From positions 1 to 64,000 of the forward strand of contig JAEUVA010000025.1 in assembly GCA_016787045.1 (NCBI GenBank): 64,000 bases of DNA, in the 5' to 3' direction. Origin of the DNA: Chitinophagales bacterium (GTDB taxonomy: Bacteria > Bacteroidota > Bacteroidia > Chitinophagales > LD1). This document shows positions 1 through 64,000 of the stretch, piece by piece. Under the pieces are notes generated by a model. That model did not search any database. It was not told the origin of the DNA and saw nothing but the letters and a program-made list of their open reading frames with translations. Made by a program: the position numbers and the translations under genes. The first letter of the stretch is position 1, and each line of letters begins with the position of its first letter.

Positions 1-1
1 C

Positions 2-6532
<6,531 letters not shown>

Positions 6533-6566
6533 TTAAAGAAAACTCCAACAGAGAGGGCGGCTGTTG

Positions 6567-6602
6567 CTCCCCTCTCCTTTAGGAGAGGGGTTGGGGGTGA
6601 GG
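6567..6602 (+). repeat. Interspersed hairpin repeat, intergenic copy
   Basis: Perfect palindrome at 6569-6590 (10-bp arms CCCCTCTCCT / AGGAGAGGGG, 2-nt loop) followed by a G-rich tail ending GGTGAGG. The same element in the same orientation is inside hsdM at 47273-47308. It lies between the two giant fibre genes and could also stall transcription, but there is no T-tract. Confidence 0.75.
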
Positions 6603-6646
6603 CATAAAGTATTATTGAAATAAAAAAATAAACCAACACAAGCATA

Positions 6647-6702
6647 ACGCAGATGCAACAGATTCAATCCGCTTTAATCCGCCCAATCAGCGTCATCTGC
6701 GT
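6647..6702 (+). repeat. Interspersed inverted repeat with ACGCAGATG arms
   Basis: Arms ACGCAGATG (6647-6655) and CATCTGCGT (6694-6702) flank an interior with repeated AATCCGC-type words. From memory, repeats of this type are scattered through intergenic regions of Bacteroidota; only this copy is seen here. It ends 28 bp before the start of the S74 protein gene, so it would lie in that gene's leader. Confidence 0.6.
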
Positions 6703-6729
6703 GCCATTGTATTCAAAAATCAGAAAAGC

Positions 6730-9700
6730 ATGAAAAAGCTACTCATCATTTTGCTAACGCTTGTAAGCGTAAACCTTTTTGCTCAGGTTGAACTGGTATC
6801 AGGCGGCTCTGCAAACGCCTACACACTGGCCTTTCCGGGCGTATTCAGCTACAGCAATGGCATCTCCTTTACCTTCAAAGCCAACTTTGCCAATACCGGT
6901 GTAGCTACAATCAATGTAAACTCGCTGGGCGCAAAAACCATTAAAAAACACCAGGGCGCAGACCTTGCCGCCAACGATATTAAAAACGGGCAGGTAGTAA
7001 CCCTCGTGTACGATGGCACCAACTTTCAAATGACCAGCGGCTTAGGCAATGCACCGGGTGGTGGAGGCGGTGGCACTTTAGCGGGCGATGTAACAGGTGA
7101 CATTAGCAGCAATACCGTTGAAAAAATACGTGGTGTTAATGTAGTAGCCACTACACCCACCACCAATCAGGTACTGCAATACAACGGCACCAACTGGGCG
7201 CCTGCCACACTTGGAGGAGGCGGTGGTAACCCCGCATGGGAACTTGGCGGCAACTCAGGCACCGATTCCGCCACAAACTTTATAGGAACTACCGATGCGA
7301 AACCTATTGTGTTTAAAACCAACAACACCTTGCACATGAAACTCCGCCAAGATGGTGGCCTTGAACTCAAAAACACAGCCCTAAATACTTATGTGGGCGA
7401 TAGTGCAGGATTAGCTGGCGGCATCAACAGTGTAGGCGTTGGGCACGCTGCGCTTTTGCGCAACCGTTTTGGAAACAATCAAATTGGTATTGGTAACAAT
7501 GCACTGCGCACCTTCTCTGGCGGTGGTAGCCACAATGCCAACATCGCTATTGGTGTAGATGCAATGCTCTACTACGACATTACAGACGACTACGGCTACG
7601 GCTCAAACATTGCTATAGGTCAGAGCAGTTTGGCTACTGTCGGTGCCAACAGTGCCGATGCGAACACAGCAGTAGGAGCATACTCCCTGGCAAGTGCCAC
7701 AATCGCCTTTGGTAATACTTCCATAGGACTTGGCACCCTCGGAAGTTTAACCGATGGGAACAGCAATACTGCCATAGGCACCAGGGCGCTCAACAATATT
7801 TTTACTGGCACATTAAACACAGGTGTTGGCAGTGGAGTGACCGTACAAAATGGAGCCATCAACTCTACTGCCATTGGAGCTAATGCGCATGTAGAAGGTA
7901 GCAACATGATGGTGCTTGGCTCTATTGACGGAGTAAATGGAGCAAATGCTTCTACCAATGTAGGCATCGGTACCACCCAACCGAGTGAACGTCTGCATAT
8001 AGTAGGTGGTATTCGCATTGAAGACGGCAATCAAACAGCAGGTTATGTGCTTACCAGCGATGCAAATGGTGTGGGGTACTGGGCACCTGGTGGTGGGGGT
8101 GGTGGTGGAGGATGGTCACTCACCGGCAACGCTGGTACAACACCAGGCACCAATTTTATAGGTACTACCGATATGGCCGAATTACACTTCAAAGTCAACA
8201 ACCAGTTCCGTTTAAAAATTCGCTACGATGGTGGACTAGTGCAACAAATGGCCTACGATGCAATAGCCATTGGCTTCAACGCCTTGGCCAACGGTTACTC
8301 CCCATTTGATAGCTACGGTCAGGCCATAGCCATTGGTAAATATGCTCTATCTGCTTATGTAGGTTACGATGGACCAAGTATCGCAATAGGTGACGAAGCC
8401 CTCACCCTCACCACTTCCGGCTACCGAAACTTAGGCGTAGGTAATCAAGCCCTCCGCCACAACACCACCGGCAAGCAAAACGTTGCTATTGGTTTTGGGT
8501 CTGCATACGACAACACTATAGGCGAATACAACACCGCCTTGGGCGATGGCGCACTTTATCAAAATACCACCGGCAGCTATAATACCGCACTTGGATATAG
8601 TACCACAACTACTTCAGCCAACTTAACTAATGCCACAGCTATTGGAGCAAGAGCAGAAGTGGGAGCATCCAACAGCATGGTGCTTGGTGCCATCAACGGA
8701 GTAAACGGAGCACCCGCCTCCACCAAAGTCGGCATAGGCACCACTGCTCCTTCTACCGCCTTGCATGTGGTAAGCACTGCCGGAGCTGGCACCGGTTTCC
8801 GTTTAGTAGATGGTAGCCAAGGTGCCAACAAAGTGCTTACCAGCGATGCTAACGGTAACGCCACATGGCAAACTGCCGGTGGTGGTGGCGGTGGCGGCTC
8901 CGGCTGGAACCTTACTGGCAATGCAGGCACCGACTCTACGATTAACTTTATAGGCACCACCGATGAACAACCCTTAGTTTTCAAAGCCGGCACCAATGGC
9001 TTCGGAATGAAACTAACCACCGATGGCGCGCTGGAGTTTGCAAACACATCCGGCAGCAGCATATTTATTGGCAAAGGAACTCCCGCCTCCGAAAACTTTA
9101 CACGCACCACCATTGTGGGCGACTATGCCATGCACCTAGTTGACCTAAACGATAACTCCGAAGACCACACCGCCATTGGCTATGGTGCACTCTATAATTT
9201 TGTAGATGGCTCTAGTGATTACAGCAATACAGCGGTGGGGTCAAATGCCGCGTACAACCTAAGCAATGGTAGCTACAATACTGCACTTGGTGCTTACTCA
9301 ATGGCTGCTGCAACTGAGGGATATAGAAATGTAGCTATAGGGTCTAGCGCGCTTCGTAATGTACAGTCCTCTGATAATACTGCTATTGGCACAGATGCAC
9401 TGCGCGAAAATACTTCCGGAAACAACAACACCGCCATAGGATCTAATGCACTAAACCTAAACACCGATGGCTCAGAAAACGTAGCTATTGGAGCAACTGC
9501 CCTAAATAACAACACTTCTGGTGCCAACAATGTAGCCATAGGTGTGCAGGCACTAAACGATGCTCAAACCGGTACTAACAATGTAGCTATAGGCCACCAT
9601 GCATTACAACTAACTTCATTAGATGCCGGCCACAATGTTGCCGTGGGTGCCGAAGCACTAAAAAATGCTCAAACTAATTTTTTAACTGCCGTTGGCCACC

Positions 9701-10713
9701 GGGCTTTGGCAGAAAATACCTATGGTACAGGTAACGCGGGCTTTGGTGCCTACGCTCTGGCCAACAATACCGGGGGCAGTAGCAACGTAGCCATAGGTGA
9801 AGAAGCCCTATCAAGCCACGGTTTTGGTGATAACAACACCGCACTTGGCTACAGAGCATTAGCTGGTGATGTGTTTGGCAATAGTAATGTGGCTATTGGC
9901 AAAGAATGTCTGGCATTTAACCAAGGGGGTGGATTTAATACCGTAGTGGGTACCGGTGCCGCCTCACAATCTTTTTATGGTAACCACAACACTATTTTGG
10001 GTTATGGTGCCCTAACCTTAGCCGATGGCAGCGGAGTTACAATACTCGGCTCTCAAGCTTTAATCGGAGTTAACACCGCGCAAAACACTACAGTGATTGG
10101 TGCCAGTACTTTTTATGATGGCGATGATGCAGTCCGCCTGGGCAATTCATTAGTAACCACCGTAGAAGGCCCGGTGGCCTACACCGTGGCTTCCGATGCT
10201 CGCTTTAAAACCAACGTAAGCGCCACCGATGTTAAAGGGCTCGATTTTATCAACAAACTCCGCCCCGTCAACTACAACTTTGATACCCGCAAGTACGAAG
10301 AGTTTATCAGTAAAAACCTACCCGATAGCATTCGCAGAAAACGCCTGGCACAAGACTTTACAACATCTACCGCCATTCGCCAAACCGGTTTTATAGCCCA
10401 AGAAGTAGAAAAAGCCGCCAAAGAAACCGGCTATGATTTTAGCAGCGGACTGCACACCCCTAAAACCGAAAACGGGTACTATACTGTGGCCTATAGCCAG
10501 TTTGTAGTGCCTTTGGTAAAAGCCGTGCAGGAACTAAACGCCAAAGTAGAGGCGCTGGAAAAAGAAAACGCAGCCCTCAAAGCCGAAAAAGAAAGCAACA
10601 TCATCGGCTACAAAGCCACCTACTCCAAAACCACACCCATTACTGTAGACGACCTCCAGCGCCAGATAAACGACCTCAAAAAACGGATAGAAGAACAATC
10701 CAAAACCCACTAA
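6730..10713 (+). CDS. Giant fibre-like surface protein with C-terminal S74 self-cleaving chaperone domain
   Basis: 1327 residues with a clear signal peptide (residues 1-19, ending LFAQ). The body repeats a module several times: a Gly linker, a segment containing NFIGTTD and a DGGLEL-like word, many AIG/ALG head repeats, and a VGIGTTxPS motif. The last 173 residues match the peptidase S74 intramolecular chaperone: SDARFK gives a Ser1155-Lys1160 pair with the spacing of the catalytic dyad known from phage tailspike chaperones. After it come TGFIAQEVEKA and a coiled coil of Lys/Glu heptads to the end. In this family the chaperone trimerises the fibre and then cuts itself off. A signal peptide instead of phage neighbours points to a cell-surface fibre. 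It sits 197 bp after the collagen-like gene and may share its transcript. Confidence 0.88.
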   Translation: MKKLLIILLTLVSVNLFAQVELVSGGSANAYTLAFPGVFSYSNGISFTFKANFANTGVATINVNSLGAKTIKKHQGADLAANDIKNGQVVTLVYDGTNFQMTSGLGNAPGGGGGGTLAGDVTGDISSNTVEKIRGVNVVATTPTTNQVLQYNGTNWAPATLGGGGGNPAWELGGNSGTDSATNFIGTTDAKPIVFKTNNTLHMKLRQDGGLELKNTALNTYVGDSAGLAGGINSVGVGHAALLRNRFGNNQIGIGNNALRTFSGGGSHNANIAIGVDAMLYYDITDDYGYGSNIAIGQSSLATVGANSADANTAVGAYSLASATIAFGNTSIGLGTLGSLTDGNSNTAIGTRALNNIFTGTLNTGVGSGVTVQNGAINSTAIGANAHVEGSNMMVLGSIDGVNGANASTNVGIGTTQPSERLHIVGGIRIEDGNQTAGYVLTSDANGVGYWAPGGGGGGGGWSLTGNAGTTPGTNFIGTTDMAELHFKVNNQFRLKIRYDGGLVQQMAYDAIAIGFNALANGYSPFDSYGQAIAIGKYALSAYVGYDGPSIAIGDEALTLTTSGYRNLGVGNQALRHNTTGKQNVAIGFGSAYDNTIGEYNTALGDGALYQNTTGSYNTALGYSTTTTSANLTNATAIGARAEVGASNSMVLGAINGVNGAPASTKVGIGTTAPSTALHVVSTAGAGTGFRLVDGSQGANKVLTSDANGNATWQTAGGGGGGGSGWNLTGNAGTDSTINFIGTTDEQPLVFKAGTNGFGMKLTTDGALEFANTSGSSIFIGKGTPASENFTRTTIVGDYAMHLVDLNDNSEDHTAIGYGALYNFVDGSSDYSNTAVGSNAAYNLSNGSYNTALGAYSMAAATEGYRNVAIGSSALRNVQSSDNTAIGTDALRENTSGNNNTAIGSNALNLNTDGSENVAIGATALNNNTSGANNVAIGVQALNDAQTGTNNVAIGHHALQLTSLDAGHNVAVGAEALKNAQTNFLTAVGHRALAENTYGTGNAGFGAYALANNTGGSSNVAIGEEALSSHGFGDNNTALGYRALAGDVFGNSNVAIGKECLAFNQGGGFNTVVGTGAASQSFYGNHNTILGYGALTLADGSGVTILGSQALIGVNTAQNTTVIGASTFYDGDDAVRLGNSLVTTVEGPVAYTVASDARFKTNVSATDVKGLDFINKLRPVNYNFDTRKYEEFISKNLPDSIRRKRLAQDFTTSTAIRQTGFIAQEVEKAAKETGYDFSSGLHTPKTENGYYTVAYSQFVVPLVKAVQELNAKVEALEKENAALKAEKESNIIGYKATYSKTTPITVDDLQRQINDLKKRIEEQSKTH

Positions 10714-10808
10714 AAACCACCAAACAAAACCCGTACACCACGCACCAATACTTTTCTGCTATGCTGCCCCTAATTTGCCCATTTTCTACCCTTTTTAACA
10801 CAAAAATG

Positions 10809-11030
10809 CCGTTTCTCAACGCTCATCCCTCGTTTCCCAACGCTCCCCTTTCGTTTCTCAATGCTCCCCTTTCGTTTCTCAATGCTCCTCTCTCGTTTCT
10901 CAATGCTCCTCTCTCGTTTCTCAACGCTCCCCTTTCGTTTCTCAATGCTCCTCACTCGTTTCTCAATGCTCCCCTTTCGTTTCTCAATGCTCCTCACTCG
11001 TTTCTCAACGCTCCCCTTTCGCTTCTAAAC
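10809..11030 (+). repeat. Tandem 21-bp repeat array 1 (TCGTTTCTCAAYGCTCCYCTT)
   Basis: Roughly ten and a half direct units of 21 bp, constant period, no spacers, each starting TCGTTTC and containing CAAYGCTCC. It occupies the gap 10714-11146 between the S74 gene and the OmpA gene. Both strands stay open because the unit is a multiple of three without stops (75- and 129-residue heptad ORFs); neither looks like a natural protein, so I leave them out. A lone unit is found at 39322-39338, and arrays with the same TCGTTT head are at 52.45 and 59.6 kb. Confidence 0.9.
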
Positions 11031-11146
11031 AATACTTTTAGCCATATTATCCTTCCCATTCGGCATCTGTTTCCTCCGCATTCAACTCTCAGGGTAGCTT
11101 TTGCCTCCATACACCCGTATCCCACAAAGCTCAACATATCACTGTT

Positions 11147-13573
11147 ATGAAAAAACTATTCATCCTCCTTTGCTTTACCGGCTACCTGCTCCATGCCCAC
11201 CCCGACTCCGCAGCAATAAGCCCCCCACGCAATACATCGCTCAAAGCTGCCGATGCTGCCTTCACCGCCCGGCACTACCGCACAGCAGCAAACCTCTATG
11301 CTGCTGCCTTTAAAGCCAACCCCGCCAACACGGGCATCGCTTTCAAATACGCCCTAAGCCACCACTACCTCTTCCACCAACCTGCGCTCGGCACCCGGCT
11401 GTTTCGCACAGCCACCACCAACCCCGACCCTAACTACAACTTCTATAAAACCAACTCCACCCGAGCTACCACCGATGCCCTCTATTTTTTGGGCAAAAGC
11501 TATTTAGAGCAAAACCATACCGATACCGCCATACTATACCTCGCTCAATACCAAACCAAAGTAAAAGATGCCGGCTTAGATGCCGGAAGGCAAGTCATGA
11601 TGTGTGTCAACAACAACCAGTTGGTCAATCAACCCCGGCAACTAAAAATTACTTCCCTCGGAGCCCCCCTCAATTCCGGTTACGATGATGCCCACCCCGT
11701 ACTCAGCATAGATGGCAAAGTCATGTACATCAGCAGCCGCAAACCCGCAGCCGGCAGCCAATCTACTGACGAAGTGCGCGATAATGACATCTACATTTCA
11801 TACAAAGTGGATAACACCTGGGCAGAACCCAGCCCCTTTGATTTTAACACCAACCGCGATGAGGAACCCCTCTTTGTGAATGTGGACGGTAACACTTTCT
11901 ACTTTGCTCAAGAAGACAAAAAGGGCCAGCGCGATATATTCTTCTCTCAACGTTTAGATGGCAAATGGAGTAAGCCACAAAAAATGAAAGGCGTAAATAC
12001 TCCGTATGATGAAAACGGAATTTCCTTTACAGCCGATGGCTCCACCATGGTTATCAGCAGCAACCGCCCGGGTGGCCGTGGTGGATACGACTTATACATC
12101 AGCCAAAACAAAAACGGCAAATGGGGGCCACTCAAAAACATGGGAGAAAAAATCAATACCGATTTAGATGAACTTTCCCCACACATGCACCCTACCGAAA
12201 ACCGGCTATACTTTGCCGGCAACGGCAACACCCAATGGGGCATGGGCGGTTTCGATGTTCTCTTCTCTCAACGCGACTCTGCCAATACCTGGAGCGAGCC
12301 GTTTACCCTCGGCTATCCCGTAAACAGCGGTAGTCATGAAATCAACTACTACGTTTCGGCAAACGGAAGCAATTACTACTCCACGCTCAACGCCAATGGC
12401 GATTTTGATATTTATGAAATAACAGCCGGTGAATTTGAAAAACGTATAGAAGAAAAAATTGTAACCGTCACCGGCACCGAAACCGTAACCGAAGTACAAC
12501 TTCTTGAAGTGGAGAAAGAAAAATTGGTAGAGGTGGATAAAGAAGTAGAAGTAACCAAAATAGAAGAAGTAGAAAAAGAAGTAGAAAAAAACGTGGGTGT
12601 AGTAACTGCCGAAGAAGCCAAAAAATTAGATAAAGTAATTGCCGTAGAAGAAAAAGAAGTAGCCGTAGAAACTATCGTTGAAACCGAAAAAATTGTCTAT
12701 ACCAACAAAACCGATGCAGAGATAGACTCCATCAACAAAGTCAACCTGGCACCTGTACCTGCCACAACAACCATAGCCGACAACACTGCCCCTTCAACAA
12801 ATAGCCCTCAGCAAACAACTAACAACTCGCAACCCACAACTAACTACACACCACCCACAACTAACAACACACCACCCGCAACTAACAACACACCACCCAC
12901 TACCACCAATCCACCCACTTACAAAACAGTACCCCCGGTTGCCGGAGAAAACAAATCACTCATTCGCCCCAAAATACACTTTGCCCCTACCGGTACAGAT
13001 TTAGAAGAAATAGCCAAACTCTACGATGTATCTGTAGCTGACCTCAAAAAGTGGAACAAAATAACCGACAACAAAACCACCCGCGAAACCCCTCTTGTAG
13101 TAGGATATGAATACAACGATGAAGTAAAAGACCTCCTTGCTATGGAGCAACTCAAAATAGCCGGTATAGACGCCAGCGACCGCGAGGCCATTATTGCCAA
13201 CATCAAAAAATATTACGAAGACAAAATGAACAGCAGCAGTTCTACCGTTTTCAAAAACCTTTACTTTGAGTTCAATAGCCAAACCCTTGATTTCTCTTCT
13301 ACCGAACTCAACATATTAGTAACATTCTTAAAAGAACACAAAGACATCAAAATAGAATGCATTGGCCATACCGATAACGTAGGCGCCTGGGAAACCAACT
13401 TTTGGGTAAGCCGTGAGCGCGCCCGCAAAGTATATCAGTATTTGATTGACAATGGAGTAAGCACCAGCCGCATTATCTTCAATGGCAAAGGCAGTACCGA
13501 GCCCATTGCCAGCAACTACACCTTAGATGGCCGCGCAAAAAACCGAAGAGTAGAAGTTAAACTTATCAAATAA
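11147..13573 (+). CDS. OmpA-family envelope protein with PD40 propeller and LysM-like segment
   Basis: 808 residues. Signal peptide (1-17), then a TPR-like helical segment (about 30-160), then PD40/WD40-like beta-propeller repeats (about 180-420, with words such as MYISSRKP, MVISSNRPGGRGGYDLY and LYFAGNG). A Glu/Val/Lys-rich stretch (about 425-530) and a Thr/Pro/Asn-rich linker (about 545-590) follow, then a LysM-like piece (GTDLEEIAKLYDVSVADLKKWN), then a C-terminal OmpA peptidoglycan-binding domain (about 700-808) with the GHTDNVG and SRERARKVYQYL signatures. Proteins of this layout anchor outer-membrane complexes to peptidoglycan; some (PorE) serve type IX secretion, but that family has an extra regulatory domain I do not see. 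Function beyond envelope anchoring is uncertain. Confidence 0.85.
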   Translation: MKKLFILLCFTGYLLHAHPDSAAISPPRNTSLKAADAAFTARHYRTAANLYAAAFKANPANTGIAFKYALSHHYLFHQPALGTRLFRTATTNPDPNYNFYKTNSTRATTDALYFLGKSYLEQNHTDTAILYLAQYQTKVKDAGLDAGRQVMMCVNNNQLVNQPRQLKITSLGAPLNSGYDDAHPVLSIDGKVMYISSRKPAAGSQSTDEVRDNDIYISYKVDNTWAEPSPFDFNTNRDEEPLFVNVDGNTFYFAQEDKKGQRDIFFSQRLDGKWSKPQKMKGVNTPYDENGISFTADGSTMVISSNRPGGRGGYDLYISQNKNGKWGPLKNMGEKINTDLDELSPHMHPTENRLYFAGNGNTQWGMGGFDVLFSQRDSANTWSEPFTLGYPVNSGSHEINYYVSANGSNYYSTLNANGDFDIYEITAGEFEKRIEEKIVTVTGTETVTEVQLLEVEKEKLVEVDKEVEVTKIEEVEKEVEKNVGVVTAEEAKKLDKVIAVEEKEVAVETIVETEKIVYTNKTDAEIDSINKVNLAPVPATTTIADNTAPSTNSPQQTTNNSQPTTNYTPPTTNNTPPATNNTPPTTTNPPTYKTVPPVAGENKSLIRPKIHFAPTGTDLEEIAKLYDVSVADLKKWNKITDNKTTRETPLVVGYEYNDEVKDLLAMEQLKIAGIDASDREAIIANIKKYYEDKMNSSSSTVFKNLYFEFNSQTLDFSSTELNILVTFLKEHKDIKIECIGHTDNVGAWETNFWVSRERARKVYQYLIDNGVSTSRIIFNGKGSTEPIASNYTLDGRAKNRRVEVKLIK

Positions 13574-13575
13574 TG

Positions 13576-13606
13576 TTTGCCCCTATTCGGAGTATTGTAT
13601 TTTTAG
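13576..13606 (+). promoter_or_regulatory. Bacteroidota-type promoter upstream of the caspase operon
   Basis: A TTTG box (13576-13579), an 18-bp spacer and TATTTTTAG (13598-13606), a 7/8 match to TAnnTTTG. The start codon at 13630 is about 17 bases after the expected transcription start. The same box spacing recurs upstream of rpmB and atpB. Confidence 0.5.
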
Positions 13607-13629
13607 CACACAACTAAACACCCATATCT

Positions 13630-16134
13630 GTGAAACAACTTATAGTCTGTGCATTTGCCTTGTGTCTGCTGCATGTTTCCGCACAAACCGAAGAAAAAAA
13701 AATACCCAACACACACACGGGTGCCCTCACCTCGCTGGCGGTAAACTTTGATGGCTCTCGCGCACTCACTGCCGGTACCGATGCCCGCGCCAACCTCTGG
13801 AACACCGCCACCGGTGCAAAAGTAAAGGGCTTTGGCGCACAAGACAAGGAGATAACCGATGCCAAATTTAATAGCGATGAAACCCTCTTTGCCACCAGCA
13901 GCCGAAACATGACCATTGTAGTGTGGGATGGTGCTACGCAAAAGCCAAAAAAGATTCTCAAAGAAACTGCCGAAGTACTGGCGCTTGATTTTTATCCATT
14001 CAACAATAACCTTATATCTATTGATGCAGCCGGTGCTGTAAAACTTTGGGATGCTGCTTCAGGTAAAATATTGAGTGAAAACTATTTAGACCTTGGCGAA
14101 AAAAACATCTCTACCGCTGCTGTGCTCTTCTCGCACGATGGGCAGCACATTGGCATACATGTGAACGAAAAAATATTTCTCTACAACTACAGCGACCTCA
14201 AACTCCTCTCTACTTTTCCCGCTGCGCGAAACAAAGTGAGCAAACAAAGCTTTGACATCAGCCCCGATGGAAAATTTTTGGTCTATAAAAACACATCCGA
14301 TGAGTTGGTGTTAGTCAACACCAAAGACGGCAGCATACACCAAACCTTACCCGGAGATTTTAAGCGTGAAACCTTTGTGAGCTTTGCCAATAATTCACTG
14401 CTGCTGTTTATGGGTACCGATAATGGCAAAGTGCAGATATACAATGTAAATGCCAAGCGGGTAGTTAAAGAATTTAACGCACACGATGGCGCAGCGGTAG
14501 ATGGCGGTTTGAGTTTAAACGGCAAAGTGCTCATCACCACCGGTGCTGATTTATCACTCAAACGCTGGAATGTGAGCGACTACGCATTCAACTTTTGCCA
14601 AGAACCCGAGGCCTGCTCACACAGCGTAGAAATAAGCAGTGTAATGGTCAATGACGAAAACCAAAATGGTTTGATAGATGCCTCCGAAAAAGTATCGCTC
14701 AACCTCTCTGTAAAAAACAACGACCCCAATGTGTTGTATGATGTCATCCTCAAACTCAACCAAAGCCCCACCATTGATGGGTTAGACATCCCGCAAGAAG
14801 TATTCATGGGCCATATACTGGCCAACGCCACTAAAACATTTACTGTACCCCTTACCGTTTCGGCTGCGGTAAAGCAAGGCAGCGCATCACTTACGGTAGA
14901 TGTAACTTGTGCCGGCATTAAAATGACCGGCAAAACTATTGCACTGCAAGTGGGCTCCAGTAGCAATGCAGGGCTAACAGTTTCTAAATACCGCTTCTAC
15001 TCCCCTTCCGGCAAATCGGGCAAAGGCGAACCAATCACACTAATGGTTACTTTAGAAAACGTAACCCGCATAGCCGCAGAAAATGTAGTGGTTACTTACA
15101 AATTTCCGGCTGGTGTTTCGGCTATTGATAAAACCAAAGAAACCATTGCGCGCATAGCTCCGGGAGCAACTGCTACTTCTACCGTTCAGTTTTTGGCCGA
15201 TAAAAACATAGCAGCCGATAAAGTAACCATAGGTGTAGATGTGTCGGGAGTGGCGTATAGCAATGCTGCCGATATGCAAATGGAACTGGTGCTCAACCAA
15301 AACATAGGCACACAACAAGACCTGCTAGCCATGGCCGAAAAAAGCACTGATGGTATGAAGGGCAGCATGACCATTTCTAAAAACGATATTCCTTCTGCTA
15401 GCATTGAAAGCAGCCGCTTTGTAGCGCTGGTGATTGGTATTGATAACTACGAAGGCACTTGGAATAAACTCAACAACGCGGTGCGCGATGCCAAAGCGGT
15501 AGAAGATATATTGAAGAAAAATTACAACTTTTCTGTAGTCCGCACGCTGTACGATAAAGCTGCTACCCGCCAATCCATCATCAGCGAAATGGAATGGCTC
15601 GTGGGCAACCTCACTGAAAAAGACAACCTGCTCATCTACTACTCCGGCCATGGCGATTTTAAGGAATCACTCAACCGTGGTTTTTGGGTGCCTGTAGATG
15701 CCACTACCATGTCCACATCAAATTTTATTTCCAACCCAGACCTGCAAACCTTCTTAGCTTCCATTAAAAGCAAACACACTTTGTTAGTGTCTGATGCTTG
15801 TTTCAGTGGCGATATTTTTCGCAGCAGCGAAGCCAAAAACGAAGTAGCTTTTAACGATAAGTATTACAACCGTGTACATACACTCGTATCGCGGCAGGCG
15901 CTCACCAGCGGTGGCATAGAGCCGGTAATGGATGGAGGCCGCGATGGACACTCGGTGTTTGCTTATTACTTTCTTAAATCGCTTCGCGAAAACACTCAAA
16001 AGTTTTTAGATGCCGAACAACTTTTTGATGCCATAAAGATTCCGATAGTGAACAACAGCAGCCAGGCCCCCAAGTTTTCGCACATTAAAAATACTGGCGA
16101 TGAAGGCGGAGAGTTTATCTTTTACAAAAAGTAA
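13630..16134 (+). CDS. Exported WD40 - CARDB-like - caspase (peptidase C14) protein
   Basis: 834 residues from a GTG start, chosen because it gives a good signal peptide (MKQLIVCAFALCLLHVSAQ) just after a promoter. Residues about 30-325 are WD40 propeller repeats (for example VKLWDAASGK and SLKRWNVSD). Residues about 330-560 resemble two CARDB-type beta domains. Residues about 600-834 are a caspase/metacaspase domain beginning FVALVIGIDNYEG, with catalytic His674 in YYSGHGD and Cys724 in SDACFSGD. The first gene of a tight cluster with CHASE2 and FecR-like genes (10- and 12-bp gaps). Caspase-fold proteases cleave after basic or acidic residues; the substrate is unknown. The signal peptide places the protease outside the cytoplasm, unlike most defence-associated bacterial caspases. 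Confidence 0.85.
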   Translation: MKQLIVCAFALCLLHVSAQTEEKKIPNTHTGALTSLAVNFDGSRALTAGTDARANLWNTATGAKVKGFGAQDKEITDAKFNSDETLFATSSRNMTIVVWDGATQKPKKILKETAEVLALDFYPFNNNLISIDAAGAVKLWDAASGKILSENYLDLGEKNISTAAVLFSHDGQHIGIHVNEKIFLYNYSDLKLLSTFPAARNKVSKQSFDISPDGKFLVYKNTSDELVLVNTKDGSIHQTLPGDFKRETFVSFANNSLLLFMGTDNGKVQIYNVNAKRVVKEFNAHDGAAVDGGLSLNGKVLITTGADLSLKRWNVSDYAFNFCQEPEACSHSVEISSVMVNDENQNGLIDASEKVSLNLSVKNNDPNVLYDVILKLNQSPTIDGLDIPQEVFMGHILANATKTFTVPLTVSAAVKQGSASLTVDVTCAGIKMTGKTIALQVGSSSNAGLTVSKYRFYSPSGKSGKGEPITLMVTLENVTRIAAENVVVTYKFPAGVSAIDKTKETIARIAPGATATSTVQFLADKNIAADKVTIGVDVSGVAYSNAADMQMELVLNQNIGTQQDLLAMAEKSTDGMKGSMTISKNDIPSASIESSRFVALVIGIDNYEGTWNKLNNAVRDAKAVEDILKKNYNFSVVRTLYDKAATRQSIISEMEWLVGNLTEKDNLLIYYSGHGDFKESLNRGFWVPVDATTMSTSNFISNPDLQTFLASIKSKHTLLVSDACFSGDIFRSSEAKNEVAFNDKYYNRVHTLVSRQALTSGGIEPVMDGGRDGHSVFAYYFLKSLRENTQKFLDAEQLFDAIKIPIVNNSSQAPKFSHIKNTGDEGGEFIFYKK

Positions 16135-16144
16135 TTGACCCACC

Positions 16145-17350
16145 ATGTCTTCTGATTCGCACAACAACAACCGGCTGATACATAAAGATGTAGTGCTTTC
16201 CACTATTCTCACGTTTGCCATTTTTCTGTTGTTGAAACTGGTATTTGTCAACACCAAGTACTTAGACCCTTTGTATCAGGCGCTCTCCGATTTTCAGTTT
16301 ACCGATTTATATTACTCGCAATACCAGCAAAAGCAAACCAGCTTAGACACCAACATAGTATTGGTAAACATTGGTAACCTCAAGCGCGATGGCTTGGCAC
16401 AACAGTTAGAAATTATCAAAGCTAACCACCCCAAAGCCATAGGGCTTGACGCCACATTTATTGAAAAAAAAGATAGTGTGTTAGATGCTTACCTCAAGCA
16501 AGAGCTAAATGACACTTCGGTACCCATCATCCTCACTTCAAACATTGTGTATAATGACGAAGAGCAAGACAAGGCCGGCTCTATAGAGCATAATCACGAG
16601 TACTTTGGTATGCAAAACCATGAGGGCTTCGGAAATTTTTTGGCTAAAGAGGGCCAAAGCGTTAGGTACTTTAAACCCTTTATCAAAATAGGCGATGAAT
16701 TAGATGCCTCCTTCGGAGCGCGGCTGGCACAGATAGCCGATTCAAACGCGTTTAACTACTTATTGAACAGAAACCAATCCTCTGAAATTATCAACTACCA
16801 AACCACTGCTTACCCCAAATTAGATGTGTACGACATATACAGTTCTGCTGAGTTATCTTTTTTGAAAGATAAAATTGTGCTGATGGGTTACATGGGCGGT
16901 AACTTAAATGAGATAACTTTTGAAGACAATCACTTAACCCCTTTCAACAAAAGTTATGGTGGCCATTCTATACCCGATATGTACGGGGTAGAGATTCACG
17001 CCAACATCATATCCATGATACTGCGCAGAGATTACATTTATGAAGTACCCGGATGGATAACTTACTTGCTGGCATTTGTTATCTGCGCCATACACATGTA
17101 CTTATTTATCTACTTGTTTGTAAAAAAGCACAAGTGGTTTCACCTCGGGGCAAAAATTGTGCAACTCATTTCGTTTGCCATAGTCTTGCTGCTGAGTTTG
17201 GTGGCGTTTAGGTACTTACGCATTAAGGCAGAGCCCAGCTATATACTTATTGGCGTAATACTCAGCTGCGATGCCCTCTATTTTTATGAGGGCATTGTGG
17301 AATTTCTGAAGGAAAAAATTCATTTCAAAACATACTTTGAACACCACTAA
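16145..17350 (+). CDS. CHASE2-domain membrane protein
   Basis: 401 residues. One N-terminal membrane segment (about 18-36), a periplasmic CHASE2-like domain (about 60-290, with NIVLVNIGNLKR, KAIGLDATF, FLKDKIVLMGYMGG and GVEIHANIISMIL, the last being characteristic), and three C-terminal membrane segments (about 303-325, 337-358 and 366-386). CHASE2 is an extracytoplasmic sensor usually fused to a cyclase, kinase or phosphodiesterase; here there is no fused output domain, and the protein ends in a short cytoplasmic tail. The neighbouring exported caspase and FecR-like protein are the likely partners. ATG start 10 bp after the caspase stop. Confidence 0.82.
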   Translation: MSSDSHNNNRLIHKDVVLSTILTFAIFLLLKLVFVNTKYLDPLYQALSDFQFTDLYYSQYQQKQTSLDTNIVLVNIGNLKRDGLAQQLEIIKANHPKAIGLDATFIEKKDSVLDAYLKQELNDTSVPIILTSNIVYNDEEQDKAGSIEHNHEYFGMQNHEGFGNFLAKEGQSVRYFKPFIKIGDELDASFGARLAQIADSNAFNYLLNRNQSSEIINYQTTAYPKLDVYDIYSSAELSFLKDKIVLMGYMGGNLNEITFEDNHLTPFNKSYGGHSIPDMYGVEIHANIISMILRRDYIYEVPGWITYLLAFVICAIHMYLFIYLFVKKHKWFHLGAKIVQLISFAIVLLLSLVAFRYLRIKAEPSYILIGVILSCDALYFYEGIVEFLKEKIHFKTYFEHH

Positions 17351-17362
17351 ACAATTTAGCAT

Positions 17363-18280
17363 ATGAAACTTAAACTATACACGCTTCTTGCTTTAGCGCT
17401 GTTATCGCTGCAAATGAAAGGCGAAGTAGTGATCTACTTCTTTACCGGCAAAGTAGAGATTGCAGAACCCGGCAAAACAGCGCGGCTGTTAGTAAAAGTA
17501 AACGAGCCACTTCCGGCTACTGCCACACTCAAACTATACGAAAACGCAGAGGTGATTCTCCGCGATGAAGCATCGCAGTTTTGCGTACTAAAAAAACCGT
17601 CCGATTACAGCCCTGCTAAAATCAAAGAGGCATTCAACGAACAAAAAGGCAAAAACCTAATTGAAAGTGTAGCCGGTTTCTTGGGCACCCAATTCACCAA
17701 CAAGAAAGAAGACATCCGCGCTATGAGCGAAAGCTACATGCGCCAAAAAGGGGGAGTAACCCGTGCCGGCAATGTATTCCCGCTAATGGTGTGGCCGGTG
17801 TATGGATCGGTGTACGATACTAACTCCATTACTTTTATCTGGAACAGTTTGCCGGGTGTCAACAAATATGAGTTTGTGATTTATGGTGGCGAAGACCCCA
17901 ATAATTTAGTACAGTTAGGCAAAAGCACCGAAACCGATACTTTTATGCATGTAGATTTTAAGGACTTTGGCACTACCTCCGATGCCTACTTTAGTTGGGT
18001 GGCCTACCCCGATGGCGACCCCAACTATACCCGCCACAGTTTTAAAATTGCCGGAAACGAAACACTAAAAAACATTATACAAGATGCCGACCGTGCGGCA
18101 GCCAAAGAAAAATCGGCAGAAAACAAATGGCTGATGAAAGCACTCTCGTTCGAAAAAGACGGATTGGTAAAGTATGCTGATAATGCGTACAAAAAAGTTT
18201 TAGAGATAAATAACTCTACCGTTAATCAGCAACTATATCAGTTGTTCAAAATCAGAAACAACGTAGATAAAACGTATTAG
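17363..18280 (+). CDS. Exported FecR-like domain protein
   Basis: 305 residues with a signal peptide (about 1-20). Residues about 22-80 resemble a FecR domain (FTGKVEI, then KLYENAEVILRDE). A middle beta-rich region (about 130-240) contains WPVYGSVYDTNSITFIWNS, reminiscent of a fibronectin-like fold. The C-terminus is helical with a TPR-like end. FecR-domain proteins often neighbour CHASE2 proteins in other bacteria. Last gene of the caspase-CHASE2 cluster. Its stop codon abuts the stop codon of the convergent histidine kinase gene with no base between them. Confidence 0.7.
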   Translation: MKLKLYTLLALALLSLQMKGEVVIYFFTGKVEIAEPGKTARLLVKVNEPLPATATLKLYENAEVILRDEASQFCVLKKPSDYSPAKIKEAFNEQKGKNLIESVAGFLGTQFTNKKEDIRAMSESYMRQKGGVTRAGNVFPLMVWPVYGSVYDTNSITFIWNSLPGVNKYEFVIYGGEDPNNLVQLGKSTETDTFMHVDFKDFGTTSDAYFSWVAYPDGDPNYTRHSFKIAGNETLKNIIQDADRAAAKEKSAENKWLMKALSFEKDGLVKYADNAYKKVLEINNSTVNQQLYQLFKIRNNVDKTY

Positions 18281-19318
18281 CTATTTTTCTTTTGACTTGC
18301 GGAGCGTAAAACCAAATGTGGAACCAATGCCCGTTGTGCTACGCACATTAATCACCCCTCCTTGCGATTCAATGAGGTGCTTCACAATAGCCAACCCCAA
18401 TCCGGTGCCTCCGGCATCGCGCGAGCGGTGTTTATCTACACGATAAAAACGCTCAAACAAACGGGGTAGGTGCTCTTCGTCTATACCAATACCATTATCG
18501 GATACTTCAGTAAGAATGTTCTCATCCATATCATAAAATCCAACTGTGGTTTCGCCATGGGTGCGGCCATACTTGATAGAGTTGACTAACAAATTAGTAA
18601 GCACCTGACGAATACGCTCGCGGTCGGCTAATACTAAAAACGAATGGTCGCAACCTTTTTTAATGCTAAAGCTGATTTGCTTTTCTGTAGCTTGTGGCTC
18701 CAGCGAATCAAAAACTTCTTTCACTAACTTGTTTATGTCGAAGGTTTCTTTGGCAACCGATACTTCGCCTCTTTCTAAATGAGATATTTCGCTCAAATCA
18801 TCAACCAGATTGCAGAGCCGCTCTATGTTATCGGCACTTTTTTCTAAAAACTTTTTGCGAATTTCGGGTTCTTCATCTGCGCCATCAATTAAGGTGTGTA
18901 TGTATCCTTGTAAGGAGAATAATGGAGTTTTTAACTCATGCGATACATTTGCCAAAAACTCTTTGCGAAACTGCTCCATTCGCTTGAGGTCGTCAATTTC
19001 TTTGCGCTTGGTACGCGCCCAGTCCTCTACTTCTTGCTCTACATCATTTACCGGATCATCGCTCAAATGCTCGCCAAAGGCGTTATCCTTACCCAGTTTG
19101 AGGTTGTGGATGGATTTGTAGATGAGTTTAATTTTTCGGTAGATAAAAGTTTGCAGCGCGTTGTAAATAAAAAAATAGGCCACCGGACCGGTAGCCAAAA
19201 ACACAATAGCTGAATTTTTAATATTTCTATCTAATACAAATACGATTAATGCCACAGTGGTGGCAATAGATAGCGCAATGTAAAAAGTGAGTAACGTAGG
19301 TTTGGGGTTCTTCATCAT
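18281..19318 (-). CDS. PhoR-like sensor histidine kinase
   Basis: 345 residues: two membrane segments (about 9-29 and 37-57), a short linker, then a HisKA domain with phospho-acceptor His127 in SHELKTP and an HATPase domain with the N box (LVNSIKYG), DNGIGID and GGTGLGLAIVKHLIESQGG. This is the PhoR architecture without a large periplasmic sensor. It lies 29 bp downstream of the Pit transporter on the same strand, so phosphate sensing is the likely job. No response regulator gene is adjacent. The doubled Met at the start leaves a one-codon uncertainty. Confidence 0.88.
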   Translation of the reverse strand: MMKNPKPTLLTFYIALSIATTVALIVFVLDRNIKNSAIVFLATGPVAYFFIYNALQTFIYRKIKLIYKSIHNLKLGKDNAFGEHLSDDPVNDVEQEVEDWARTKRKEIDDLKRMEQFRKEFLANVSHELKTPLFSLQGYIHTLIDGADEEPEIRKKFLEKSADNIERLCNLVDDLSEISHLERGEVSVAKETFDINKLVKEVFDSLEPQATEKQISFSIKKGCDHSFLVLADRERIRQVLTNLLVNSIKYGRTHGETTVGFYDMDENILTEVSDNGIGIDEEHLPRLFERFYRVDKHRSRDAGGTGLGLAIVKHLIESQGGVINVRSTTGIGSTFGFTLRKSKEK

Positions 19319-19347
19319 AGGTATAAAGCAAAACTATGCTTTGCAAT

Positions 19348-20406
19348 TTACTCTAAACCAAGCAGGTGAAACAACTCGTAAAAAGCTGCACCCATTAACC
19401 CCGAAATAGGAATAGTGAGTATCCAGGCCCAAAGCAAACTGATGGTAACGCCCCACTTAACTGCCGATATGCGTTTGGTTAAGCCCACACCAATAATTGA
19501 GCCGGTGATGGTGTGTGTAGTAGAAACCGGGATACCAAGTTTTTCGGTCATAAACAAGGTCATGGCACCGGCACTCTCAGCGGCTACGCCTTCAAACGGT
19601 GTCATTTTGGTAATCTTGGTGCCCATAGTTTTTACTATTCGCCAGCCACCCATCATAGTACCCATAGCAATGGCGGTATAACACCCGATCACCACCCAAT
19701 GCGGAATGTGTGCAATGGTCATTTTACCGTCTTTACCTACTTTTTCTATCACGTTCATCCACTCGGGTATGTTGTTTCCTTCTAATCCGTTTTGGTGTAT
19801 ATATACTAACAGTGCAGCCGATATGATACCCATTACTTTTTGTGCATCGTTACCACCGTGGCCAATACTAAAAGCCGCAGATGAAACCAATTGCAAGCGT
19901 TTAAACCATCCATCTAACTTAAATGGGTTACCGTTTTTGAACACCCACAACATGATAATAGATATGGTGTAAGAGATAAATGCACCGAGCAACGGAGCCG
20001 CAAAAATGAAGATGAGCGTTTTGCTTACTTTTTCAAAATTGACTACGTTAAACCCGTAGTGCGCTATTGCCGCTCCGGCAAAACCACCAATGAGCGTGTG
20101 CGATGAACTGGAGGGGATTCCCCAGTACCAAGTGAGTAGGTTCCAGATAATGGCTGCTATCAAACCGGCAAGAATTACATAGAGCGTAATGGCATCGGGT
20201 TTTACGGTTTTAGCTACTGTATCAGCTACTTTAAACTCAGAAATCCAGTAGGCAATAAAGTTGAAAAAGGCCGCCCATACCACCGCTTGAAATGGAGTGA
20301 GTACACGGGTAGATACGATAGTGGCAATAGAGTTAGCTGAATCGTGAAAACCGTTGATAAAATCAAAAACAAAGGCGAGAATAATAATGAGTATGAGTAC
20401 TTCCAT
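19348..20406 (-). CDS. pitA: Pit-family inorganic phosphate transporter
   Basis: 352 residues, strongly hydrophobic. The two Pit signature regions are present: FHDSANSIATIVSTRVLTP near the N-terminus and GGNDAQKVMGIISAALL in the middle, plus the PVSTTHTITGSIIGVG segment near the C-terminus. Low-affinity symport of phosphate with protons or cations across the inner membrane is the known family role. It follows the DUF47 gene by 21 bp and precedes the PhoR-like kinase, a standard phosphate cluster. Confidence 0.92.
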   Translation of the reverse strand: MEVLILIIILAFVFDFINGFHDSANSIATIVSTRVLTPFQAVVWAAFFNFIAYWISEFKVADTVAKTVKPDAITLYVILAGLIAAIIWNLLTWYWGIPSSSSHTLIGGFAGAAIAHYGFNVVNFEKVSKTLIFIFAAPLLGAFISYTISIIMLWVFKNGNPFKLDGWFKRLQLVSSAAFSIGHGGNDAQKVMGIISAALLVYIHQNGLEGNNIPEWMNVIEKVGKDGKMTIAHIPHWVVIGCYTAIAMGTMMGGWRIVKTMGTKITKMTPFEGVAAESAGAMTLFMTEKLGIPVSTTHTITGSIIGVGLTKRISAVKWGVTISLLWAWILTIPISGLMGAAFYELFHLLGLE

Positions 20407-20427
20407 GCTGTTGGGTTTTGGGGCTTA

Positions 20428-21075
20428 TCAGGACACCTTTATGATAATTGATTCTATAACGTTAGCCACATCTTCGCATTTGTCGGTAGCGGTTTCCATG
20501 TTGGCCAGTATCTCTTTTTGCTTGATAATTTCCATGGCGTCTTTTTGCACCACAAAAAGGGCGGCTACGGCCTCGTCAAACACATCATCGGCATTGTTTT
20601 CTAAGCTGTTAATACGTACCAGCGCCTCGCGAATACGAACCACGTTTTCCATGCCCTTCATGAGTTTAATGGCCGTATCAATCTCGGTGGATTGTTTCAC
20701 TAATATTTCCGCCAATTTTTTCATGGCAGGTGTGGCTTCGCCAACTTTGTACAGGTGCATACGGGTAGATGACCCATATATAAAATCTACAATATCATCC
20801 AGTGCCGTGGCCAGGTAATGAATGTCTTCGCGGTCAAACGGGGTAATGAAGTTGGTGCTGAGTTGTGTAAAGATTTCGTGGGTAATTTCATCGCCAACAT
20901 GCTCTAAGTTGCGCAGTTTTTTCATGTATTGCTCGCGGGCATCGTGGTTTTGTGGCTCCAGCATTTCTACAAATACTTTAGAAACCTCCAGCAGGTTGGC
21001 AGAGGCCTTTTCAAAGAGTTCATAAAAAACCTTGTCTTTAGGCACCAAAAAGGTAAATATCTTGTTGAGATTCAT
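20428..21075 (-). CDS. DUF47 (PhoU-like) Pit accessory protein
   Basis: 215 residues, almost entirely helical. It has the DUF47 pattern: VPKDKVFYELFEKASANLLE at the N-terminus, LEHVGDEITHEIF, FITPFDREDIHYLATALDDIVDFI and SLENNADDVFDEAV. These are PhoU-like bundles that bind metals and modulate Pit activity. First gene of the DUF47-pit-kinase unit on this strand. Confidence 0.92.
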   Translation of the reverse strand: MNLNKIFTFLVPKDKVFYELFEKASANLLEVSKVFVEMLEPQNHDAREQYMKKLRNLEHVGDEITHEIFTQLSTNFITPFDREDIHYLATALDDIVDFIYGSSTRMHLYKVGEATPAMKKLAEILVKQSTEIDTAIKLMKGMENVVRIREALVRINSLENNADDVFDEAVAALFVVQKDAMEIIKQKEILANMETATDKCEDVANVIESIIIKVS

Positions 21076-21165
21076 TGCAATAATTTGTGCAGCGAAGCTA
21101 TCAACGCAATGTTAAGCAAACATTAATATTTGAGAACTGCGAAACACCTTTGGTGGATAAATACT

Positions 21166-22365
21166 TTACTGCTTTGTAGCACTGTACTCCTGTAGCCCGG
21201 CTTGGAGACAGGCCATAGCAGCCGTTAAATCAGCTATGTTAAGTACATAAGCCAAGCGCACTTCGCTTTTACCGCTACCCGTAGTGGAGTAAAAACCCGA
21301 AGCCGGAGCCATCATTACAGTAGCACCGTTATGGCTAAACTTCTCCAGCATCCATTGGCAAAATTCATCGGTATCGGCCACGGGCAGTTGCGCCACAGCG
21401 TAAAAGGCACCGCCCGGGTTTGGGCAAACTACTCCGGGTATGTTGTTGAGAGCAGCTATCATAGCATCTCTGCGCTGCTGGTACTCTTTCACTACTTCTG
21501 TATAGTAATCTTCGCCTAAATCAAACAGGTTTTCGGCTGCTACCTGCCCCAGTGTGTTGGGCGATAGGCGCGCCTGCCCAAACTTGAGTGCCGAAGCAAG
21601 TATTTGTTGATTACGGGTAACCAATGCACCAATACGCGCACCGCAGGCAGAAAATCTTTTAGATATAGAATCTAAAACCACTACGTGGTTTTGCATATCG
21701 GGCAGGTTGAGCGCGCTATGAAACTTTTTACCGCCATACAAAAACTCGCGATACACTTCATCGGCAAACAAAAACAAATCGTGATTGAGGCAAATTTCAC
21801 GCAGCGTTTCTAACTCTGCTTTGCTGTACAGATAGCCCGTTGGGTTGTTTGGATTACAAATTAAAATGGCTTTGGTACGCGGGGTAATGGCTTTTTTAAA
21901 CTCAGCGATAGAAGGCAGCGCAAAACCGGATTCAATGGAGGTAGAAATGGGTTTCACTACAATTTTTCCGACCGTAGCAAAACCAATGTAGTTGGCATAC
22001 ATTGGTTCGGGGATAATGATTTCATCGCCTTCGTCTAAACAACTAAGCATAGCAAACGAAAGTGCTTCGCTGGCACCCTCGGTAATCATAAAATGCTGTG
22101 GCTCTACGGCAATGCCAATGCGGTTATAGTATTCTGAAAATTTTTTGCGATAAGTTTCTAAACCGTTGCTGGGGCAATACTCCAGCACTTTCATATCCAA
22201 ACCCCGGAGTGTTTGCCAAAATTGTGGCGGGGTTTCTAAATCGGGCTGACCAATATTGAGGTGATATACTTTTACGCCCCGCTTTTTAGCGGCATCGGCA
22301 TAAGGCACTAACTTGCGGATAGGAGAGGCCGGCATGGCCAACCCTTTTTGAGATACTTGAGGCAT
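21166..22365 (-). CDS. PLP-dependent class I/II aminotransferase
   Basis: 399 residues, a full-length fold-type I aminotransferase. Seen: the YHLNIGQPD N-terminal motif, ICNPNNPTGYLYS (PLP-binding Asn), LFADEVYREF (Asp/Tyr) and SISKRFSACGARIGALV, which carries the Schiff-base Lys and the phosphate-binding Arg. Relatives are aspartate/aromatic-type aminotransferases; the amino donor cannot be told from sequence alone. It is separated from the upstream DUF1573 gene by a strong terminator, so it has its own promoter. Confidence 0.88.
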   Translation of the reverse strand: MPQVSQKGLAMPASPIRKLVPYADAAKKRGVKVYHLNIGQPDLETPPQFWQTLRGLDMKVLEYCPSNGLETYRKKFSEYYNRIGIAVEPQHFMITEGASEALSFAMLSCLDEGDEIIIPEPMYANYIGFATVGKIVVKPISTSIESGFALPSIAEFKKAITPRTKAILICNPNNPTGYLYSKAELETLREICLNHDLFLFADEVYREFLYGGKKFHSALNLPDMQNHVVVLDSISKRFSACGARIGALVTRNQQILASALKFGQARLSPNTLGQVAAENLFDLGEDYYTEVVKEYQQRRDAMIAALNNIPGVVCPNPGGAFYAVAQLPVADTDEFCQWMLEKFSHNGATVMMAPASGFYSTTGSGKSEVRLAYVLNIADLTAAMACLQAGLQEYSATKQ

Positions 22366-22398
22366 ACACTATTTGTTTGAATGCCGCGCGAAGGAAAT

Positions 22399-22433
22399 AA
22401 AAAACTCCGCTCTGTAGGGGGGCGGAGTTTTTT
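22399..22433 (-). terminator. Rho-independent terminator after the DUF1573 gene
   Basis: A 12-bp stem (AAAAACTCCGC type; 22399-22410 with 22422-22433) and an 11-nt loop, A-rich on one side and T-rich on the other, so it can work in both directions. On the - strand it ends the DUF1573 transcript before the aminotransferase gene. Confidence 0.85.
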
Positions 22434-22457
22434 TTAAAAAAAAGATACAATTATTAA

Positions 22458-22940
22458 TTAATTGCGCGGAGCCAACATACTGGGTTGCTCCATGGGTACG
22501 CTTTTGGCGGGTTCTTCTTTTTGTACTTCGCCTTTAATAGTAATTATTTTGTTCGGCTCATCGGCATTACTGGTAATGGTTACTGTTTTGTTGAAACCAC
22601 CCGGGCGGCCTTGTGTATTGTAGGTTACTGTAATCACTCCCTCTTTGCCGGGCAGCACCGGTTCTTTGGTCCAGTTGGGAGTAGTGCATCCGCAACTGGC
22701 TTTTACATTACTAAGCACCAGCGGCTCACGACCGGTATTGGTAAACTTAAACTCGTGAGTAACAGCAGGGCCTTCGGGTATATCACCAAAATTGAAGTTT
22801 TCTTCTCTAAAAACAATTTTTGGTGCGTTTGGATTGTTGGGGGCAGCAGTAGCCCCGCGAGTTTCTGTGGCTGATGTGTTTTGGGCAATTGCTAAACCAA
22901 AAGTTAGCGATAACAATGCAGAGAAGAAAAGACGAATCAT
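22458..22940 (-). CDS. DUF1573 exported protein
   Basis: 160 residues from the ATG at 22940. I prefer this start to the upstream in-frame ATG at 23021 because it gives a clean signal peptide (MIRLFFSALLSLTFGLAIAQ) and a promoter lies just upstream. The mature part is a single DUF1573 Ig-like domain: FNFGDIPEGPAVTHEFKFTN, NVKASCGCTTP and VTYNTQGRPGGFNKTVTI. The family is abundant in Bacteroidota envelopes; its role is unknown. Monocistronic between its promoter and terminator. Confidence 0.88.
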   Translation of the reverse strand: MIRLFFSALLSLTFGLAIAQNTSATETRGATAAPNNPNAPKIVFREENFNFGDIPEGPAVTHEFKFTNTGREPLVLSNVKASCGCTTPNWTKEPVLPGKEGVITVTYNTQGRPGGFNKTVTITSNADEPNKIITIKGEVQKEEPAKSVPMEQPSMLAPRN

Positions 22941-22958
22941 AGCTTTTGTTTTGTAAAT

Positions 22959-22988
22959 CAAAAATAATGGATGCTTTGTGATTGAAAA
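22959..22988 (-). promoter_or_regulatory. Promoter of the DUF1573 gene
   Basis: On the - strand TATTTTTG (22959-22966) matches TAnnTTTG perfectly; a TTTT box sits 18 bp upstream (22985-22988). It is 19 bp before the ATG at 22940 and lies downstream of the alternative start at 23021, which argues against that longer start. Confidence 0.6.
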
Positions 22989-23040
22989 ATGGTTTAACGG
23001 ATATTTAGAGAAATGAGGCATTGAGAATGTAAAAACACAG

Positions 23041-26000
23041 CTATATAAACCTACGCAACATATCTAACGGTTTTTGTATTTGCCACTTGAGTGTAAATGT
23101 AAAGCGCTGATACCATTTGTTAATGCCCAACACTTCTTGATTTTGCTTGATGTTGTTACTAGTAACAAGCGGCAGATGTATTTCGGCCATACCGGGAATA
23201 AGCACCAAACTTGCCCCTAATTCTGCAGCAAATTCTGCACTTTCAGATTGATTAGTAACAACTGCTCCGTTTACAAAAGGTTGTATGGGGACAAACCTAT
23301 GAATGGTAGTAGATAGGTTGATGGCCGTAATGCTGGATGAGGTGCCGCCAAAAGTAGTGAGCGAACGAAACGCACCACCGGTAAGTGCTACTTGCCTTGC
23401 TAGGTTAGGGTTGGTGCCGTTGCGGTCTATAAAGTTTTCGTCAAACAGATAGTCTTTTTGCAGCCAGTATGCAAAGGTGGGGTTGCTAACGGTGCTTAAA
23501 TACACACGGGGAAGTGGAGCGGCTATGTCAGATGGCGGCTTTGCATAATACGGAAAGCCCCCGGAGAACACTCTTATTTTTAAACCCTGATTCTTCTTCT
23601 TGTAACTTACCAAAAATTTCCCCTCGGCAAACAGGCCCAAAAACTGATTGCCTTGTTGCGCACTCAAGTTTATCTCAAACGGATTCAATGCTGCTTTTCG
23701 TGCAAGGGTGTACTTCAACTCGTTTACATAATAATTTTGTGTTTCCACTTTTTTATCGGTAGCTAATTTTTCTAACCAAATGTTTACGCTGCGCAAATGT
23801 ATGGATTGCTCGTAAGGGCTTCGCGGGTTTTTCTTTTTTAAAACAATGTGTACAAACGGTTCTAGTTTATGAAACATCAAATTAGCCGGAGTAAGTAAGT
23901 ACGAAAACCTACGGCCTGATATACCAACTGTAAACTGTTGCACTCTGGTATCGGGAAAAAAGTTGTACGCCATCTTAGACATACCAATAAACTTGAGCGA
24001 ACCGGTGCCCAATGCCGGTACAAACAGGTAATTGAATTTTTGTGTGGGCAGAAATGAATTGTAAAACGCTGCACCCACCTGCACTTTATCGTAGTTGTTT
24101 ACGCCAAAATATGGGGCAAAAAACACCTGCGTACGGTTTTGATTTTCTAAGCTACCCAAAAACTGAAACCTGATTTTTTCCAGTCGTGGTAGTGCTTTGC
24201 TGAAGAAAAAAGTATTGTTCTTTCGGTTAATCTCCGGCATTACTAATTGCGGATCTATTTGCAAGCGGTCTGTCCCAAGTGTGGTGGTTTCCAATTCTCG
24301 TTTACCGGTAAATCCATCCAAAACAAACCTATTCACTACGGTGTCTTTATCTAACAAGGTCACAATCAACGGTGCTGCAATTGTCCCTTTATTCACCAAG
24401 GTAAACAGGTGGGTGCCGGTCCCGTTTGGCTTTCCTTTAGTTACAGCATAGTCTAATTTTTTAGTTGTGCCAATCAAATCATCAAAAAACCAACTCAGGT
24501 TTTTGCCGCTCATGGTGTCAAAAACCTGCCGAACATTTGCCGGCTGTGGGTGCTTGAATTTCCAGACATCAAAATATTTTTTCATGATACTATCAAATAG
24601 GACTGTACCGAGGTAGTTTTCCAGATGATACAACGCCAGCATGGTTTTGCCATACACCATTACTCCGTAATTGTAGTCGGTATATTTTGGTGCCTGAAGC
24701 TCGCATGGCTGGTCATAATTTTCGCGGGCAGCCAATTGGTAGCCCACATCCATCAGGTATTTGTGCTTATATTGATTCAGGTCAAAAATTTTACCTATAA
24801 AACGCGGCAACTTACCTACCATTCTACGTTGCGGATACTTAGTTGCGGTGTAGCGATACTCGTAGTAAGAGTTTATCCCTTCGTCCATCCACGCATGGTC
24901 GCGCTCGTTGCTACCCAGTATGCCGTAAAACCAATTGTGGCCCACCTCATGCGTAATCACCAAGTCTAACGAAAAGTCACTGCTCACATCGCCAATCACC
25001 GTTACATTCGGATACTCCATACCTCCGCCTGCCTCTAAAGCGCCTTCCACCGCACTCACCTGTGCATACGGATACTCCCCCACCAGTTCGCTGTAATGTA
25101 TTACGGCATCGGCTATGTAATCTCCGGCTTTCATCCACAGTTTGGCTTTGTTGTTGGTAAACATAGCCCAGGTAGTTACCTTTCGTTTGCTCTGTGGTAA
25201 TTCTACTTCGCCTTTCAAAACATGGTATCGTTTATCGGCAAACCAGGCAAAGTCGTGTACTTTGCTTTGCTTGTAGTGCAATGTTTTTTTATGGGCAGAT
25301 GAAGCAGGAAACTGTAAGTCTTCGGCAAACTGCTGAATCTTTTTTGTGCTGATGCAGAGGGAGTCTAACCATTTCAGTTCTTCCTCGTTTTGCAAATCTC
25401 CGGTAGCTGCTACGCGGTAGTTTTGGGGCAGGGTAATTTTTACATCGTAGCTACCAAACTCACTATAAAACTCACCTTGGTCTAAGTACGGCATGGTATG
25501 CCACCCGCTGGCATCATACACTGCCGGCTTGGGGTACCACTGCGAAATTTGGTAGCTCTGCCCCACGTGCCCTAATCGCGAAAAAGTGTGTGGCAGTTTA
25601 ACCCGAAATGGCGTGGAGAGTGTAAGCGCTTCTCCACTCAGTAATGGCCGATTAAGTACCACTTTACATATTTCAAAATTTTTGTCTGTACAAAACCACT
25701 TACATGTTTCTCCATCGGCTTTAAAATCTAATCCATCCATACCCCCTCGCTGCGCAGGTTTGCTGAAATGAAAATCCGTACCCCCATTTTCTAAGGCCTG
25801 TTTGGCATACTCGCTATTGTGCCCTCTAAACGCGTTGGCCCATAAGTGAAAGTAAATGTAGTGCAGTGTATCGGGTGAGTTGTTCTTGTACTCAAGCGTA
25901 AGAAAGCCGTTGAGTTCGTGTGTAGTATCGTTGAGCGAAACTTCTATTTGATAATCAGTTTGCTGCTGAAAATACTTTTGTGCATTCAAATCAATACACA

Positions 26001-26133
26001 GCAATGCGAATAAAAAGCAGAAAAACAATCGGTGGCAAAAATAGCGCTCAACGAAAAGCGCAAAAAAATTATTCACGGGTGTTATGCTTGGTTTAACGGC
26101 TAAATGAACACAACTTTTTGAAGACTTTACCAT
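23041..26133 (-). CDS. M1-family metallopeptidase with long C-terminal beta-rich (barrel-like) region
   Basis: 1030 residues. The M1 aminopeptidase core occupies about 55-590: GGGMEYPN (the GxMEN-type exopeptidase loop) and zinc site H395-E-V-G-H with the third ligand Glu 18 residues on in WMDEG. The remaining ~400 residues are alternating hydrophobic/polar strands ending in a basic-aromatic terminus, like an outer-membrane barrel or a large beta domain; this is inference. Start: the ATG at 26133 gives an unusual 50-residue leader; a GTG at 26076 gives a better signal peptide (hydrophobic core LFFCFLFALLCI, then NAQ) and may be correct. Divergent from the TPR gene. Confidence 0.82.
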   Translation of the reverse strand: MVKSSKSCVHLAVKPSITPVNNFFALFVERYFCHRLFFCFLFALLCIDLNAQKYFQQQTDYQIEVSLNDTTHELNGFLTLEYKNNSPDTLHYIYFHLWANAFRGHNSEYAKQALENGGTDFHFSKPAQRGGMDGLDFKADGETCKWFCTDKNFEICKVVLNRPLLSGEALTLSTPFRVKLPHTFSRLGHVGQSYQISQWYPKPAVYDASGWHTMPYLDQGEFYSEFGSYDVKITLPQNYRVAATGDLQNEEELKWLDSLCISTKKIQQFAEDLQFPASSAHKKTLHYKQSKVHDFAWFADKRYHVLKGEVELPQSKRKVTTWAMFTNNKAKLWMKAGDYIADAVIHYSELVGEYPYAQVSAVEGALEAGGGMEYPNVTVIGDVSSDFSLDLVITHEVGHNWFYGILGSNERDHAWMDEGINSYYEYRYTATKYPQRRMVGKLPRFIGKIFDLNQYKHKYLMDVGYQLAARENYDQPCELQAPKYTDYNYGVMVYGKTMLALYHLENYLGTVLFDSIMKKYFDVWKFKHPQPANVRQVFDTMSGKNLSWFFDDLIGTTKKLDYAVTKGKPNGTGTHLFTLVNKGTIAAPLIVTLLDKDTVVNRFVLDGFTGKRELETTTLGTDRLQIDPQLVMPEINRKNNTFFFSKALPRLEKIRFQFLGSLENQNRTQVFFAPYFGVNNYDKVQVGAAFYNSFLPTQKFNYLFVPALGTGSLKFIGMSKMAYNFFPDTRVQQFTVGISGRRFSYLLTPANLMFHKLEPFVHIVLKKKNPRSPYEQSIHLRSVNIWLEKLATDKKVETQNYYVNELKYTLARKAALNPFEINLSAQQGNQFLGLFAEGKFLVSYKKKNQGLKIRVFSGGFPYYAKPPSDIAAPLPRVYLSTVSNPTFAYWLQKDYLFDENFIDRNGTNPNLARQVALTGGAFRSLTTFGGTSSSITAINLSTTIHRFVPIQPFVNGAVVTNQSESAEFAAELGASLVLIPGMAEIHLPLVTSNNIKQNQEVLGINKWYQRFTFTLKWQIQKPLDMLRRFI

Positions 26134-26176
26134 ACCATGAAAAATACCGCCATAGCACAGTCATTTATACACCAAT

Positions 26177-26188
26177 CACACCGGTGTG
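26177..26188. promoter_or_regulatory. Perfect palindrome CACACCGGTGTG between divergent genes
   Basis: A 12-bp perfect palindrome in the 178-bp region between the M1 peptidase and TPR genes. Position and symmetry fit an operator, but no regulator is known and a chance origin is possible. Confidence 0.3.
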
Positions 26189-26311
26189 TTGAAAATTGAT
26201 GTGGTTTAAAAAAATTTGAAGCATACATTCGGTTAGTCAACAAGGCGTAGTGCAACGTTCTTTAACAACCTTGACAGACACGCTTATCTATTCTTCACCT
26301 AATATTACCGC

Positions 26312-27724
26312 ATGGAAGAAAATGAATTTCAGGAGCCATCATTCGGAGAAATAATTGATCTGGTGAGACAGTATGAAGATGCCGAACGAAAACAGGCCCC
26401 CATTTTTTTTGAAGAAGAAAACTATGAGCACATCATTAATTTTTATGAAGATAACCGCGAATACCACAAAGCGCTGCGCGTAGTTGATCAGGCACTGGAG
26501 CAACATTCTTTTTCTTCTTACCTGCATACCAAAAAAGCAGAGATACTGGCCAACCAGCGAAAGTTTGATGAAGCCCTTTATTACTTGGCCGAAGCCGAAA
26601 AATTAGACCCCAACGATGTAAATGTATTTTTGATACGTGCCGATGTGCTGCTGTGGGAAGGCCGCCATGCAGAAGCTATGGAAGAAATTGAATATGCGTT
26701 ATCAATAGCCGATGAAAAAGAAATTTTTGCTGAGCTGTATTTAGAAATGGCTGACATTTTTGAAGATCAGGAGAAGTATTATGAAGTGATTGATGCGCTC
26801 AAAATGGCACTCAAACACACCCCCGATAACGAAGAGGCGCTCAACCGGTTTTGGTTTTGTACCGAGATAACCGAAAAGTATGAAGATAGCGTACAGTTTC
26901 ATGAAGCGCTAATTGAACAGAGTCCATATTCTTATTTGGCATGGTTCAATTTAGGGCATGCATACTGTGGACTTGGCGAGTACGATAAAGCATTAGAGGC
27001 ATTTGGTTATGTAATGGCTATAGACGACCAATACGAACCTGCATTTACTTGTAGTGGTGATGTAAAATTCTTACAAACCGATTACAATGCCGCTTTGGTG
27101 TTTTATCAAGATGCCGTGAAACTGGTAAAGCCAAACAAAGAGTTGTACTTGAAAATAGCGGAGTGTTTTGACCGGCTAAATGATTACAGCAAGGCGCGCG
27201 CCAATCTCCGCAAAGCAATTGGTGTAGACCCACACTTTGATGAGGCGTTTTACCGCATTGGCGAAACCTACCGCTCAGAAGATAAATGGACAAAAGCCAT
27301 TGCCTCTTTTGAACGGGCAGTAAAACTAAACCGCGATAATTTAGATTACCTCGCTGCGCTTGGCGATGCCTACATGAGTGCCGGTGAGCCGGAGTTGGCA
27401 ATAGAAGTTTTTGAGCGCGCTTTTCAGTTAGACCCACAACCCAAACAAAACTGGATAAACTTAGCCACTGCTTATTTCAATGCCGATAATTTTCGCAAAG
27501 CATTTCAGGTGCTTAACGAAGCAGAGTATAAATACGATAGCAGCTCAGATATTTTTTACATCAAAGCCGTATTTTACAACCGTGCCGGAAACCGGCATGA
27601 GGCATTGCTAAATATGGAGAAAGGATTGCTCGCCAATTTTAACGAACATACCATTGTGTTTGAGATGGACGAAGACCTGCTGAGCGACCAAGCATTCTTA
27701 CAGGTAATAGAGCAATACCGTTAG
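26312..27724 (+). CDS. Tetratricopeptide repeat protein
   Basis: 470 residues without signal peptide or membrane segment. After an acidic N-terminus (about 1-50) nearly the whole chain is TPR units, about ten, with typical words such as AWFNLGHAYCGLGEYDKALEA and AFYRIGETYRSEDKWTKAIA. TPR arrays are protein-binding scaffolds; the partner is unknown. Its stop is 4 bp from the convergent cysN stop. Confidence 0.85.
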   Translation: MEENEFQEPSFGEIIDLVRQYEDAERKQAPIFFEEENYEHIINFYEDNREYHKALRVVDQALEQHSFSSYLHTKKAEILANQRKFDEALYYLAEAEKLDPNDVNVFLIRADVLLWEGRHAEAMEEIEYALSIADEKEIFAELYLEMADIFEDQEKYYEVIDALKMALKHTPDNEEALNRFWFCTEITEKYEDSVQFHEALIEQSPYSYLAWFNLGHAYCGLGEYDKALEAFGYVMAIDDQYEPAFTCSGDVKFLQTDYNAALVFYQDAVKLVKPNKELYLKIAECFDRLNDYSKARANLRKAIGVDPHFDEAFYRIGETYRSEDKWTKAIASFERAVKLNRDNLDYLAALGDAYMSAGEPELAIEVFERAFQLDPQPKQNWINLATAYFNADNFRKAFQVLNEAEYKYDSSSDIFYIKAVFYNRAGNRHEALLNMEKGLLANFNEHTIVFEMDEDLLSDQAFLQVIEQYR

Positions 27725-27728
27725 CGCT

Positions 27729-29006
27729 TTAATCAATTATCATACAGGCGCCAAGCGTTACATTGGTGCCTTCGTCAATCAATATAAAACTACCGGTTTC
27801 GCGATTTTTTGTGTACGCATCAAAACACAAAGGTGCTGTAGTGCGGATAGTAATACGCCCTACATCATTCATCCCTATTTGTGGATTTTCGGTAATACGA
27901 TGCAGTGAATTAATATCTAATTTGTATTTCACTTCTTTCACTACCGCCCGCGCATCTTTGCTGGTGTGCTTAATAGCGTACTTGCCGTTGAGTTGCAGGG
28001 GCTTCTCTCCCATCCAGCAAACCATGGCTTCTATATCTTGGCTTTGTTTGGGCACATTGCCTTCGCGCACAATCATATCTCCGCGCGAAATGTCAATATC
28101 ATCTTCTAACTGAATGGTAACAGACAATGGGGCAAACGCCTCGTCTAATTCTTTACCATCTAACTCTACTGATTTTACTTTGGAAGAAAATCCGGAAGGC
28201 AATACCGTTATTTTATCGCCCTTGCGAATAACTCCGCTGGCAATACGCCCCGCATATCCTCTGTAATCGTGAAACTCATCGCTGTATGGACGCACAACAT
28301 ATTGCACCGGAAAGCGGGTGTCTATATGGTTAATGTCGCTAGCTATATGAATATTTTCTAACAAGTATAAAAGCGTTACACCTTCATACCACGGCATATT
28401 GGTGGAGCGGTTTACTACGTTATCGCCATTCAAAGCGGATATAGGAATAAAGTGAATATCCTTTGACTTTAAACGGGTAGCAAACTCACGGTACTCACTT
28501 ACAATGTTGTTAAACACTTCTTCTTTGTATTCTACTAAATCCATTTTGTTGATGCAAAGCGCAATGTGCGGTATGCCCAATAGTGATGCAATGATGGAGT
28601 GCCTGCGGGTTTGCTCCACAATTCCTTGCCGGGCATCTACCAATATAATAGCCAAATTGGCGGTGCTGGCACCTGTTACCATATTGCGGGTATATTGTAT
28701 GTGTCCGGGGGTATCGGCAATAATAAATTTGCGCTTGGGCGTAGAAAAATAGCGGTAGGCCACATCAATGGTTATGCCCTGTTCGCGCTCTGCACGTAAT
28801 CCGTCCGTCAACAGTGCCAAATTCACGGTGGTTTCGCCCCTGCGTTTGCTGGTGGCTTCTATGTTTTCTAACTGATCTTCAAAAATTGATTTGCTATCAT
28901 ACAACAAGCGGCCAATCAAAGTTGACTTACCATCGTCCACACTACCGGCAGTAGTAAAGCGGAGAAGTTCCATATTGAGGTAACTGTCTGAATTGAATTT
29001 TTTCAT
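27729..29006 (-). CDS. cysN: Sulfate adenylyltransferase subunit 1 (GTPase)
   Basis: 425 residues. An EF-Tu-like GTPase: P-loop GSVDDGKST, DTPGH and NKMD motifs, followed by two beta-barrel domains (DDIDISRGDMIV). With CysD it couples GTP hydrolysis to formation of APS from ATP and sulfate. No APS kinase is fused; cysC is a separate gene here. Last gene of the cysC-cysD-cysN order on the - strand; an 88-bp gap holding a hairpin repeat separates it from cysD. Confidence 0.95.
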   Translation of the reverse strand: MKKFNSDSYLNMELLRFTTAGSVDDGKSTLIGRLLYDSKSIFEDQLENIEATSKRRGETTVNLALLTDGLRAEREQGITIDVAYRYFSTPKRKFIIADTPGHIQYTRNMVTGASTANLAIILVDARQGIVEQTRRHSIIASLLGIPHIALCINKMDLVEYKEEVFNNIVSEYREFATRLKSKDIHFIPISALNGDNVVNRSTNMPWYEGVTLLYLLENIHIASDINHIDTRFPVQYVVRPYSDEFHDYRGYAGRIASGVIRKGDKITVLPSGFSSKVKSVELDGKELDEAFAPLSVTIQLEDDIDISRGDMIVREGNVPKQSQDIEAMVCWMGEKPLQLNGKYAIKHTSKDARAVVKEVKYKLDINSLHRITENPQIGMNDVGRITIRTTAPLCFDAYTKNRETGSFILIDEGTNVTLGACMIID

Positions 29007-29007
29007 T

Positions 29008-29092
29008 TTAGTTGTGAGTTGTGAGTTGTGAGTTGTGAGTTTAAGGTTATTGCATTTCGGGCAACCTACAACTCACAACCGGCAACTCTTGT
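29008..29092 (-). repeat. Intra-operonic GTTGTGA hairpin repeat, copy A
   Basis: On the + strand GTTGTGA is repeated in tandem (29011-29040) and faces inverted CAACTCACAAC-type words (29064-29086), so the RNA can fold into a long hairpin between cysD and cysN. A second copy with the same order (GTTGTGA repeats, GCATTT, CAACCGGCAACT) lies between atpF and atpH at 36983-37052. Confidence 0.8.
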
Positions 29093-29094
29093 TT

Positions 29095-29997
29095 TTAAAA
29101 GTATCCTTCTTTTTTTCGGTCTTCCATACTGGTTTCGCTGCGCTTATCATCTGCACGGCCTCCACGCTCGGTAGTGCGGCTGGCGGCTACTTCTTGTATA
29201 ATATCATCTAGCGTGGCAGCTGTTGAAAATGTAGCTCCGGTAGAAGTAATATCTCCTATTGTGCGGAAACGAACAATTTGTTCCTCGGCTACCTCGTTTG
29301 GTTTCATAGGTATATGTGGAGAATCGGCCAGCCAAACACCATCGCGGTTAAATACTTTGCGCTTATGCGAAAAATAAAGCGATGGCATTTCTATCCCTTC
29401 CATAGCCAAATATTGCCATACGTCTAACTCTGTCCAGTTAGAGATGGGAAACACTCTAAAGTTCTCTCCCATCTGCATTTTGCCGTTAAACAAATTCCAA
29501 AGTTCGGGCCGTTGGTTTTTAGGATCCCATTGCCCAAACTCATCGCGGTGCGAAAAGAAACGCTCTTTAGCTCTGGCTTTCTCTTCGTCTCTGCGCGCAC
29601 CACCTATACAGGCATCAAATTTATGTAGCTCTATGGTATCTAACAGGGTAGTGGTTTGTAAGCGAATGCGCGAGGCATTATAGCCCTTCTCTTCTGCCAC
29701 ACGGCCTTTGTCTATGCTCTCTTGCACAGAACCAACAATAAGTTTGGCCCCCAGCTTTTTAACCAATGCATCGCGGTAGTCTATGGTTTCCTGAAAGTTG
29801 TGGCCGGTGTCTATATGTACCAACGGAAACGGAATAGCAGCGGGGTAAAATGCCTTTTTGGCTAAGTAGGTAACTAATATAGAATCCTTGCCTCCGCTAA
29901 ACAAAATAGCCGGATTTTGAAACTGAGCAGCTACTTCTCGAAGCACAAAAATGCTTTCGGCTTCAAGTGTTTTAAGGTGATTAAGGGTATAGCTCAT
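29095..29997 (-). CDS. cysD: Sulfate adenylyltransferase subunit 2
   Basis: 300 residues, the usual CysD length. It has the PP-loop pyrophosphatase motif SGGKDSILVTYLAKKAF, VHIDTGHNFQET, ACIGGARRDEEKARAKER and the C-terminal GRADDKRSETSMEDRKKEGYF motif that closes CysD proteins. It adenylates sulfate to APS together with CysN. It starts 14 bp after the cysC stop, so the two are in one operon. Confidence 0.96.
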   Translation of the reverse strand: MSYTLNHLKTLEAESIFVLREVAAQFQNPAILFSGGKDSILVTYLAKKAFYPAAIPFPLVHIDTGHNFQETIDYRDALVKKLGAKLIVGSVQESIDKGRVAEEKGYNASRIRLQTTTLLDTIELHKFDACIGGARRDEEKARAKERFFSHRDEFGQWDPKNQRPELWNLFNGKMQMGENFRVFPISNWTELDVWQYLAMEGIEMPSLYFSHKRKVFNRDGVWLADSPHIPMKPNEVAEEQIVRFRTIGDITSTGATFSTAATLDDIIQEVAASRTTERGGRADDKRSETSMEDRKKEGYF

Positions 29998-30011
29998 AGT
30001 AAGATAATTAA

Positions 30012-30614
30012 TTATTGATTGTTGACAATTGGTACTACGTATTGCATCACTTGTTGCACACTATCGGCTATTGCTTTGCCCTGTGTGGCAATTACTAAAT
30101 CCGCATTTAGTGGCGGTTCAAAAGGAGCATTAATACCGGTAAAATCTTTTATCTCTCCTCTGCGGGCTTTGGCGTATAACCCTTTCACATCGCGCTTTTC
30201 ACATTCATCAACGGGGGTATCTATAAACACCTCTACAAAATCGGTTTCGCCAATTATCTGCCGCGCCATAGCCCGAATAGCTGTAGTGGGCGATACAAAA
30301 CAGCAAATGGTAACAACTCCGTTTGTACAAAACAATTTAGCTACTTCGGCAATTCTACGGATGTTTTCGGTACGGTCTTCTTCACTAAAACCGAGGTTGT
30401 TATTGATGCCTGTACGCACATTATCGCCATCTAACACTACTACATAAAAACCCTTGTTGTGCAATTCTTCTTCTACCCCTTTAGCAATGGTGCTTTTGCC
30501 CGACCCTGACAGCCCGGTAAACCACAGCACCTTTCCGCGCTGACCCAGCAATTGCTCCTTGCTTTCGCGGGGCAACAAATGCCGGTATGGATGGATATTT
30601 TCTTGCTTGCTCAT
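30012..30614 (-). CDS. cysC: Adenylyl-sulfate kinase
   Basis: 200 residues from the ATG at 30614; an upstream TTG at 30641 would add nine residues with no homologous look and would overlap the promoter. Seen: P-loop GLSGSGKST, LDGDNVRTGINNNLGFS, the FVSPTTAIR segment and GLYAKARRGEIKDFTGINAPFEPP. It phosphorylates APS to PAPS. First gene of the sulfate-activation operon, divergent from the carboxylesterase gene. Confidence 0.94.
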   Translation of the reverse strand: MSKQENIHPYRHLLPRESKEQLLGQRGKVLWFTGLSGSGKSTIAKGVEEELHNKGFYVVVLDGDNVRTGINNNLGFSEEDRTENIRRIAEVAKLFCTNGVVTICCFVSPTTAIRAMARQIIGETDFVEVFIDTPVDECEKRDVKGLYAKARRGEIKDFTGINAPFEPPLNADLVIATQGKAIADSVQQVMQYVVPIVNNQ

Positions 30615-30628
30615 AAAAAATTGCAGGT

Positions 30629-30637
30629 GCAAGGATA
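30629..30637 (-). promoter_or_regulatory. Likely -7 box of the cysC operon
   Basis: TATCCTTGC on the - strand, a 7/8 match to TAnnTTTG followed by C as is common, 15 bp before the ATG. No good TTTG box at the expected distance, so moderate support only. Confidence 0.4.
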
Positions 30638-30761
30638 GCAAATTTGCATTACCCTATAGAACCGATAGAGATGGCATGATAGAAAAAGTTTCTCCTTCTT
30701 AAAATATACTGCACTTCAATGCGTCAGCTATGTTTTCCATCCTATTTTTTTCGGTTGCCCT

Positions 30762-32345
30762 ATGTTTAAAAAGCTACTTTTTGCTGCGTTATTTATTTCC
30801 GTACAATTTGCACACGCCAAAACTGATAAGACCAACACTGCCAAGCCCACCGGTGTGGTTGTAGAAACAACCTACGGTCGGCTGCAAGGCACCACAGAAC
30901 ATGGTACCTACTGCTGGAAAGGCATTGCATTTGCCAAACCACCCGTAGGCGAATGGCGCTACACAGCACCACAAAAACCCGATAGCTGGGATGGGGTAAA
31001 ACAAGCTACGGAATACGGCTCAGCTTCTTTACAACAAAAAAGCCGATTTACCGAAAACCAGACCAAAAGCGAAGACTGCCTGTACCTTAACGTGTGGTCA
31101 CCGGCAGCAGATAATCAAAAACGCCCGGTAATGGTGTGGATACACGGGGGTGGTTTTGTGGTGGGCTCCGGCTCATCTGATTTATACAATGGCGCCAACT
31201 TAGCCAAGCAGGGCGATGTGGTAGTAGTAACCATCAACTACCGCTTGGGAGTTTTGGGCTTTTTGTATTTTGATGAAAGCGATACTCTGCATCGTGGCTT
31301 TGACAATAACCTCGGCATACGCGATCAAATAGCCGCACTACAATGGGTTAAAGAAAATATTGCCGCTTTTGGTGGCGACCCTAACCAGGTAACTATTTTT
31401 GGAGAATCGGCCGGTGGCACCAGTGTAGAAACACTGCTGGCCTGCCCATCGGCCAAAGGATTGTTTCACAAAGCCATTGCGCAAAGTGGCCCCGCCAGTA
31501 TGCTTTGGCAGCCCGAAACTGCTAAGCTCCTCACGCAAAAATTCTTTAGCTTGCTTGGACTAAAAGAAACGGAGGTACAAAAACTAAAAAACATATCTGC
31601 CGACACGCTCAAAAAAGCAGAAGATGCCTTACTTAAATATATGGTGTTTGAAACTACCCATCGGGTATTTGCACCAACCATAGATGGCTCGTTTTTACCC
31701 AACGATATTTTTCAGTGCCTTAGCCCCAAACAAAGCGGCAACATACCGCTGATGATTGGCACCAACATGGATGAAGCCACCATGTTTGCCCGCAAAGACC
31801 TGCGCATGATGCCCAACAACAGCAAAGATTTGGAGCGCGATTTTTTGCATGTGGTAAAGCCCGAACAGAAGAAAAAAATTGTGGCTGCCTATAAGCACTT
31901 TCCGCGCAAACGCGGGGTGCTTGATCTGCTTACCGATGCCGTTTTTCGCATACCGGCTATCCGCATGGCCGAATGCCAGAGTATGCACTCTCCGGTGTAT
32001 ATGTACCGTTTTCAATGGAGTTCTATGATGCTCAACATTACCGGTATGCGCACTTTTCATGGTTTAGAATTGCCCTTTGTGTTTGGCAATACTCAACAAG
32101 GCCGCACCGGTAAATTGATGCGGCTGATTGCCACACCACGCACTGTAAAGTTACTGACCAAACAAATGCAACAATCGTGGCTCAACTTTGCCCGCTATAG
32201 CAACCCCAATGGCGCTACCGATGGCTCGTGGAAACCCTACACTGCTGAGCACCGCTCTACAATGATTTTTGATAAAAATGCAGAAGTCATCAACGACCCA
32301 GACGCACAACAGCGGAAGGCCTGGGTGGATGTGAAATACTATTGA
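30762..32345 (+). CDS. Type B carboxylesterase, exported
   Basis: 527 residues with a signal peptide (1-19). Alpha/beta hydrolase of the carboxylesterase/cholinesterase family: GTYCWKGIAFAKPP near the N-terminus, oxyanion loop WIHGGGFVVG, nucleophile Ser216 in GESAGG, probable acid Glu338 in NMDEATMF and His433 in FHGLELPFVFG. Substrate unknown; the family hydrolyses carboxylic esters. Monocistronic: divergent from cysC, and followed by an unrelated disrupted gene. Confidence 0.9.
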   Translation: MFKKLLFAALFISVQFAHAKTDKTNTAKPTGVVVETTYGRLQGTTEHGTYCWKGIAFAKPPVGEWRYTAPQKPDSWDGVKQATEYGSASLQQKSRFTENQTKSEDCLYLNVWSPAADNQKRPVMVWIHGGGFVVGSGSSDLYNGANLAKQGDVVVVTINYRLGVLGFLYFDESDTLHRGFDNNLGIRDQIAALQWVKENIAAFGGDPNQVTIFGESAGGTSVETLLACPSAKGLFHKAIAQSGPASMLWQPETAKLLTQKFFSLLGLKETEVQKLKNISADTLKKAEDALLKYMVFETTHRVFAPTIDGSFLPNDIFQCLSPKQSGNIPLMIGTNMDEATMFARKDLRMMPNNSKDLERDFLHVVKPEQKKKIVAAYKHFPRKRGVLDLLTDAVFRIPAIRMAECQSMHSPVYMYRFQWSSMMLNITGMRTFHGLELPFVFGNTQQGRTGKLMRLIATPRTVKLLTKQMQQSWLNFARYSNPNGATDGSWKPYTAEHRSTMIFDKNAEVINDPDAQQRKAWVDVKYY

Positions 32346-32422
32346 AACAACATTCCCTTTTAGCACCTCGTGCAAAAACTAATCTATGAAATTAGTGGGT
32401 TGTTTTCTATAATATTGCATAT

Positions 32423-33981
32423 ATGGAACAAAAATTGTTTCGCCAAATTTGGGATCAATTACGGATAAAAAAGCCAGTTTAACCATTACCTTGATCAAGT
32501 AACCGTTCAGCATTTAAGAGGAATCTCTGACATCAGTATTGATTTCAACTATCCGGTTACAGTTATTGCAGGTGCTAATGCTTGCGGAAAATCAACACTA
32601 TTATTTTCATGTGCTTGTGCTTATGAACCAATAGGGGCTAACCCTCGTTTATTCACACCTGCTTCATTGTTCCCCAACTTAACATTAAAGGAAGATTACT
32701 CAATACGTGATAATGAAGTGCAAACTGCATTGAGTTTCCATTACTCCATAGAAAAGAAAAAAACAATGATGCGATGGGCCAAGGGAAAGTCATGGAATAA
32801 AAGTTATGGTGGTCAAAAAAACATGCACCAGCCCAGTAGGCAAGTATATCTTCGCACACTTGCTAATTTGACAAGTCCTTCCGAGGTCAGAAGTGTGCTA
32901 CAAATTTCTTCAGCCACCCAAGTTCAAGTTCAAGAGATTACCAGTGATTTAATTGCTTTTGCTCAGCGAATACTCCCACTTCAATACAATAAAGTGAAGC
33001 TGGTTAAAAAAGACGCTAAAGAATTGTTGTTCGTGACAAGAACAGATGGGAATGGTTCAAGTTACTCAGAGTTTCACATGAGTGCTGGTGAACGAGCAAT
33101 TTTGCGAATATCTAAAGATATATCCTCTCTAAAAAATGCATTGGTTTTGATAGATGAAATTGAGGCAGGGTTACATCCATTTACCCAACAGCAATTGATG
33201 CTGGAGCTTCAACGAATAAGCACTTAGAAATGATTTGCAGATTATTGTTACCAGTCACAGTCCTGTAATTTTAGACAGTGTGCCGCCTGATGCAAGAATA
33301 TTTCTTGAAAGAACCTCAGATAACGTAATAGTAAAACCAGCATACAAAGATATTATCCAAAAGTCCCTTTACGGGCAATCAACAGAAAAGTTGAGTTTGC
33401 TCTGTGAGGATGATATGGGCGAGCATTTTGTTTTAGGTATCCTAGACTATTTGAATCCCAAACTAAACATAGTTCACGATGATATAAAGGTGGGTAGAGA
33501 TACTGGTAAAGATGAGTTTCCACAGCATATACAGGCATTGGGAAAGTTTAATAGGTTGAGTGAGTTTATTTTTGTTTTAGATGGAGATGCACGAGATATT
33601 GAACACAAACTCAAGGCGGCAGGTATGCAGTTTGGTGTAGATATCAATCCAATTTACTTACCGGGTGATGGAATACCCGAAAGTTGGGCGTGGAAAAACC
33701 TGTATGATAATTACCAAGAATATGCAACATTGTTTGGCCTTACTCCTCAAGATTTACTCACCCGCATTAACCAAAACAATCAATTGTTTGATAATGCCTC
33801 CGATAGAGAGACCATTAAAAGCAAAAATAAGTTTCACTCTTTGTGTGAACAATTAAAAAGGAAAAATACTGAAATCATTAGATCCATCAGTAGGCATGAA
33901 GTAGAAAAACAAAGTGGTGATACAAAAATATTTTCAGATGATTTAGAGTCACAAATTAGAAATTGGCAAAGCAGGAAGTAG
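32423..33981 (+). pseudogene. AAA-family ATPase with C-terminal TOPRIM-like domain, broken by two +1 frameshifts
   Basis: Three consecutive frames are needed. Frame 1 of the gene starts ATG 32423 (MEQKLFRQIWDQLRIKK) and stops at 32480-32482. From about 32469 the next frame continues with SQFNHYLDQVTVQHLRG, P-loop GANACGKST, and later HMSAGERA and LVLIDEIEAGLHP (signature and Walker B), stopping at 33227. From about 33223 a third frame resumes LRNDLQIIVTSHSPVILD (His switch) and a TOPRIM-like part (CEDDMGEHFVLGIL, FVLDGDARD) to 33981. Each break is fixed by removing one base, in the A-run 32467-32472 and near 33217-33219. OLD-like ATPase-nucleases of this kind act in phage defence. Either a decayed gene or two homopolymer errors. 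AT-rich against its neighbours, suggesting transfer. Confidence 0.8.
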
Positions 33982-33984
33982 GTA

Positions 33985-34593
33985 TTACTTACTTGCATTG
34001 TACCGCTTAATCTCTTCGCTTATCCATTCGTGCACCTCTTCTCTGCCTTTGTTATACTCTGCCGAGGTTACAAAGCTGGGGGGCAGCTCTGCCCAATGCT
34101 CCAGCATTTTATCTTTAAACGCTTGCATGTTACCTTGTATCTCTGCACTGCCCGGCTTATCGGCTTTGGTAAATACCAGTACAAAAGGCACATGGTTTTC
34201 GCCTAACCAGTTCGCAAAATCCAAATCTAATTTTTGGGGGGGTATGCGGCTGTCTATTAACAGCAGTACATACAAAAGTTGCTCGCGGTTGGCTAGGTAA
34301 CCCTTTATCATGGTCATCCACTTATTGCGCTGCTCGCGCGATATTTTAGCAAAGCCATAGCCCGGCAAATCCACCAAATGAAAATGGCCGTTGATAAGAA
34401 AAAAATTGAGCAACTGTGTTTTGCCCGGTGTTACCGAAACTTTAGATAGCTTTTTTCTGCCACATATAAAATTGATGAGTGAACTTTTGCCCACGTTAGA
34501 GCGCCCTATAAATGCAAACTCAGGCACCTGTTTGGTGGGGCACTTTTCTACATTGGTGTAGCTGGCTACGTATTCGGCAGTGTTGATTTGCAT
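33985..34593 (-). CDS. engB: Ribosome-biogenesis GTPase EngB/YsxC
   Basis: 202 residues: P-loop GRSNVGKSSLINFI, VTPGKTQ (G2), DLPGYGFA (G3), TKAD (G4) and TSAEYNKG (G5). EngB assists late 50S assembly. Its start is 6 bp after the ftsY stop, so the two are cotranscribed. It ends 3 bp from the convergent broken ATPase gene. Confidence 0.95.
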   Translation of the reverse strand: MQINTAEYVASYTNVEKCPTKQVPEFAFIGRSNVGKSSLINFICGRKKLSKVSVTPGKTQLLNFFLINGHFHLVDLPGYGFAKISREQRNKWMTMIKGYLANREQLLYVLLLIDSRIPPQKLDLDFANWLGENHVPFVLVFTKADKPGSAEIQGNMQAFKDKMLEHWAELPPSFVTSAEYNKGREEVHEWISEEIKRYNASK

Positions 34594-34599
34594 AATGTA

Positions 34600-35553
34600 T
34601 TAACTCTTAAACAAACTCTCTACAAACAGTTTCTTATTAAACACTTGCAGCTTGTCTATGGCTTCGCCTACGCCAATATATTTAACCGGAATATGAAACT
34701 GGTCAGATATACCCAACACCACACCGCCTTTGGCAGTGCCATCTAACTTGGTAATGGCCAAAGCCGTAACTTGTGTGGCAGCGGTAAAGTGCTTGGCTTG
34801 CTCAATGGCATTTTGGCCGGTAGAGCCGTCTAACACCAGCAACACTTCGTGTGGGGCATCGGGTATTACCTTTTGCATTACGCGTTTAATCTTGGTCAGC
34901 TCATTCATTAAGTCCACGCGGTTGTGCAGGCGGCCAGCGGTATCTATAATCACCACATCGGCACCGGAAGAAACTCCGCGCTCTACGGCCTGAAAGGCCA
35001 CCGATGCCGGGTCGGCATTTTCTTGCCCGCGTATCATCTCTACATCGCTGCGCTTGGCCCATACTTCTAACTGGTCTACGGCTGCAGCGCGAAAAGTATC
35101 GGCAGCGCCCAGCATCACTTTTTTGCCATTGTTTTTAAACTGGTGCGCCAGTTTGCCAATGGTAGTGGTTTTGCCGGCACCGTTTACACCCACCACCATC
35201 ATTACATAAGGTTTTTGGCCGGGTGGTGTTTCAAAGTTTTCGGTATCGGTATTTTTGTTTTCGGCCAGCAGGTTTTCTATTTCCTCGCGGATAAGCTGGT
35301 TCATTTCGGCAGTGCTTACGTACTTATCGCGGGCTGCGCGCTCTTCTATGCGCTTAATTATTTTGATAGTGGTGTTTAGCCCTACATCGCTGCTCACCAG
35401 CGCCTCTTCTAAGTTATCCAGCACCTCCTCATCTATCTTGCTTTTGCCGGCTACTGCACGCGCTATGCGCCCCAAAAAACCTTCTTTGGTTTTTTCTAAG
35501 CCCTTATCTAAATCTTCTTTTTTCTCTTTGGTGAAGAAGCTGAACAGTCCCAT
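34600..35553 (-). CDS. ftsY: Signal recognition particle receptor FtsY
   Basis: 317 residues: a short N domain with no long acidic A region, typical of this phylum, then the SRP GTPase with VGVNGAGKTTTIGKLAHQ, DTFRAAAVDQLEVW, DTAGRLHNRVDLMNEL, TKLDGTAKGG and the terminal GVGEAIDKLQVFN. It docks SRP-ribosome complexes at the inner membrane. A terminator separates it from the upstream ribosomal-protein operon. Confidence 0.96.
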   Translation of the reverse strand: MGLFSFFTKEKKEDLDKGLEKTKEGFLGRIARAVAGKSKIDEEVLDNLEEALVSSDVGLNTTIKIIKRIEERAARDKYVSTAEMNQLIREEIENLLAENKNTDTENFETPPGQKPYVMMVVGVNGAGKTTTIGKLAHQFKNNGKKVMLGAADTFRAAAVDQLEVWAKRSDVEMIRGQENADPASVAFQAVERGVSSGADVVIIDTAGRLHNRVDLMNELTKIKRVMQKVIPDAPHEVLLVLDGSTGQNAIEQAKHFTAATQVTALAITKLDGTAKGGVVLGISDQFHIPVKYIGVGEAIDKLQVFNKKLFVESLFKS

Positions 35554-35590
35554 AACTTGAATTGAATATGCTTACCAAATTACTATGAAC

Positions 35591-35623
35591 AAAAAAAGCA
35601 TCTTTCGGATAGAAAGATGCTTT
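35591..35623 (-). terminator. Terminator of the rpmB-rpmG-DUF4295 operon
   Basis: A perfect 11-bp stem (AAAGCATCTTT / AAAGATGCTTT; 35595-35605 with 35613-35623), 7-nt loop, and on the - strand an immediate run of T (35597 down to 35591). It lies 23 bp past the DUF4295 stop. Confidence 0.88.
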
Positions 35624-35645
35624 AGGTATAAGTTGAAGCGAACGA

Positions 35646-35816
35646 CTATACTTCTTTACCGGCTAAAAAATCTTGTACCTTGTCTTTGTGTACAATCTTT
35701 TCTAAGAAAGAGTAGTTGTTGGTTTTGCCTTTTACTGCCTTAATTACTTTTACATAATCTTTAGAACCGACTACTGTTTGACGGTCTGTACGGGCGTTTT
35801 TCGAAATTTTTGCCAT
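35646..35816 (-). CDS. DUF4295 small basic protein
   Basis: 56 residues, found by reading the gap downstream of rpmG. It starts MAKISKNARTDRQTVVGSKD and ends LAGKEV. Basic and Bacteroidota-specific; it nearly always follows rpmG, as here (31-bp gap), which suggests a ribosome-associated role, though none is proven. Followed by the operon terminator. Confidence 0.88.
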   Translation of the reverse strand: MAKISKNARTDRQTVVGSKDYVKVIKAVKGKTNNYSFLEKIVHKDKVQDFLAGKEV

Positions 35817-35847
35817 GGTATGTCTGTTTAATAGGTTTTAGAAACTA

Positions 35848-36036
35848 TTACTTGATTTCTTTGTGTACCGTTACTTTTTTCAGGTACGGATTGTACTTCC
35901 GCAACTCAATACGCTCGGTAGTGGTTTTGCGGTTTTTGTAGGTCATGTAGCGGCTCATGCCCGGTACGCCCGAGTCTTTATGCTCGGTGCACTCTAAAAT
36001 AACCTGTATGCGGTTGCCTTTGCTTTTCTTTGCCAT
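35848..36036 (-). CDS. rpmG: 50S ribosomal protein L33
   Basis: 62 residues, basic: [20 protein letters not shown], then [21 protein letters not shown], the L33 core. It lacks the paired CxxC zinc motifs of the zinc-binding form. Second gene of the operon, 26 bp after rpmB. Confidence 0.95.
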
Positions 36037-36062
36037 GGCTGTTGCTTTTTATTGCTTTGTAA

Positions 36063-36305
36063 TTAGTTGAGTTTAATCTCGCCTTTGTTGTGCAATTCTT
36101 TAAGGTAGGCGTAGATACCTTTTTTGTTGATGGTGCGGATAGCCGAAGTAGATACTTTCAACTCTATGGTTTCATCTAACTCAGGAACGTAGAACAATTT
36201 CTTCTTTAAATTAGGAAGAAACTTGCGCTTGGTTTTACGGTTTGAATGCGACACATAATGTCCAAACATGGGTCTTTTACCCGTTAACTCACATACTTTT
36301 GACAT
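36063..36305 (-). CDS. rpmB: 50S ribosomal protein L28
   Basis: 80 residues: CELTGKRPMFGHYVSHSNRK, then TKRKFLPNLKKKLFYVPEL and the terminal AYLKELHNKGEI. First gene of rpmB-rpmG-DUF4295, with a well-formed promoter upstream. Confidence 0.96.
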   Translation of the reverse strand: MSKVCELTGKRPMFGHYVSHSNRKTKRKFLPNLKKKLFYVPELDETIELKVSTSAIRTINKKGIYAYLKELHNKGEIKLN

Positions 36306-36325
36306 AACTCAAAATTTTTGGGAGC

Positions 36326-36356
36326 GCAATGATAGGATAATTCACCGAAAATCAAA
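36326..36356 (-). promoter_or_regulatory. Promoter of the rpmB operon
   Basis: On the - strand TTTG (36353-36356), an 18-bp spacer and TATCATTGC (36326-36334), a 7/8 match to TAnnTTTG. 21 bp before the rpmB ATG. It also shows that rpmB is transcribed separately from atpH. Confidence 0.6.
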
Positions 36357-36412
36357 AGCGCGATTGAAAAAATACTTGTGTAACTGAAATAAGAGAAGGT
36401 TGCCGGAATGAT

Positions 36413-36973
36413 TTAGTACTTTTTGATGTACGAATCATCGTCCACCACGGCACGAAACTCGTGCATTCTGCGCTTAACGCTGCTGTCTATTTGCTTATCG
36501 CCATACTGCAGTATAAAACCGCCAATCAAGTCTTCGTCCACTACTTCGGTAACTTCAAGGGTGCTGAGGTTTTCGGTTTTCTTTAAGCCGTTTAGAATAC
36601 TTTGCACTTGTGCGGCATCTAACTTAACGGCAGAGGTCAGTTTTACCTTGGTTATTCCTCTGATAACGTTGTATTGTTCAATAAACGAGTTGGCTACCTC
36701 GTGCAGGTGTGGTTCGCGGCCTTTTTTAATTAGCAAGGTAACAAACGAATAGATCATATCAGACACCTTACCCTTGAATATCTGATCAAAAATGGCTTGC
36801 TTCTTATCGCTGTTAATAATGGGGCTGCGGAAGAGTGCTTTGAGTTCGCTGCTGCTTTCAAAAGCGTTGTCTAAGGCCACAATGTCTTTTTGCACGGCAT
36901 CTAACTGGCCTTTTTCTTCGGCTAATTGAATCAGCGATTTGGCGTATCGGGTGGCTATGCGAAATGAACTCAT
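36413..36973 (-). CDS. atpH: ATP synthase F1 delta subunit
   Basis: 186 residues from the ATG at 36973 (MSSFRIATRYAKSLIQLAEE); a longer reading frame to 37036 only translates the hairpin repeat and is rejected. OSCP/delta features: N-terminal helical bundle, AIFDQIF, and C-terminal EVVDEDLIGGFILQYGDKQIDSSVKRRM. It links the F1 head to the b stalk. Last atp gene here: atpA, which usually follows, is absent, and rpmB comes next. Confidence 0.93.
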   Translation of the reverse strand: MSSFRIATRYAKSLIQLAEEKGQLDAVQKDIVALDNAFESSSELKALFRSPIINSDKKQAIFDQIFKGKVSDMIYSFVTLLIKKGREPHLHEVANSFIEQYNVIRGITKVKLTSAVKLDAAQVQSILNGLKKTENLSTLEVTEVVDEDLIGGFILQYGDKQIDSSVKRRMHEFRAVVDDDSYIKKY

Positions 36974-36977
36974 GGTA

Positions 36978-37052
36978 TTTTTAGTTGTGAGTTGTGGGTT
37001 GTGAGTTGTGCGATTGCATTTTCTGACAACCGGCAACTAACAACAGGCAACT
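36978..37052 (-). repeat. Intra-operonic GTTGTGA hairpin repeat, copy B
   Basis: Tandem GTTGTGA/GTTGTGG words (36983-37010), a GCATTT centre and inverted CAACCGGCAACT-AACAACAGGCAACT words (37028-37052). Same order as copy A at 29008-29092. It fills the 84-bp gap between atpF and atpH, where an mRNA hairpin could affect processing or coupling. Confidence 0.8.
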
Positions 37053-37057
37053 TATGG

Positions 37058-37552
37058 TTAATTCAGTTTGGCTTCTTTGGCTAATTGGTTCACGTAAGCT
37101 ACTTGCTCCGGGTTGCCTTTCAGTTCTTTGCGGATTACCTTTTCTGCAATATCTAAGGCCATTAAACCGGCAGCATTTTTTACTTCTACAATAGCGGCCA
37201 TTTTTTGGATGTCTATTTCGCGGATGGCTTGCTTCAGTTTTTCTTCGGCTTCTTTTTGTGCACGGGCTACTATGTCAGTTTTCACCTTTTCGGCTGCTTC
37301 GCGGGCTTCGCGCAATATTTCGTTGCGCTCTTCTTTGGCCTGGTTGAGTAGCTCTTCGTTTTTAGCTACCAGTTTGCTCATGTCCTCACGGGCTTTTTCG
37401 GCCTGGCGCAAAGAACCTTCAATGCTTTGCTCTCTTTCTTTGAGGGCGCTCAGGATGGGTTTCCAGGCAAACTTGCTCAAAATAAAAAACAGGATGCCAA
37501 AGCCGAGAACCATCCAAAATACTAATCCAAAATCGGGGGTGAGTAATCTCAT
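37058..37552 (-). CDS. atpF: ATP synthase F0 b subunit
   Basis: 164 residues: one N-terminal membrane helix (about 8-27, FWMVLGFGILFFILSKFAW) with the usual WKPIL following, then a long charged coiled coil. The peripheral stalk. Sits between atpE and atpH, with a GC-rich hairpin before it and the GTTGTGA repeat after it. Confidence 0.95.
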   Translation of the reverse strand: MRLLTPDFGLVFWMVLGFGILFFILSKFAWKPILSALKEREQSIEGSLRQAEKAREDMSKLVAKNEELLNQAKEERNEILREAREAAEKVKTDIVARAQKEAEEKLKQAIREIDIQKMAAIVEVKNAAGLMALDIAEKVIRKELKGNPEQVAYVNQLAKEAKLN

Positions 37553-37601
37553 TTTCTTTCGTTTTAAAAACTACAAAACTTTTGTTTCCACATTGTTTTT
37601 G

Positions 37602-37640
37602 AAAAAACCGGGCAACTTTGCCAACCGCATTGCCGCCCGG
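37602..37640 (-). promoter_or_regulatory. GC-rich hairpin plus T-tract between atpE and atpF
   Basis: On the - strand CCGGGC (from 37640) pairs with GCCCGG (to 37608), interior GGCAA/TTGCC offers extra pairing, and a run of six T follows. It looks like a leaky terminator or 3' stabilising hairpin after atpE. A surplus of atpE message is expected because the c ring needs about ten copies per complex. Confidence 0.5.
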
Positions 37641-37654
37641 CTTTATTCGTTTGG

Positions 37655-37939
<285 letters not shown>

Positions 37940-37960
37940 TTAATAATTTTTGATGTCTGT

Positions 37961-39115
37961 TTAGTGATGCCCTTCTTCGTGGTGGCCTTCTTCAATAGCA
38001 CTGCCAAAATAAATGGCGCTCAATAAGGTAAATACGTAGGCCTGTAAAAAAGCTACGAGCAACTCCAGCAAACTCATAAATACCACCAGTAACATACTAA
38101 AGATGGAAATGCCATAACCCGCAGTGGCGCTCATGGCACCAAATATGAATATCAATGAAATGAAGGAGAGGATTACGATGTGGCCGGCAGTGATGTTGGC
38201 AAACAAACGCATCATCAAAACAAAGGGGCGGATAACAAAGCCCAAAATCTCTATAGGAGTAAGAATAAGCAACACCGGCTTAGGTACGCCCGGCATAGCT
38301 AAAATGTGTTGCCAGTAGTGCTTGTTGGAGGTTACGATAACAATAATCAACACAATGGCCGATAAGGTGAAGGTAACGGAGATGTTGCCGGTTACGTTTG
38401 CCCCACCGGGGAAGAAAGGAATTAAACCCAAGAGGTTATTCACTAATATAAAGAAGAACACGGTGAGCAGAAAGGGCATGTACTTGCCGTAGTTTTTCTT
38501 ACCGATGTTGGGTATGGCTATGTTATCTTGTATAAAAAGGATGATGGGCTCTAACAATGACTGCAAACCCGATGGGGCGCGGTTGGGGTTTTGCTGGTAG
38601 CGGTTAGAGATGGGTATAAAAATGGCAATGAGTACTACTATGCTAATGAGCAGCGCCAATACGTTTTTGGTAATAGAAATATCTTTGATGGCTGCGGTAG
38701 CGGCTGCGTTTTCTGCCCCTGTTTCATCTACCACAATCACTTTTTCGTCATGCAGGCGGTAGCTGTAGTGCTTGCCTTGTACGGTGGCGTGGCCGTGCTC
38801 AAATTTGCCGGAGCTGAATACTTCAAAACCCTTGTCGGTATAGAGTATAACGGGCAGGTGGATGGAGGTGTGGCCAAAGAGGTGCCAGTCGTGGGCATCT
38901 AAAATGTGCTCTAAAATCATTTTGCCGGCATCGAACTTTTGCTCGCCATGCGGGGCCGGGTGGGCATCGGCAGAAGTGGTGCTTACCTCGGTAGCGTGAG
39001 GGGCATGGGCAGGGTGCTCATCGGTGTGTTCGGCTATGGCCGAAAACTGCAACCCTACTGCCAAAATGAGGGTGCAAAGGATGTATTTTAGGGATGTATT
39101 TGGGTGTGAAATCAT
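37961..39115 (-). CDS. atpB: ATP synthase F0 a subunit
   Basis: 384 residues, longer than proteobacterial forms. A signal-like N-terminus (about 1-28) and a His/Ala-rich soluble stretch (about 29-145) precede the membrane domain. The essential Arg is in MMRLFANITAGH, and LLVAFLQAYVF is the matching helix. His-rich C-terminal tail (EEGHHEEGHH). The long extracytoplasmic N-terminus is usual in Bacteroidota. First gene of atpBEFH, with a strong promoter just upstream. Confidence 0.95.
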   Translation of the reverse strand: MISHPNTSLKYILCTLILAVGLQFSAIAEHTDEHPAHAPHATEVSTTSADAHPAPHGEQKFDAGKMILEHILDAHDWHLFGHTSIHLPVILYTDKGFEVFSSGKFEHGHATVQGKHYSYRLHDEKVIVVDETGAENAAATAAIKDISITKNVLALLISIVVLIAIFIPISNRYQQNPNRAPSGLQSLLEPIILFIQDNIAIPNIGKKNYGKYMPFLLTVFFFILVNNLLGLIPFFPGGANVTGNISVTFTLSAIVLIIVIVTSNKHYWQHILAMPGVPKPVLLILTPIEILGFVIRPFVLMMRLFANITAGHIVILSFISLIFIFGAMSATAGYGISIFSMLLVVFMSLLELLVAFLQAYVFTLLSAIYFGSAIEEGHHEEGHH

Positions 39116-39136
39116 GGCCGTTTTTCAAAAAGCGGT

Positions 39137-39166
39137 GCAAACATAGAAGAAACGCCCAAAAACAAA
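39137..39166 (-). promoter_or_regulatory. Promoter of the atpBEFH operon
   Basis: On the - strand TTTG (39163-39166), a 17-bp spacer and TATGTTTGC (39137-39145), a perfect match to TAnnTTTG. 22 bp before the atpB ATG. Confidence 0.75.
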
Positions 39167-39321
39167 AGCGATGCACTGCGAAAATGTGGGTAAGTGGAGG
39201 GGTAATGATTGAAAGCCGGGAATTGAGGGTTGGCTGCGGGGTGGATATGTGCTGCGGGGTAGGAATTAGCTTTTGAAGGGGGACGCTAAGGGAGTGATTA
39301 GGTGGGTTAATAAGCCGGTTT

Positions 39322-39338
39322 GGAGCGTTGAGAAACGA
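39322..39338 (-). repeat. Lone unit of the 21-bp repeat family
   Basis: On the - strand TCGTTTCTCAACGCTCC, identical over 17 bp to units of array 1, 28 kb away. It lies about 180 bp upstream of the atpB promoter in a non-coding stretch, opposite in orientation to the arrays. Confidence 0.7.
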
Positions 39339-39441
39339 ATAAACGCCCACCGGCTCCTTTAGATTCCAACAAAACTAACGGCACACCAACAAGAATGATA
39401 ATTTTACGAATTGATAAAAAAAGCCATCAATAATGTTCGCC

Positions 39442-39495
39442 TTTGTTGGTGTTATCACCAACAAAAAAATCGGAAGGCGTAGCGAGGCAACGCCT
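39442..39495. other. Two hairpins in the atpB / 39534 intergenic region
   Basis: TTTGTTGGTG-TTAT-CACCAACAAA (39442-39465, perfect 10-bp arms) is followed by AGGCGT...ACGCCT (39475-39495). Apart from these, the atpB promoter and the lone repeat unit, I see nothing else in 39116-39533. No T-tract on the + strand, so a binding site or repeat is as likely as a terminator. Confidence 0.5.
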
Positions 39496-39533
39496 CTCAA
39501 TCACCTTCTTTCAATTTAAAAAAAAGAGAAGAC

Positions 39534-39950
39534 ATGTGCCGCGTATCCCACAAATTAAAACTATGCACCTGCAGCAGCAGTAAAGCTCAGCCGCGCAACT
39601 ACTGGATATTCCACCGCTACAACAGCACCAAAAACATCTCCATCATGGGCGAGCCCATGTTGCCCGCGAGCATCAGCCCCGAAGATGACGCCTTCAATGA
39701 CGCCCTCTTATTAAAACTCCTCAACAAAGGAGATGTATTTGATACAGACCTTCACCCGCAAAATCAAGACCGTTTGCAGTTGTCCTTCTATGTCAACCAC
39801 CCTGCAGCAAAATCAGAATGCCAACACATTCACTACGGCTTTGAATACCACAACGGTCAATGGCAACACCAGCCATACGAGCCGCTGGAGTGGGAGAGCA
39901 CCCACGATGAAGAAGAGGAGGGCAAAATCACCCACCCCAAAGCCAGTTAA
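39534..39950 (+). CDS. Hypothetical protein with Cys-rich N-terminus
   Basis: 138 residues, not recognised. It has CRVSHKLKLCTC at the N-terminus (three Cys that could bind metal), a middle with DAFNDALLLKLLNKGDVF, and an acidic, Glu-rich C-terminus. No signal peptide or membrane segment. A purine-rich stretch (AAAGAGAAGAC) precedes the ATG. Codon use with frequent C-ending codons resembles the core genes, so I take it as real although isolated. Confidence 0.6.
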   Translation: MCRVSHKLKLCTCSSSKAQPRNYWIFHRYNSTKNISIMGEPMLPASISPEDDAFNDALLLKLLNKGDVFDTDLHPQNQDRLQLSFYVNHPAAKSECQHIHYGFEYHNGQWQHQPYEPLEWESTHDEEEEGKITHPKAS

Positions 39951-40159
39951 TTACCCATTCTAAATCCCCACATCCTACATTCTCAATCCGCTCATCCTCC
40001 ATTTTCACATTCTGCACACCACATCAGCTAATCATCCCTTCAAACAATCAGCAATCCATTGCGCGCACCCCGGCCTCAAAGAACATCGCGTCAAAAACTG
40101 CGCACTGTCCGAGCGCAACAGCCCGTAAGCAAATCAACACTGCACCCACCGTTTTTGCG

Positions 40160-40299
40160 CTTGGCGTTCGTGCGGGATTTCAGGGCACAAAACTGTCAAC
40201 CCAGAACTAAAGTTGATTTGAAAAACTGAACTTGAATTTAAGCACTTCACCCCGCATGACGCCAACTGCGGAGCAATCACGAATTCCTTTGAAAAATAA
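40160..40299 (+). repeat. Inverted-repeat element, copy 1 (left of the defence island)
   Basis: Left arm TTGGCGTTCGTGCGGG (40160-40175) and right arm CTTCACCCCGCATGACGCCAAC (40245-40266) are imperfect inverse complements. TGCGGGATT (40171) and ACTTCACCCCGCAT (40244) recur at 52077 and 52150 with exactly the same 73-bp offset. AATTCCTTTGAAAAATAA (40282-40299) also recurs, at 52321. The rest of 39951-40628 has no convincing gene; an 89-codon ORF at 40308 has no support. Confidence 0.75.
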
Positions 40300-40628
40300 C
40301 AATATCAATGAGTAAACGCATGTTACCAGTAGGCCTTCTGTCTGTCCACCGTTGCAAACCATTGTCGTTATTGAGTTTTCGTGTCATTGTCTTTGTCGTG
40401 TTGGTCTGTGCGGTTGGGTATTTTTTATTTTTAGAAGGGGAGGAGATTTTTTTTTATTCAATTTTGTCTGCGTGGGAGAGGTGGAAGCTCTTTTGCAAGC
40501 TTTGGTCTGTGCTTGGGCTTCCCGAATGGTCGGGACAAGTTGTGCGGCTTGCAATTGAAAATCATGAGCACCGCTGATAAACAATCTTTACTTGCGAATA
40601 AATGTGCTTACACCTGTGCTTTGGCTTT

Positions 40629-41417
40629 TCATTTTTCCCATATTACACTAATTGAGTAATTGAACGATTTTACAAACAAACAGTATTCAAAAAATGGTGT
40701 GTCTTGTTCATCATCATTTTTCATTCTAAACCAATCAGATTTCCAAATTTGTTGTTTGGATTCATCGCCAGTATAAATTTTGTTTGAAGTAAATAATTCA
40801 AAAGCAACTGAACCAGACGGTGGTGGTGCATCTCTTTCAAATTCAAGAAAGTAACGAAAATCATCAGACGATTTCCACCATTTCATTTTGTTGTCTTTAC
40901 AGTAAACAATCATTACTGGATGATTTCCCCTTTTTACAAATTTTAAAATTGCTGCAGTTTTGCTTACTTGAAAGCGTTTTGATAAATGCTCAATTATATC
41001 AGGTCCAAATTTCTTACGTTCACATTCTTTATGGAAAACTTCTGACGGCATTAAAAATTCAGATGCAAACTCATTTGCTTCCATTTCATGAGGCCCTGCC
41101 TTATACCAATTCATCATATCTTCTTCTGTATCGGAAAAAATTGGTTGTAACGCTCTGTGCATTTCGTAATGGCCTAGTTCATGGGCAGCAGCAAATCTTT
41201 TTTTGCTCTCAAATGGGATGCCTGAATTAACATGAATGATTGATTTACCATGATAAGAAACAATCTCACCTTCTTTGCCGTCTAACGGAACTTCTTCATA
41301 AAAAGCTTTTCTACTAAGAATAATTTCATTTAGTGGAAATTCTGTAGGGTCATCTAAACCACATTCATCCAAAACCTTTTTGGCAATTAATTCCGCTTTT
41401 GAAAACTTAAATATCAT
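40629..41417 (-). CDS. ImmA/IrrE-family metallopeptidase
   Basis: 262 residues. Zinc site in AAAHELGHYE (His79, Glu80, His83) with the downstream acid in EMEANEFASEFLMP, the ImmA/IrrE pattern. Such peptidases cleave repressors to switch on mobile-element or stress genes. Last of three genes with a sigma-like protein and a small helical protein; it overlaps the middle gene by 4 bp (ATGA). The operon diverges from the ubiquitin-like operon, so it may regulate it (inference). Confidence 0.85.
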   Translation of the reverse strand: MIFKFSKAELIAKKVLDECGLDDPTEFPLNEIILSRKAFYEEVPLDGKEGEIVSYHGKSIIHVNSGIPFESKKRFAAAHELGHYEMHRALQPIFSDTEEDMMNWYKAGPHEMEANEFASEFLMPSEVFHKECERKKFGPDIIEHLSKRFQVSKTAAILKFVKRGNHPVMIVYCKDNKMKWWKSSDDFRYFLEFERDAPPPSGSVAFELFTSNKIYTGDESKQQIWKSDWFRMKNDDEQDTPFFEYCLFVKSFNYSISVIWEK

Positions 41418-41830
41418 TTGCTTTTCTTTGATTCTTCATCAAGAAATTTCAGAGTAAAATGCTTAATTAAGATATTCTTAATGTCTTCCTTACTTAATTT
41501 TTCTACGTTTCTGAAACTCATTGTTAATTCCTCTTCCTTTATTAATTCAGGAAGTGAAAAATCAATTTTACTTAATAGTTCTTCAACCCAAGCTGATGCT
41601 TTTTGCTTTGCTTTATCTGCGTGAATCATTTCTGATTTAGTTCTATCGGCTTCGATTTGCATCTTTAGTCTTTTCAACCGTTTCATTCCTTCATTAACCA
41701 CGGAGTCAACATCTAAGCCTTCAGATGACAAATATTCTTTTGCCGTTTCTTTGTCAGATGACACATGCTCAGCAGTTGCGATTGTCAATCTGATAAAGTC
41801 AGTTTTATTATATTTTGAATTATTGCTCAT
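41414..41830 (-). CDS. Small helical protein between sigma-like and ImmA/IrrE genes
   Basis: 138 residues, not recognised. Highly charged and mostly helical, with a Lys/Arg/Glu-rich central segment that could be coiled coil (KRLKRLKMQIEADRTKSEM). No membrane segment. It starts 5 bp after the sigma-like gene and overlaps the peptidase gene by 4 bp, so it is part of the same unit; by analogy with ImmA partners it could be the cleavage target or an anti-sigma factor, but this is inference only. Confidence 0.7.
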   Translation of the reverse strand: MSNNSKYNKTDFIRLTIATAEHVSSDKETAKEYLSSEGLDVDSVVNEGMKRLKRLKMQIEADRTKSEMIHADKAKQKASAWVEELLSKIDFSLPELIKEEELTMSFRNVEKLSKEDIKNILIKHFTLKFLDEESKKSK

Positions 41831-41835
41831 GATGC

Positions 41836-42441
41836 TTATTTTATAATGTTGTATTTCTGTGCTGCTTTCTTTCGAATAGTAATTAATCTCCTCATGGCAT
41901 TATCATAATCTGAGGGTGACATTCTGAATTCATCTATAATGTCTGCTCTTTTCATTCCACAATTAAGACCAAGAAATATATTCTCGACAAAGTCATCACC
42001 CTTAACCTCAGATTCGATAAACTTCATTATGTTGTTATAATCAATTTCATCGTCATAAAGTGCATCCACTTTTGGTAGTATTGCATCTATAAAAGTGTCT
42101 GAACCATCATCATCTTCATTCTCAGATTCAAAAGCAAATAAGTCAGTTGAGGTTTGATTTTCGGAAGACACTAAATCATTATTGACTAATGTTCTGATTA
42201 TGTGTTTTTTCAGATATTCAACTAAAGTGCGTTTAGATGGGTCATGTTTCTCTGGATTTTTTAGGTATCGTCCTATGGCCTCAAAAACATAGTCATCAAT
42301 TTCTTTTCCTGAAATATAAAATCCTGTCTCTGAACCTCTAAACCAGCCCTTGTCCTTAACCAACATACGTGTATAGGCTTGTAGGCGGAGTATTATTTCC
42401 TTCCAATCTTCATCTGATATATCTGGTAACTGTTTACTCAT
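41836..42441 (-). CDS. Sigma-70-like (ECF-type, divergent) protein
   Basis: 201 residues. Residues about 45-95 look like sigma region 2 (ISGKEIDDYVFEAIGRYL, then DPSKRTLVEYLKKHIIRTL). Residues about 150-195 look like a region 4 helix-turn-helix (CGMKRADIIDEFRMSPSDYD, then RRLITIRKKA). An acidic linker lies between. Assignment is from pattern, not a motif match, so moderate. First gene of the ImmA/IrrE operon and divergent from the multiubiquitin gene, across an intergenic region with nested inverted repeats. Confidence 0.6.
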   Translation of the reverse strand: MSKQLPDISDEDWKEIILRLQAYTRMLVKDKGWFRGSETGFYISGKEIDDYVFEAIGRYLKNPEKHDPSKRTLVEYLKKHIIRTLVNNDLVSSENQTSTDLFAFESENEDDDGSDTFIDAILPKVDALYDDEIDYNNIMKFIESEVKGDDFVENIFLGLNCGMKRADIIDEFRMSPSDYDNAMRRLITIRKKAAQKYNIIK

Positions 42442-42461
42442 TATAGTGTCGATTCCTAATA

Positions 42462-42527
42462 TACTATGCTACCAAGGTAATTTTTTTTGCAGCCAACTGC
42501 AAAAATAGTTATTGAGCTAACATAGTA
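42462..42527. promoter_or_regulatory. Nested inverted repeats in the divergent control region
   Basis: Inner palindrome TTTTTGCAG-CCAA-CTGCAAAAA (42484-42505, perfect 9-bp arms) inside outer arms TACTATG (42462-42468) and CATAGTA (42521-42527). It fills the 110-bp gap between the sigma-like and multiubiquitin genes, so a protein bound here could control both. Confidence 0.5.
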
Positions 42528-42551
42528 AGGTATAAATAAATATTTTGTACA

Positions 42552-43037
42552 ATGAAAAAAGAAGAACAAAAAAATGAGCATGGTAAACATGTTCTCCAAC
42601 TTACCATCAATGGTAAGCAGTATGAATGGCCTCAGCAATATATTACTGGAGCAGAAATCAGGAAACTTGGTAATATACCCCCGAATGAGGATGTTTTTTT
42701 AGCCATTAAAAAACCATGGGAAGACGAACCGATTACCGATGACACGAAGGTAAATCTTGCACGACCTGAGATTGAGCATTTCTACTCTAAGGAAAAGCAC
42801 CATAAGATTACTCTTATCGTGAACGGCAGACCTAAACCTTGGGCTGAAAAAGCAATCACTTTTGAGCAGGTTGTTGTTTTGGCTTTCGGAAGTTATGACC
42901 CAAATCCAAATAAGGTTTACACGGTTACTTACGATAAGGGACCGCATGAAAACCCTCATGGAACAATGGATAAGGGAGACAAAGTTTGTGTAAAAGATAA
43001 AATGATATTCAATGTTACTTGCACAGATAAATCGTAG
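42552..43037 (+). CDS. Multiubiquitin-domain protein (two tandem ubiquitin-like domains)
   Basis: 161 residues with two beta-grasp ubiquitin-like repeats: about 14-77 (LQLTINGKQYEWPQQYITG) and about 82-161 (ITLIVNGRPKPWAEKAITF, then YDKGPHENPHGTMDKGDKV). The second closes with MIFNVTCTDKS, as in the multi-ubiquitin family. There is no C-terminal Gly-Gly; the chain ends in Ser, so any conjugation would need another carboxyl end or trimming. The first gene of a three-gene operon; its end overlaps the E1-like gene by 26 bp. Confidence 0.85.
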   Translation: MKKEEQKNEHGKHVLQLTINGKQYEWPQQYITGAEIRKLGNIPPNEDVFLAIKKPWEDEPITDDTKVNLARPEIEHFYSKEKHHKITLIVNGRPKPWAEKAITFEQVVVLAFGSYDPNPNKVYTVTYDKGPHENPHGTMDKGDKVCVKDKMIFNVTCTDKS

Positions 43038-44187
43038 TCCCGACCTGAAACAATTGGTTGATGAGGGTTTTGAGATTGAGGTAAAAGGTGGGCATCTAAT
43101 TGTCCACCACATACCTTATGTAAACAGCAAACGTGAAATTAAATACGGCACTCTGATTACCGCACTCTCTTTGAATAATAATGTTACACTTAAACCTGAT
43201 ACACATGTAATGGGCTTTATGGGTGAGCATCCATGCAACAAAGATGGAAGTATCATTTCAGCAATTCATCATTCAAGCCCGAATCAACAAGTGGCTGATG
43301 GTTTTGTAATGAATCATACTTTTTCCAACAAACCGCCAAACGGTTATGAGAATTATTATCACAAGGTAACGCAGTATGAAAAAATAATTTCTGCTCCTGC
43401 CAAGTCGCTTGATAAATCGGTTACTGCTCAAACTTTCAAAGTGACTGAATGCAATGAAGATGAATCGGTGTTTCATTACATTGATTCCAATTCAAGCCGT
43501 GCCAACATCAATCACCTCAATTCAAAATTCAAAGGTCAGCGAATAGGAATTGTTGGTGTCGGTGGGACGGGTACTTACATTTTGGATTTGGTTGCCAAAA
43601 CTGCTGTTGATGAAATTTTACTTTTTGATGCTGATGAATTTCTTCAACACAATTCATTCCGTGCTCCGGGTGCTGCATCCATTGATACGCTGAATAAGCG
43701 AATGAAAAAAGTGGATTACTTCGCTGAAATTTATTCTCAGATGCGTAGGGGGATAAAAGCATATCCCGAACATGTAACAGAAAAAAATATTGAGTTGCTC
43801 AATGGGCTTTCTTATGTGTTCGTTTGCGTTGACAGTAACAGTGCAAGAAGTATGATAATTTCCAACCTTAAAAAGTTTGGTGTTACATTTATTGATGTCG
43901 GACTTGGTGTGAATGTAGTTGACGAAAATCTTATCGGACAACTAAGAGTTACTGTCGGCACTCCTGAAAAGTATGACCATATTCCAAAGAGGATTGGTTC
44001 TGCTTCAATGGAAGACGATGAGTATGCAACTAACATTCAGATTGCTGACCTTAATGCAATGAATGCTTTTATGGCAGTTGTGAAATGGAAAAAACTTTGC
44101 GGCTTCTATCAGGATTTGAACCAAGAACATAATTCAACTTTTACAATTAACACGGGGCAACTTATTCATGAAGACAATACAGCATAA
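43012..44187 (+). CDS. E1-like ThiF-family adenylyltransferase with N-terminal DUF6791-like domain
   Basis: 391 residues. Residues about 10-140 form a separate domain resembling DUF6791 (GEHPCNKDGS with Cys75; FSNKPPNGYENYYHKVTQYE), which accompanies multiubiquitin E1s and may stand in for an E2. Residues about 165-391 are ThiF/E1: nucleotide loop IVGVGGTGTY, LLFDADEF (two acids), HNSFRAPG (Arg217, equivalent to the adenylation-site Arg) and VFVCVDS. It should adenylate the ubiquitin-like C-terminus. A classic separate E2 gene is missing. Overlaps both neighbours, implying translational coupling. Confidence 0.85.
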   Translation: MLLAQINRSPDLKQLVDEGFEIEVKGGHLIVHHIPYVNSKREIKYGTLITALSLNNNVTLKPDTHVMGFMGEHPCNKDGSIISAIHHSSPNQQVADGFVMNHTFSNKPPNGYENYYHKVTQYEKIISAPAKSLDKSVTAQTFKVTECNEDESVFHYIDSNSSRANINHLNSKFKGQRIGIVGVGGTGTYILDLVAKTAVDEILLFDADEFLQHNSFRAPGAASIDTLNKRMKKVDYFAEIYSQMRRGIKAYPEHVTEKNIELLNGLSYVFVCVDSNSARSMIISNLKKFGVTFIDVGLGVNVVDENLIGQLRVTVGTPEKYDHIPKRIGSASMEDDEYATNIQIADLNAMNAFMAVVKWKKLCGFYQDLNQEHNSTFTINTGQLIHEDNTA

Positions 44188-44515
44188 GTTTGTTGAGTTC
44201 ATTCCTGATGTGATAGAAGAAGGTGTTTTGTATATCTCAATTCCTTATTGCACAGCTATACATAAATGTGTGTGTGGCTGCGGCAATGAAGTAGTTACTC
44301 CGCTTTCTCCTACTGATTGGGAAATTCGATTTGATGGTAAAACTATTTCACTTGACCCTTCAATTGGTAACTGGAGTTTTGAATGCCAGTCGCACTATTT
44401 TATAACACGAAGCAAAATTCGTTACGCAAGGCGTTGGAAAGATTGGGAAATTGAAGAAGGCAGAAAAGAAGATTTAGAAAACAAGGAAAAGTATTTCGGA
44501 AAAAAGAAAAAGTAG
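44168..44515 (+). CDS. DUF6527-like putative zinc protein of the ubiquitin-like operon
   Basis: 115 residues. IHKCVCGCGNEV (Cys34, Cys36, Cys38) and FECQSHYF (Cys73, His76) form a probable metal site; the C-terminus is strongly charged (KEKYFGKKKK). Proteins of this type are found beside multiubiquitin and ThiF genes; their activity is unproven, with a peptidase or ligase-like partner role possible. It begins 20 bp inside the E1-like gene and ends 2 bp from the convergent hsdS stop. Confidence 0.78.
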   Translation: MKTIQHKFVEFIPDVIEEGVLYISIPYCTAIHKCVCGCGNEVVTPLSPTDWEIRFDGKTISLDPSIGNWSFECQSHYFITRSKIRYARRWKDWEIEEGRKEDLENKEKYFGKKKK

Positions 44516-44517
44516 TT

Positions 44518-45747
44518 TTAAACTGCCGTTGCTTTCTTTATCTCTAACTCCCCCCTAAACGCCTTTTGGCTTAAACTACCATACAAATTCTCTAACTCCT
44601 GCAAGCTTTGTTGGTAATGGGTTTTGAGGACTTCTGTTTTTTCAAATACTTCACCGAATTTGTTTTGGAGTTCAATAGGCGGTTGTTTAAGTTTTATTTT
44701 TCTGATTATGGTCAAATTGAGACCATCCATTATGGCACCTTTTACATTGTTGCTCATTTGTCTAACAATGAGTGGATGACTATGAAAGGCATAAGCAACG
44801 AAATATGGATTTGCTATTTCCTTGTTTAATGTAATTGCGGCTAAATGTTTTGAGTTAATACAAAGCGGAATATCTTTAGGAACAACGGCTGTTCGGCCAA
44901 GTGTTGCCATAATAGAAATTAATACATCATTTGGAAAAACTTGATACCTTTTTAATTCTTTGAATTTTTCACTAGTAATGCATCTGTTTTTTTTCCAAGT
45001 AAATCTATTAGTAACAACATTATCAATCCCTAAGACTTTCACATCACCTGTTTCTGTAAATTCTCCATGAAGCAAACTGCTTCCAAATGGGCCACTTCTC
45101 ATGCTTGCCTTTTTCTTTTCTGCTAATTCCTCAAATTTCACTTCATCCCATTCTTCTGTTTCGGGATTATCACAAAACATCTCCAAAAACGTGCTTTTCA
45201 AAAATTCATCCAGCAGGCGGATGCTTTCTTTGCGTTGGGCTATCAGGTTTTCGGCTTTGCTTAAGAGATTAGCAATGTGGAGTTGGTCGGGAAGGGGTGG
45301 AAGGGGAATTTCAATCTCTTTAAGATTTGAAATATTAAAACTTGCCTGATTAACCGACTTCTTTGTTATTCGTTTTATCTTACTTCTAAATATTGGACTT
45401 TTTAAAAAGTAGAATGAATACATTGGATGGACTTTACTTTCATCTGCTTTTAAACAAAGTAAGTTCATACCGTGTATCACTTTTTCATTAATAGAATTTA
45501 CCAAAGCAACCTTTCCAAGATGTGAAACACTATTTATGTGAGACATTAAAATATCATTCTCTTGTAAATAAAAGTCCGAAAAACTTTCATCATGTATTGA
45601 GGCATATCCAACTCTACTTAAATCAACTGTTCCATCAGCTATTGTTTCGATTCGAGTAATAGGATAGCCATCGGCTACTTTATCTTGCTTGATATTAGCC
45701 CCGTTTCTTATTACAGGAAAAACATTTCCTAATTTCTCAAACTTCAT
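44518..45747 (-). CDS. hsdS: Type I restriction-modification specificity subunit
   Basis: 409 residues with two target-recognition domains (about 1-150 and 195-355), each followed by a conserved helical spacer: IPLPPLPDQLHIANLLSKAE in the middle and KLKQPPIELQNKFGEVFEK near the end. It sets the bipartite DNA sequence recognised by the HsdMS and HsdRMS complexes. Last gene of the hsd operon; its ATG overlaps the stop of the small 66-codon frame (TAATG). Confidence 0.93.
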   Translation of the reverse strand: MKFEKLGNVFPVIRNGANIKQDKVADGYPITRIETIADGTVDLSRVGYASIHDESFSDFYLQENDILMSHINSVSHLGKVALVNSINEKVIHGMNLLCLKADESKVHPMYSFYFLKSPIFRSKIKRITKKSVNQASFNISNLKEIEIPLPPLPDQLHIANLLSKAENLIAQRKESIRLLDEFLKSTFLEMFCDNPETEEWDEVKFEELAEKKKASMRSGPFGSSLLHGEFTETGDVKVLGIDNVVTNRFTWKKNRCITSEKFKELKRYQVFPNDVLISIMATLGRTAVVPKDIPLCINSKHLAAITLNKEIANPYFVAYAFHSHPLIVRQMSNNVKGAIMDGLNLTIIRKIKLKQPPIELQNKFGEVFEKTEVLKTHYQQSLQELENLYGSLSQKAFRGELEIKKATAV

Positions 45748-45947
45748 TACACCAACTCTTTTAATTCCGCCAACCCTTTTTGAATATCGGCTTCAATGGA
45801 TTCTAATATATAACACATAACTGTTGGACTCCTTCGGAGTCCAAGGATTGTAGCTATGTCCAAAGCTACAAACCTGCGACCCCAAAGGGGTCGAACATCA
45901 TCTGCCTGGGTATTGATAGATGAGAGAAAATGATATATTCTATCCAT
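45747..45947 (-). pseudogene. 66-codon frame: hsdM-tail-like remnant carrying three inserted hairpins
   Basis: The last 20 residues (ESIEADIQKGLAELKELV) resemble the end of HsdM just upstream (LEKNIETGLMELKTLV), while the middle is the translation of three palindromes. It overlaps the hsdM stop by 8 bp and the hsdS start by 1 bp. Most likely a second, decayed HsdM C-terminal tail or a fragment left by recombination in the operon; it may still be translated and couple hsdM to hsdS. No function assigned. Confidence 0.5.
45824..45893. repeat. Three consecutive hairpins between hsdM and hsdS
   Basis: TTGGACTCC-TTC-GGAGTCCAA (45824-45844), TGTAGCT...AGCTACA (45849-45870) and CGACCCC-AAA-GGGGTCG (45877-45893) follow each other within 70 bp. 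From memory, composite repeats of this kind are scattered in Bacteroidota genomes; only this copy is seen here. Confidence 0.8.
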
Positions 45948-47637
45948 ATACCAAGGTTTTTAATTCCATCAATCCTGTTTCAATATTTTTCTCCAATTCT
46001 TCTAGTTTCCCGAAAATCACCTTTGGTTTTTCATACACTACTTCTTCATACACTTCTTCTTTGTAGGTGCTCAGGTTCAGGTCGTAGTTGTTTTCTACAA
46101 TTTCCTTTTTCGGCACCATAAAGTATTTCAATCTCCTGTCTGAACTATGATTTTTTTGATTGGTATGATTGCCATGATTTTCATCTGCTGATTTATTTGC
46201 CTTTCCTTTCCCACTTTCTTCAATCACATTAATCATTAAATCAGCTGAATCATGGTTCAGACGGTTTTTGTAGCGTTGCACAATGTCGGGCAGGTCGCTT
46301 TCAGCAATTTTGTTTCGCTTATCGTCTAAGGTGTAGCCGTCTGCCTGCATGTCGTAAAACCAAACATTATTGGTTTCGCCACCTTTGGTAAAAATCAAAA
46401 TGGCCGTGCTTACACCTGCATAGGGTTTAAATGCTCCGCTGGGCACGGCAATCACGGCTTTCAGTTCTGCCTTCTCAATAATCAGTTTACGCACCGCTTC
46501 AAATGCCTTACCGCTGTTTTGTATCACACCGCTGGGCACAATTACGGCAGCCGTTCCGCCCATTTTCAGCATGTTAAAAATGCGTTCTACAAACAGCAGT
46601 TCGGTTTTGGTGGTGGGCAGTTTCAGCCCTTCGTTAATATCGCCTTTGTCAATATTGCCCGTAAAGGGCGGGTTCGCCATAATGATGTCGAACTGGCTGT
46701 CTTCGTTGTAGCTTTTACTCAGGGTGTCTTTGTAGTCAATTTTGGGTTCGTCAATGCCATGCATCATCATGTTCATCAAACCCAAACGCACCATGGTGGT
46801 GTCAATGTCGTAACCCACAAAACTCTGGTCTAAAATGGTTTTTACTTTTTGCGTAAGCACGGCACTAATGGCGGCACGCTCAAAACCGTCTTCGTCTTTG
46901 CTCAGTTTGGCAGGGTCTTTCTTGCGAACTAAATCGGTAAGGATGTATTGATACGCCCCCAACAAAAAACCGCCTGTTCCGCAGGCAGGGTCGGCAATGC
47001 GTTGTCCCAATTGCGGAGCTACCAATTCAGCCATCAGTTTAATAATGTGCCGTGGCGTGCGGAACTGTCCGTTTTTACCTGCCGTGGCAATTTCACTCAA
47101 CAGCATTTCATACACATCACCTTGTATGTCCTGAAAAGCATGTCCGCCTTCGGTGGCATCCTTTTCAATTTCCTTGAAAATGTCTTCTACAATGTTGATG
47201 GCCGAAACCAGCAAACTGGCTTTAGGCATAATGAACACAGCGTTTGCCATGTGGCGGGTAAAGGGGCTGCTGCCCCCCTCTCCATTTGGAGAGGGGCCGG
47301 GGGTGAGGTCCTTCAAAAACGGAAACACTTTCATTTGCACATGCAACAGCATTTCGTCTGCGGGCTTGTGTTTAAAAACACTCCAACGCAATTCGTTTTT
47401 GTCAATGCTTTCGTTGCTGCCCGGTATTTGAAACTTGCCTGCAAATCGGCTGCTGTATTTTTCGCCTGTAAACTCTGCATCCCTTTCCCGTTTGGCTTCC
47501 AAATCGTCCAAACGCTTCATAAAAATGAGGTAGGTAATTTGCTCAATGGCAGTTAAAGGGTTGGCAATGCCGCCTTCCCAAAAGTTTTGCCAGAGCTTGT
47601 CAATAAGCGATTTTAATGGTGCGTTGTTTTGTAACAT
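45940..47637 (-). CDS. hsdM: Type I restriction-modification DNA methyltransferase subunit
   Basis: 565 residues: N-terminal helical HsdM domain (about 5-160) and N6-adenine methyltransferase with the SAM motif ADPACGTGGF (about 215-223) and catalytic NPPF. It methylates adenine at the HsdS-chosen site. Residues 110-121 (DLTPGPSPNGEG) are the in-frame translation of the hairpin repeat also seen at 6567-6602; without it VFPFLK would run directly into SPFTRHM as in relatives. The insert lies before the catalytic domain, so the enzyme is probably active. Starts 17 bp after the GxxExxY gene. Confidence 0.93.
   Translation of the reverse strand: MLQNNAPLKSLIDKLWQNFWEGGIANPLTAIEQITYLIFMKRLDDLEAKRERDAEFTGEKYSSRFAGKFQIPGSNESIDKNELRWSVFKHKPADEMLLHVQMKVFPFLKDLTPGPSPNGEGGSSPFTRHMANAVFIMPKASLLVSAINIVEDIFKEIEKDATEGGHAFQDIQGDVYEMLLSEIATAGKNGQFRTPRHIIKLMAELVAPQLGQRIADPACGTGGFLLGAYQYILTDLVRKKDPAKLSKDEDGFERAAISAVLTQKVKTILDQSFVGYDIDTTMVRLGLMNMMMHGIDEPKIDYKDTLSKSYNEDSQFDIIMANPPFTGNIDKGDINEGLKLPTTKTELLFVERIFNMLKMGGTAAVIVPSGVIQNSGKAFEAVRKLIIEKAELKAVIAVPSGAFKPYAGVSTAILIFTKGGETNNVWFYDMQADGYTLDDKRNKIAESDLPDIVQRYKNRLNHDSADLMINVIEESGKGKANKSADENHGNHTNQKNHSSDRRLKYFMVPKKEIVENNYDLNLSTYKEEVYEEVVYEKPKVIFGKLEELEKNIETGLMELKTLVYG
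47273..47308 (-). repeat. Interspersed hairpin repeat inserted in frame in hsdM
   Basis: Palindrome CCCCTCTCC-ATTT-GGAGAGGGG (47275-47296) plus the GGGGGTGAGG tail, the same element as at 6567-6602 and in the same orientation on the + strand. The length keeps the frame open and encodes a Pro/Gly-rich insert. Confidence 0.85.
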
Positions 47638-47654
47638 CTTGTCTGAATCAGAAT

Positions 47655-48062
47655 TTACTTGATTTTTGGATTAGCAGGTTTTTCAACCGTGTTGTATTTT
47701 GGGTTAAAAACTTTTTTGTATTGCAAACTGGTTGCTCCAAAATTGATTAATAACCCTGTTGGAAAGTCGTAGGCAACTACATAGTTTTTTGCTTGTGCCA
47801 AATGAACATCTTCGAGGTTGATAATTGCTTTCAGCTCTACTATTACTTTTTCTTCCACTACAAAATCTGCTCTTCGGGTGCCTACATCAATGCCTTCATA
47901 AAAAATAGTTTGTTCAATTTCTCTACCGAAACTTAATCCTGCTTTTGCCAATTCTATCGCAATGCATCTTTGGTAAATCACTTCCTGAAAGCCATTACCC
48001 AGTGTGTTGTGGACTTTCATCGCACAACCAATTATTTTGTATGTGATTTCTTCTTCCTTCAC
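47655..48062 (-). CDS. GxxExxY-family protein
   Basis: 135 residues. The family signature GNGFQEVIY (G-x-x-E-x-x-Y) follows the conserved MKVHNTLG; DFVVEEKVIVELKA (Asp, Glu and Lys of a possible nuclease-like core) and LLINFGATSLQYKKVF are typical. The family has a PD-(D/E)XK-like look, but no role is proven. It is embedded in the hsd operon, overlapping the BRO gene by 4 bp. Confidence 0.88.
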   Translation of the reverse strand: MKEEEITYKIIGCAMKVHNTLGNGFQEVIYQRCIAIELAKAGLSFGREIEQTIFYEGIDVGTRRADFVVEEKVIVELKAIINLEDVHLAQAKNYVVAYDFPTGLLINFGATSLQYKKVFNPKYNTVEKPANPKIK

Positions 48063-48925
48063 TTCCTTTTTTTCTTTTTATCCTGTTCATCCTCTAATTT
48101 TTTCAATCCTGATTCAGACAGTTTTTTTGCATTCAGGGAGGTAACAACATTTTTACCAGTTTTCGCTTCCAGTTCCTTTCGAGCAACCTTTGCCACATTA
48201 CCACCTTGCTTTGCTACCTTCTTGCTTTCTTCAAAATCTTTAGGGTGGGTTGCGGCTGAGATGTCTTTGGTGGATGCTTCTGCCAGCATGTTCAGAATAA
48301 GTTCCGTATTGGTCATGTTATCCCTAAGGTTTTCCTTTTTCAGCCCTTTAAGGATTTTGTATTCTTTGGTGGTTTTATCACTCCATGCTTTGGTGATGAT
48401 GTCGGTAAGCGTAGCAAACTGAACGCCTTCTTTCAATCCACGTTTTTTCCATTCGTCTGTTAATTCTTTTCGTATTTCAATACTTTTGAGGCGTTGGTTT
48501 ATCCAGTTTTCAGAATAACCGAGTTTCATGTATTGCTCCAATGCTCTGTCAATGCTGAGTTCAGGGTCTTGCATTTCATCCAATCTTTCAGATGCTACCT
48601 GAGCCAGCCATTGTTTAAAGGGTTCTGCTTTGGGAGATGGTATGGATTGTATCAGGCGGAAGAGTTGTTCGGTATCGGCAACATCGGTTAATCGCATTTT
48701 ACCATCAGGAGCAGGCATTTTCAACCCGTGACAATTCGTCACGGTTTCATTTCCTTCCTCTTTAAGTCGTTGTTTTAACTTTCTCCAGTATGCATTGGGG
48801 TCAACGCTTTCCGTCAATACAGCAATTACATCAATAATGGAGATATACCATTTCTCGTTTTCATTATCCCAAAGAGAACGCACTTTTTTGTCTTCAAAGA
48901 TTTTGATATCAGTTTGTTTGCTCAT
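48059..48925 (-). CDS. BRO-N family (DinD-like / phage-antirepressor-like) protein
   Basis: 288 residues. The N-terminal Bro-N-like domain (about 8-115): KVRSLWDNENEKWYISIIDV, DPNAYWRKLKQRL and LFRLIQSIPSPKAEPFKQWL. The C-terminal half resembles DinD (INQRLKSIEIRKELTDEWKK). Lys-rich tail. BRO proteins bind DNA; DinD inhibits RecA filaments in E. coli. Between hsdR and the GxxExxY gene, each with 4-bp overlaps, so it is expressed with the RM system, possibly as regulator. Confidence 0.85.
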   Translation of the reverse strand: MSKQTDIKIFEDKKVRSLWDNENEKWYISIIDVIAVLTESVDPNAYWRKLKQRLKEEGNETVTNCHGLKMPAPDGKMRLTDVADTEQLFRLIQSIPSPKAEPFKQWLAQVASERLDEMQDPELSIDRALEQYMKLGYSENWINQRLKSIEIRKELTDEWKKRGLKEGVQFATLTDIITKAWSDKTTKEYKILKGLKKENLRDNMTNTELILNMLAEASTKDISAATHPKDFEESKKVAKQGGNVAKVARKELEAKTGKNVVTSLNAKKLSESGLKKLEDEQDKKKKRK

Positions 48926-51732
48926 GCCGCTAATACTTGTTCGGTTAAACTTAAAATTTCGTCAATCTCTTTTTGATTGAAAATGCCTCTGATGCCTTCG
49001 GGGTGAAGCATGGTAAAAGGCGATTCAATCAGGTTGCGTTTGCTCACATCACCTTTTTCCAACACAAAATTCTTGAGCAAATCCAAAAATTGCAGTTGTC
49101 GGCTGGTGAGGTAACTGTGTTTGGCAATAAAATCATCAAATGCCTTGGTAACGGTTTCGGCAAAAGTTTCTAATTGTTCAATGCCCAAAATGTGTTTGAT
49201 GAATTGCACCAATGCCGCTTTACGGTGGTTGTAAACCTTGCGTAGCAAATCAATGGTAATGTGCGGATGCTCGTTGTGCAGTTCTTCTGCCAATTGCTCG
49301 GCTTCATCCGTGGTGATTTCTTGTCCTTGTTTTAGCTTTTGTAAAATCGGACTGCTTGAAACCAGTTCATTGATTTTCTTTTCAACCAGTTCACGGTATT
49401 TGGCCACACTCAACGCTTCGTGTTGCGGACCAAACTCTACAAATTCTTTTTCAGCAACAATATCTTTCAGGTTGAATTTTGCAGGAGCTAACGGAATTAC
49501 CGCTTCACGGAATTTCATTAAAGGCGAAAGTTTCTGAATCAGTTCCTCAAACTTGTCTTCAAGGATGCCTGCCCCGCTACCAGCGGGGGTTGCCCAATAA
49601 TGATTGCTCTGTGCCTGACGAATTAATTCTTGTTCTCTTGCCACAATGTTGATGCTCAATGGCAGTTCGCCAATTTCTTCAATGATGCTTTCTTTCAGCG
49701 TTTCAAACTTTTCGGTTTCACCTGCCAAATGAGCCAATGAAACTTCCACAATGTCTTTTTCAAATCGCATGGCTTTGAAATCCACATCTGAAACCGTGCG
49801 AAGCAGTGGTTTTACCACAGCTTCCAAAAATTCCATTTTGTCAGAAGTGAGATTGCTCCAAAAGTTTTCATCTTCCAGGCGTTGCAGTTCATGTTTGGCT
49901 TCCATAATCACTACCGAGTTTTTGGGAAGCGATTCAACTTGCTTTCTGATTTTCTGAACTTCTTTGTTTACAATTTCAGCATTGCTTTGCGTTCGGGCTT
50001 CTTCAATCTTTTCTAATCGCACACCAAACAAACGAACAGGCAAAGGAATTTGTCCTTTCAGTTCTTTACCTCTCGGATTCAGTTTGAAATATTCAAAGTT
50101 GTCCCAACAATCGAGAATCAGGAAATTGTCTTTTTGTGTGCACCAAGGTTTTATTTTTTCAGGTTCGAGTAAACGAGTTCCTCTGCCTATCATTTGCCAA
50201 AATTTGGTGTAGCTATAAACAGGTTTTGCGAAAACCAAATTCACCAATTCCCGAACATCAATACCTGTGTCGAGCATGTCCACACTAATGGCAATGCGTG
50301 GCATATCATTACTCACAAACTGGTCGAGCAAGCCGCCTTTGCCATAAACCCGTGGGTCTTCGCTTACCAATACTTTGGCTAATTCGCCTTTGTATTCGGG
50401 ATAAAGCGAATCAAAAATTTCTTCTACTCGTCTTGCATGGGCTTTACTGATGCAAAAGAAAATCGTTTTCCCCGGCAAAACTCCGTTGGCATCTTTGATG
50501 CTTTCTTCCATGAATTCACGAACAATCAAAGCGTTTGTTCCACGGTTGATTACTTTCTTTTCAATCTCTGTTCCTTCGTAGTTGATTTCTTCAATTTCCT
50601 TTCCTTCCAACATGAGTTTTTGTTGGTCTTCCAAAGAAATTGTCCGCTTGTTTATTCCTTCATCTTGAAACTTGGTTTTGATTTTCATTACCTGAAAATT
50701 GCTCAGAAATGGCGGAATGTGATTAACCGCTTCGTCATAAGAATAAGCAAAAGTTGGAACGCCATCTTCGCATTCAAACAATTGAAACGTGTTGTGGTCA
50801 ATTACATCCGTTGGTGTTGCTGTCAATCCAAGCGTAATGGTATTGAAGTAATCAAGAATTTCTTGATAGGTGTTGTAAATGCTTCGGTGGCTTTCGTCCA
50901 CCACAATCAAGTCAAAGAAATGAGGACTTAAACTTTTTTCTTCGTTGCGAATTACATTCAACATAGTCGGATAAGTTGAAACATAAATCCGTCTGTCGGT
51001 GGCAATTTCTTTTTCGCCTTGCTTTGGCCAGCGTGGTTCGTTGGGCAAATGCTCTTTGAATGCTTCCAAAGTTTGGTCACGAAGTGCAATTCTGTCAACA
51101 AGGAACAAAACCCTTTCTGCCCAACCTGCTCTCATTAATGCGTCCACCAAGGCAATGCAGGTTCTTGTCTTGCCTGTGCCTGTTGCCATTACCAATAAAA
51201 ATTTGCGTTTCCGTTTTTCAACGGCTTCCATTACCGCACGAATAGAAGCAATTTGATAATTCCGACCTGCAATTTTGGTATTAATGAGTTCACCTGCTAA
51301 TTGCTTTCTCGCTTTACGAATGTATGCGTAGCGTTCAAGGTCATCCCGTGTCGGAAAGCCATATACTTTCTTTGGCGGATAATTGTCTAAGTCCCAAAAG
51401 TAAATGTCGTGTCCATTGGTGTAAAAGCAGAAAGGCAAGTCAACACCTTGTGTTTGTTTAATGTTGTAGCAATATTGTTTGGCTTGTTCCCGTCCAAGTG
51501 CTGCGTCCACCGAAGTTTTTTTGGCTTCCACAACGGCAAGCGGTTTACCGTCCTTGCCTAATAAAACATAGTCGCTGTATTGGTGTCCAGCGTATGGAGT
51601 TGTCGGTTCTTCAACAACAGTCAACTGAATATCAAATTCCTCAATTACCTGAGTTCGGTCAGTCACATTCCAGCCCGCTTGTTTTAAGCGGTTGTCAATG
51701 ATTTCTTTCCTTGTCAGTTTTTCGTTTTTCAC
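48922..51732 (-). CDS. hsdR: Type I restriction enzyme R (motor/nuclease) subunit
   Basis: 936 residues from a GTG start. N-terminal PD-(D/E)XK nuclease (SDYVLLGKDGKPLAVVEAKK), SF2 helicase motor with MATGTGKTRT (Walker A), VVDESHRSIY (DEAH type), LGLTATP and MIGRGTRL, and an EcoEI-type C-terminal domain. It translocates DNA and cuts unmodified targets. First gene of hsdR-BRO-GxxExxY-hsdM-(remnant)-hsdS. Near 49572-49588 the coding DNA contains a perfect 7-bp-arm hairpin read as TPAGSGAG, possibly another small insert. Confidence 0.93.
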   Translation of the reverse strand: MKNEKLTRKEIIDNRLKQAGWNVTDRTQVIEEFDIQLTVVEEPTTPYAGHQYSDYVLLGKDGKPLAVVEAKKTSVDAALGREQAKQYCYNIKQTQGVDLPFCFYTNGHDIYFWDLDNYPPKKVYGFPTRDDLERYAYIRKARKQLAGELINTKIAGRNYQIASIRAVMEAVEKRKRKFLLVMATGTGKTRTCIALVDALMRAGWAERVLFLVDRIALRDQTLEAFKEHLPNEPRWPKQGEKEIATDRRIYVSTYPTMLNVIRNEEKSLSPHFFDLIVVDESHRSIYNTYQEILDYFNTITLGLTATPTDVIDHNTFQLFECEDGVPTFAYSYDEAVNHIPPFLSNFQVMKIKTKFQDEGINKRTISLEDQQKLMLEGKEIEEINYEGTEIEKKVINRGTNALIVREFMEESIKDANGVLPGKTIFFCISKAHARRVEEIFDSLYPEYKGELAKVLVSEDPRVYGKGGLLDQFVSNDMPRIAISVDMLDTGIDVRELVNLVFAKPVYSYTKFWQMIGRGTRLLEPEKIKPWCTQKDNFLILDCWDNFEYFKLNPRGKELKGQIPLPVRLFGVRLEKIEEARTQSNAEIVNKEVQKIRKQVESLPKNSVVIMEAKHELQRLEDENFWSNLTSDKMEFLEAVVKPLLRTVSDVDFKAMRFEKDIVEVSLAHLAGETEKFETLKESIIEEIGELPLSINIVAREQELIRQAQSNHYWATPAGSGAGILEDKFEELIQKLSPLMKFREAVIPLAPAKFNLKDIVAEKEFVEFGPQHEALSVAKYRELVEKKINELVSSSPILQKLKQGQEITTDEAEQLAEELHNEHPHITIDLLRKVYNHRKAALVQFIKHILGIEQLETFAETVTKAFDDFIAKHSYLTSRQLQFLDLLKNFVLEKGDVSKRNLIESPFTMLHPEGIRGIFNQKEIDEILSLTEQVLAA

Positions 51733-51744
51733 TTTATATATTCT

Positions 51745-51773
51745 AAAATTTATAGTTGGTCAAAATACGCAAA
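51745..51773 (-). promoter_or_regulatory. Candidate promoter of the hsd operon
   Basis: On the - strand TTTG (51770-51773), a 17-bp spacer and TAAATTTT (51745-51752), a 7/8 match to TAnnTTTG, 12 bp before the GTG start of hsdR. Confidence 0.45.
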
Positions 51774-52061
51774 AAATCCGTTTTGTTGTCCCAATGCTCT
51801 GTCGGTGCGTTGGCAAAAACGGCTCTTTGGCTATTGCCTTTTTGGTCGGCTTTGTGCAGAGGCGGCAAAACAAAATGTGCCAAATGTGCTTGGCATAAAA
51901 TCATTTTAAAAATTTGAGCGTGGGCAAAAAAAAAATTAAAAACGAAGCGTTGCCTGTCAATTAGCAGCGGTGTTAAGTCGTCTGGTTTGTCATAAACCGT
52001 CCGTTCAAAGCTCGTCCGTTTGATGTCAGCACGGTCGTAAAGCGGTTGCCGCTAACGTTTG

Positions 52062-52176
52062 GCGGGTTGGCTGAAGTGCGGGATTGGAAAGCACTTCAGT
52101 GTCCGCTTATGACGAATGTATGAAAGAAGCGCAATACTTTACACTAAAGACTTCACCCCGCATTTCGCCAACCCGC
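52062..52176 (+). repeat. Inverted-repeat element, copy 2 (right of the RM operon)
   Basis: Left arm GCGGGTTGGCTGAAGTGCGGG (52062-52082, 21 nt) and right arm spanning 52151-52176 (CTTCACCCCGCATTTCGCC then AACCCGC) are near-perfect inverse complements; a smaller stem CTGAAGTGC / GCACTTCAG lies within. Words shared with copy 1 have identical spacing. Its ends (GCTAACG before, GTTGTGC after) recall integron attC cores, but they do not match well and no integrase is seen. AATTCCTTTGAAAAATAA follows at 52321. No gene in 51733-52849. Confidence 0.75.
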
Positions 52177-52451
52177 TGTTGTGCGTCTGCCCTACCGGTG
52201 TCCACATGATGGCTACACAAAAGAGTTTAAGTCGTCACTTTCTATGCCTGTCTGTGAATGGGGACTGTTGCATATTACGGCTATACTGATTGGGCGGCTT
52301 CCGCTCTCTTTCCGCAACCAAATTCCTTTGAAAAATAAACAGAGGGTTGCGGAATGTGAGCGGAATGCGCTGCTGTATTAGTCCGGCTGTTTGTCTGACG
52401 AGCGATAAGAGTTGTTGTCCGGTCGCAAGAAATTGTTTCATAAGTCTAGGA

Positions 52452-52772
52452 ATTTGCACTGCCGACCAACTTGTCTGCGAAGGCGAACCAGTGATTTGCG
52501 TTTCCCTCCCACTGGTTTGAACAACCGTGCCATGTCATTTGCGATTCCAGCCCACTCGTTTGCAGAGGCGGTCAAGTCGTTTGCGTTTCCGTCCGACTTA
52601 ATTGCAGAGGCGGCTGAACGATTTGCGTTTCCAGACCAAGCGTTTGAACAACCATGTCGTGTCGTTTGCGATTCCGTCCAAGTCGTTTGCAAAGGCGGAC
52701 GATTGAATTGCGTTTCCGACCCACTTAATTGTGTTTCCGTTCAGGTCGTTTGCGTTTCCAACCCGTCTTAAA
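52452..52772 (+). repeat. Tandem 21-bp repeat array 2 (TCGTTTGCGTTTCC type)
   Basis: About 15 degenerate units at a 21-bp period, for example TCGTTTGCGTTTCCGTCCGA, TCGTTTGCAGAGGCGGTCAA and TCGTTTGCGATTCCGTCCAA. More diverged than array 1 but with the same TCGTTT head and orientation. ORFs on either strand (119 and 84 codons) follow from the period and are not taken as genes. Confidence 0.82.
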
Positions 52773-52825
52773 ACCGCACTGGTTTTGTCGGTTTTAACTC
52801 GGTTTTAGAGGTTTCTAAATAATTA

Positions 52826-52845
52826 AGAGCCGCTTATGCGGCTCT
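52826..52845 (-). terminator. Terminator of the PIN toxin-antitoxin operon
   Basis: Perfect 8-bp stem AGAGCCGC-TTAT-GCGGCTCT, 5 bp beyond the antitoxin stop, followed on the - strand by a T-rich stretch (TTAATTATTT). Confidence 0.75.
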
Positions 52846-52849
52846 TTGT

Positions 52850-53002
52850 CTATTTTGTTGTTGGCTTCAATTTCGTTCGTTCAAAATATGCTTTTAACTG
52901 CTCAAAAGTCATTCCTTTAATCTCTTTCGAGATTTTGGTCTTAATATCTCTGAACGTTTTTACCGTGTCAAAGTCCTTTTCAATTTTATTCTTCGTTTTC
53001 AT
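52850..53002 (-). CDS. Small antitoxin-like protein
   Basis: 50 residues, read directly from the sequence: starts MKTKNKIEKDFDTVKTFRDI, contains MTFEQLKAYFERTK and ends PTTK. Its ATG lies 17 bp inside the PIN-domain gene, a coupling typical of toxin-antitoxin pairs. Basic and helical; no named antitoxin family recognised. Toxin-first order is less usual. Confidence 0.7.
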   Translation of the reverse strand: MKTKNKIEKDFDTVKTFRDIKTKISKEIKGMTFEQLKAYFERTKLKPTTK

Positions 53003-53453
53003 AACCGACTATTTCCTTAGGTGAATGAATATTTAATGTTGGATAACCTAAGCGCAAATTTACGGAATTATATCCGCGTATGCGATATACGTTTACAATA
53101 TGCTTAAAGTTCCAACTAACTAGCAAATCAACTTTGCTGATGGTAGCAGTTGCAATATGGATGCAATCGTCTAAACTTGTTTCTCCAACAACTTTTTCCT
53201 CGATATAACTTTGTGCCAATTGAACTGCCTCCGGTGTTACTTCAACTTTCTCTTTGCAGTCATCGCTTAATGAAAGAAAAAATTCTCTCACTCTTTGGGG
53301 CGCATCGTTCAATTCACTTTCGGTTAAACTTGAATAAACACAGATTATCTGACCAAGTTTTACTTTCTCAAACAGGAGAGTTGTTTCTAATTCAAATTCC
53401 GTATCAAAGATGCCACCAATAGTAGATGTGTCGAAGTAGAAGCGTTGTTTCAT
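52986..53453 (-). CDS. PIN-domain putative toxin (VapC-like)
   Basis: 155 residues with the PIN pattern of spaced acids: FYFDTSTIGG near the N-terminus (Asp8), SLTESELND, GETSLDDCIHIATA (Asp pair) and DLLVSWNFKHI near the end. PIN toxins are Mg-dependent RNases cutting tRNA or rRNA. It precedes and overlaps the 50-residue antitoxin gene. The middle of a larger accessory region. Confidence 0.78.
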   Translation of the reverse strand: MKQRFYFDTSTIGGIFDTEFELETTLLFEKVKLGQIICVYSSLTESELNDAPQRVREFFLSLSDDCKEKVEVTPEAVQLAQSYIEEKVVGETSLDDCIHIATATISKVDLLVSWNFKHIVNVYRIRGYNSVNLRLGYPTLNIHSPKEIVGYENEE

Positions 53454-53484
53454 TGGTGGTAAATCTAAATATTCTTTTGCCTAA

Positions 53485-53874
53485 TCAATCTTTGTCAAAC
53501 TCTTCCTTAGAAATTTTCTTACCGTCAAGTGGGTCAGCAGAATACGCAGATTCTTTGATGCTGTATGTAATTGTCAATACTGAATATCCATCACTCCCTA
53601 CATAAACCTGAAAAGGTTTCCCCTTTGAAAACATGGGTTCCTTTCCTTGAATAGTAGCTTTTGTTTTTAAATAAAAATTCCCTGTTGAAGCAAAGTATAT
53701 CGTTTGGTTGGACCAAGGAGATACAGTAACAAACGAATGACGGTGGTTTGAACTTGTCATTACTTTTATTGATAATGTTCGCTGGGAATTGTTTTGAATT
53801 TTCAATTGAGCACTTTGTGAAAAACTTAAAACAGTGCAAAAAATAAATGTGAGTGCAAGCAGTAGTTGTTTCAT
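53485..53874 (-). CDS. Exported hypothetical protein, last gene of the DUF4407 operon
   Basis: 129 residues with a signal peptide (MKQLLLALTFIFCTVLSFSQ). The mature part is beta-rich (KIQNNSQRTLSIKVMTSS; WSNQTIYFASTGNFYLKTKA) and ends in an acidic/basic tail. Not recognised. Its start overlaps the stop of the preceding membrane gene by 4 bp, so it belongs to the seven-gene unit and would be its periplasmic component. Confidence 0.7.
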   Translation of the reverse strand: MKQLLLALTFIFCTVLSFSQSAQLKIQNNSQRTLSIKVMTSSNHRHSFVTVSPWSNQTIYFASTGNFYLKTKATIQGKEPMFSKGKPFQVYVGSDGYSVLTITYSIKESAYSADPLDGKKISKEEFDKD

Positions 53875-54173
53875 TTCTCTTTATTGGGTTTGTGTATAAA
53901 TATTGAACCGATTAGAAGGAGCGCCACTACAACATCCACTAAATTCCAAATATCTCTGCCTAAAGCGATTTTAAAAATTGGTTGAAAGAGAATTGCCAAT
54001 ACTGAGTAAACCCAAACAAGATTCGTCTCGCTTCTATCGTAGGATTTGAATGCAAAAAACACAAAACCACCTGTTGCAACGAAGCGAACAAATTGATAGT
54101 AGCCATAAGGTAAGTGCAAAAGGCAAAGCAGCAATAAGGCAGCGATGATAAGTTTTAATCCTTTTTCAATCAT
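53871..54173 (-). CDS. Small four-helix membrane protein (DUF6804-like)
   Basis: 100 residues, nearly all hydrophobic, with about four membrane segments and a charged tail (HKPNKEK). The words LHLPYGYYQFVRFVATGGFVFFAF and ILFQPIFKIALGRDIW match what I recall of the DUF6804 family; role unknown. Overlaps both neighbours by 4 bp. Confidence 0.65.
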   Translation of the reverse strand: MIEKGLKLIIAALLLLCLLHLPYGYYQFVRFVATGGFVFFAFKSYDRSETNLVWVYSVLAILFQPIFKIALGRDIWNLVDVVVALLLIGSIFIHKPNKEK

Positions 54174-54667
54174 CTGTAAATTGGAGTTTGAGGGTATGGA
54201 ATTATCTTGTCAATTACGTGCGGTAAAATTTCTTTGCTTATGAATAAAGTCAAAAGAAGCAGACCTATGAACAATGTAATAGCTGTAAGTTCATTGTTAG
54301 CTAAAGCAAATGAGAGTTTGGATTTGCCGTAAAAGAGATTGAAAAGAATAAAACTGACTGCATAATTTAAAGCAAATAATGTCATAGCTATCACAACAAA
54401 AACAACATAAAATTCAGATAGCCGAGAAAAAATGTTGTCAGGTGTTGCATTCTCTACAATTCTCCAAAGCGTCATAAACGGAATAACTAAGCCCGACAGG
54501 ATGTAGCCAATTGAAATGAAAATTCCGCTTTTGAAAAGTAAATAGCTGCCCTGCGTATTATCGCTGTTAGTTGTCTTTGCCATTCTGTTTATCAAGGTAT
54601 TTGCTATGAATGCCGACACAGAGGCGGTAAGAAGAAGTGAAATGTAAATTGTAAGTTCTTGTTTCAT
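54170..54667 (-). CDS. Four-helix membrane protein, unknown function
   Basis: 165 residues with four predicted membrane segments (about 6-26, 48-70, 88-112, 130-148). The two-repeat hydrophobic layout (LFKSGIFISIGYILSG and ANNELTAITLFIGLLLL) faintly recalls DUF350, but I do not assign it. It starts 2 bp after the stop of the transglutaminase-like gene. Confidence 0.65.
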   Translation of the reverse strand: MKQELTIYISLLLTASVSAFIANTLINRMAKTTNSDNTQGSYLLFKSGIFISIGYILSGLVIPFMTLWRIVENATPDNIFSRLSEFYVVFVVIAMTLFALNYAVSFILFNLFYGKSKLSFALANNELTAITLFIGLLLLTLFISKEILPHVIDKIIPYPQTPIYR

Positions 54668-54669
54668 GC

Positions 54670-56325
54670 TTATGATATTTGTTTAGATAAAAGATTTGGT
54701 TGCCAATTATCGGTGTTGGATATTTCTACCGGTATTTCTCCAGGTTTCAAATCCGGTGCGGTTGTTTCCCACAAAATATATCTTTTTCCTTGAATTATTT
54801 TAGATGTTCCGGTGTAAGGTAAATTGATGCCGAGCAATGAATGACGATAAACATCGCTGCCAAGCATGGCTACGTCATAATTAAAGTGTGATAATATCGT
54901 GTATAGCAATAAAGTTCTTGTGTCGCAGTCGCCCAAAAGATTAGCAGAAAACTCAACAGGGCTATAAAGACCATATTTAATATACCCCTCGCATTTACCT
55001 CCATTCTTTAAGTATCCTTGAATAAAAGCATCATCATACAACCGTGCATTGCAATCATTATCGAGAATCAGCGTGTATGGAATATCCTGAATGCAGCATA
55101 CTATCATTTCTGCAAACTGCATTTCGTTCAGGTTGTTTTTTGTTTTGATAGAATCAAACACAGAATAAAGCAATGCTAACTTGTCTTGGTCAAAGTTTTT
55201 CAAAGAGTAAACTACTCTATTGTAATCGTATGAATTACTTAAATCATAGGGTAAATTAAGGCGATTGTATTTTGCTTTGGTAAAATCTGATTTCAAAATC
55301 TCCATCCATGCGCCATACTTTTTCCCTTGATAATCATTCCAAGACCGATAATGCGCAATAACTGTATCAGAATACTGTGGGTCAGTTTTTTTACGACTGA
55401 CTTCTTCGGGACTGTTTTCAGCAATTCTTCTCTTTACACTTGGGAAAGGATTATTGAATAGAGAGATAATTCCGAAAACTGCATAGAGTATAAACCCAAT
55501 AGAAAGCAACTGCAAAGCCCATTTAGATAACTTGCTAAGAATGGTTGGCAGTGATGATAGCAAGAAAAAGAACAGCCAAATTCCTACAATTGGCAGCAAT
55601 AGTTTCCACGCAACAGAAATAAGCATGAACGCAATAAATAGCCAGTATAGAATCCCGATTATACCTATTATGAATCCAAATAAATCTGAAAGCCCGAAAC
55701 CAGTTCCGCCACCACTTCTTCCTCTTATGGGTTTTGGGATTCTTTCCCATTTAGACCATTCCCTTTCACCGGTATCTGAGTTTCTTATTATTGTTCTATG
55801 GTAATCATCTTTTACCTCTGTTACTCCAACGGCTGGTATATCATTAATTGGTTCGCTCTCGTTTGTTATTACCAATTCTTCAACAGGAACTTCTTTTTGT
55901 TCCACATCAAAATGCTTGAAGTAGCCACAAATGTTTCCCTCAATTGTGCCAAATAACTTTTCGCCTTCATGAAGTTGGTTGTATAGATGAAAGTCTGAGA
56001 GTTTGGCATCATGCAATTCTATTTTGTAGTGCCTGATAGTTCCATCCGCTTGCTGAACATTACAAACAACAGGAGTTGGAATTTTTGTAAGAAATGGTTC
56101 ATGGCATTTATATTCATCAAACTCGTCACCTTCCTGCCATTTTCTAAAGTGCTCGCTATCGCGTTTTGTTACAATTTCTCCTTCATAAATCTCAAGGTTG
56201 TAATAGTTTTCCCGTTTACCGTCTGACCATTCATTATCAATCAAAGCCCAATACTTGCCCTTGAACCTGCCTTTAAGATAGGTTCTGCGCTCATAAGAAA
56301 CTTCAATAATAACCAACTCAGACAT
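54670..56325 (-). CDS. Membrane protein with C-terminal transglutaminase-like domain
   Basis: 551 residues. The N-terminal ~200 residues are soluble and beta-rich (YLKGRFKGKYWALIDNEW). Gly/Arg-rich linker, then four or so membrane segments (about 213-300). The C-terminal ~240 residues look like a transglutaminase-type cysteine peptidase fold: Cys467 in LLGDCDTRTLLLY, His495 in YRHSLLGI and Glu520 in WETTAP are in the right order. Activity is inferred only. It overlaps the downstream DUF4407-like gene by 8 bp. Likely the enzymatic member of the operon. Confidence 0.68.
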   Translation of the reverse strand: MSELVIIEVSYERRTYLKGRFKGKYWALIDNEWSDGKRENYYNLEIYEGEIVTKRDSEHFRKWQEGDEFDEYKCHEPFLTKIPTPVVCNVQQADGTIRHYKIELHDAKLSDFHLYNQLHEGEKLFGTIEGNICGYFKHFDVEQKEVPVEELVITNESEPINDIPAVGVTEVKDDYHRTIIRNSDTGEREWSKWERIPKPIRGRSGGGTGFGLSDLFGFIIGIIGILYWLFIAFMLISVAWKLLLPIVGIWLFFFLLSSLPTILSKLSKWALQLLSIGFILYAVFGIISLFNNPFPSVKRRIAENSPEEVSRKKTDPQYSDTVIAHYRSWNDYQGKKYGAWMEILKSDFTKAKYNRLNLPYDLSNSYDYNRVVYSLKNFDQDKLALLYSVFDSIKTKNNLNEMQFAEMIVCCIQDIPYTLILDNDCNARLYDDAFIQGYLKNGGKCEGYIKYGLYSPVEFSANLLGDCDTRTLLLYTILSHFNYDVAMLGSDVYRHSLLGINLPYTGTSKIIQGKRYILWETTAPDLKPGEIPVEISNTDNWQPNLLSKQIS

Positions 56326-57310
56326 CGTATAATTCTTCTTTAAGCGATGATTGTTCTAAAAAATCTCTCGCATCCTTTTTTCGGATAGTATTAAAAGGCG
56401 GGTCAGCAAAAACAACTTCAAATTCATAGTTTTTTTGTGTTATCTCAGCAAGCACAACATTCATCCTTTCGTGTTTGTCAGGCGGACGAACTTCTAAATC
56501 CTGAAAAAACTCTTTCCAAAATGCCTTGTATCTTGCTTTAAATGAAGCGTATTCATCCAAAACAATTTGAGTTTCTATTTTTTTCTTCTTCTGGTAGAAC
56601 TCGTTTTGTTCTTCCATTAAATACTTTAAATACACAGGAGCTACGAAAAGCATTATCATCATTATAGTTACAATCCAAGTAAAGATGTATTTTGAGTTAA
56701 GTATTCTTATCTGTTCTATATAGCAATCAGACGAGTAAATTTTTTGTTTTAAAAGTGCTAAGATGTTTGTCTTTTCAATTTGCTTTTTTAATAAAATACT
56801 TTTCACAGAGTTATCACCTAACTGAATCATTCTTTCTAATTCGTTAAAAGATTTTTCATACAAGGAGTTAACCACAGTTTCATTGACCTTATACTCTTTT
56901 GCTTTGTGTAATTCAATATCACTTTTCAAAAATGGACTGAATAACATAAGCTCAAATGGTTTAGATACAATCATTGCAAATACTGCAATAAAGACAACTC
57001 GCAGTGCAATAGAAATCCATCTTGCCCCCCTACTGGAAATATGAGGCAAAAGATTTTTTGAAAGTGTGTAGAGCAACAGAATGTAAATGTTTGCCATCAT
57101 CAGAGCAAAAAATATCCCAATAGCTATATCGAATAATACAAAATCAAAAAAGTGTATGAAAGCACCGGTAACGCTTATAAAACTGATAGCGATAATACAA
57201 GCCACCAAAGCTCCAATTAACACAAAACGATTCTGCGTTTTCTTACTGCATTCACGAATAATACTTCTATCGTCACCGGAAAGAATAAGGAAGAAGTCCT
57301 TAATTGTCAT
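56318..57310 (-). CDS. DUF4407-like membrane protein (short form)
   Basis: 330 residues: paired membrane segments near the N-terminus (about 28-52 and 58-85), a third (about 100-125), a charged helical stretch (about 135-210) and a fourth membrane segment (about 212-232), then a soluble tail. It shares the motif ISKPFELMLFSP / ISKPVEIRMF with the next protein and the same layout, so they are distant paralogues. Overlaps both neighbours (11 and 8 bp). Confidence 0.65.
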   Translation of the reverse strand: MTIKDFFLILSGDDRSIIRECSKKTQNRFVLIGALVACIIAISFISVTGAFIHFFDFVLFDIAIGIFFALMMANIYILLLYTLSKNLLPHISSRGARWISIALRVVFIAVFAMIVSKPFELMLFSPFLKSDIELHKAKEYKVNETVVNSLYEKSFNELERMIQLGDNSVKSILLKKQIEKTNILALLKQKIYSSDCYIEQIRILNSKYIFTWIVTIMMIMLFVAPVYLKYLMEEQNEFYQKKKKIETQIVLDEYASFKARYKAFWKEFFQDLEVRPPDKHERMNVVLAEITQKNYEFEVVFADPPFNTIRKKDARDFLEQSSLKEELYDV

Positions 57311-58550
57311 TTGGCGAAGGTGTTATTGGTTCAACTTGAATAAAACCATCGGGGTTGTCATCAATTTGCTTTTTTAGTTTCTCGCCATACTTACCTACGG
57401 CATACTTTGTTAGTTCCTTTTGTTTTTCGAGCAAAGCGACTTTTTCGTGAATCAGTTTTTCAACTTTCATGTGCGTTACCAAATCCCGCTCTAACCCTTG
57501 TTTGTCTTTGTAGTAGTTGTATTGGATGTATATTCCTTCATCAGCTTTCATCAATTCCTTAATATTTTCTTCCATGTAGTCATAAGGAGTCTTTACAAGC
57601 ATCAGTTTAAAGAATATTGGTGTTAGTTCTATCGTCATAAATAGAAGTGTAATGAATAGTGAAATCCATAATCCGGCAATGTGATGAGCAAGTTTTATTC
57701 TCTCTAGTAGTCCATCTAGACCGCTAGCTACCTGAGCATTTTTTGATAATGCCACTTCTTTCTCAGATAGAATTTCTTTCCTCTTCTTCTCTGCTTCATT
57801 CAGCTTGGCAGCATTAATATTGTCGAATCTGGTTAACTCCGCATTTAAAGCATCCAATTGACCTTTTAATGCTTTAGACAGTGGGCCATTACCTGCTCCG
57901 ATTCCATTTGCTTTTCCCATCAGATTGTCTGTATATGCTTGCTCCGCTACTTTTATCCTCTCAATTAAGTTTTGCCTATCTGATAAGATTTTCCCCAAAT
58001 CACCTTCAACAACTTTTAGTCGTTCTTCAAAATTTGCAGTGGTCCGCTTTTCATATTCCTTTTGAAGTTCTAACTGTTCTTCGTATAATTTAGCGTCTAT
58101 TTCAGTTTTGAACATTCTTATTTCAACCGGCTTTGAAATTGTAAGAGCAATGATTGCTCCCATAACAATACGTGGAATTGCTCCTTTAAATTCTTCCCAT
58201 GTAATAGCTTCGGTTCCGTCTCCCTTGCCTGTGCTTGTAACAATAAATCTGTCAATGTTGAATATCATTAGCCCCCAGACACATCCAAACAACATGGAAG
58301 CCAGTGCCACACCCAAATGAAACTCTGATTCTATTGCTGAACCTCTTGGTTCAAAGATTGTATAAAAGGCATAACCGCCCGCTATGGCTGCCATTACACC
58401 GGTAGCAACTACAATGCCGCCTAAGCACATGTATTTTATTTGGTCAGAGTATGTTGCCCTTTCAAGAATAAAATGGTCAGCGCCTGCGGCTGTCCAAAAG
58501 AATTTCATGATAGGTGATGGTTTGGGGGTAACGTAATATTCTCTTTTCAT
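57300..58550 (-). CDS. DUF4407 membrane protein with coiled coil
   Basis: 416 residues. N-terminal membrane segments (about 35-60 and 80-102, MLFGCVWGLMIFNIDRFIV), a third (about 130-147, ALTISKPVEIRMF), a long coiled coil (about 150-285), another membrane helix (about 290-312) and a charged tail. This is the DUF4407 pattern. Function unknown. Overlaps the first gene of the operon by 4 bp. Confidence 0.75.
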   Translation of the reverse strand: MKREYYVTPKPSPIMKFFWTAAGADHFILERATYSDQIKYMCLGGIVVATGVMAAIAGGYAFYTIFEPRGSAIESEFHLGVALASMLFGCVWGLMIFNIDRFIVTSTGKGDGTEAITWEEFKGAIPRIVMGAIIALTISKPVEIRMFKTEIDAKLYEEQLELQKEYEKRTTANFEERLKVVEGDLGKILSDRQNLIERIKVAEQAYTDNLMGKANGIGAGNGPLSKALKGQLDALNAELTRFDNINAAKLNEAEKKRKEILSEKEVALSKNAQVASGLDGLLERIKLAHHIAGLWISLFITLLFMTIELTPIFFKLMLVKTPYDYMEENIKELMKADEGIYIQYNYYKDKQGLERDLVTHMKVEKLIHEKVALLEKQKELTKYAVGKYGEKLKKQIDDNPDGFIQVEPITPSPNDN

Positions 58551-59080
58551 GGTGTTGATTCTTCTGTTTCGTTAATGAATTGAGGAAATGAAATTGTGAA
58601 GTCAGGAATTGAAACTTTTTGCCCACTTGTGAGTATGGTTGTTTTATTTTCTTTTCGAGTATTAAATGAAAATTCGGAAACCGAAGGTTCAAAGGATAAA
58701 AAAGAGGGAATAGAAATTTTTTCAGTAATAGGTGTTTTGATTTTAATATGCTCATTTTTGATAGGAATTACTACTTCTTTACTTGTGCCAATGCCATAAA
58801 ACACTACCCGAATTTGTTTCCTGTCTTTTTTAATTGTAACAGGAGTGTATTTGTTGGTTGCAGGAACTATTGCATTGTCCTCAATAGATAATTTGTAGCA
58901 GTATTTAGTATTCCAAACAAGTGTGGCTACTTCAGTTGTGAGTAACGGGTCTGTGAGATTAGCATAGTAAACAGTAAGTCGCTTTCGCAGTAACCAACAA
59001 GCCAAACAATAAACCCAAGCTAAGTTTATTGTTATCCATTTGATGATTTGTTCGTATGCACTTTTAATCTTCTGCTTCAC
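58547..59080 (-). CDS. Membrane-anchored hypothetical protein, first gene of the DUF4407 operon
   Basis: 177 residues from a GTG start at 59080; no ATG fits. One hydrophobic segment (about 15-32, ITINLAWVYCLACWLL), then a mostly beta, Thr/Lys-rich domain. Not recognised. All seven genes from here to 53485 run on one strand with 4-11 bp overlaps or a 2-bp gap, so one transcript is expected. Confidence 0.65.
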   Translation of the reverse strand: MKQKIKSAYEQIIKWITINLAWVYCLACWLLRKRLTVYYANLTDPLLTTEVATLVWNTKYCYKLSIEDNAIVPATNKYTPVTIKKDRKQIRVVFYGIGTSKEVVIPIKNEHIKIKTPITEKISIPSFLSFEPSVSEFSFNTRKENKTTILTSGQKVSIPDFTISFPQFINETEESTP

Positions 59081-59600
59081 GTCATCTGTTATTTCGAAAT
59101 GAAAAAGTAAAACTTTTTTGGACTACATAAATATTTTATGGATAAACTTTTTTAATAAGCATTGCTTCGGGCTGTTGGCTGTTCGGCTGTTTGCGCGTTA
59201 GCGCAAAATAAATGGGATGATTCCTTTTCATAAAAAATAGACGAGCATCATCTCTTTTATTTTGCTGAAGGATAGCCGATGGGCTTTGCCCGTGTTTTTG
59301 TATTTGTCCTGTTGTCAAAACCGTCATAAGAGAGTTATGCAAACGCTGAAAAAGGGTTGCGCACAACGCGCGAGTTTGCGCAGTTTAGCTTTCGCACAAC
59401 GCTTTTAGCAATGGGCTTCGCATCCTTGTACTTTTGGTTCTTTTAGTTCAAGCTAAATGCTTTAGCATTCACCAAGTCCATTACATCAAAACAGAACCTC
59501 AGTAAAAGAACAATAACATACCATCACAACCCAACCTATGTTCCCTATGTGCCTATGTGGTTTTTAGTCATTTTTGTTAAAAACCCACCTTTCCCATCCA
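59081..59600. other. Non-coding stretch without convincing gene
   Basis: Contains short inverted words (GTTTGCGCGTTAGCGCAAA near 59189; GGTTGCGCACAACGC near 59355) and no well-supported frame. A 76-codon - strand frame at 59136-59366 lacks any family resemblance or ribosome-binding site and is left out. Confidence 0.5.
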
Positions 59601-59610
59601 AAAACACCCC

Positions 59611-59927
59611 TCGCGCCTCATCCACCATCGCTTCCGCCTCCTCCTTGTCCACTTCCCTGCTCATACACCTTAGCTTCCGCCTCCTCCAAAATCGTTTCCG
59701 CCCAATCCTTCTCGGCTTCCGCCTGCACCAAAGTAATTTCCGTCTGCTCCCCAATAGCTTCCGCCTCCTCCTAAATCATTTCCGCCTTCCCGGCATTTAC
59801 TTCCGCCCGTTCCAAATCAGCTTCCGCCTTTGCCAAAATCGTTTCCGCCTGCTCCATCTTAACTTCCGCCTGCTCCATTTTCATTTCCGCCTCCTCCAAA
59901 ATCGTTTCCGCCTCCTCCCGCATGGCT
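59611..59927 (+). repeat. Tandem 21-bp repeat array 3 (TCGTTTCCGCCTCCTCCAAAA type)
   Basis: About 15 units at a 21-bp period, such as TCGTTTCCGCCTCCTCCAAA and AGCTTCCGCCTCCTCCAAAA, with the same TCGTTT/TTCC head and orientation as arrays 1 and 2. Read on the - strand it gives Glu-Ala-Glu heptads (ETILEEAE) interrupted by one stop and a frame change, so if it ever coded for a coiled coil it no longer does. Confidence 0.85.
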
Positions 59928-60104
59928 TATCCCCACACCCTCAAAGCATCCCGTATCCATCGGGCTCATTTGTCATCCATTTGTCAAAAAAACGGCAACA
60001 ACAATTAAGCAGTACAATAACCCAACACACCCTATCGTTAATCCATCAAAACACACAAGCATGCAACAACTGAACTTTTTTTCTAACCATTAAAATTCAG
60101 TATC

Positions 60105-61055
60105 ATGAAAACCGCATCTTACAAATTCAAACAGGCAGAACTCTACACCATCTGCCGCTTTATCCTGGACACCATTTCTACACCCGAGCTCCTCAGCCGC
60201 TTTGGCTCCTTCAAAGCCAAGTACACCCCGGGCTACATCACCACCCGCCAGGCCGAGGTAGATGCAGCCGAAGACATCCCCGATGAAGAAAACCGCAATG
60301 CCGTACACGAAGTAAAACGCGTACAACTCCTCGCCCTCAACGATAACGCCCTCCGGCTATTCAAACTACTGGAGCGCTACATTGCCGAAGTAGTACCCCC
60401 TGCCGAGCAAAAAGCCAACTTAGAAGCTGCCGGCAGCACCTTTTACAGCGATGCTTCCGATGCCGACTTTGACAGCACCATACAATTGCTCAACAACATG
60501 GTCAACTACACCACCGCTAACCAATCGCTGTTAGAGCAAGGCGGACTAAACATGCCGGCCACCTACTTACCCGCCCTGCAAACCCTCCAAACCGATTATG
60601 AAACCCTGCACGAACAGTACCTCGGCAGCGAAGCCGGAGCATCCGTAGCCACCGAACAAAAAATAACCGCCAACAACAACCTCTTCAACAGCATCGTCCG
60701 CAGCATCAATGCCGATGCACAAGCCCTATTTGTAGCCCCCGATGAAGAAGCCCTGCGTAAACTCTTTACTGTAGAGCATCAGTTGTATCTGGTGCGCGGT
60801 GCCGGAGTGGCGGGCATCCGCTTTGCCGTTAGCGATGCCGCTACCAACCTGCCCATAATGGGCGCCACCGCTGCTATACCCGCACAGGGCTACACCGCCA
60901 CTACCGATGAGCAAGGCCGCGTAATAAAACTGCAATTAGCCGCAGGCAGCTATGTGGTAGAAGTAAGCAAAGCCGGCTACAATACCTACACCGCCACTGT
61001 ACAAGTAGAGGTAGGCACCGTTAAGCGCTTAGATGTTAAGCTCACCGCCCTGTAG
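60105..61055 (+). CDS. Hypothetical protein with C-terminal carboxypeptidase-regulatory-like domain
   Basis: 316 residues, no signal peptide. The N-terminal ~220 residues are helical and not recognised (FKQAELYTICRFILDTISTP). Residues about 235-316 form a beta-sandwich of the carboxypeptidase-regulatory type: GIRFAVSDAATNLPIMGATA, TTDEQGRVIKLQLAAGSYVV and VSKAGYNTYTATVQV. That domain is usually a binding or stability module. Monocistronic, with array 3 upstream and a strong terminator after it. Confidence 0.75.
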   Translation: MKTASYKFKQAELYTICRFILDTISTPELLSRFGSFKAKYTPGYITTRQAEVDAAEDIPDEENRNAVHEVKRVQLLALNDNALRLFKLLERYIAEVVPPAEQKANLEAAGSTFYSDASDADFDSTIQLLNNMVNYTTANQSLLEQGGLNMPATYLPALQTLQTDYETLHEQYLGSEAGASVATEQKITANNNLFNSIVRSINADAQALFVAPDEEALRKLFTVEHQLYLVRGAGVAGIRFAVSDAATNLPIMGATAAIPAQGYTATTDEQGRVIKLQLAAGSYVVEVSKAGYNTYTATVQVEVGTVKRLDVKLTAL

Positions 61056-61072
61056 TTGTTGCTGAAAAACAA

Positions 61073-61109
61073 AAAAAAAATCCGAAGCACCTCGCTTCGG
61101 ATTTTTTTT
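61073..61109 (+). terminator. Strong rho-independent terminator
   Basis: Stem of eight A-T pairs plus TCCGAAG / CTTCGGA (61081-61087 with 61095-61101), 7-nt loop, then a run of eight T. 18 bp after the stop of the preceding gene. Confidence 0.92.
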
Positions 61110-61160
61110 GCCCTTTGGGTAGTACTCCCCCTGCTGCTTACGCAGAACAAAAATACCAGC

Positions 61161-61249
61161 CGTATAACTACGATGCCTTCTTCAACCGGGCGCGCATCTG
61201 CACTACGCGGGCGCTTTGCAGCTCTTTGCAGATAATTTTGGAGATTTAT
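61161..61249 (-). repeat. Direct repeat: detached 3' end of the hydrolase gene
   Basis: About 89 bp matching 61905-61993 at roughly 90 percent; the first 38 bases are identical. On the - strand it reads ISKIICKELQSARVV then QMRARLKKAS and a stop, the end of the hydrolase with two changes (Arg to Cys, Arg to Gln). The DUF4258/MqsA-type cassette lies between the two copies. Confidence 0.88.
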
Positions 61250-61305
61250 AGGGCAAAGTAAACTGATGAAATACTACTTAAAGACAACTGTGCAACATTA
61301 AGCAC

Positions 61306-61533
61306 CTACGCTGCTTTTAGCTTGATGACTTCCAACTCAGTACCATTATTAAACCTATCTTCGGCAATAGCCAAAACCGTACGAGTAGTAGCTTGGCTAA
61401 GCAGATAGTTGCTGCAAGTATCGCATACTTCTGCCTCCACATCTTTAATTAACACAATGCACGAATCCCGCTCCAGCTTCACGGTCACTTTTCCGGGTTT
61501 ATACACCCCATGCTTACAAATCAGGCAGTTCAT
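61306..61533 (-). CDS. MqsA/YgiT-type zinc-finger antitoxin
   Basis: 75 residues with two CxxC pairs: Cys3/Cys6 (CLIC) and Cys37/Cys40 (CDTC), the YgiT/MqsA N-terminal zinc domain; the HTH half of full MqsA is missing. Such proteins neutralise an adjacent toxin. Its ATG overlaps the stop of the DUF4258 gene by one base (TAATG). Confidence 0.82.
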   Translation of the reverse strand: MNCLICKHGVYKPGKVTVKLERDSCIVLIKDVEAEVCDTCSNYLLSQATTRTVLAIAEDRFNNGTELEVIKLKAA

Positions 61534-61826
61534 TACTTTCGTTTTCTGGTTTTAAAATCGGCCTCAAACTTTTCGGTATTTGGCTCATAAGCCGTTATCA
61601 CAAAACAAATTTCCTCCACATCATCAAAGCCAACCACCAAGTGCAACGGTCGGCCATTAACCAAAGCAAACATCAACCTGCTTGCAAACGGCTTATCGCT
61701 TAGATACTCTTCAACCACCTCACCATTCCGTACAACGTCTTCAACTTCGCGCTCCTCAATACCCCTCTTAGCCATAAACTCAACAGCATGGTTGGTGTAT
61801 TTTAATACCTTACATCGCATCAGCAC
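61533..61826 (-). CDS. DUF4258 putative toxin
   Basis: 97 residues; starts LMRCKVLKYTNHAVEFMAKR, contains GIEEREVEDVVRNGEVVEEY and LHLVVGFDDVEEICFVITAY, the DUF4258 pattern of a RelE-like small fold with a basic tail (KTRKRK). First gene of a toxin-antitoxin pair with the YgiT-type gene. The pair is flanked by direct repeats of the neighbouring hydrolase 3' end. Confidence 0.8.
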   Translation of the reverse strand: MLMRCKVLKYTNHAVEFMAKRGIEEREVEDVVRNGEVVEEYLSDKPFASRLMFALVNGRPLHLVVGFDDVEEICFVITAYEPNTEKFEADFKTRKRK

Positions 61827-61904
61827 ACGAAGTTAAAAAAATACCTCACAGACCATATTGGCAAGTATGCGTAGTGCATGATAGGTAATAAATCCAAAGT
61901 GTAT

Positions 61905-61993
61905 CGTATAACTACGATGCCTTCTTCAACCGGGCGCGCATCCGCACCACGCGGGCGCTTTGCAGCTCTTTGCGGATTATCTTAGAAATCTCT
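61905..61993 (-). repeat. Direct repeat: intact 3' end of the hydrolase gene
   Basis: The counterpart of 61161-61249. It covers the last ~27 codons of the intact hydrolase gene and seven bases beyond the stop. Confidence 0.88.
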
Positions 61994-62604
61994 TTGGCGC
62001 GGTTCACAATCATAAAGTGCGTGCCACCAGGTATAAGCACCGCATCTTTCACATAATAATCGGGGAAAATGCTATCGCGCGTGCCGTGAATGTGCAACAC
62101 ATTATCGGGCACTTCTTCGTTTTTCCAATGGATAACCTGATCTACCGCCCACTCATTAAACTCAATATCGGCCTCGCGGATCATGTCTTCTATCAACGCA
62201 AAATCGGGCTTGCTCAGTTTGCCCAGCAACAACTGCAACCAAAACCTAAACTTAATCACCAGCTTGCCCGATACCAATCTGTGAAACTTAATAGAGTTAA
62301 GAAACAACAATTTGAGCGGACGCTCGTGGTAGTTTTTAATACTGCTGATAAGAATAGTGCGCTGAGGGTTTATCAGCTTAGCCAACTCGGTGGCTACAAT
62401 ACCGCCAAAACTCATACCTATCAAAATGGGTTGGGTATCTTTCTTAATCTGCGGCAGCAGTTTCTTTACGTAGGTCTCAATGCGCTCGCCTTTTTTGTGT
62501 TTGGGCCATTTAATGTGTACCACATCGTAACCGCTGAGGTCCAGGTTCTGAAAAATTTTATCGTTTGCTCCCACACCGGGCAGCAGATATATGGTTTGCG
62601 CCAT
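61912..62604 (-). CDS. Alpha/beta hydrolase
   Basis: 230 residues: nucleophile Ser65 in IGMSFGG, acid in HIHGTRDSIFP, and His in PGGTHFM, giving a complete triad in order. Starts MAQTIYLLPGVGAND with the usual oxyanion stretch. No signal peptide; substrate unknown. Its 3' end was the apparent target of the toxin-antitoxin cassette insertion. Divergent from the acyltransferase gene. Confidence 0.88.
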   Translation of the reverse strand: MAQTIYLLPGVGANDKIFQNLDLSGYDVVHIKWPKHKKGERIETYVKKLLPQIKKDTQPILIGMSFGGIVATELAKLINPQRTILISSIKNYHERPLKLLFLNSIKFHRLVSGKLVIKFRFWLQLLLGKLSKPDFALIEDMIREADIEFNEWAVDQVIHWKNEEVPDNVLHIHGTRDSIFPDYYVKDAVLIPGGTHFMIVNRAKEISKIIRKELQSARVVRMRARLKKAS

Positions 62605-62627
62605 ACCGTTTTTTTAGTGAATAAACT

Positions 62628-62656
62628 TTCGCAAAAACTACGCTATGTTTTGCGAA
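62628..62656. promoter_or_regulatory. Inverted repeat between hydrolase and acyltransferase genes
   Basis: TTCGCAAAA (62628-62636) and TTTTGCGAA (62648-62656), perfect 9-bp arms with an 11-nt centre, and a further half-site CGCAAAA at 62671. Placed in a divergent promoter region, it suits an operator. Confidence 0.4.
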
Positions 62657-62720
62657 CACGTATTTTAGAACGCAAAATGAAATTGAAAGTTTCCGCACCA
62701 TTTCCAAAACAGTTTTCCAC

Positions 62721-63587
62721 ATGAGCCGTCAATCGCCCAAGCTACAGCGCATCAGCACCTTCGATTTTACACCGCCATCTAAAGTATTTGCACGCAGTTT
62801 TATTGCTCCGTTCAAGTTCTACTTTGCTCCGCAGTTTTTTGGGTTAGATGAACTGGATGTGCGCAAGCCGGCCATGTATGTAAGCAACCACACCATACTG
62901 GGTGTACTGGATGGCTACCCCTTTGCCATAGAGTTGTATTTAAAAAAAGGGATAGTACTCCGCGCCTTGGCCGATAGCAACCACTACCGCATACCGTTTT
63001 GGAAAGAACTGATAACCGAGCGGTTGGGTGTGGTAGAAGCCAGCCGCGAAAACTGTGCGGCACTCATGAAACGCAAAGACAGTTTGGTGGTTTTCCCCGG
63101 TGGCACCAAAGAGATATGCAAAAAGAAAGGCGAGCAGTATATACTGAAATGGAGCGACCGCAAAGGGTTTGTGCGCATGGCTATGGAGCATGGTTACGAC
63201 ATTATACCCGTGGCGGCTGTGGGTGCCGAGGAGGCATATACTGTAGTAAAGGATGCCAACGATTTTTTGAAAACTCCGTTCGGAAAATTTTTGTCGTTTA
63301 TAGGCGTGACAAAGGCCTACTTTAAAAATGGCGACCTAATACCTCCTACGGTAGCGGGTATTGGCAATACCATCATCCCCCGCCCGGCTAAGTTGTACTT
63401 TAGTTTTGGCAAACGGATTTCTACCAAAGCACATCAAAAAAACTATGGCGATGAAGCCACGCAAGAGCAAGTAAAAAAACAAGTAGAAGAAGCGCTGCTG
63501 GCCGAGTTTGAAAAACTGTTTGCCATCCGCGATGCCGATACCGACCGCAGCAAATGGCGCAGGTTGCTGAATATGAAAAAGCAGTAA
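62721..63587 (+). CDS. Lysophospholipid / MGAT-like acyltransferase
   Basis: 288 residues. YVSNHTILGVLDGYPF holds the family's catalytic-type His with a downstream Asp, and VVFPGGTKEI matches the FPGG-x-x-E motif of DGAT2/MGAT-like acyltransferases; IPVAAVGAEEAYTVV follows as usual. It should transfer acyl groups to a glycerolipid at the membrane. Exact substrate unknown. Its stop is 9 bp from the convergent bestrophin-like stop. Confidence 0.82.
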   Translation: MSRQSPKLQRISTFDFTPPSKVFARSFIAPFKFYFAPQFFGLDELDVRKPAMYVSNHTILGVLDGYPFAIELYLKKGIVLRALADSNHYRIPFWKELITERLGVVEASRENCAALMKRKDSLVVFPGGTKEICKKKGEQYILKWSDRKGFVRMAMEHGYDIIPVAAVGAEEAYTVVKDANDFLKTPFGKFLSFIGVTKAYFKNGDLIPPTVAGIGNTIIPRPAKLYFSFGKRISTKAHQKNYGDEATQEQVKKQVEEALLAEFEKLFAIRDADTDRSKWRRLLNMKKQ

Positions 63588-63596
63588 TGCTCTCCG

Positions 63597-64000
63597 CTAC
63601 ACCAAAATGTTATTCTGCGGCTGATGCGGTTTGGGCAAATCGGTTTCGCCCAACATTTCGCGCAGGTCTATTTCTATAGTACGGCTGATGGCGGTAATGG
63701 GCACATCGTTAGCACTGCCCTCAAAAGGGCTTTCGGATGACTCACCAATTTTTTCCATGGTAGTAAATATCCAGCCCGATAGTGCGCTAAAGGGTACGTT
63801 GAGCCATATTAGCCCTTGCCCAAATTTCTCAAACTCTTTGAGCATACCCAGCGGCAACAAAATGATGAAGATGGTAATGAACCACAAGTTGAGTGTAGCG
63901 TACTGGCGCGGGTAAGGAAAGTTTTTGATGCGTTCGCTGGCGCCTTGTTGGTTGTATAGCTCTACCAGCATTCGTTCTAAATCCATGTGGCGGAAATCTT
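63597..64000 (-). CDS. Bestrophin-like membrane protein (5' end beyond window)
   Basis: The frame is open to the right edge, so the start lies outside; the Met at 63986 is internal. Visible ~134 residues: two membrane segments (about LNLWFITIFIILLPLGML and WLNVPFSALSGWIFTTM), then the signature IGESSESPFEGSANDVPI and IEIDLREML. Bestrophins form pentameric anion channels. Only the C-terminal part is seen. Confidence 0.8.
   Translation of the reverse strand, partial: DFRHMDLERMLVELYNQQGASERIKNFPYPRQYATLNLWFITIFIILLPLGMLKEFEKFGQGLIWLNVPFSALSGWIFTTMEKIGESSESPFEGSANDVPITAISRTIEIDLREMLGETDLPKPHQPQNNILV

Follow-up and report, generated by a model that had tools for sequence, protein, structure and literature searches.

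The window analysed here, a stretch of 64,000 nucleotides of Chitinophagales bacterium DNA (contig JAEUVA010000025.1), carries a seven-gene membrane operon whose first five genes, A to E, form a real, conserved and apparently undescribed membrane system, in which two DUF4407 proteins are joined to a membrane-bound enzyme whose catalytic domain most likely has a known fold. Its composition matches no kind of system named or found in this work, and the literature searched yielded no description of the A–E operon. Sequence comparison shows that the genes keep their order and nearly touch, that they diverge in a correlated way, that key residues are conserved and that the operon is patchily distributed. 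Its function is a more tentative matter: our first choice, held with somewhat less than even confidence, is defence against phage or competitors, the A–E operon being an accessory response to envelope attack, with a hydrolase of predicted periplasmic orientation that the DUF4407 pair would activate.

The operon and its components

The operon runs from 59080 to 53485 on the minus strand and consists of seven ORFs:

A, 58547..59080, minus strand: 177 aa, opening gene of the conserved unit, beta-type protein with low conservation
B, 57300..58550, minus strand: 416 aa, full DUF4407 protein, with a helical hairpin (two arms of about 55-63 residues) in addition to four membrane helices
C, 56318..57310, minus strand: 330 aa, second DUF4407-type membrane protein
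D, 54670..56325, minus strand: 551 aa, N-terminal beta domain, membrane helices and C-terminal transglutaminase/LapG-like domain (predicted)
E, 54170..54667, minus strand: 165 aa, membrane protein with four helices and a conserved C-terminal tail after Pro157, found constantly beside D
F, 53871..54173, minus strand: 100 aa, small membrane protein of the DUF6804 family, variable cargo
G, 53485..53874, minus strand: 129 aa, exported-looking beta protein, variable cargo

The intergenic gaps from A to G (-4, -11, -8, +2, -4 and -4 bp) bear out an earlier note on this DNA, which had described the genes as overlapping or touching. Its further proposal, that all of them form one machine, holds for A–E, whose order is kept in 42 external loci, and fails for F and G. 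Both E and F look multi-helical, as had been proposed (F being a DUF6804 protein, Pfam E 2e-33), and G starts with a segment that by eye resembles a signal, in line with its supposed export; A, which had been called anchored, has no membrane segment in its averaged hydropathy profile, which does not bear out that description. At the family level, A, D, E and G have no Pfam match above cut-off, none of A–G has an NCBIfam match above cut-off, and PADLOC-DB 2.0.0 component models matched 0/7 of these proteins at E 1.

B and C are both members of DUF4407 (PF14362) by the curated cut-off of 31.3 bits (226.7 bits, E 5e-67, for B and 56.8 bits, E 3e-15, for C), so the pair of DUF4407 proteins read from the sequence is confirmed; this is the sole Pfam match above cut-off in either protein, and no c-di-GMP domain was matched. 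In the structure model of B (pLDDT 77.3), four membrane helices are seen, and helices 148-210 and 223-277 form the arms of a long hairpin predicted between the third and the fourth.

Conservation of the A–E unit

Homologous loci were collected with a profile built from 65 D sequences, picked among the 120 best entries listed out of 600 matches. The scan covered one genome per species (84,980 species) and matched 162 stretches, 130 of them encoding a relative, of which the best 80 were kept; the taxa of these 80 loci we take to be Bacteroidota. Since only D's own sequence was used in the scan, the neighbouring genes are unselected. By ORF length the loci divide into 53 with a long D (>=400 aa) and 27 with a short one; in one of the latter (L052) a long gene is split, which gives 54 long-D and 26 short-D loci.

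Where at least 3 kb could be inspected upstream of a long D (n=44), a DUF4407-type B/C gene was among the two directly upstream genes in 44/44 loci, and C lay immediately upstream of D in 42/44 (the other two, L035 and L041, have broken-up genes). Among the remaining nine long-D loci, five have C directly upstream, two (L007 and L033) have no gene upstream of D on the contig, and two (L077 and L081) have a different ORF there. No B/C gene was present within three genes upstream in any of the 26 short-D loci, 23 of which offer at least 3 kb to inspect. E directly follows D in 52/53 long-D and 26/27 short-D loci, the exceptions being L058, with an unlabelled 160-aa multi-helix ORF where E would be, and the split L052. 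D's partners therefore stay together in most loci, a point on which the earlier note had made its reading depend.

B, C, D and E follow each other in strict order, and a gene on the same strand fills the position of A, in 42 external loci; in these the spacing is 30 bp or less for AB in 41, BC in 42, CD in 40 and DE in 42. Median pairwise identities (42 loci plus the window) are 0.15 for A, 0.53 for B, 0.27 for C, 0.33 for D and 0.19 for E, and the identities of all gene pairs within A–E are correlated (r 0.72-0.91), which indicates that the set diverges together. A was assigned by position (-3 from D), and its 42 representatives fall into three sequence clusters (39 sequences) or into none (3). 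No sequence link was found between the three clusters, so the low identity of A may in part reflect replacement rather than fast change. In E, Pro157 is present in 27/27 aligned sequences, with exactly 8 further residues to the chain end in 22/27.

The distribution of the operon is patchy. In 296 Bacteroidota genomes, DUF4407 is above cut-off in at least 92 (most with one match) and D occurs in at least 7, both counts being lower bounds because the candidates scored per genome were limited; in four of the seven D genomes (G000, G097, G282 and G070), D has a DUF4407 gene no more than about 5 kb away. In the window's family, D was found in 3/30 genomes (the window's own counted), one of them (G005) with the short kind, and in Flavobacterium in 5/121, two of which (G097 and G428) have the full operon. 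Environmental carriers of the operon include Pedobacter polaris and Niabella drilacis. We therefore regard A–E as an accessory operon combining relatives of two more common units. One is the common DUF4407 gene of Flavobacteriaceae and others, a single gene of about 356-366 aa with differing neighbours in 4/4 places read (L086, L093, L108 and L114), whereas the present operon links two diverged copies to D-E. The other is a pair formed by a short D (about 340 aa) and E, found in 26/80 loci, mainly in marine Flavobacteriaceae, which shares with the operon the catalytic domain, its conserved residues and the E neighbour, but has neither the N-terminal beta domain nor a DUF4407 partner. These short pairs (L056-L085 minus the long-D loci L058, L062, L077 and L081) often occupy one common chromosomal place and often adjoin a gene for a LuxE-like acyl-protein synthetase.

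The enzyme domain of D

The order Cys467-His495-Glu520, reported earlier as that of a transglutaminase-like peptidase, is well supported: the three residues are invariant in 65 aligned D sequences (the window's included) and present in 79/80 external loci, the miss being L052, where the first piece of the split gene was aligned. In the structure model, three membrane helices are predicted at about 214-291, followed by a C-terminal domain at about 321-551, in which the cysteine lies at a helix start, the histidine on the following strand, and cysteine, histidine and acidic residue come in the order of the superfamily. The domain is predicted, with moderate scores, to have a transglutaminase/papain-like (LapG-like) fold, LapG being the best structural match; the model thus agrees with the cysteine-peptidase fold expected at the C-terminus of the 551-residue protein and, together with the membrane helices, lends support to the proposed transglutaminase-like enzyme with a role at the membrane or envelope. 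We take D to be a predicted cell-envelope protease.

At the sequence level the domain stands apart from the known families. The window's D has no match at E 1 to Transglut_core (PF01841), which is also absent among the 25 listed of 53 Pfam families matched for the 65 D proteins; an hhalign comparison of D with Transglut_core gave 0.3%, and the two PF01841 places in genome G000 both lie away from D. Likewise, Peptidase_C93 (PF06035) left the window's D unmatched at E 1 and was found in 0/20 related genomes, G000 among them.

In two places the enzyme type of D can be read as having other partners: in L077:2-1159, D-E is preceded by an ORF that we read as of OmpA/LysM/SH3 type, and in L148 (Halorubrum plasmid p117) a distant D-like domain lies beside tubulin-like and GrpE genes.

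Sidedness in the membrane

The enzyme domain of D is predicted to lie outside the inner membrane. In the 26 short D proteins, the mean number of K+R near the membrane in the loops around the three helices is 2.1, 0.2, 2.3 and 1.5, and this places the short-D enzyme domain outside by the positive-inside rule; the charge signal of long D, B and C is less clear. The hairpin of B is probably on the same side as the C-terminal domain of D, though less surely placed than D itself, and the short C-terminal tail of E would, by the same rule, also share that side; that the tail docks in D is our guess. D has two further conserved cysteines, Cys425 and Cys445, which would suit a disulphide on its outer side.

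Variable cargo and the Flavobacterium slot

F and G are variable cargo outside the conserved unit. A DUF6804 gene like F occurs in 14/54 long-D and 0/26 short-D loci, and a homologue of G in 1/80 external loci (L009); other recurrent cargo in long-D loci is staphylococcal-nuclease-like (11/54), SH3 (7/54) and ligand-gated-channel-like (5/54). Among genes shorter than 360 aa directly 3' of E (same strand, first two genes, gaps <200 bp), 41/51 have a signal- or anchor-like N-terminus, compared with 70/253 controls from the same loci at a distance of over five positions (Fisher p 2e-12, with a home-made N-terminus rule and with families that repeat, so that the genes are not independent); with no size limit the counts are 43/56 and 102/357.

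A histidine kinase (HK, of TPR type) lies near 20/54 long-D loci, and an HsdR_N-type gene (HsdN) near 18/54; by eye, neither is beside the operon in the window. In Flavobacterium, 17 of 28 strong HsdN places were fetched, and 15/17 have a same-strand histidine kinase and response regulator (RR) upstream of HsdN. The interval from RR to HsdN (ORFs >=70 aa counted) forms a slot with the following contents:

ABCDE and a YidD-like gene: 1/15 (L128, same genome as L019)
Cassette of TerB-like protein, membrane coiled-coil protein and exported lipoprotein: 6/15, the commonest
AbiD (PADLOC E 1e-74): 1/15 (L141)
Small ORFs only: 3/15
Empty: 4/15

The A–E operon can thus sit in a slot of variable content where relatives have at least one known defence gene; this is suggestive only, because genes lacking a strong defence match are its more frequent occupants. 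Across L128-L142 and L147 the locus is conserved and reads HTH, then HK-RR-slot-HsdR_N-lipoprotein, with exchangeable cargo. In L139, which lacks HK-RR, HsdN is closely followed downstream by a ThsB-type TIR gene (E 4e-112) and PDC-M30 genes, and in G097 the operon sits elsewhere than the HsdN place.

Defence genes near the operon

The neighbouring restriction-modification genes claimed for the window were confirmed as type I by PADLOC, with a PDC-S13 gene and a weakly matching E1-like gene nearby. The type I set spans 44518-51732, with the PDC-S13 protein (E 8e-140) between HsdR and HsdM. At 42552-44515 there is a row of what are presumably a ubiquitin-like gene, an E1-like gene and a 115-aa gene, the second being of ThiF type with a weak PADLOC E1-E2 match (E 2e-7). 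As an argument for defence these neighbours are weak, since none of them is found within the 19 kb read around the copy in G023 (L006). The excess of PADLOC matches near other copies is small: at E 1e-20, a sample of 130 out of 350 eligible long-D-locus proteins matched 86 families, each in at most 2/130 (the 25 of 86 listed are restriction-modification specificity models and one mad5), and a sample of 130 out of 298 short-D-locus proteins matched none.

Possible functions of the A–E operon

In the mechanism that we tentatively favour, B and C would be scaffold and sensor watching the envelope, A (the least conserved part) may be a variable sensing or adapting subunit, and E would hold or restrain D through its conserved tail. 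Upon an envelope breach (phage adsorption, DNA entry or a competitor toxin), B/C would release or position the outward-facing hydrolase of D, which would cleave an envelope protein, and the downstream exported cargo (nuclease-like lipoprotein, SH3, other lipoproteins, ligand-gated-channel-like, DUF6804) would add to the response or execute it. The earlier note had proposed a defence or envelope-stress effector; for defence the hints are only indirect, namely the patchy distribution, AbiD in a relative's slot and the variable exported-looking cargo, and the argument from the window's own neighbours is weak. A bolder form of the idea, which we consider unlikely as a whole, is a horizontally spread and undescribed immune machine of Bacteroidota, which would guard the envelope itself: the DUF4407 pair, its long hairpin in the periplasm, would sense the phage breach and free the membrane-tethered, LapG-like D from E, and the protease would trigger secreted payloads such as the downstream nuclease, stopping infection before or during DNA entry.

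Ranked next after defence, and in our judgement rather unlikely, is a non-immune module for envelope maintenance or stress, in which B/C and D/E, coming from two commoner units, have come together as an optional operon, often controlled by a two-component system, which would process an envelope protein or a peptidoglycan crosslink during stress. The short D-E pairs, many with shared chromosomal neighbours, the widespread and mostly single DUF4407 genes, the nearby TPR-type histidine kinases and the OmpA/LysM/SH3-type ORF of L077 all fit such a module, but the patchy presence, the slot shared with AbiD and the poorly conserved A fit an accessory conflict role better. Surface remodelling of the LapD-LapG or HvyA type, where D would cut a surface adhesin or capsule factor and any effect on phage would be indirect, appears distinctly less probable. 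It draws on LapG being the best structural match of D and on published precedents: according to the accessible portions of the sources, LapG is held at the inner membrane by LapD (PMC3032545), and periplasmic HvyA, a LapG relative, prevents capsulation in Caulobacter and thereby changes its sensitivity to phage (PMC4241560). Against it, B and C match no c-di-GMP domain, and those recurrent neighbour clusters that were annotated revealed no recognisable adhesin or capsule gene. We consider it very unlikely that D is a crosslinking transglutaminase or a dead scaffold instead of a hydrolase, even if the fold alone does not separate protease from transamidase, Glu replaces the usual Asp/Asn, and D has no sequence link to a known enzyme.

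LapD-LapG is nevertheless the nearest working analogy, with D outside the LapG/HvyA family because sequence, membrane anchor, third residue and partners differ. LapG and HvyA (Peptidase_C93) are described, in the portions available, as soluble periplasmic enzymes with Cys-His-Asp/Asn (PMC3032545, PMC4241560), whereas D carries an N-terminal beta domain and three predicted membrane helices, has Glu520 as third residue and matches neither Peptidase_C93 nor Transglut_core in sequence; its partners are DUF4407 proteins and E, in place of a c-di-GMP-domain receptor like LapD. The same presumed effector type is found in conflict systems: as far as the accessible text goes, transglutaminase-like peptidase domains are effectors of predicted counter-invader systems (PMC8195603, PMC7159879; see also PMC3710099), but there they occur in MoxR-vWA ternary, death-domain-linked or HEPN/helicase-fused contexts, whereas D is tethered to the membrane, with a predicted outward orientation. 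DUF4407 is named 0 times in each of these three texts, and the three papers of the searched literature that do name it list it only in tables.

By tying DUF4407 to a predicted enzyme with three named residues and a fixed partner, the operon makes a role for this family testable. The cytoplasm and the inner membrane are where most known immune systems operate, and the defence reading, if true, would add a periplasm-facing, protease-based immunity.

Flanks of the operon in the window

Where a toxin-antitoxin pair had been placed beside the operon, two overlapping ORFs are present, and the larger (155 aa, 52986-53453) gives no Pfam match at E 1. Within 52850-53453, this ORF is PIN-toxin-like by look, and the overlapping 50-aa ORF could be its antitoxin. 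Imperfect repeats with a 21-bp period are located upstream of the operon (59614-59951), and together with repeats spaced by 42/127 bp downstream (52444-52759) they flank the operon plus the PIN-like ORF on both sides.
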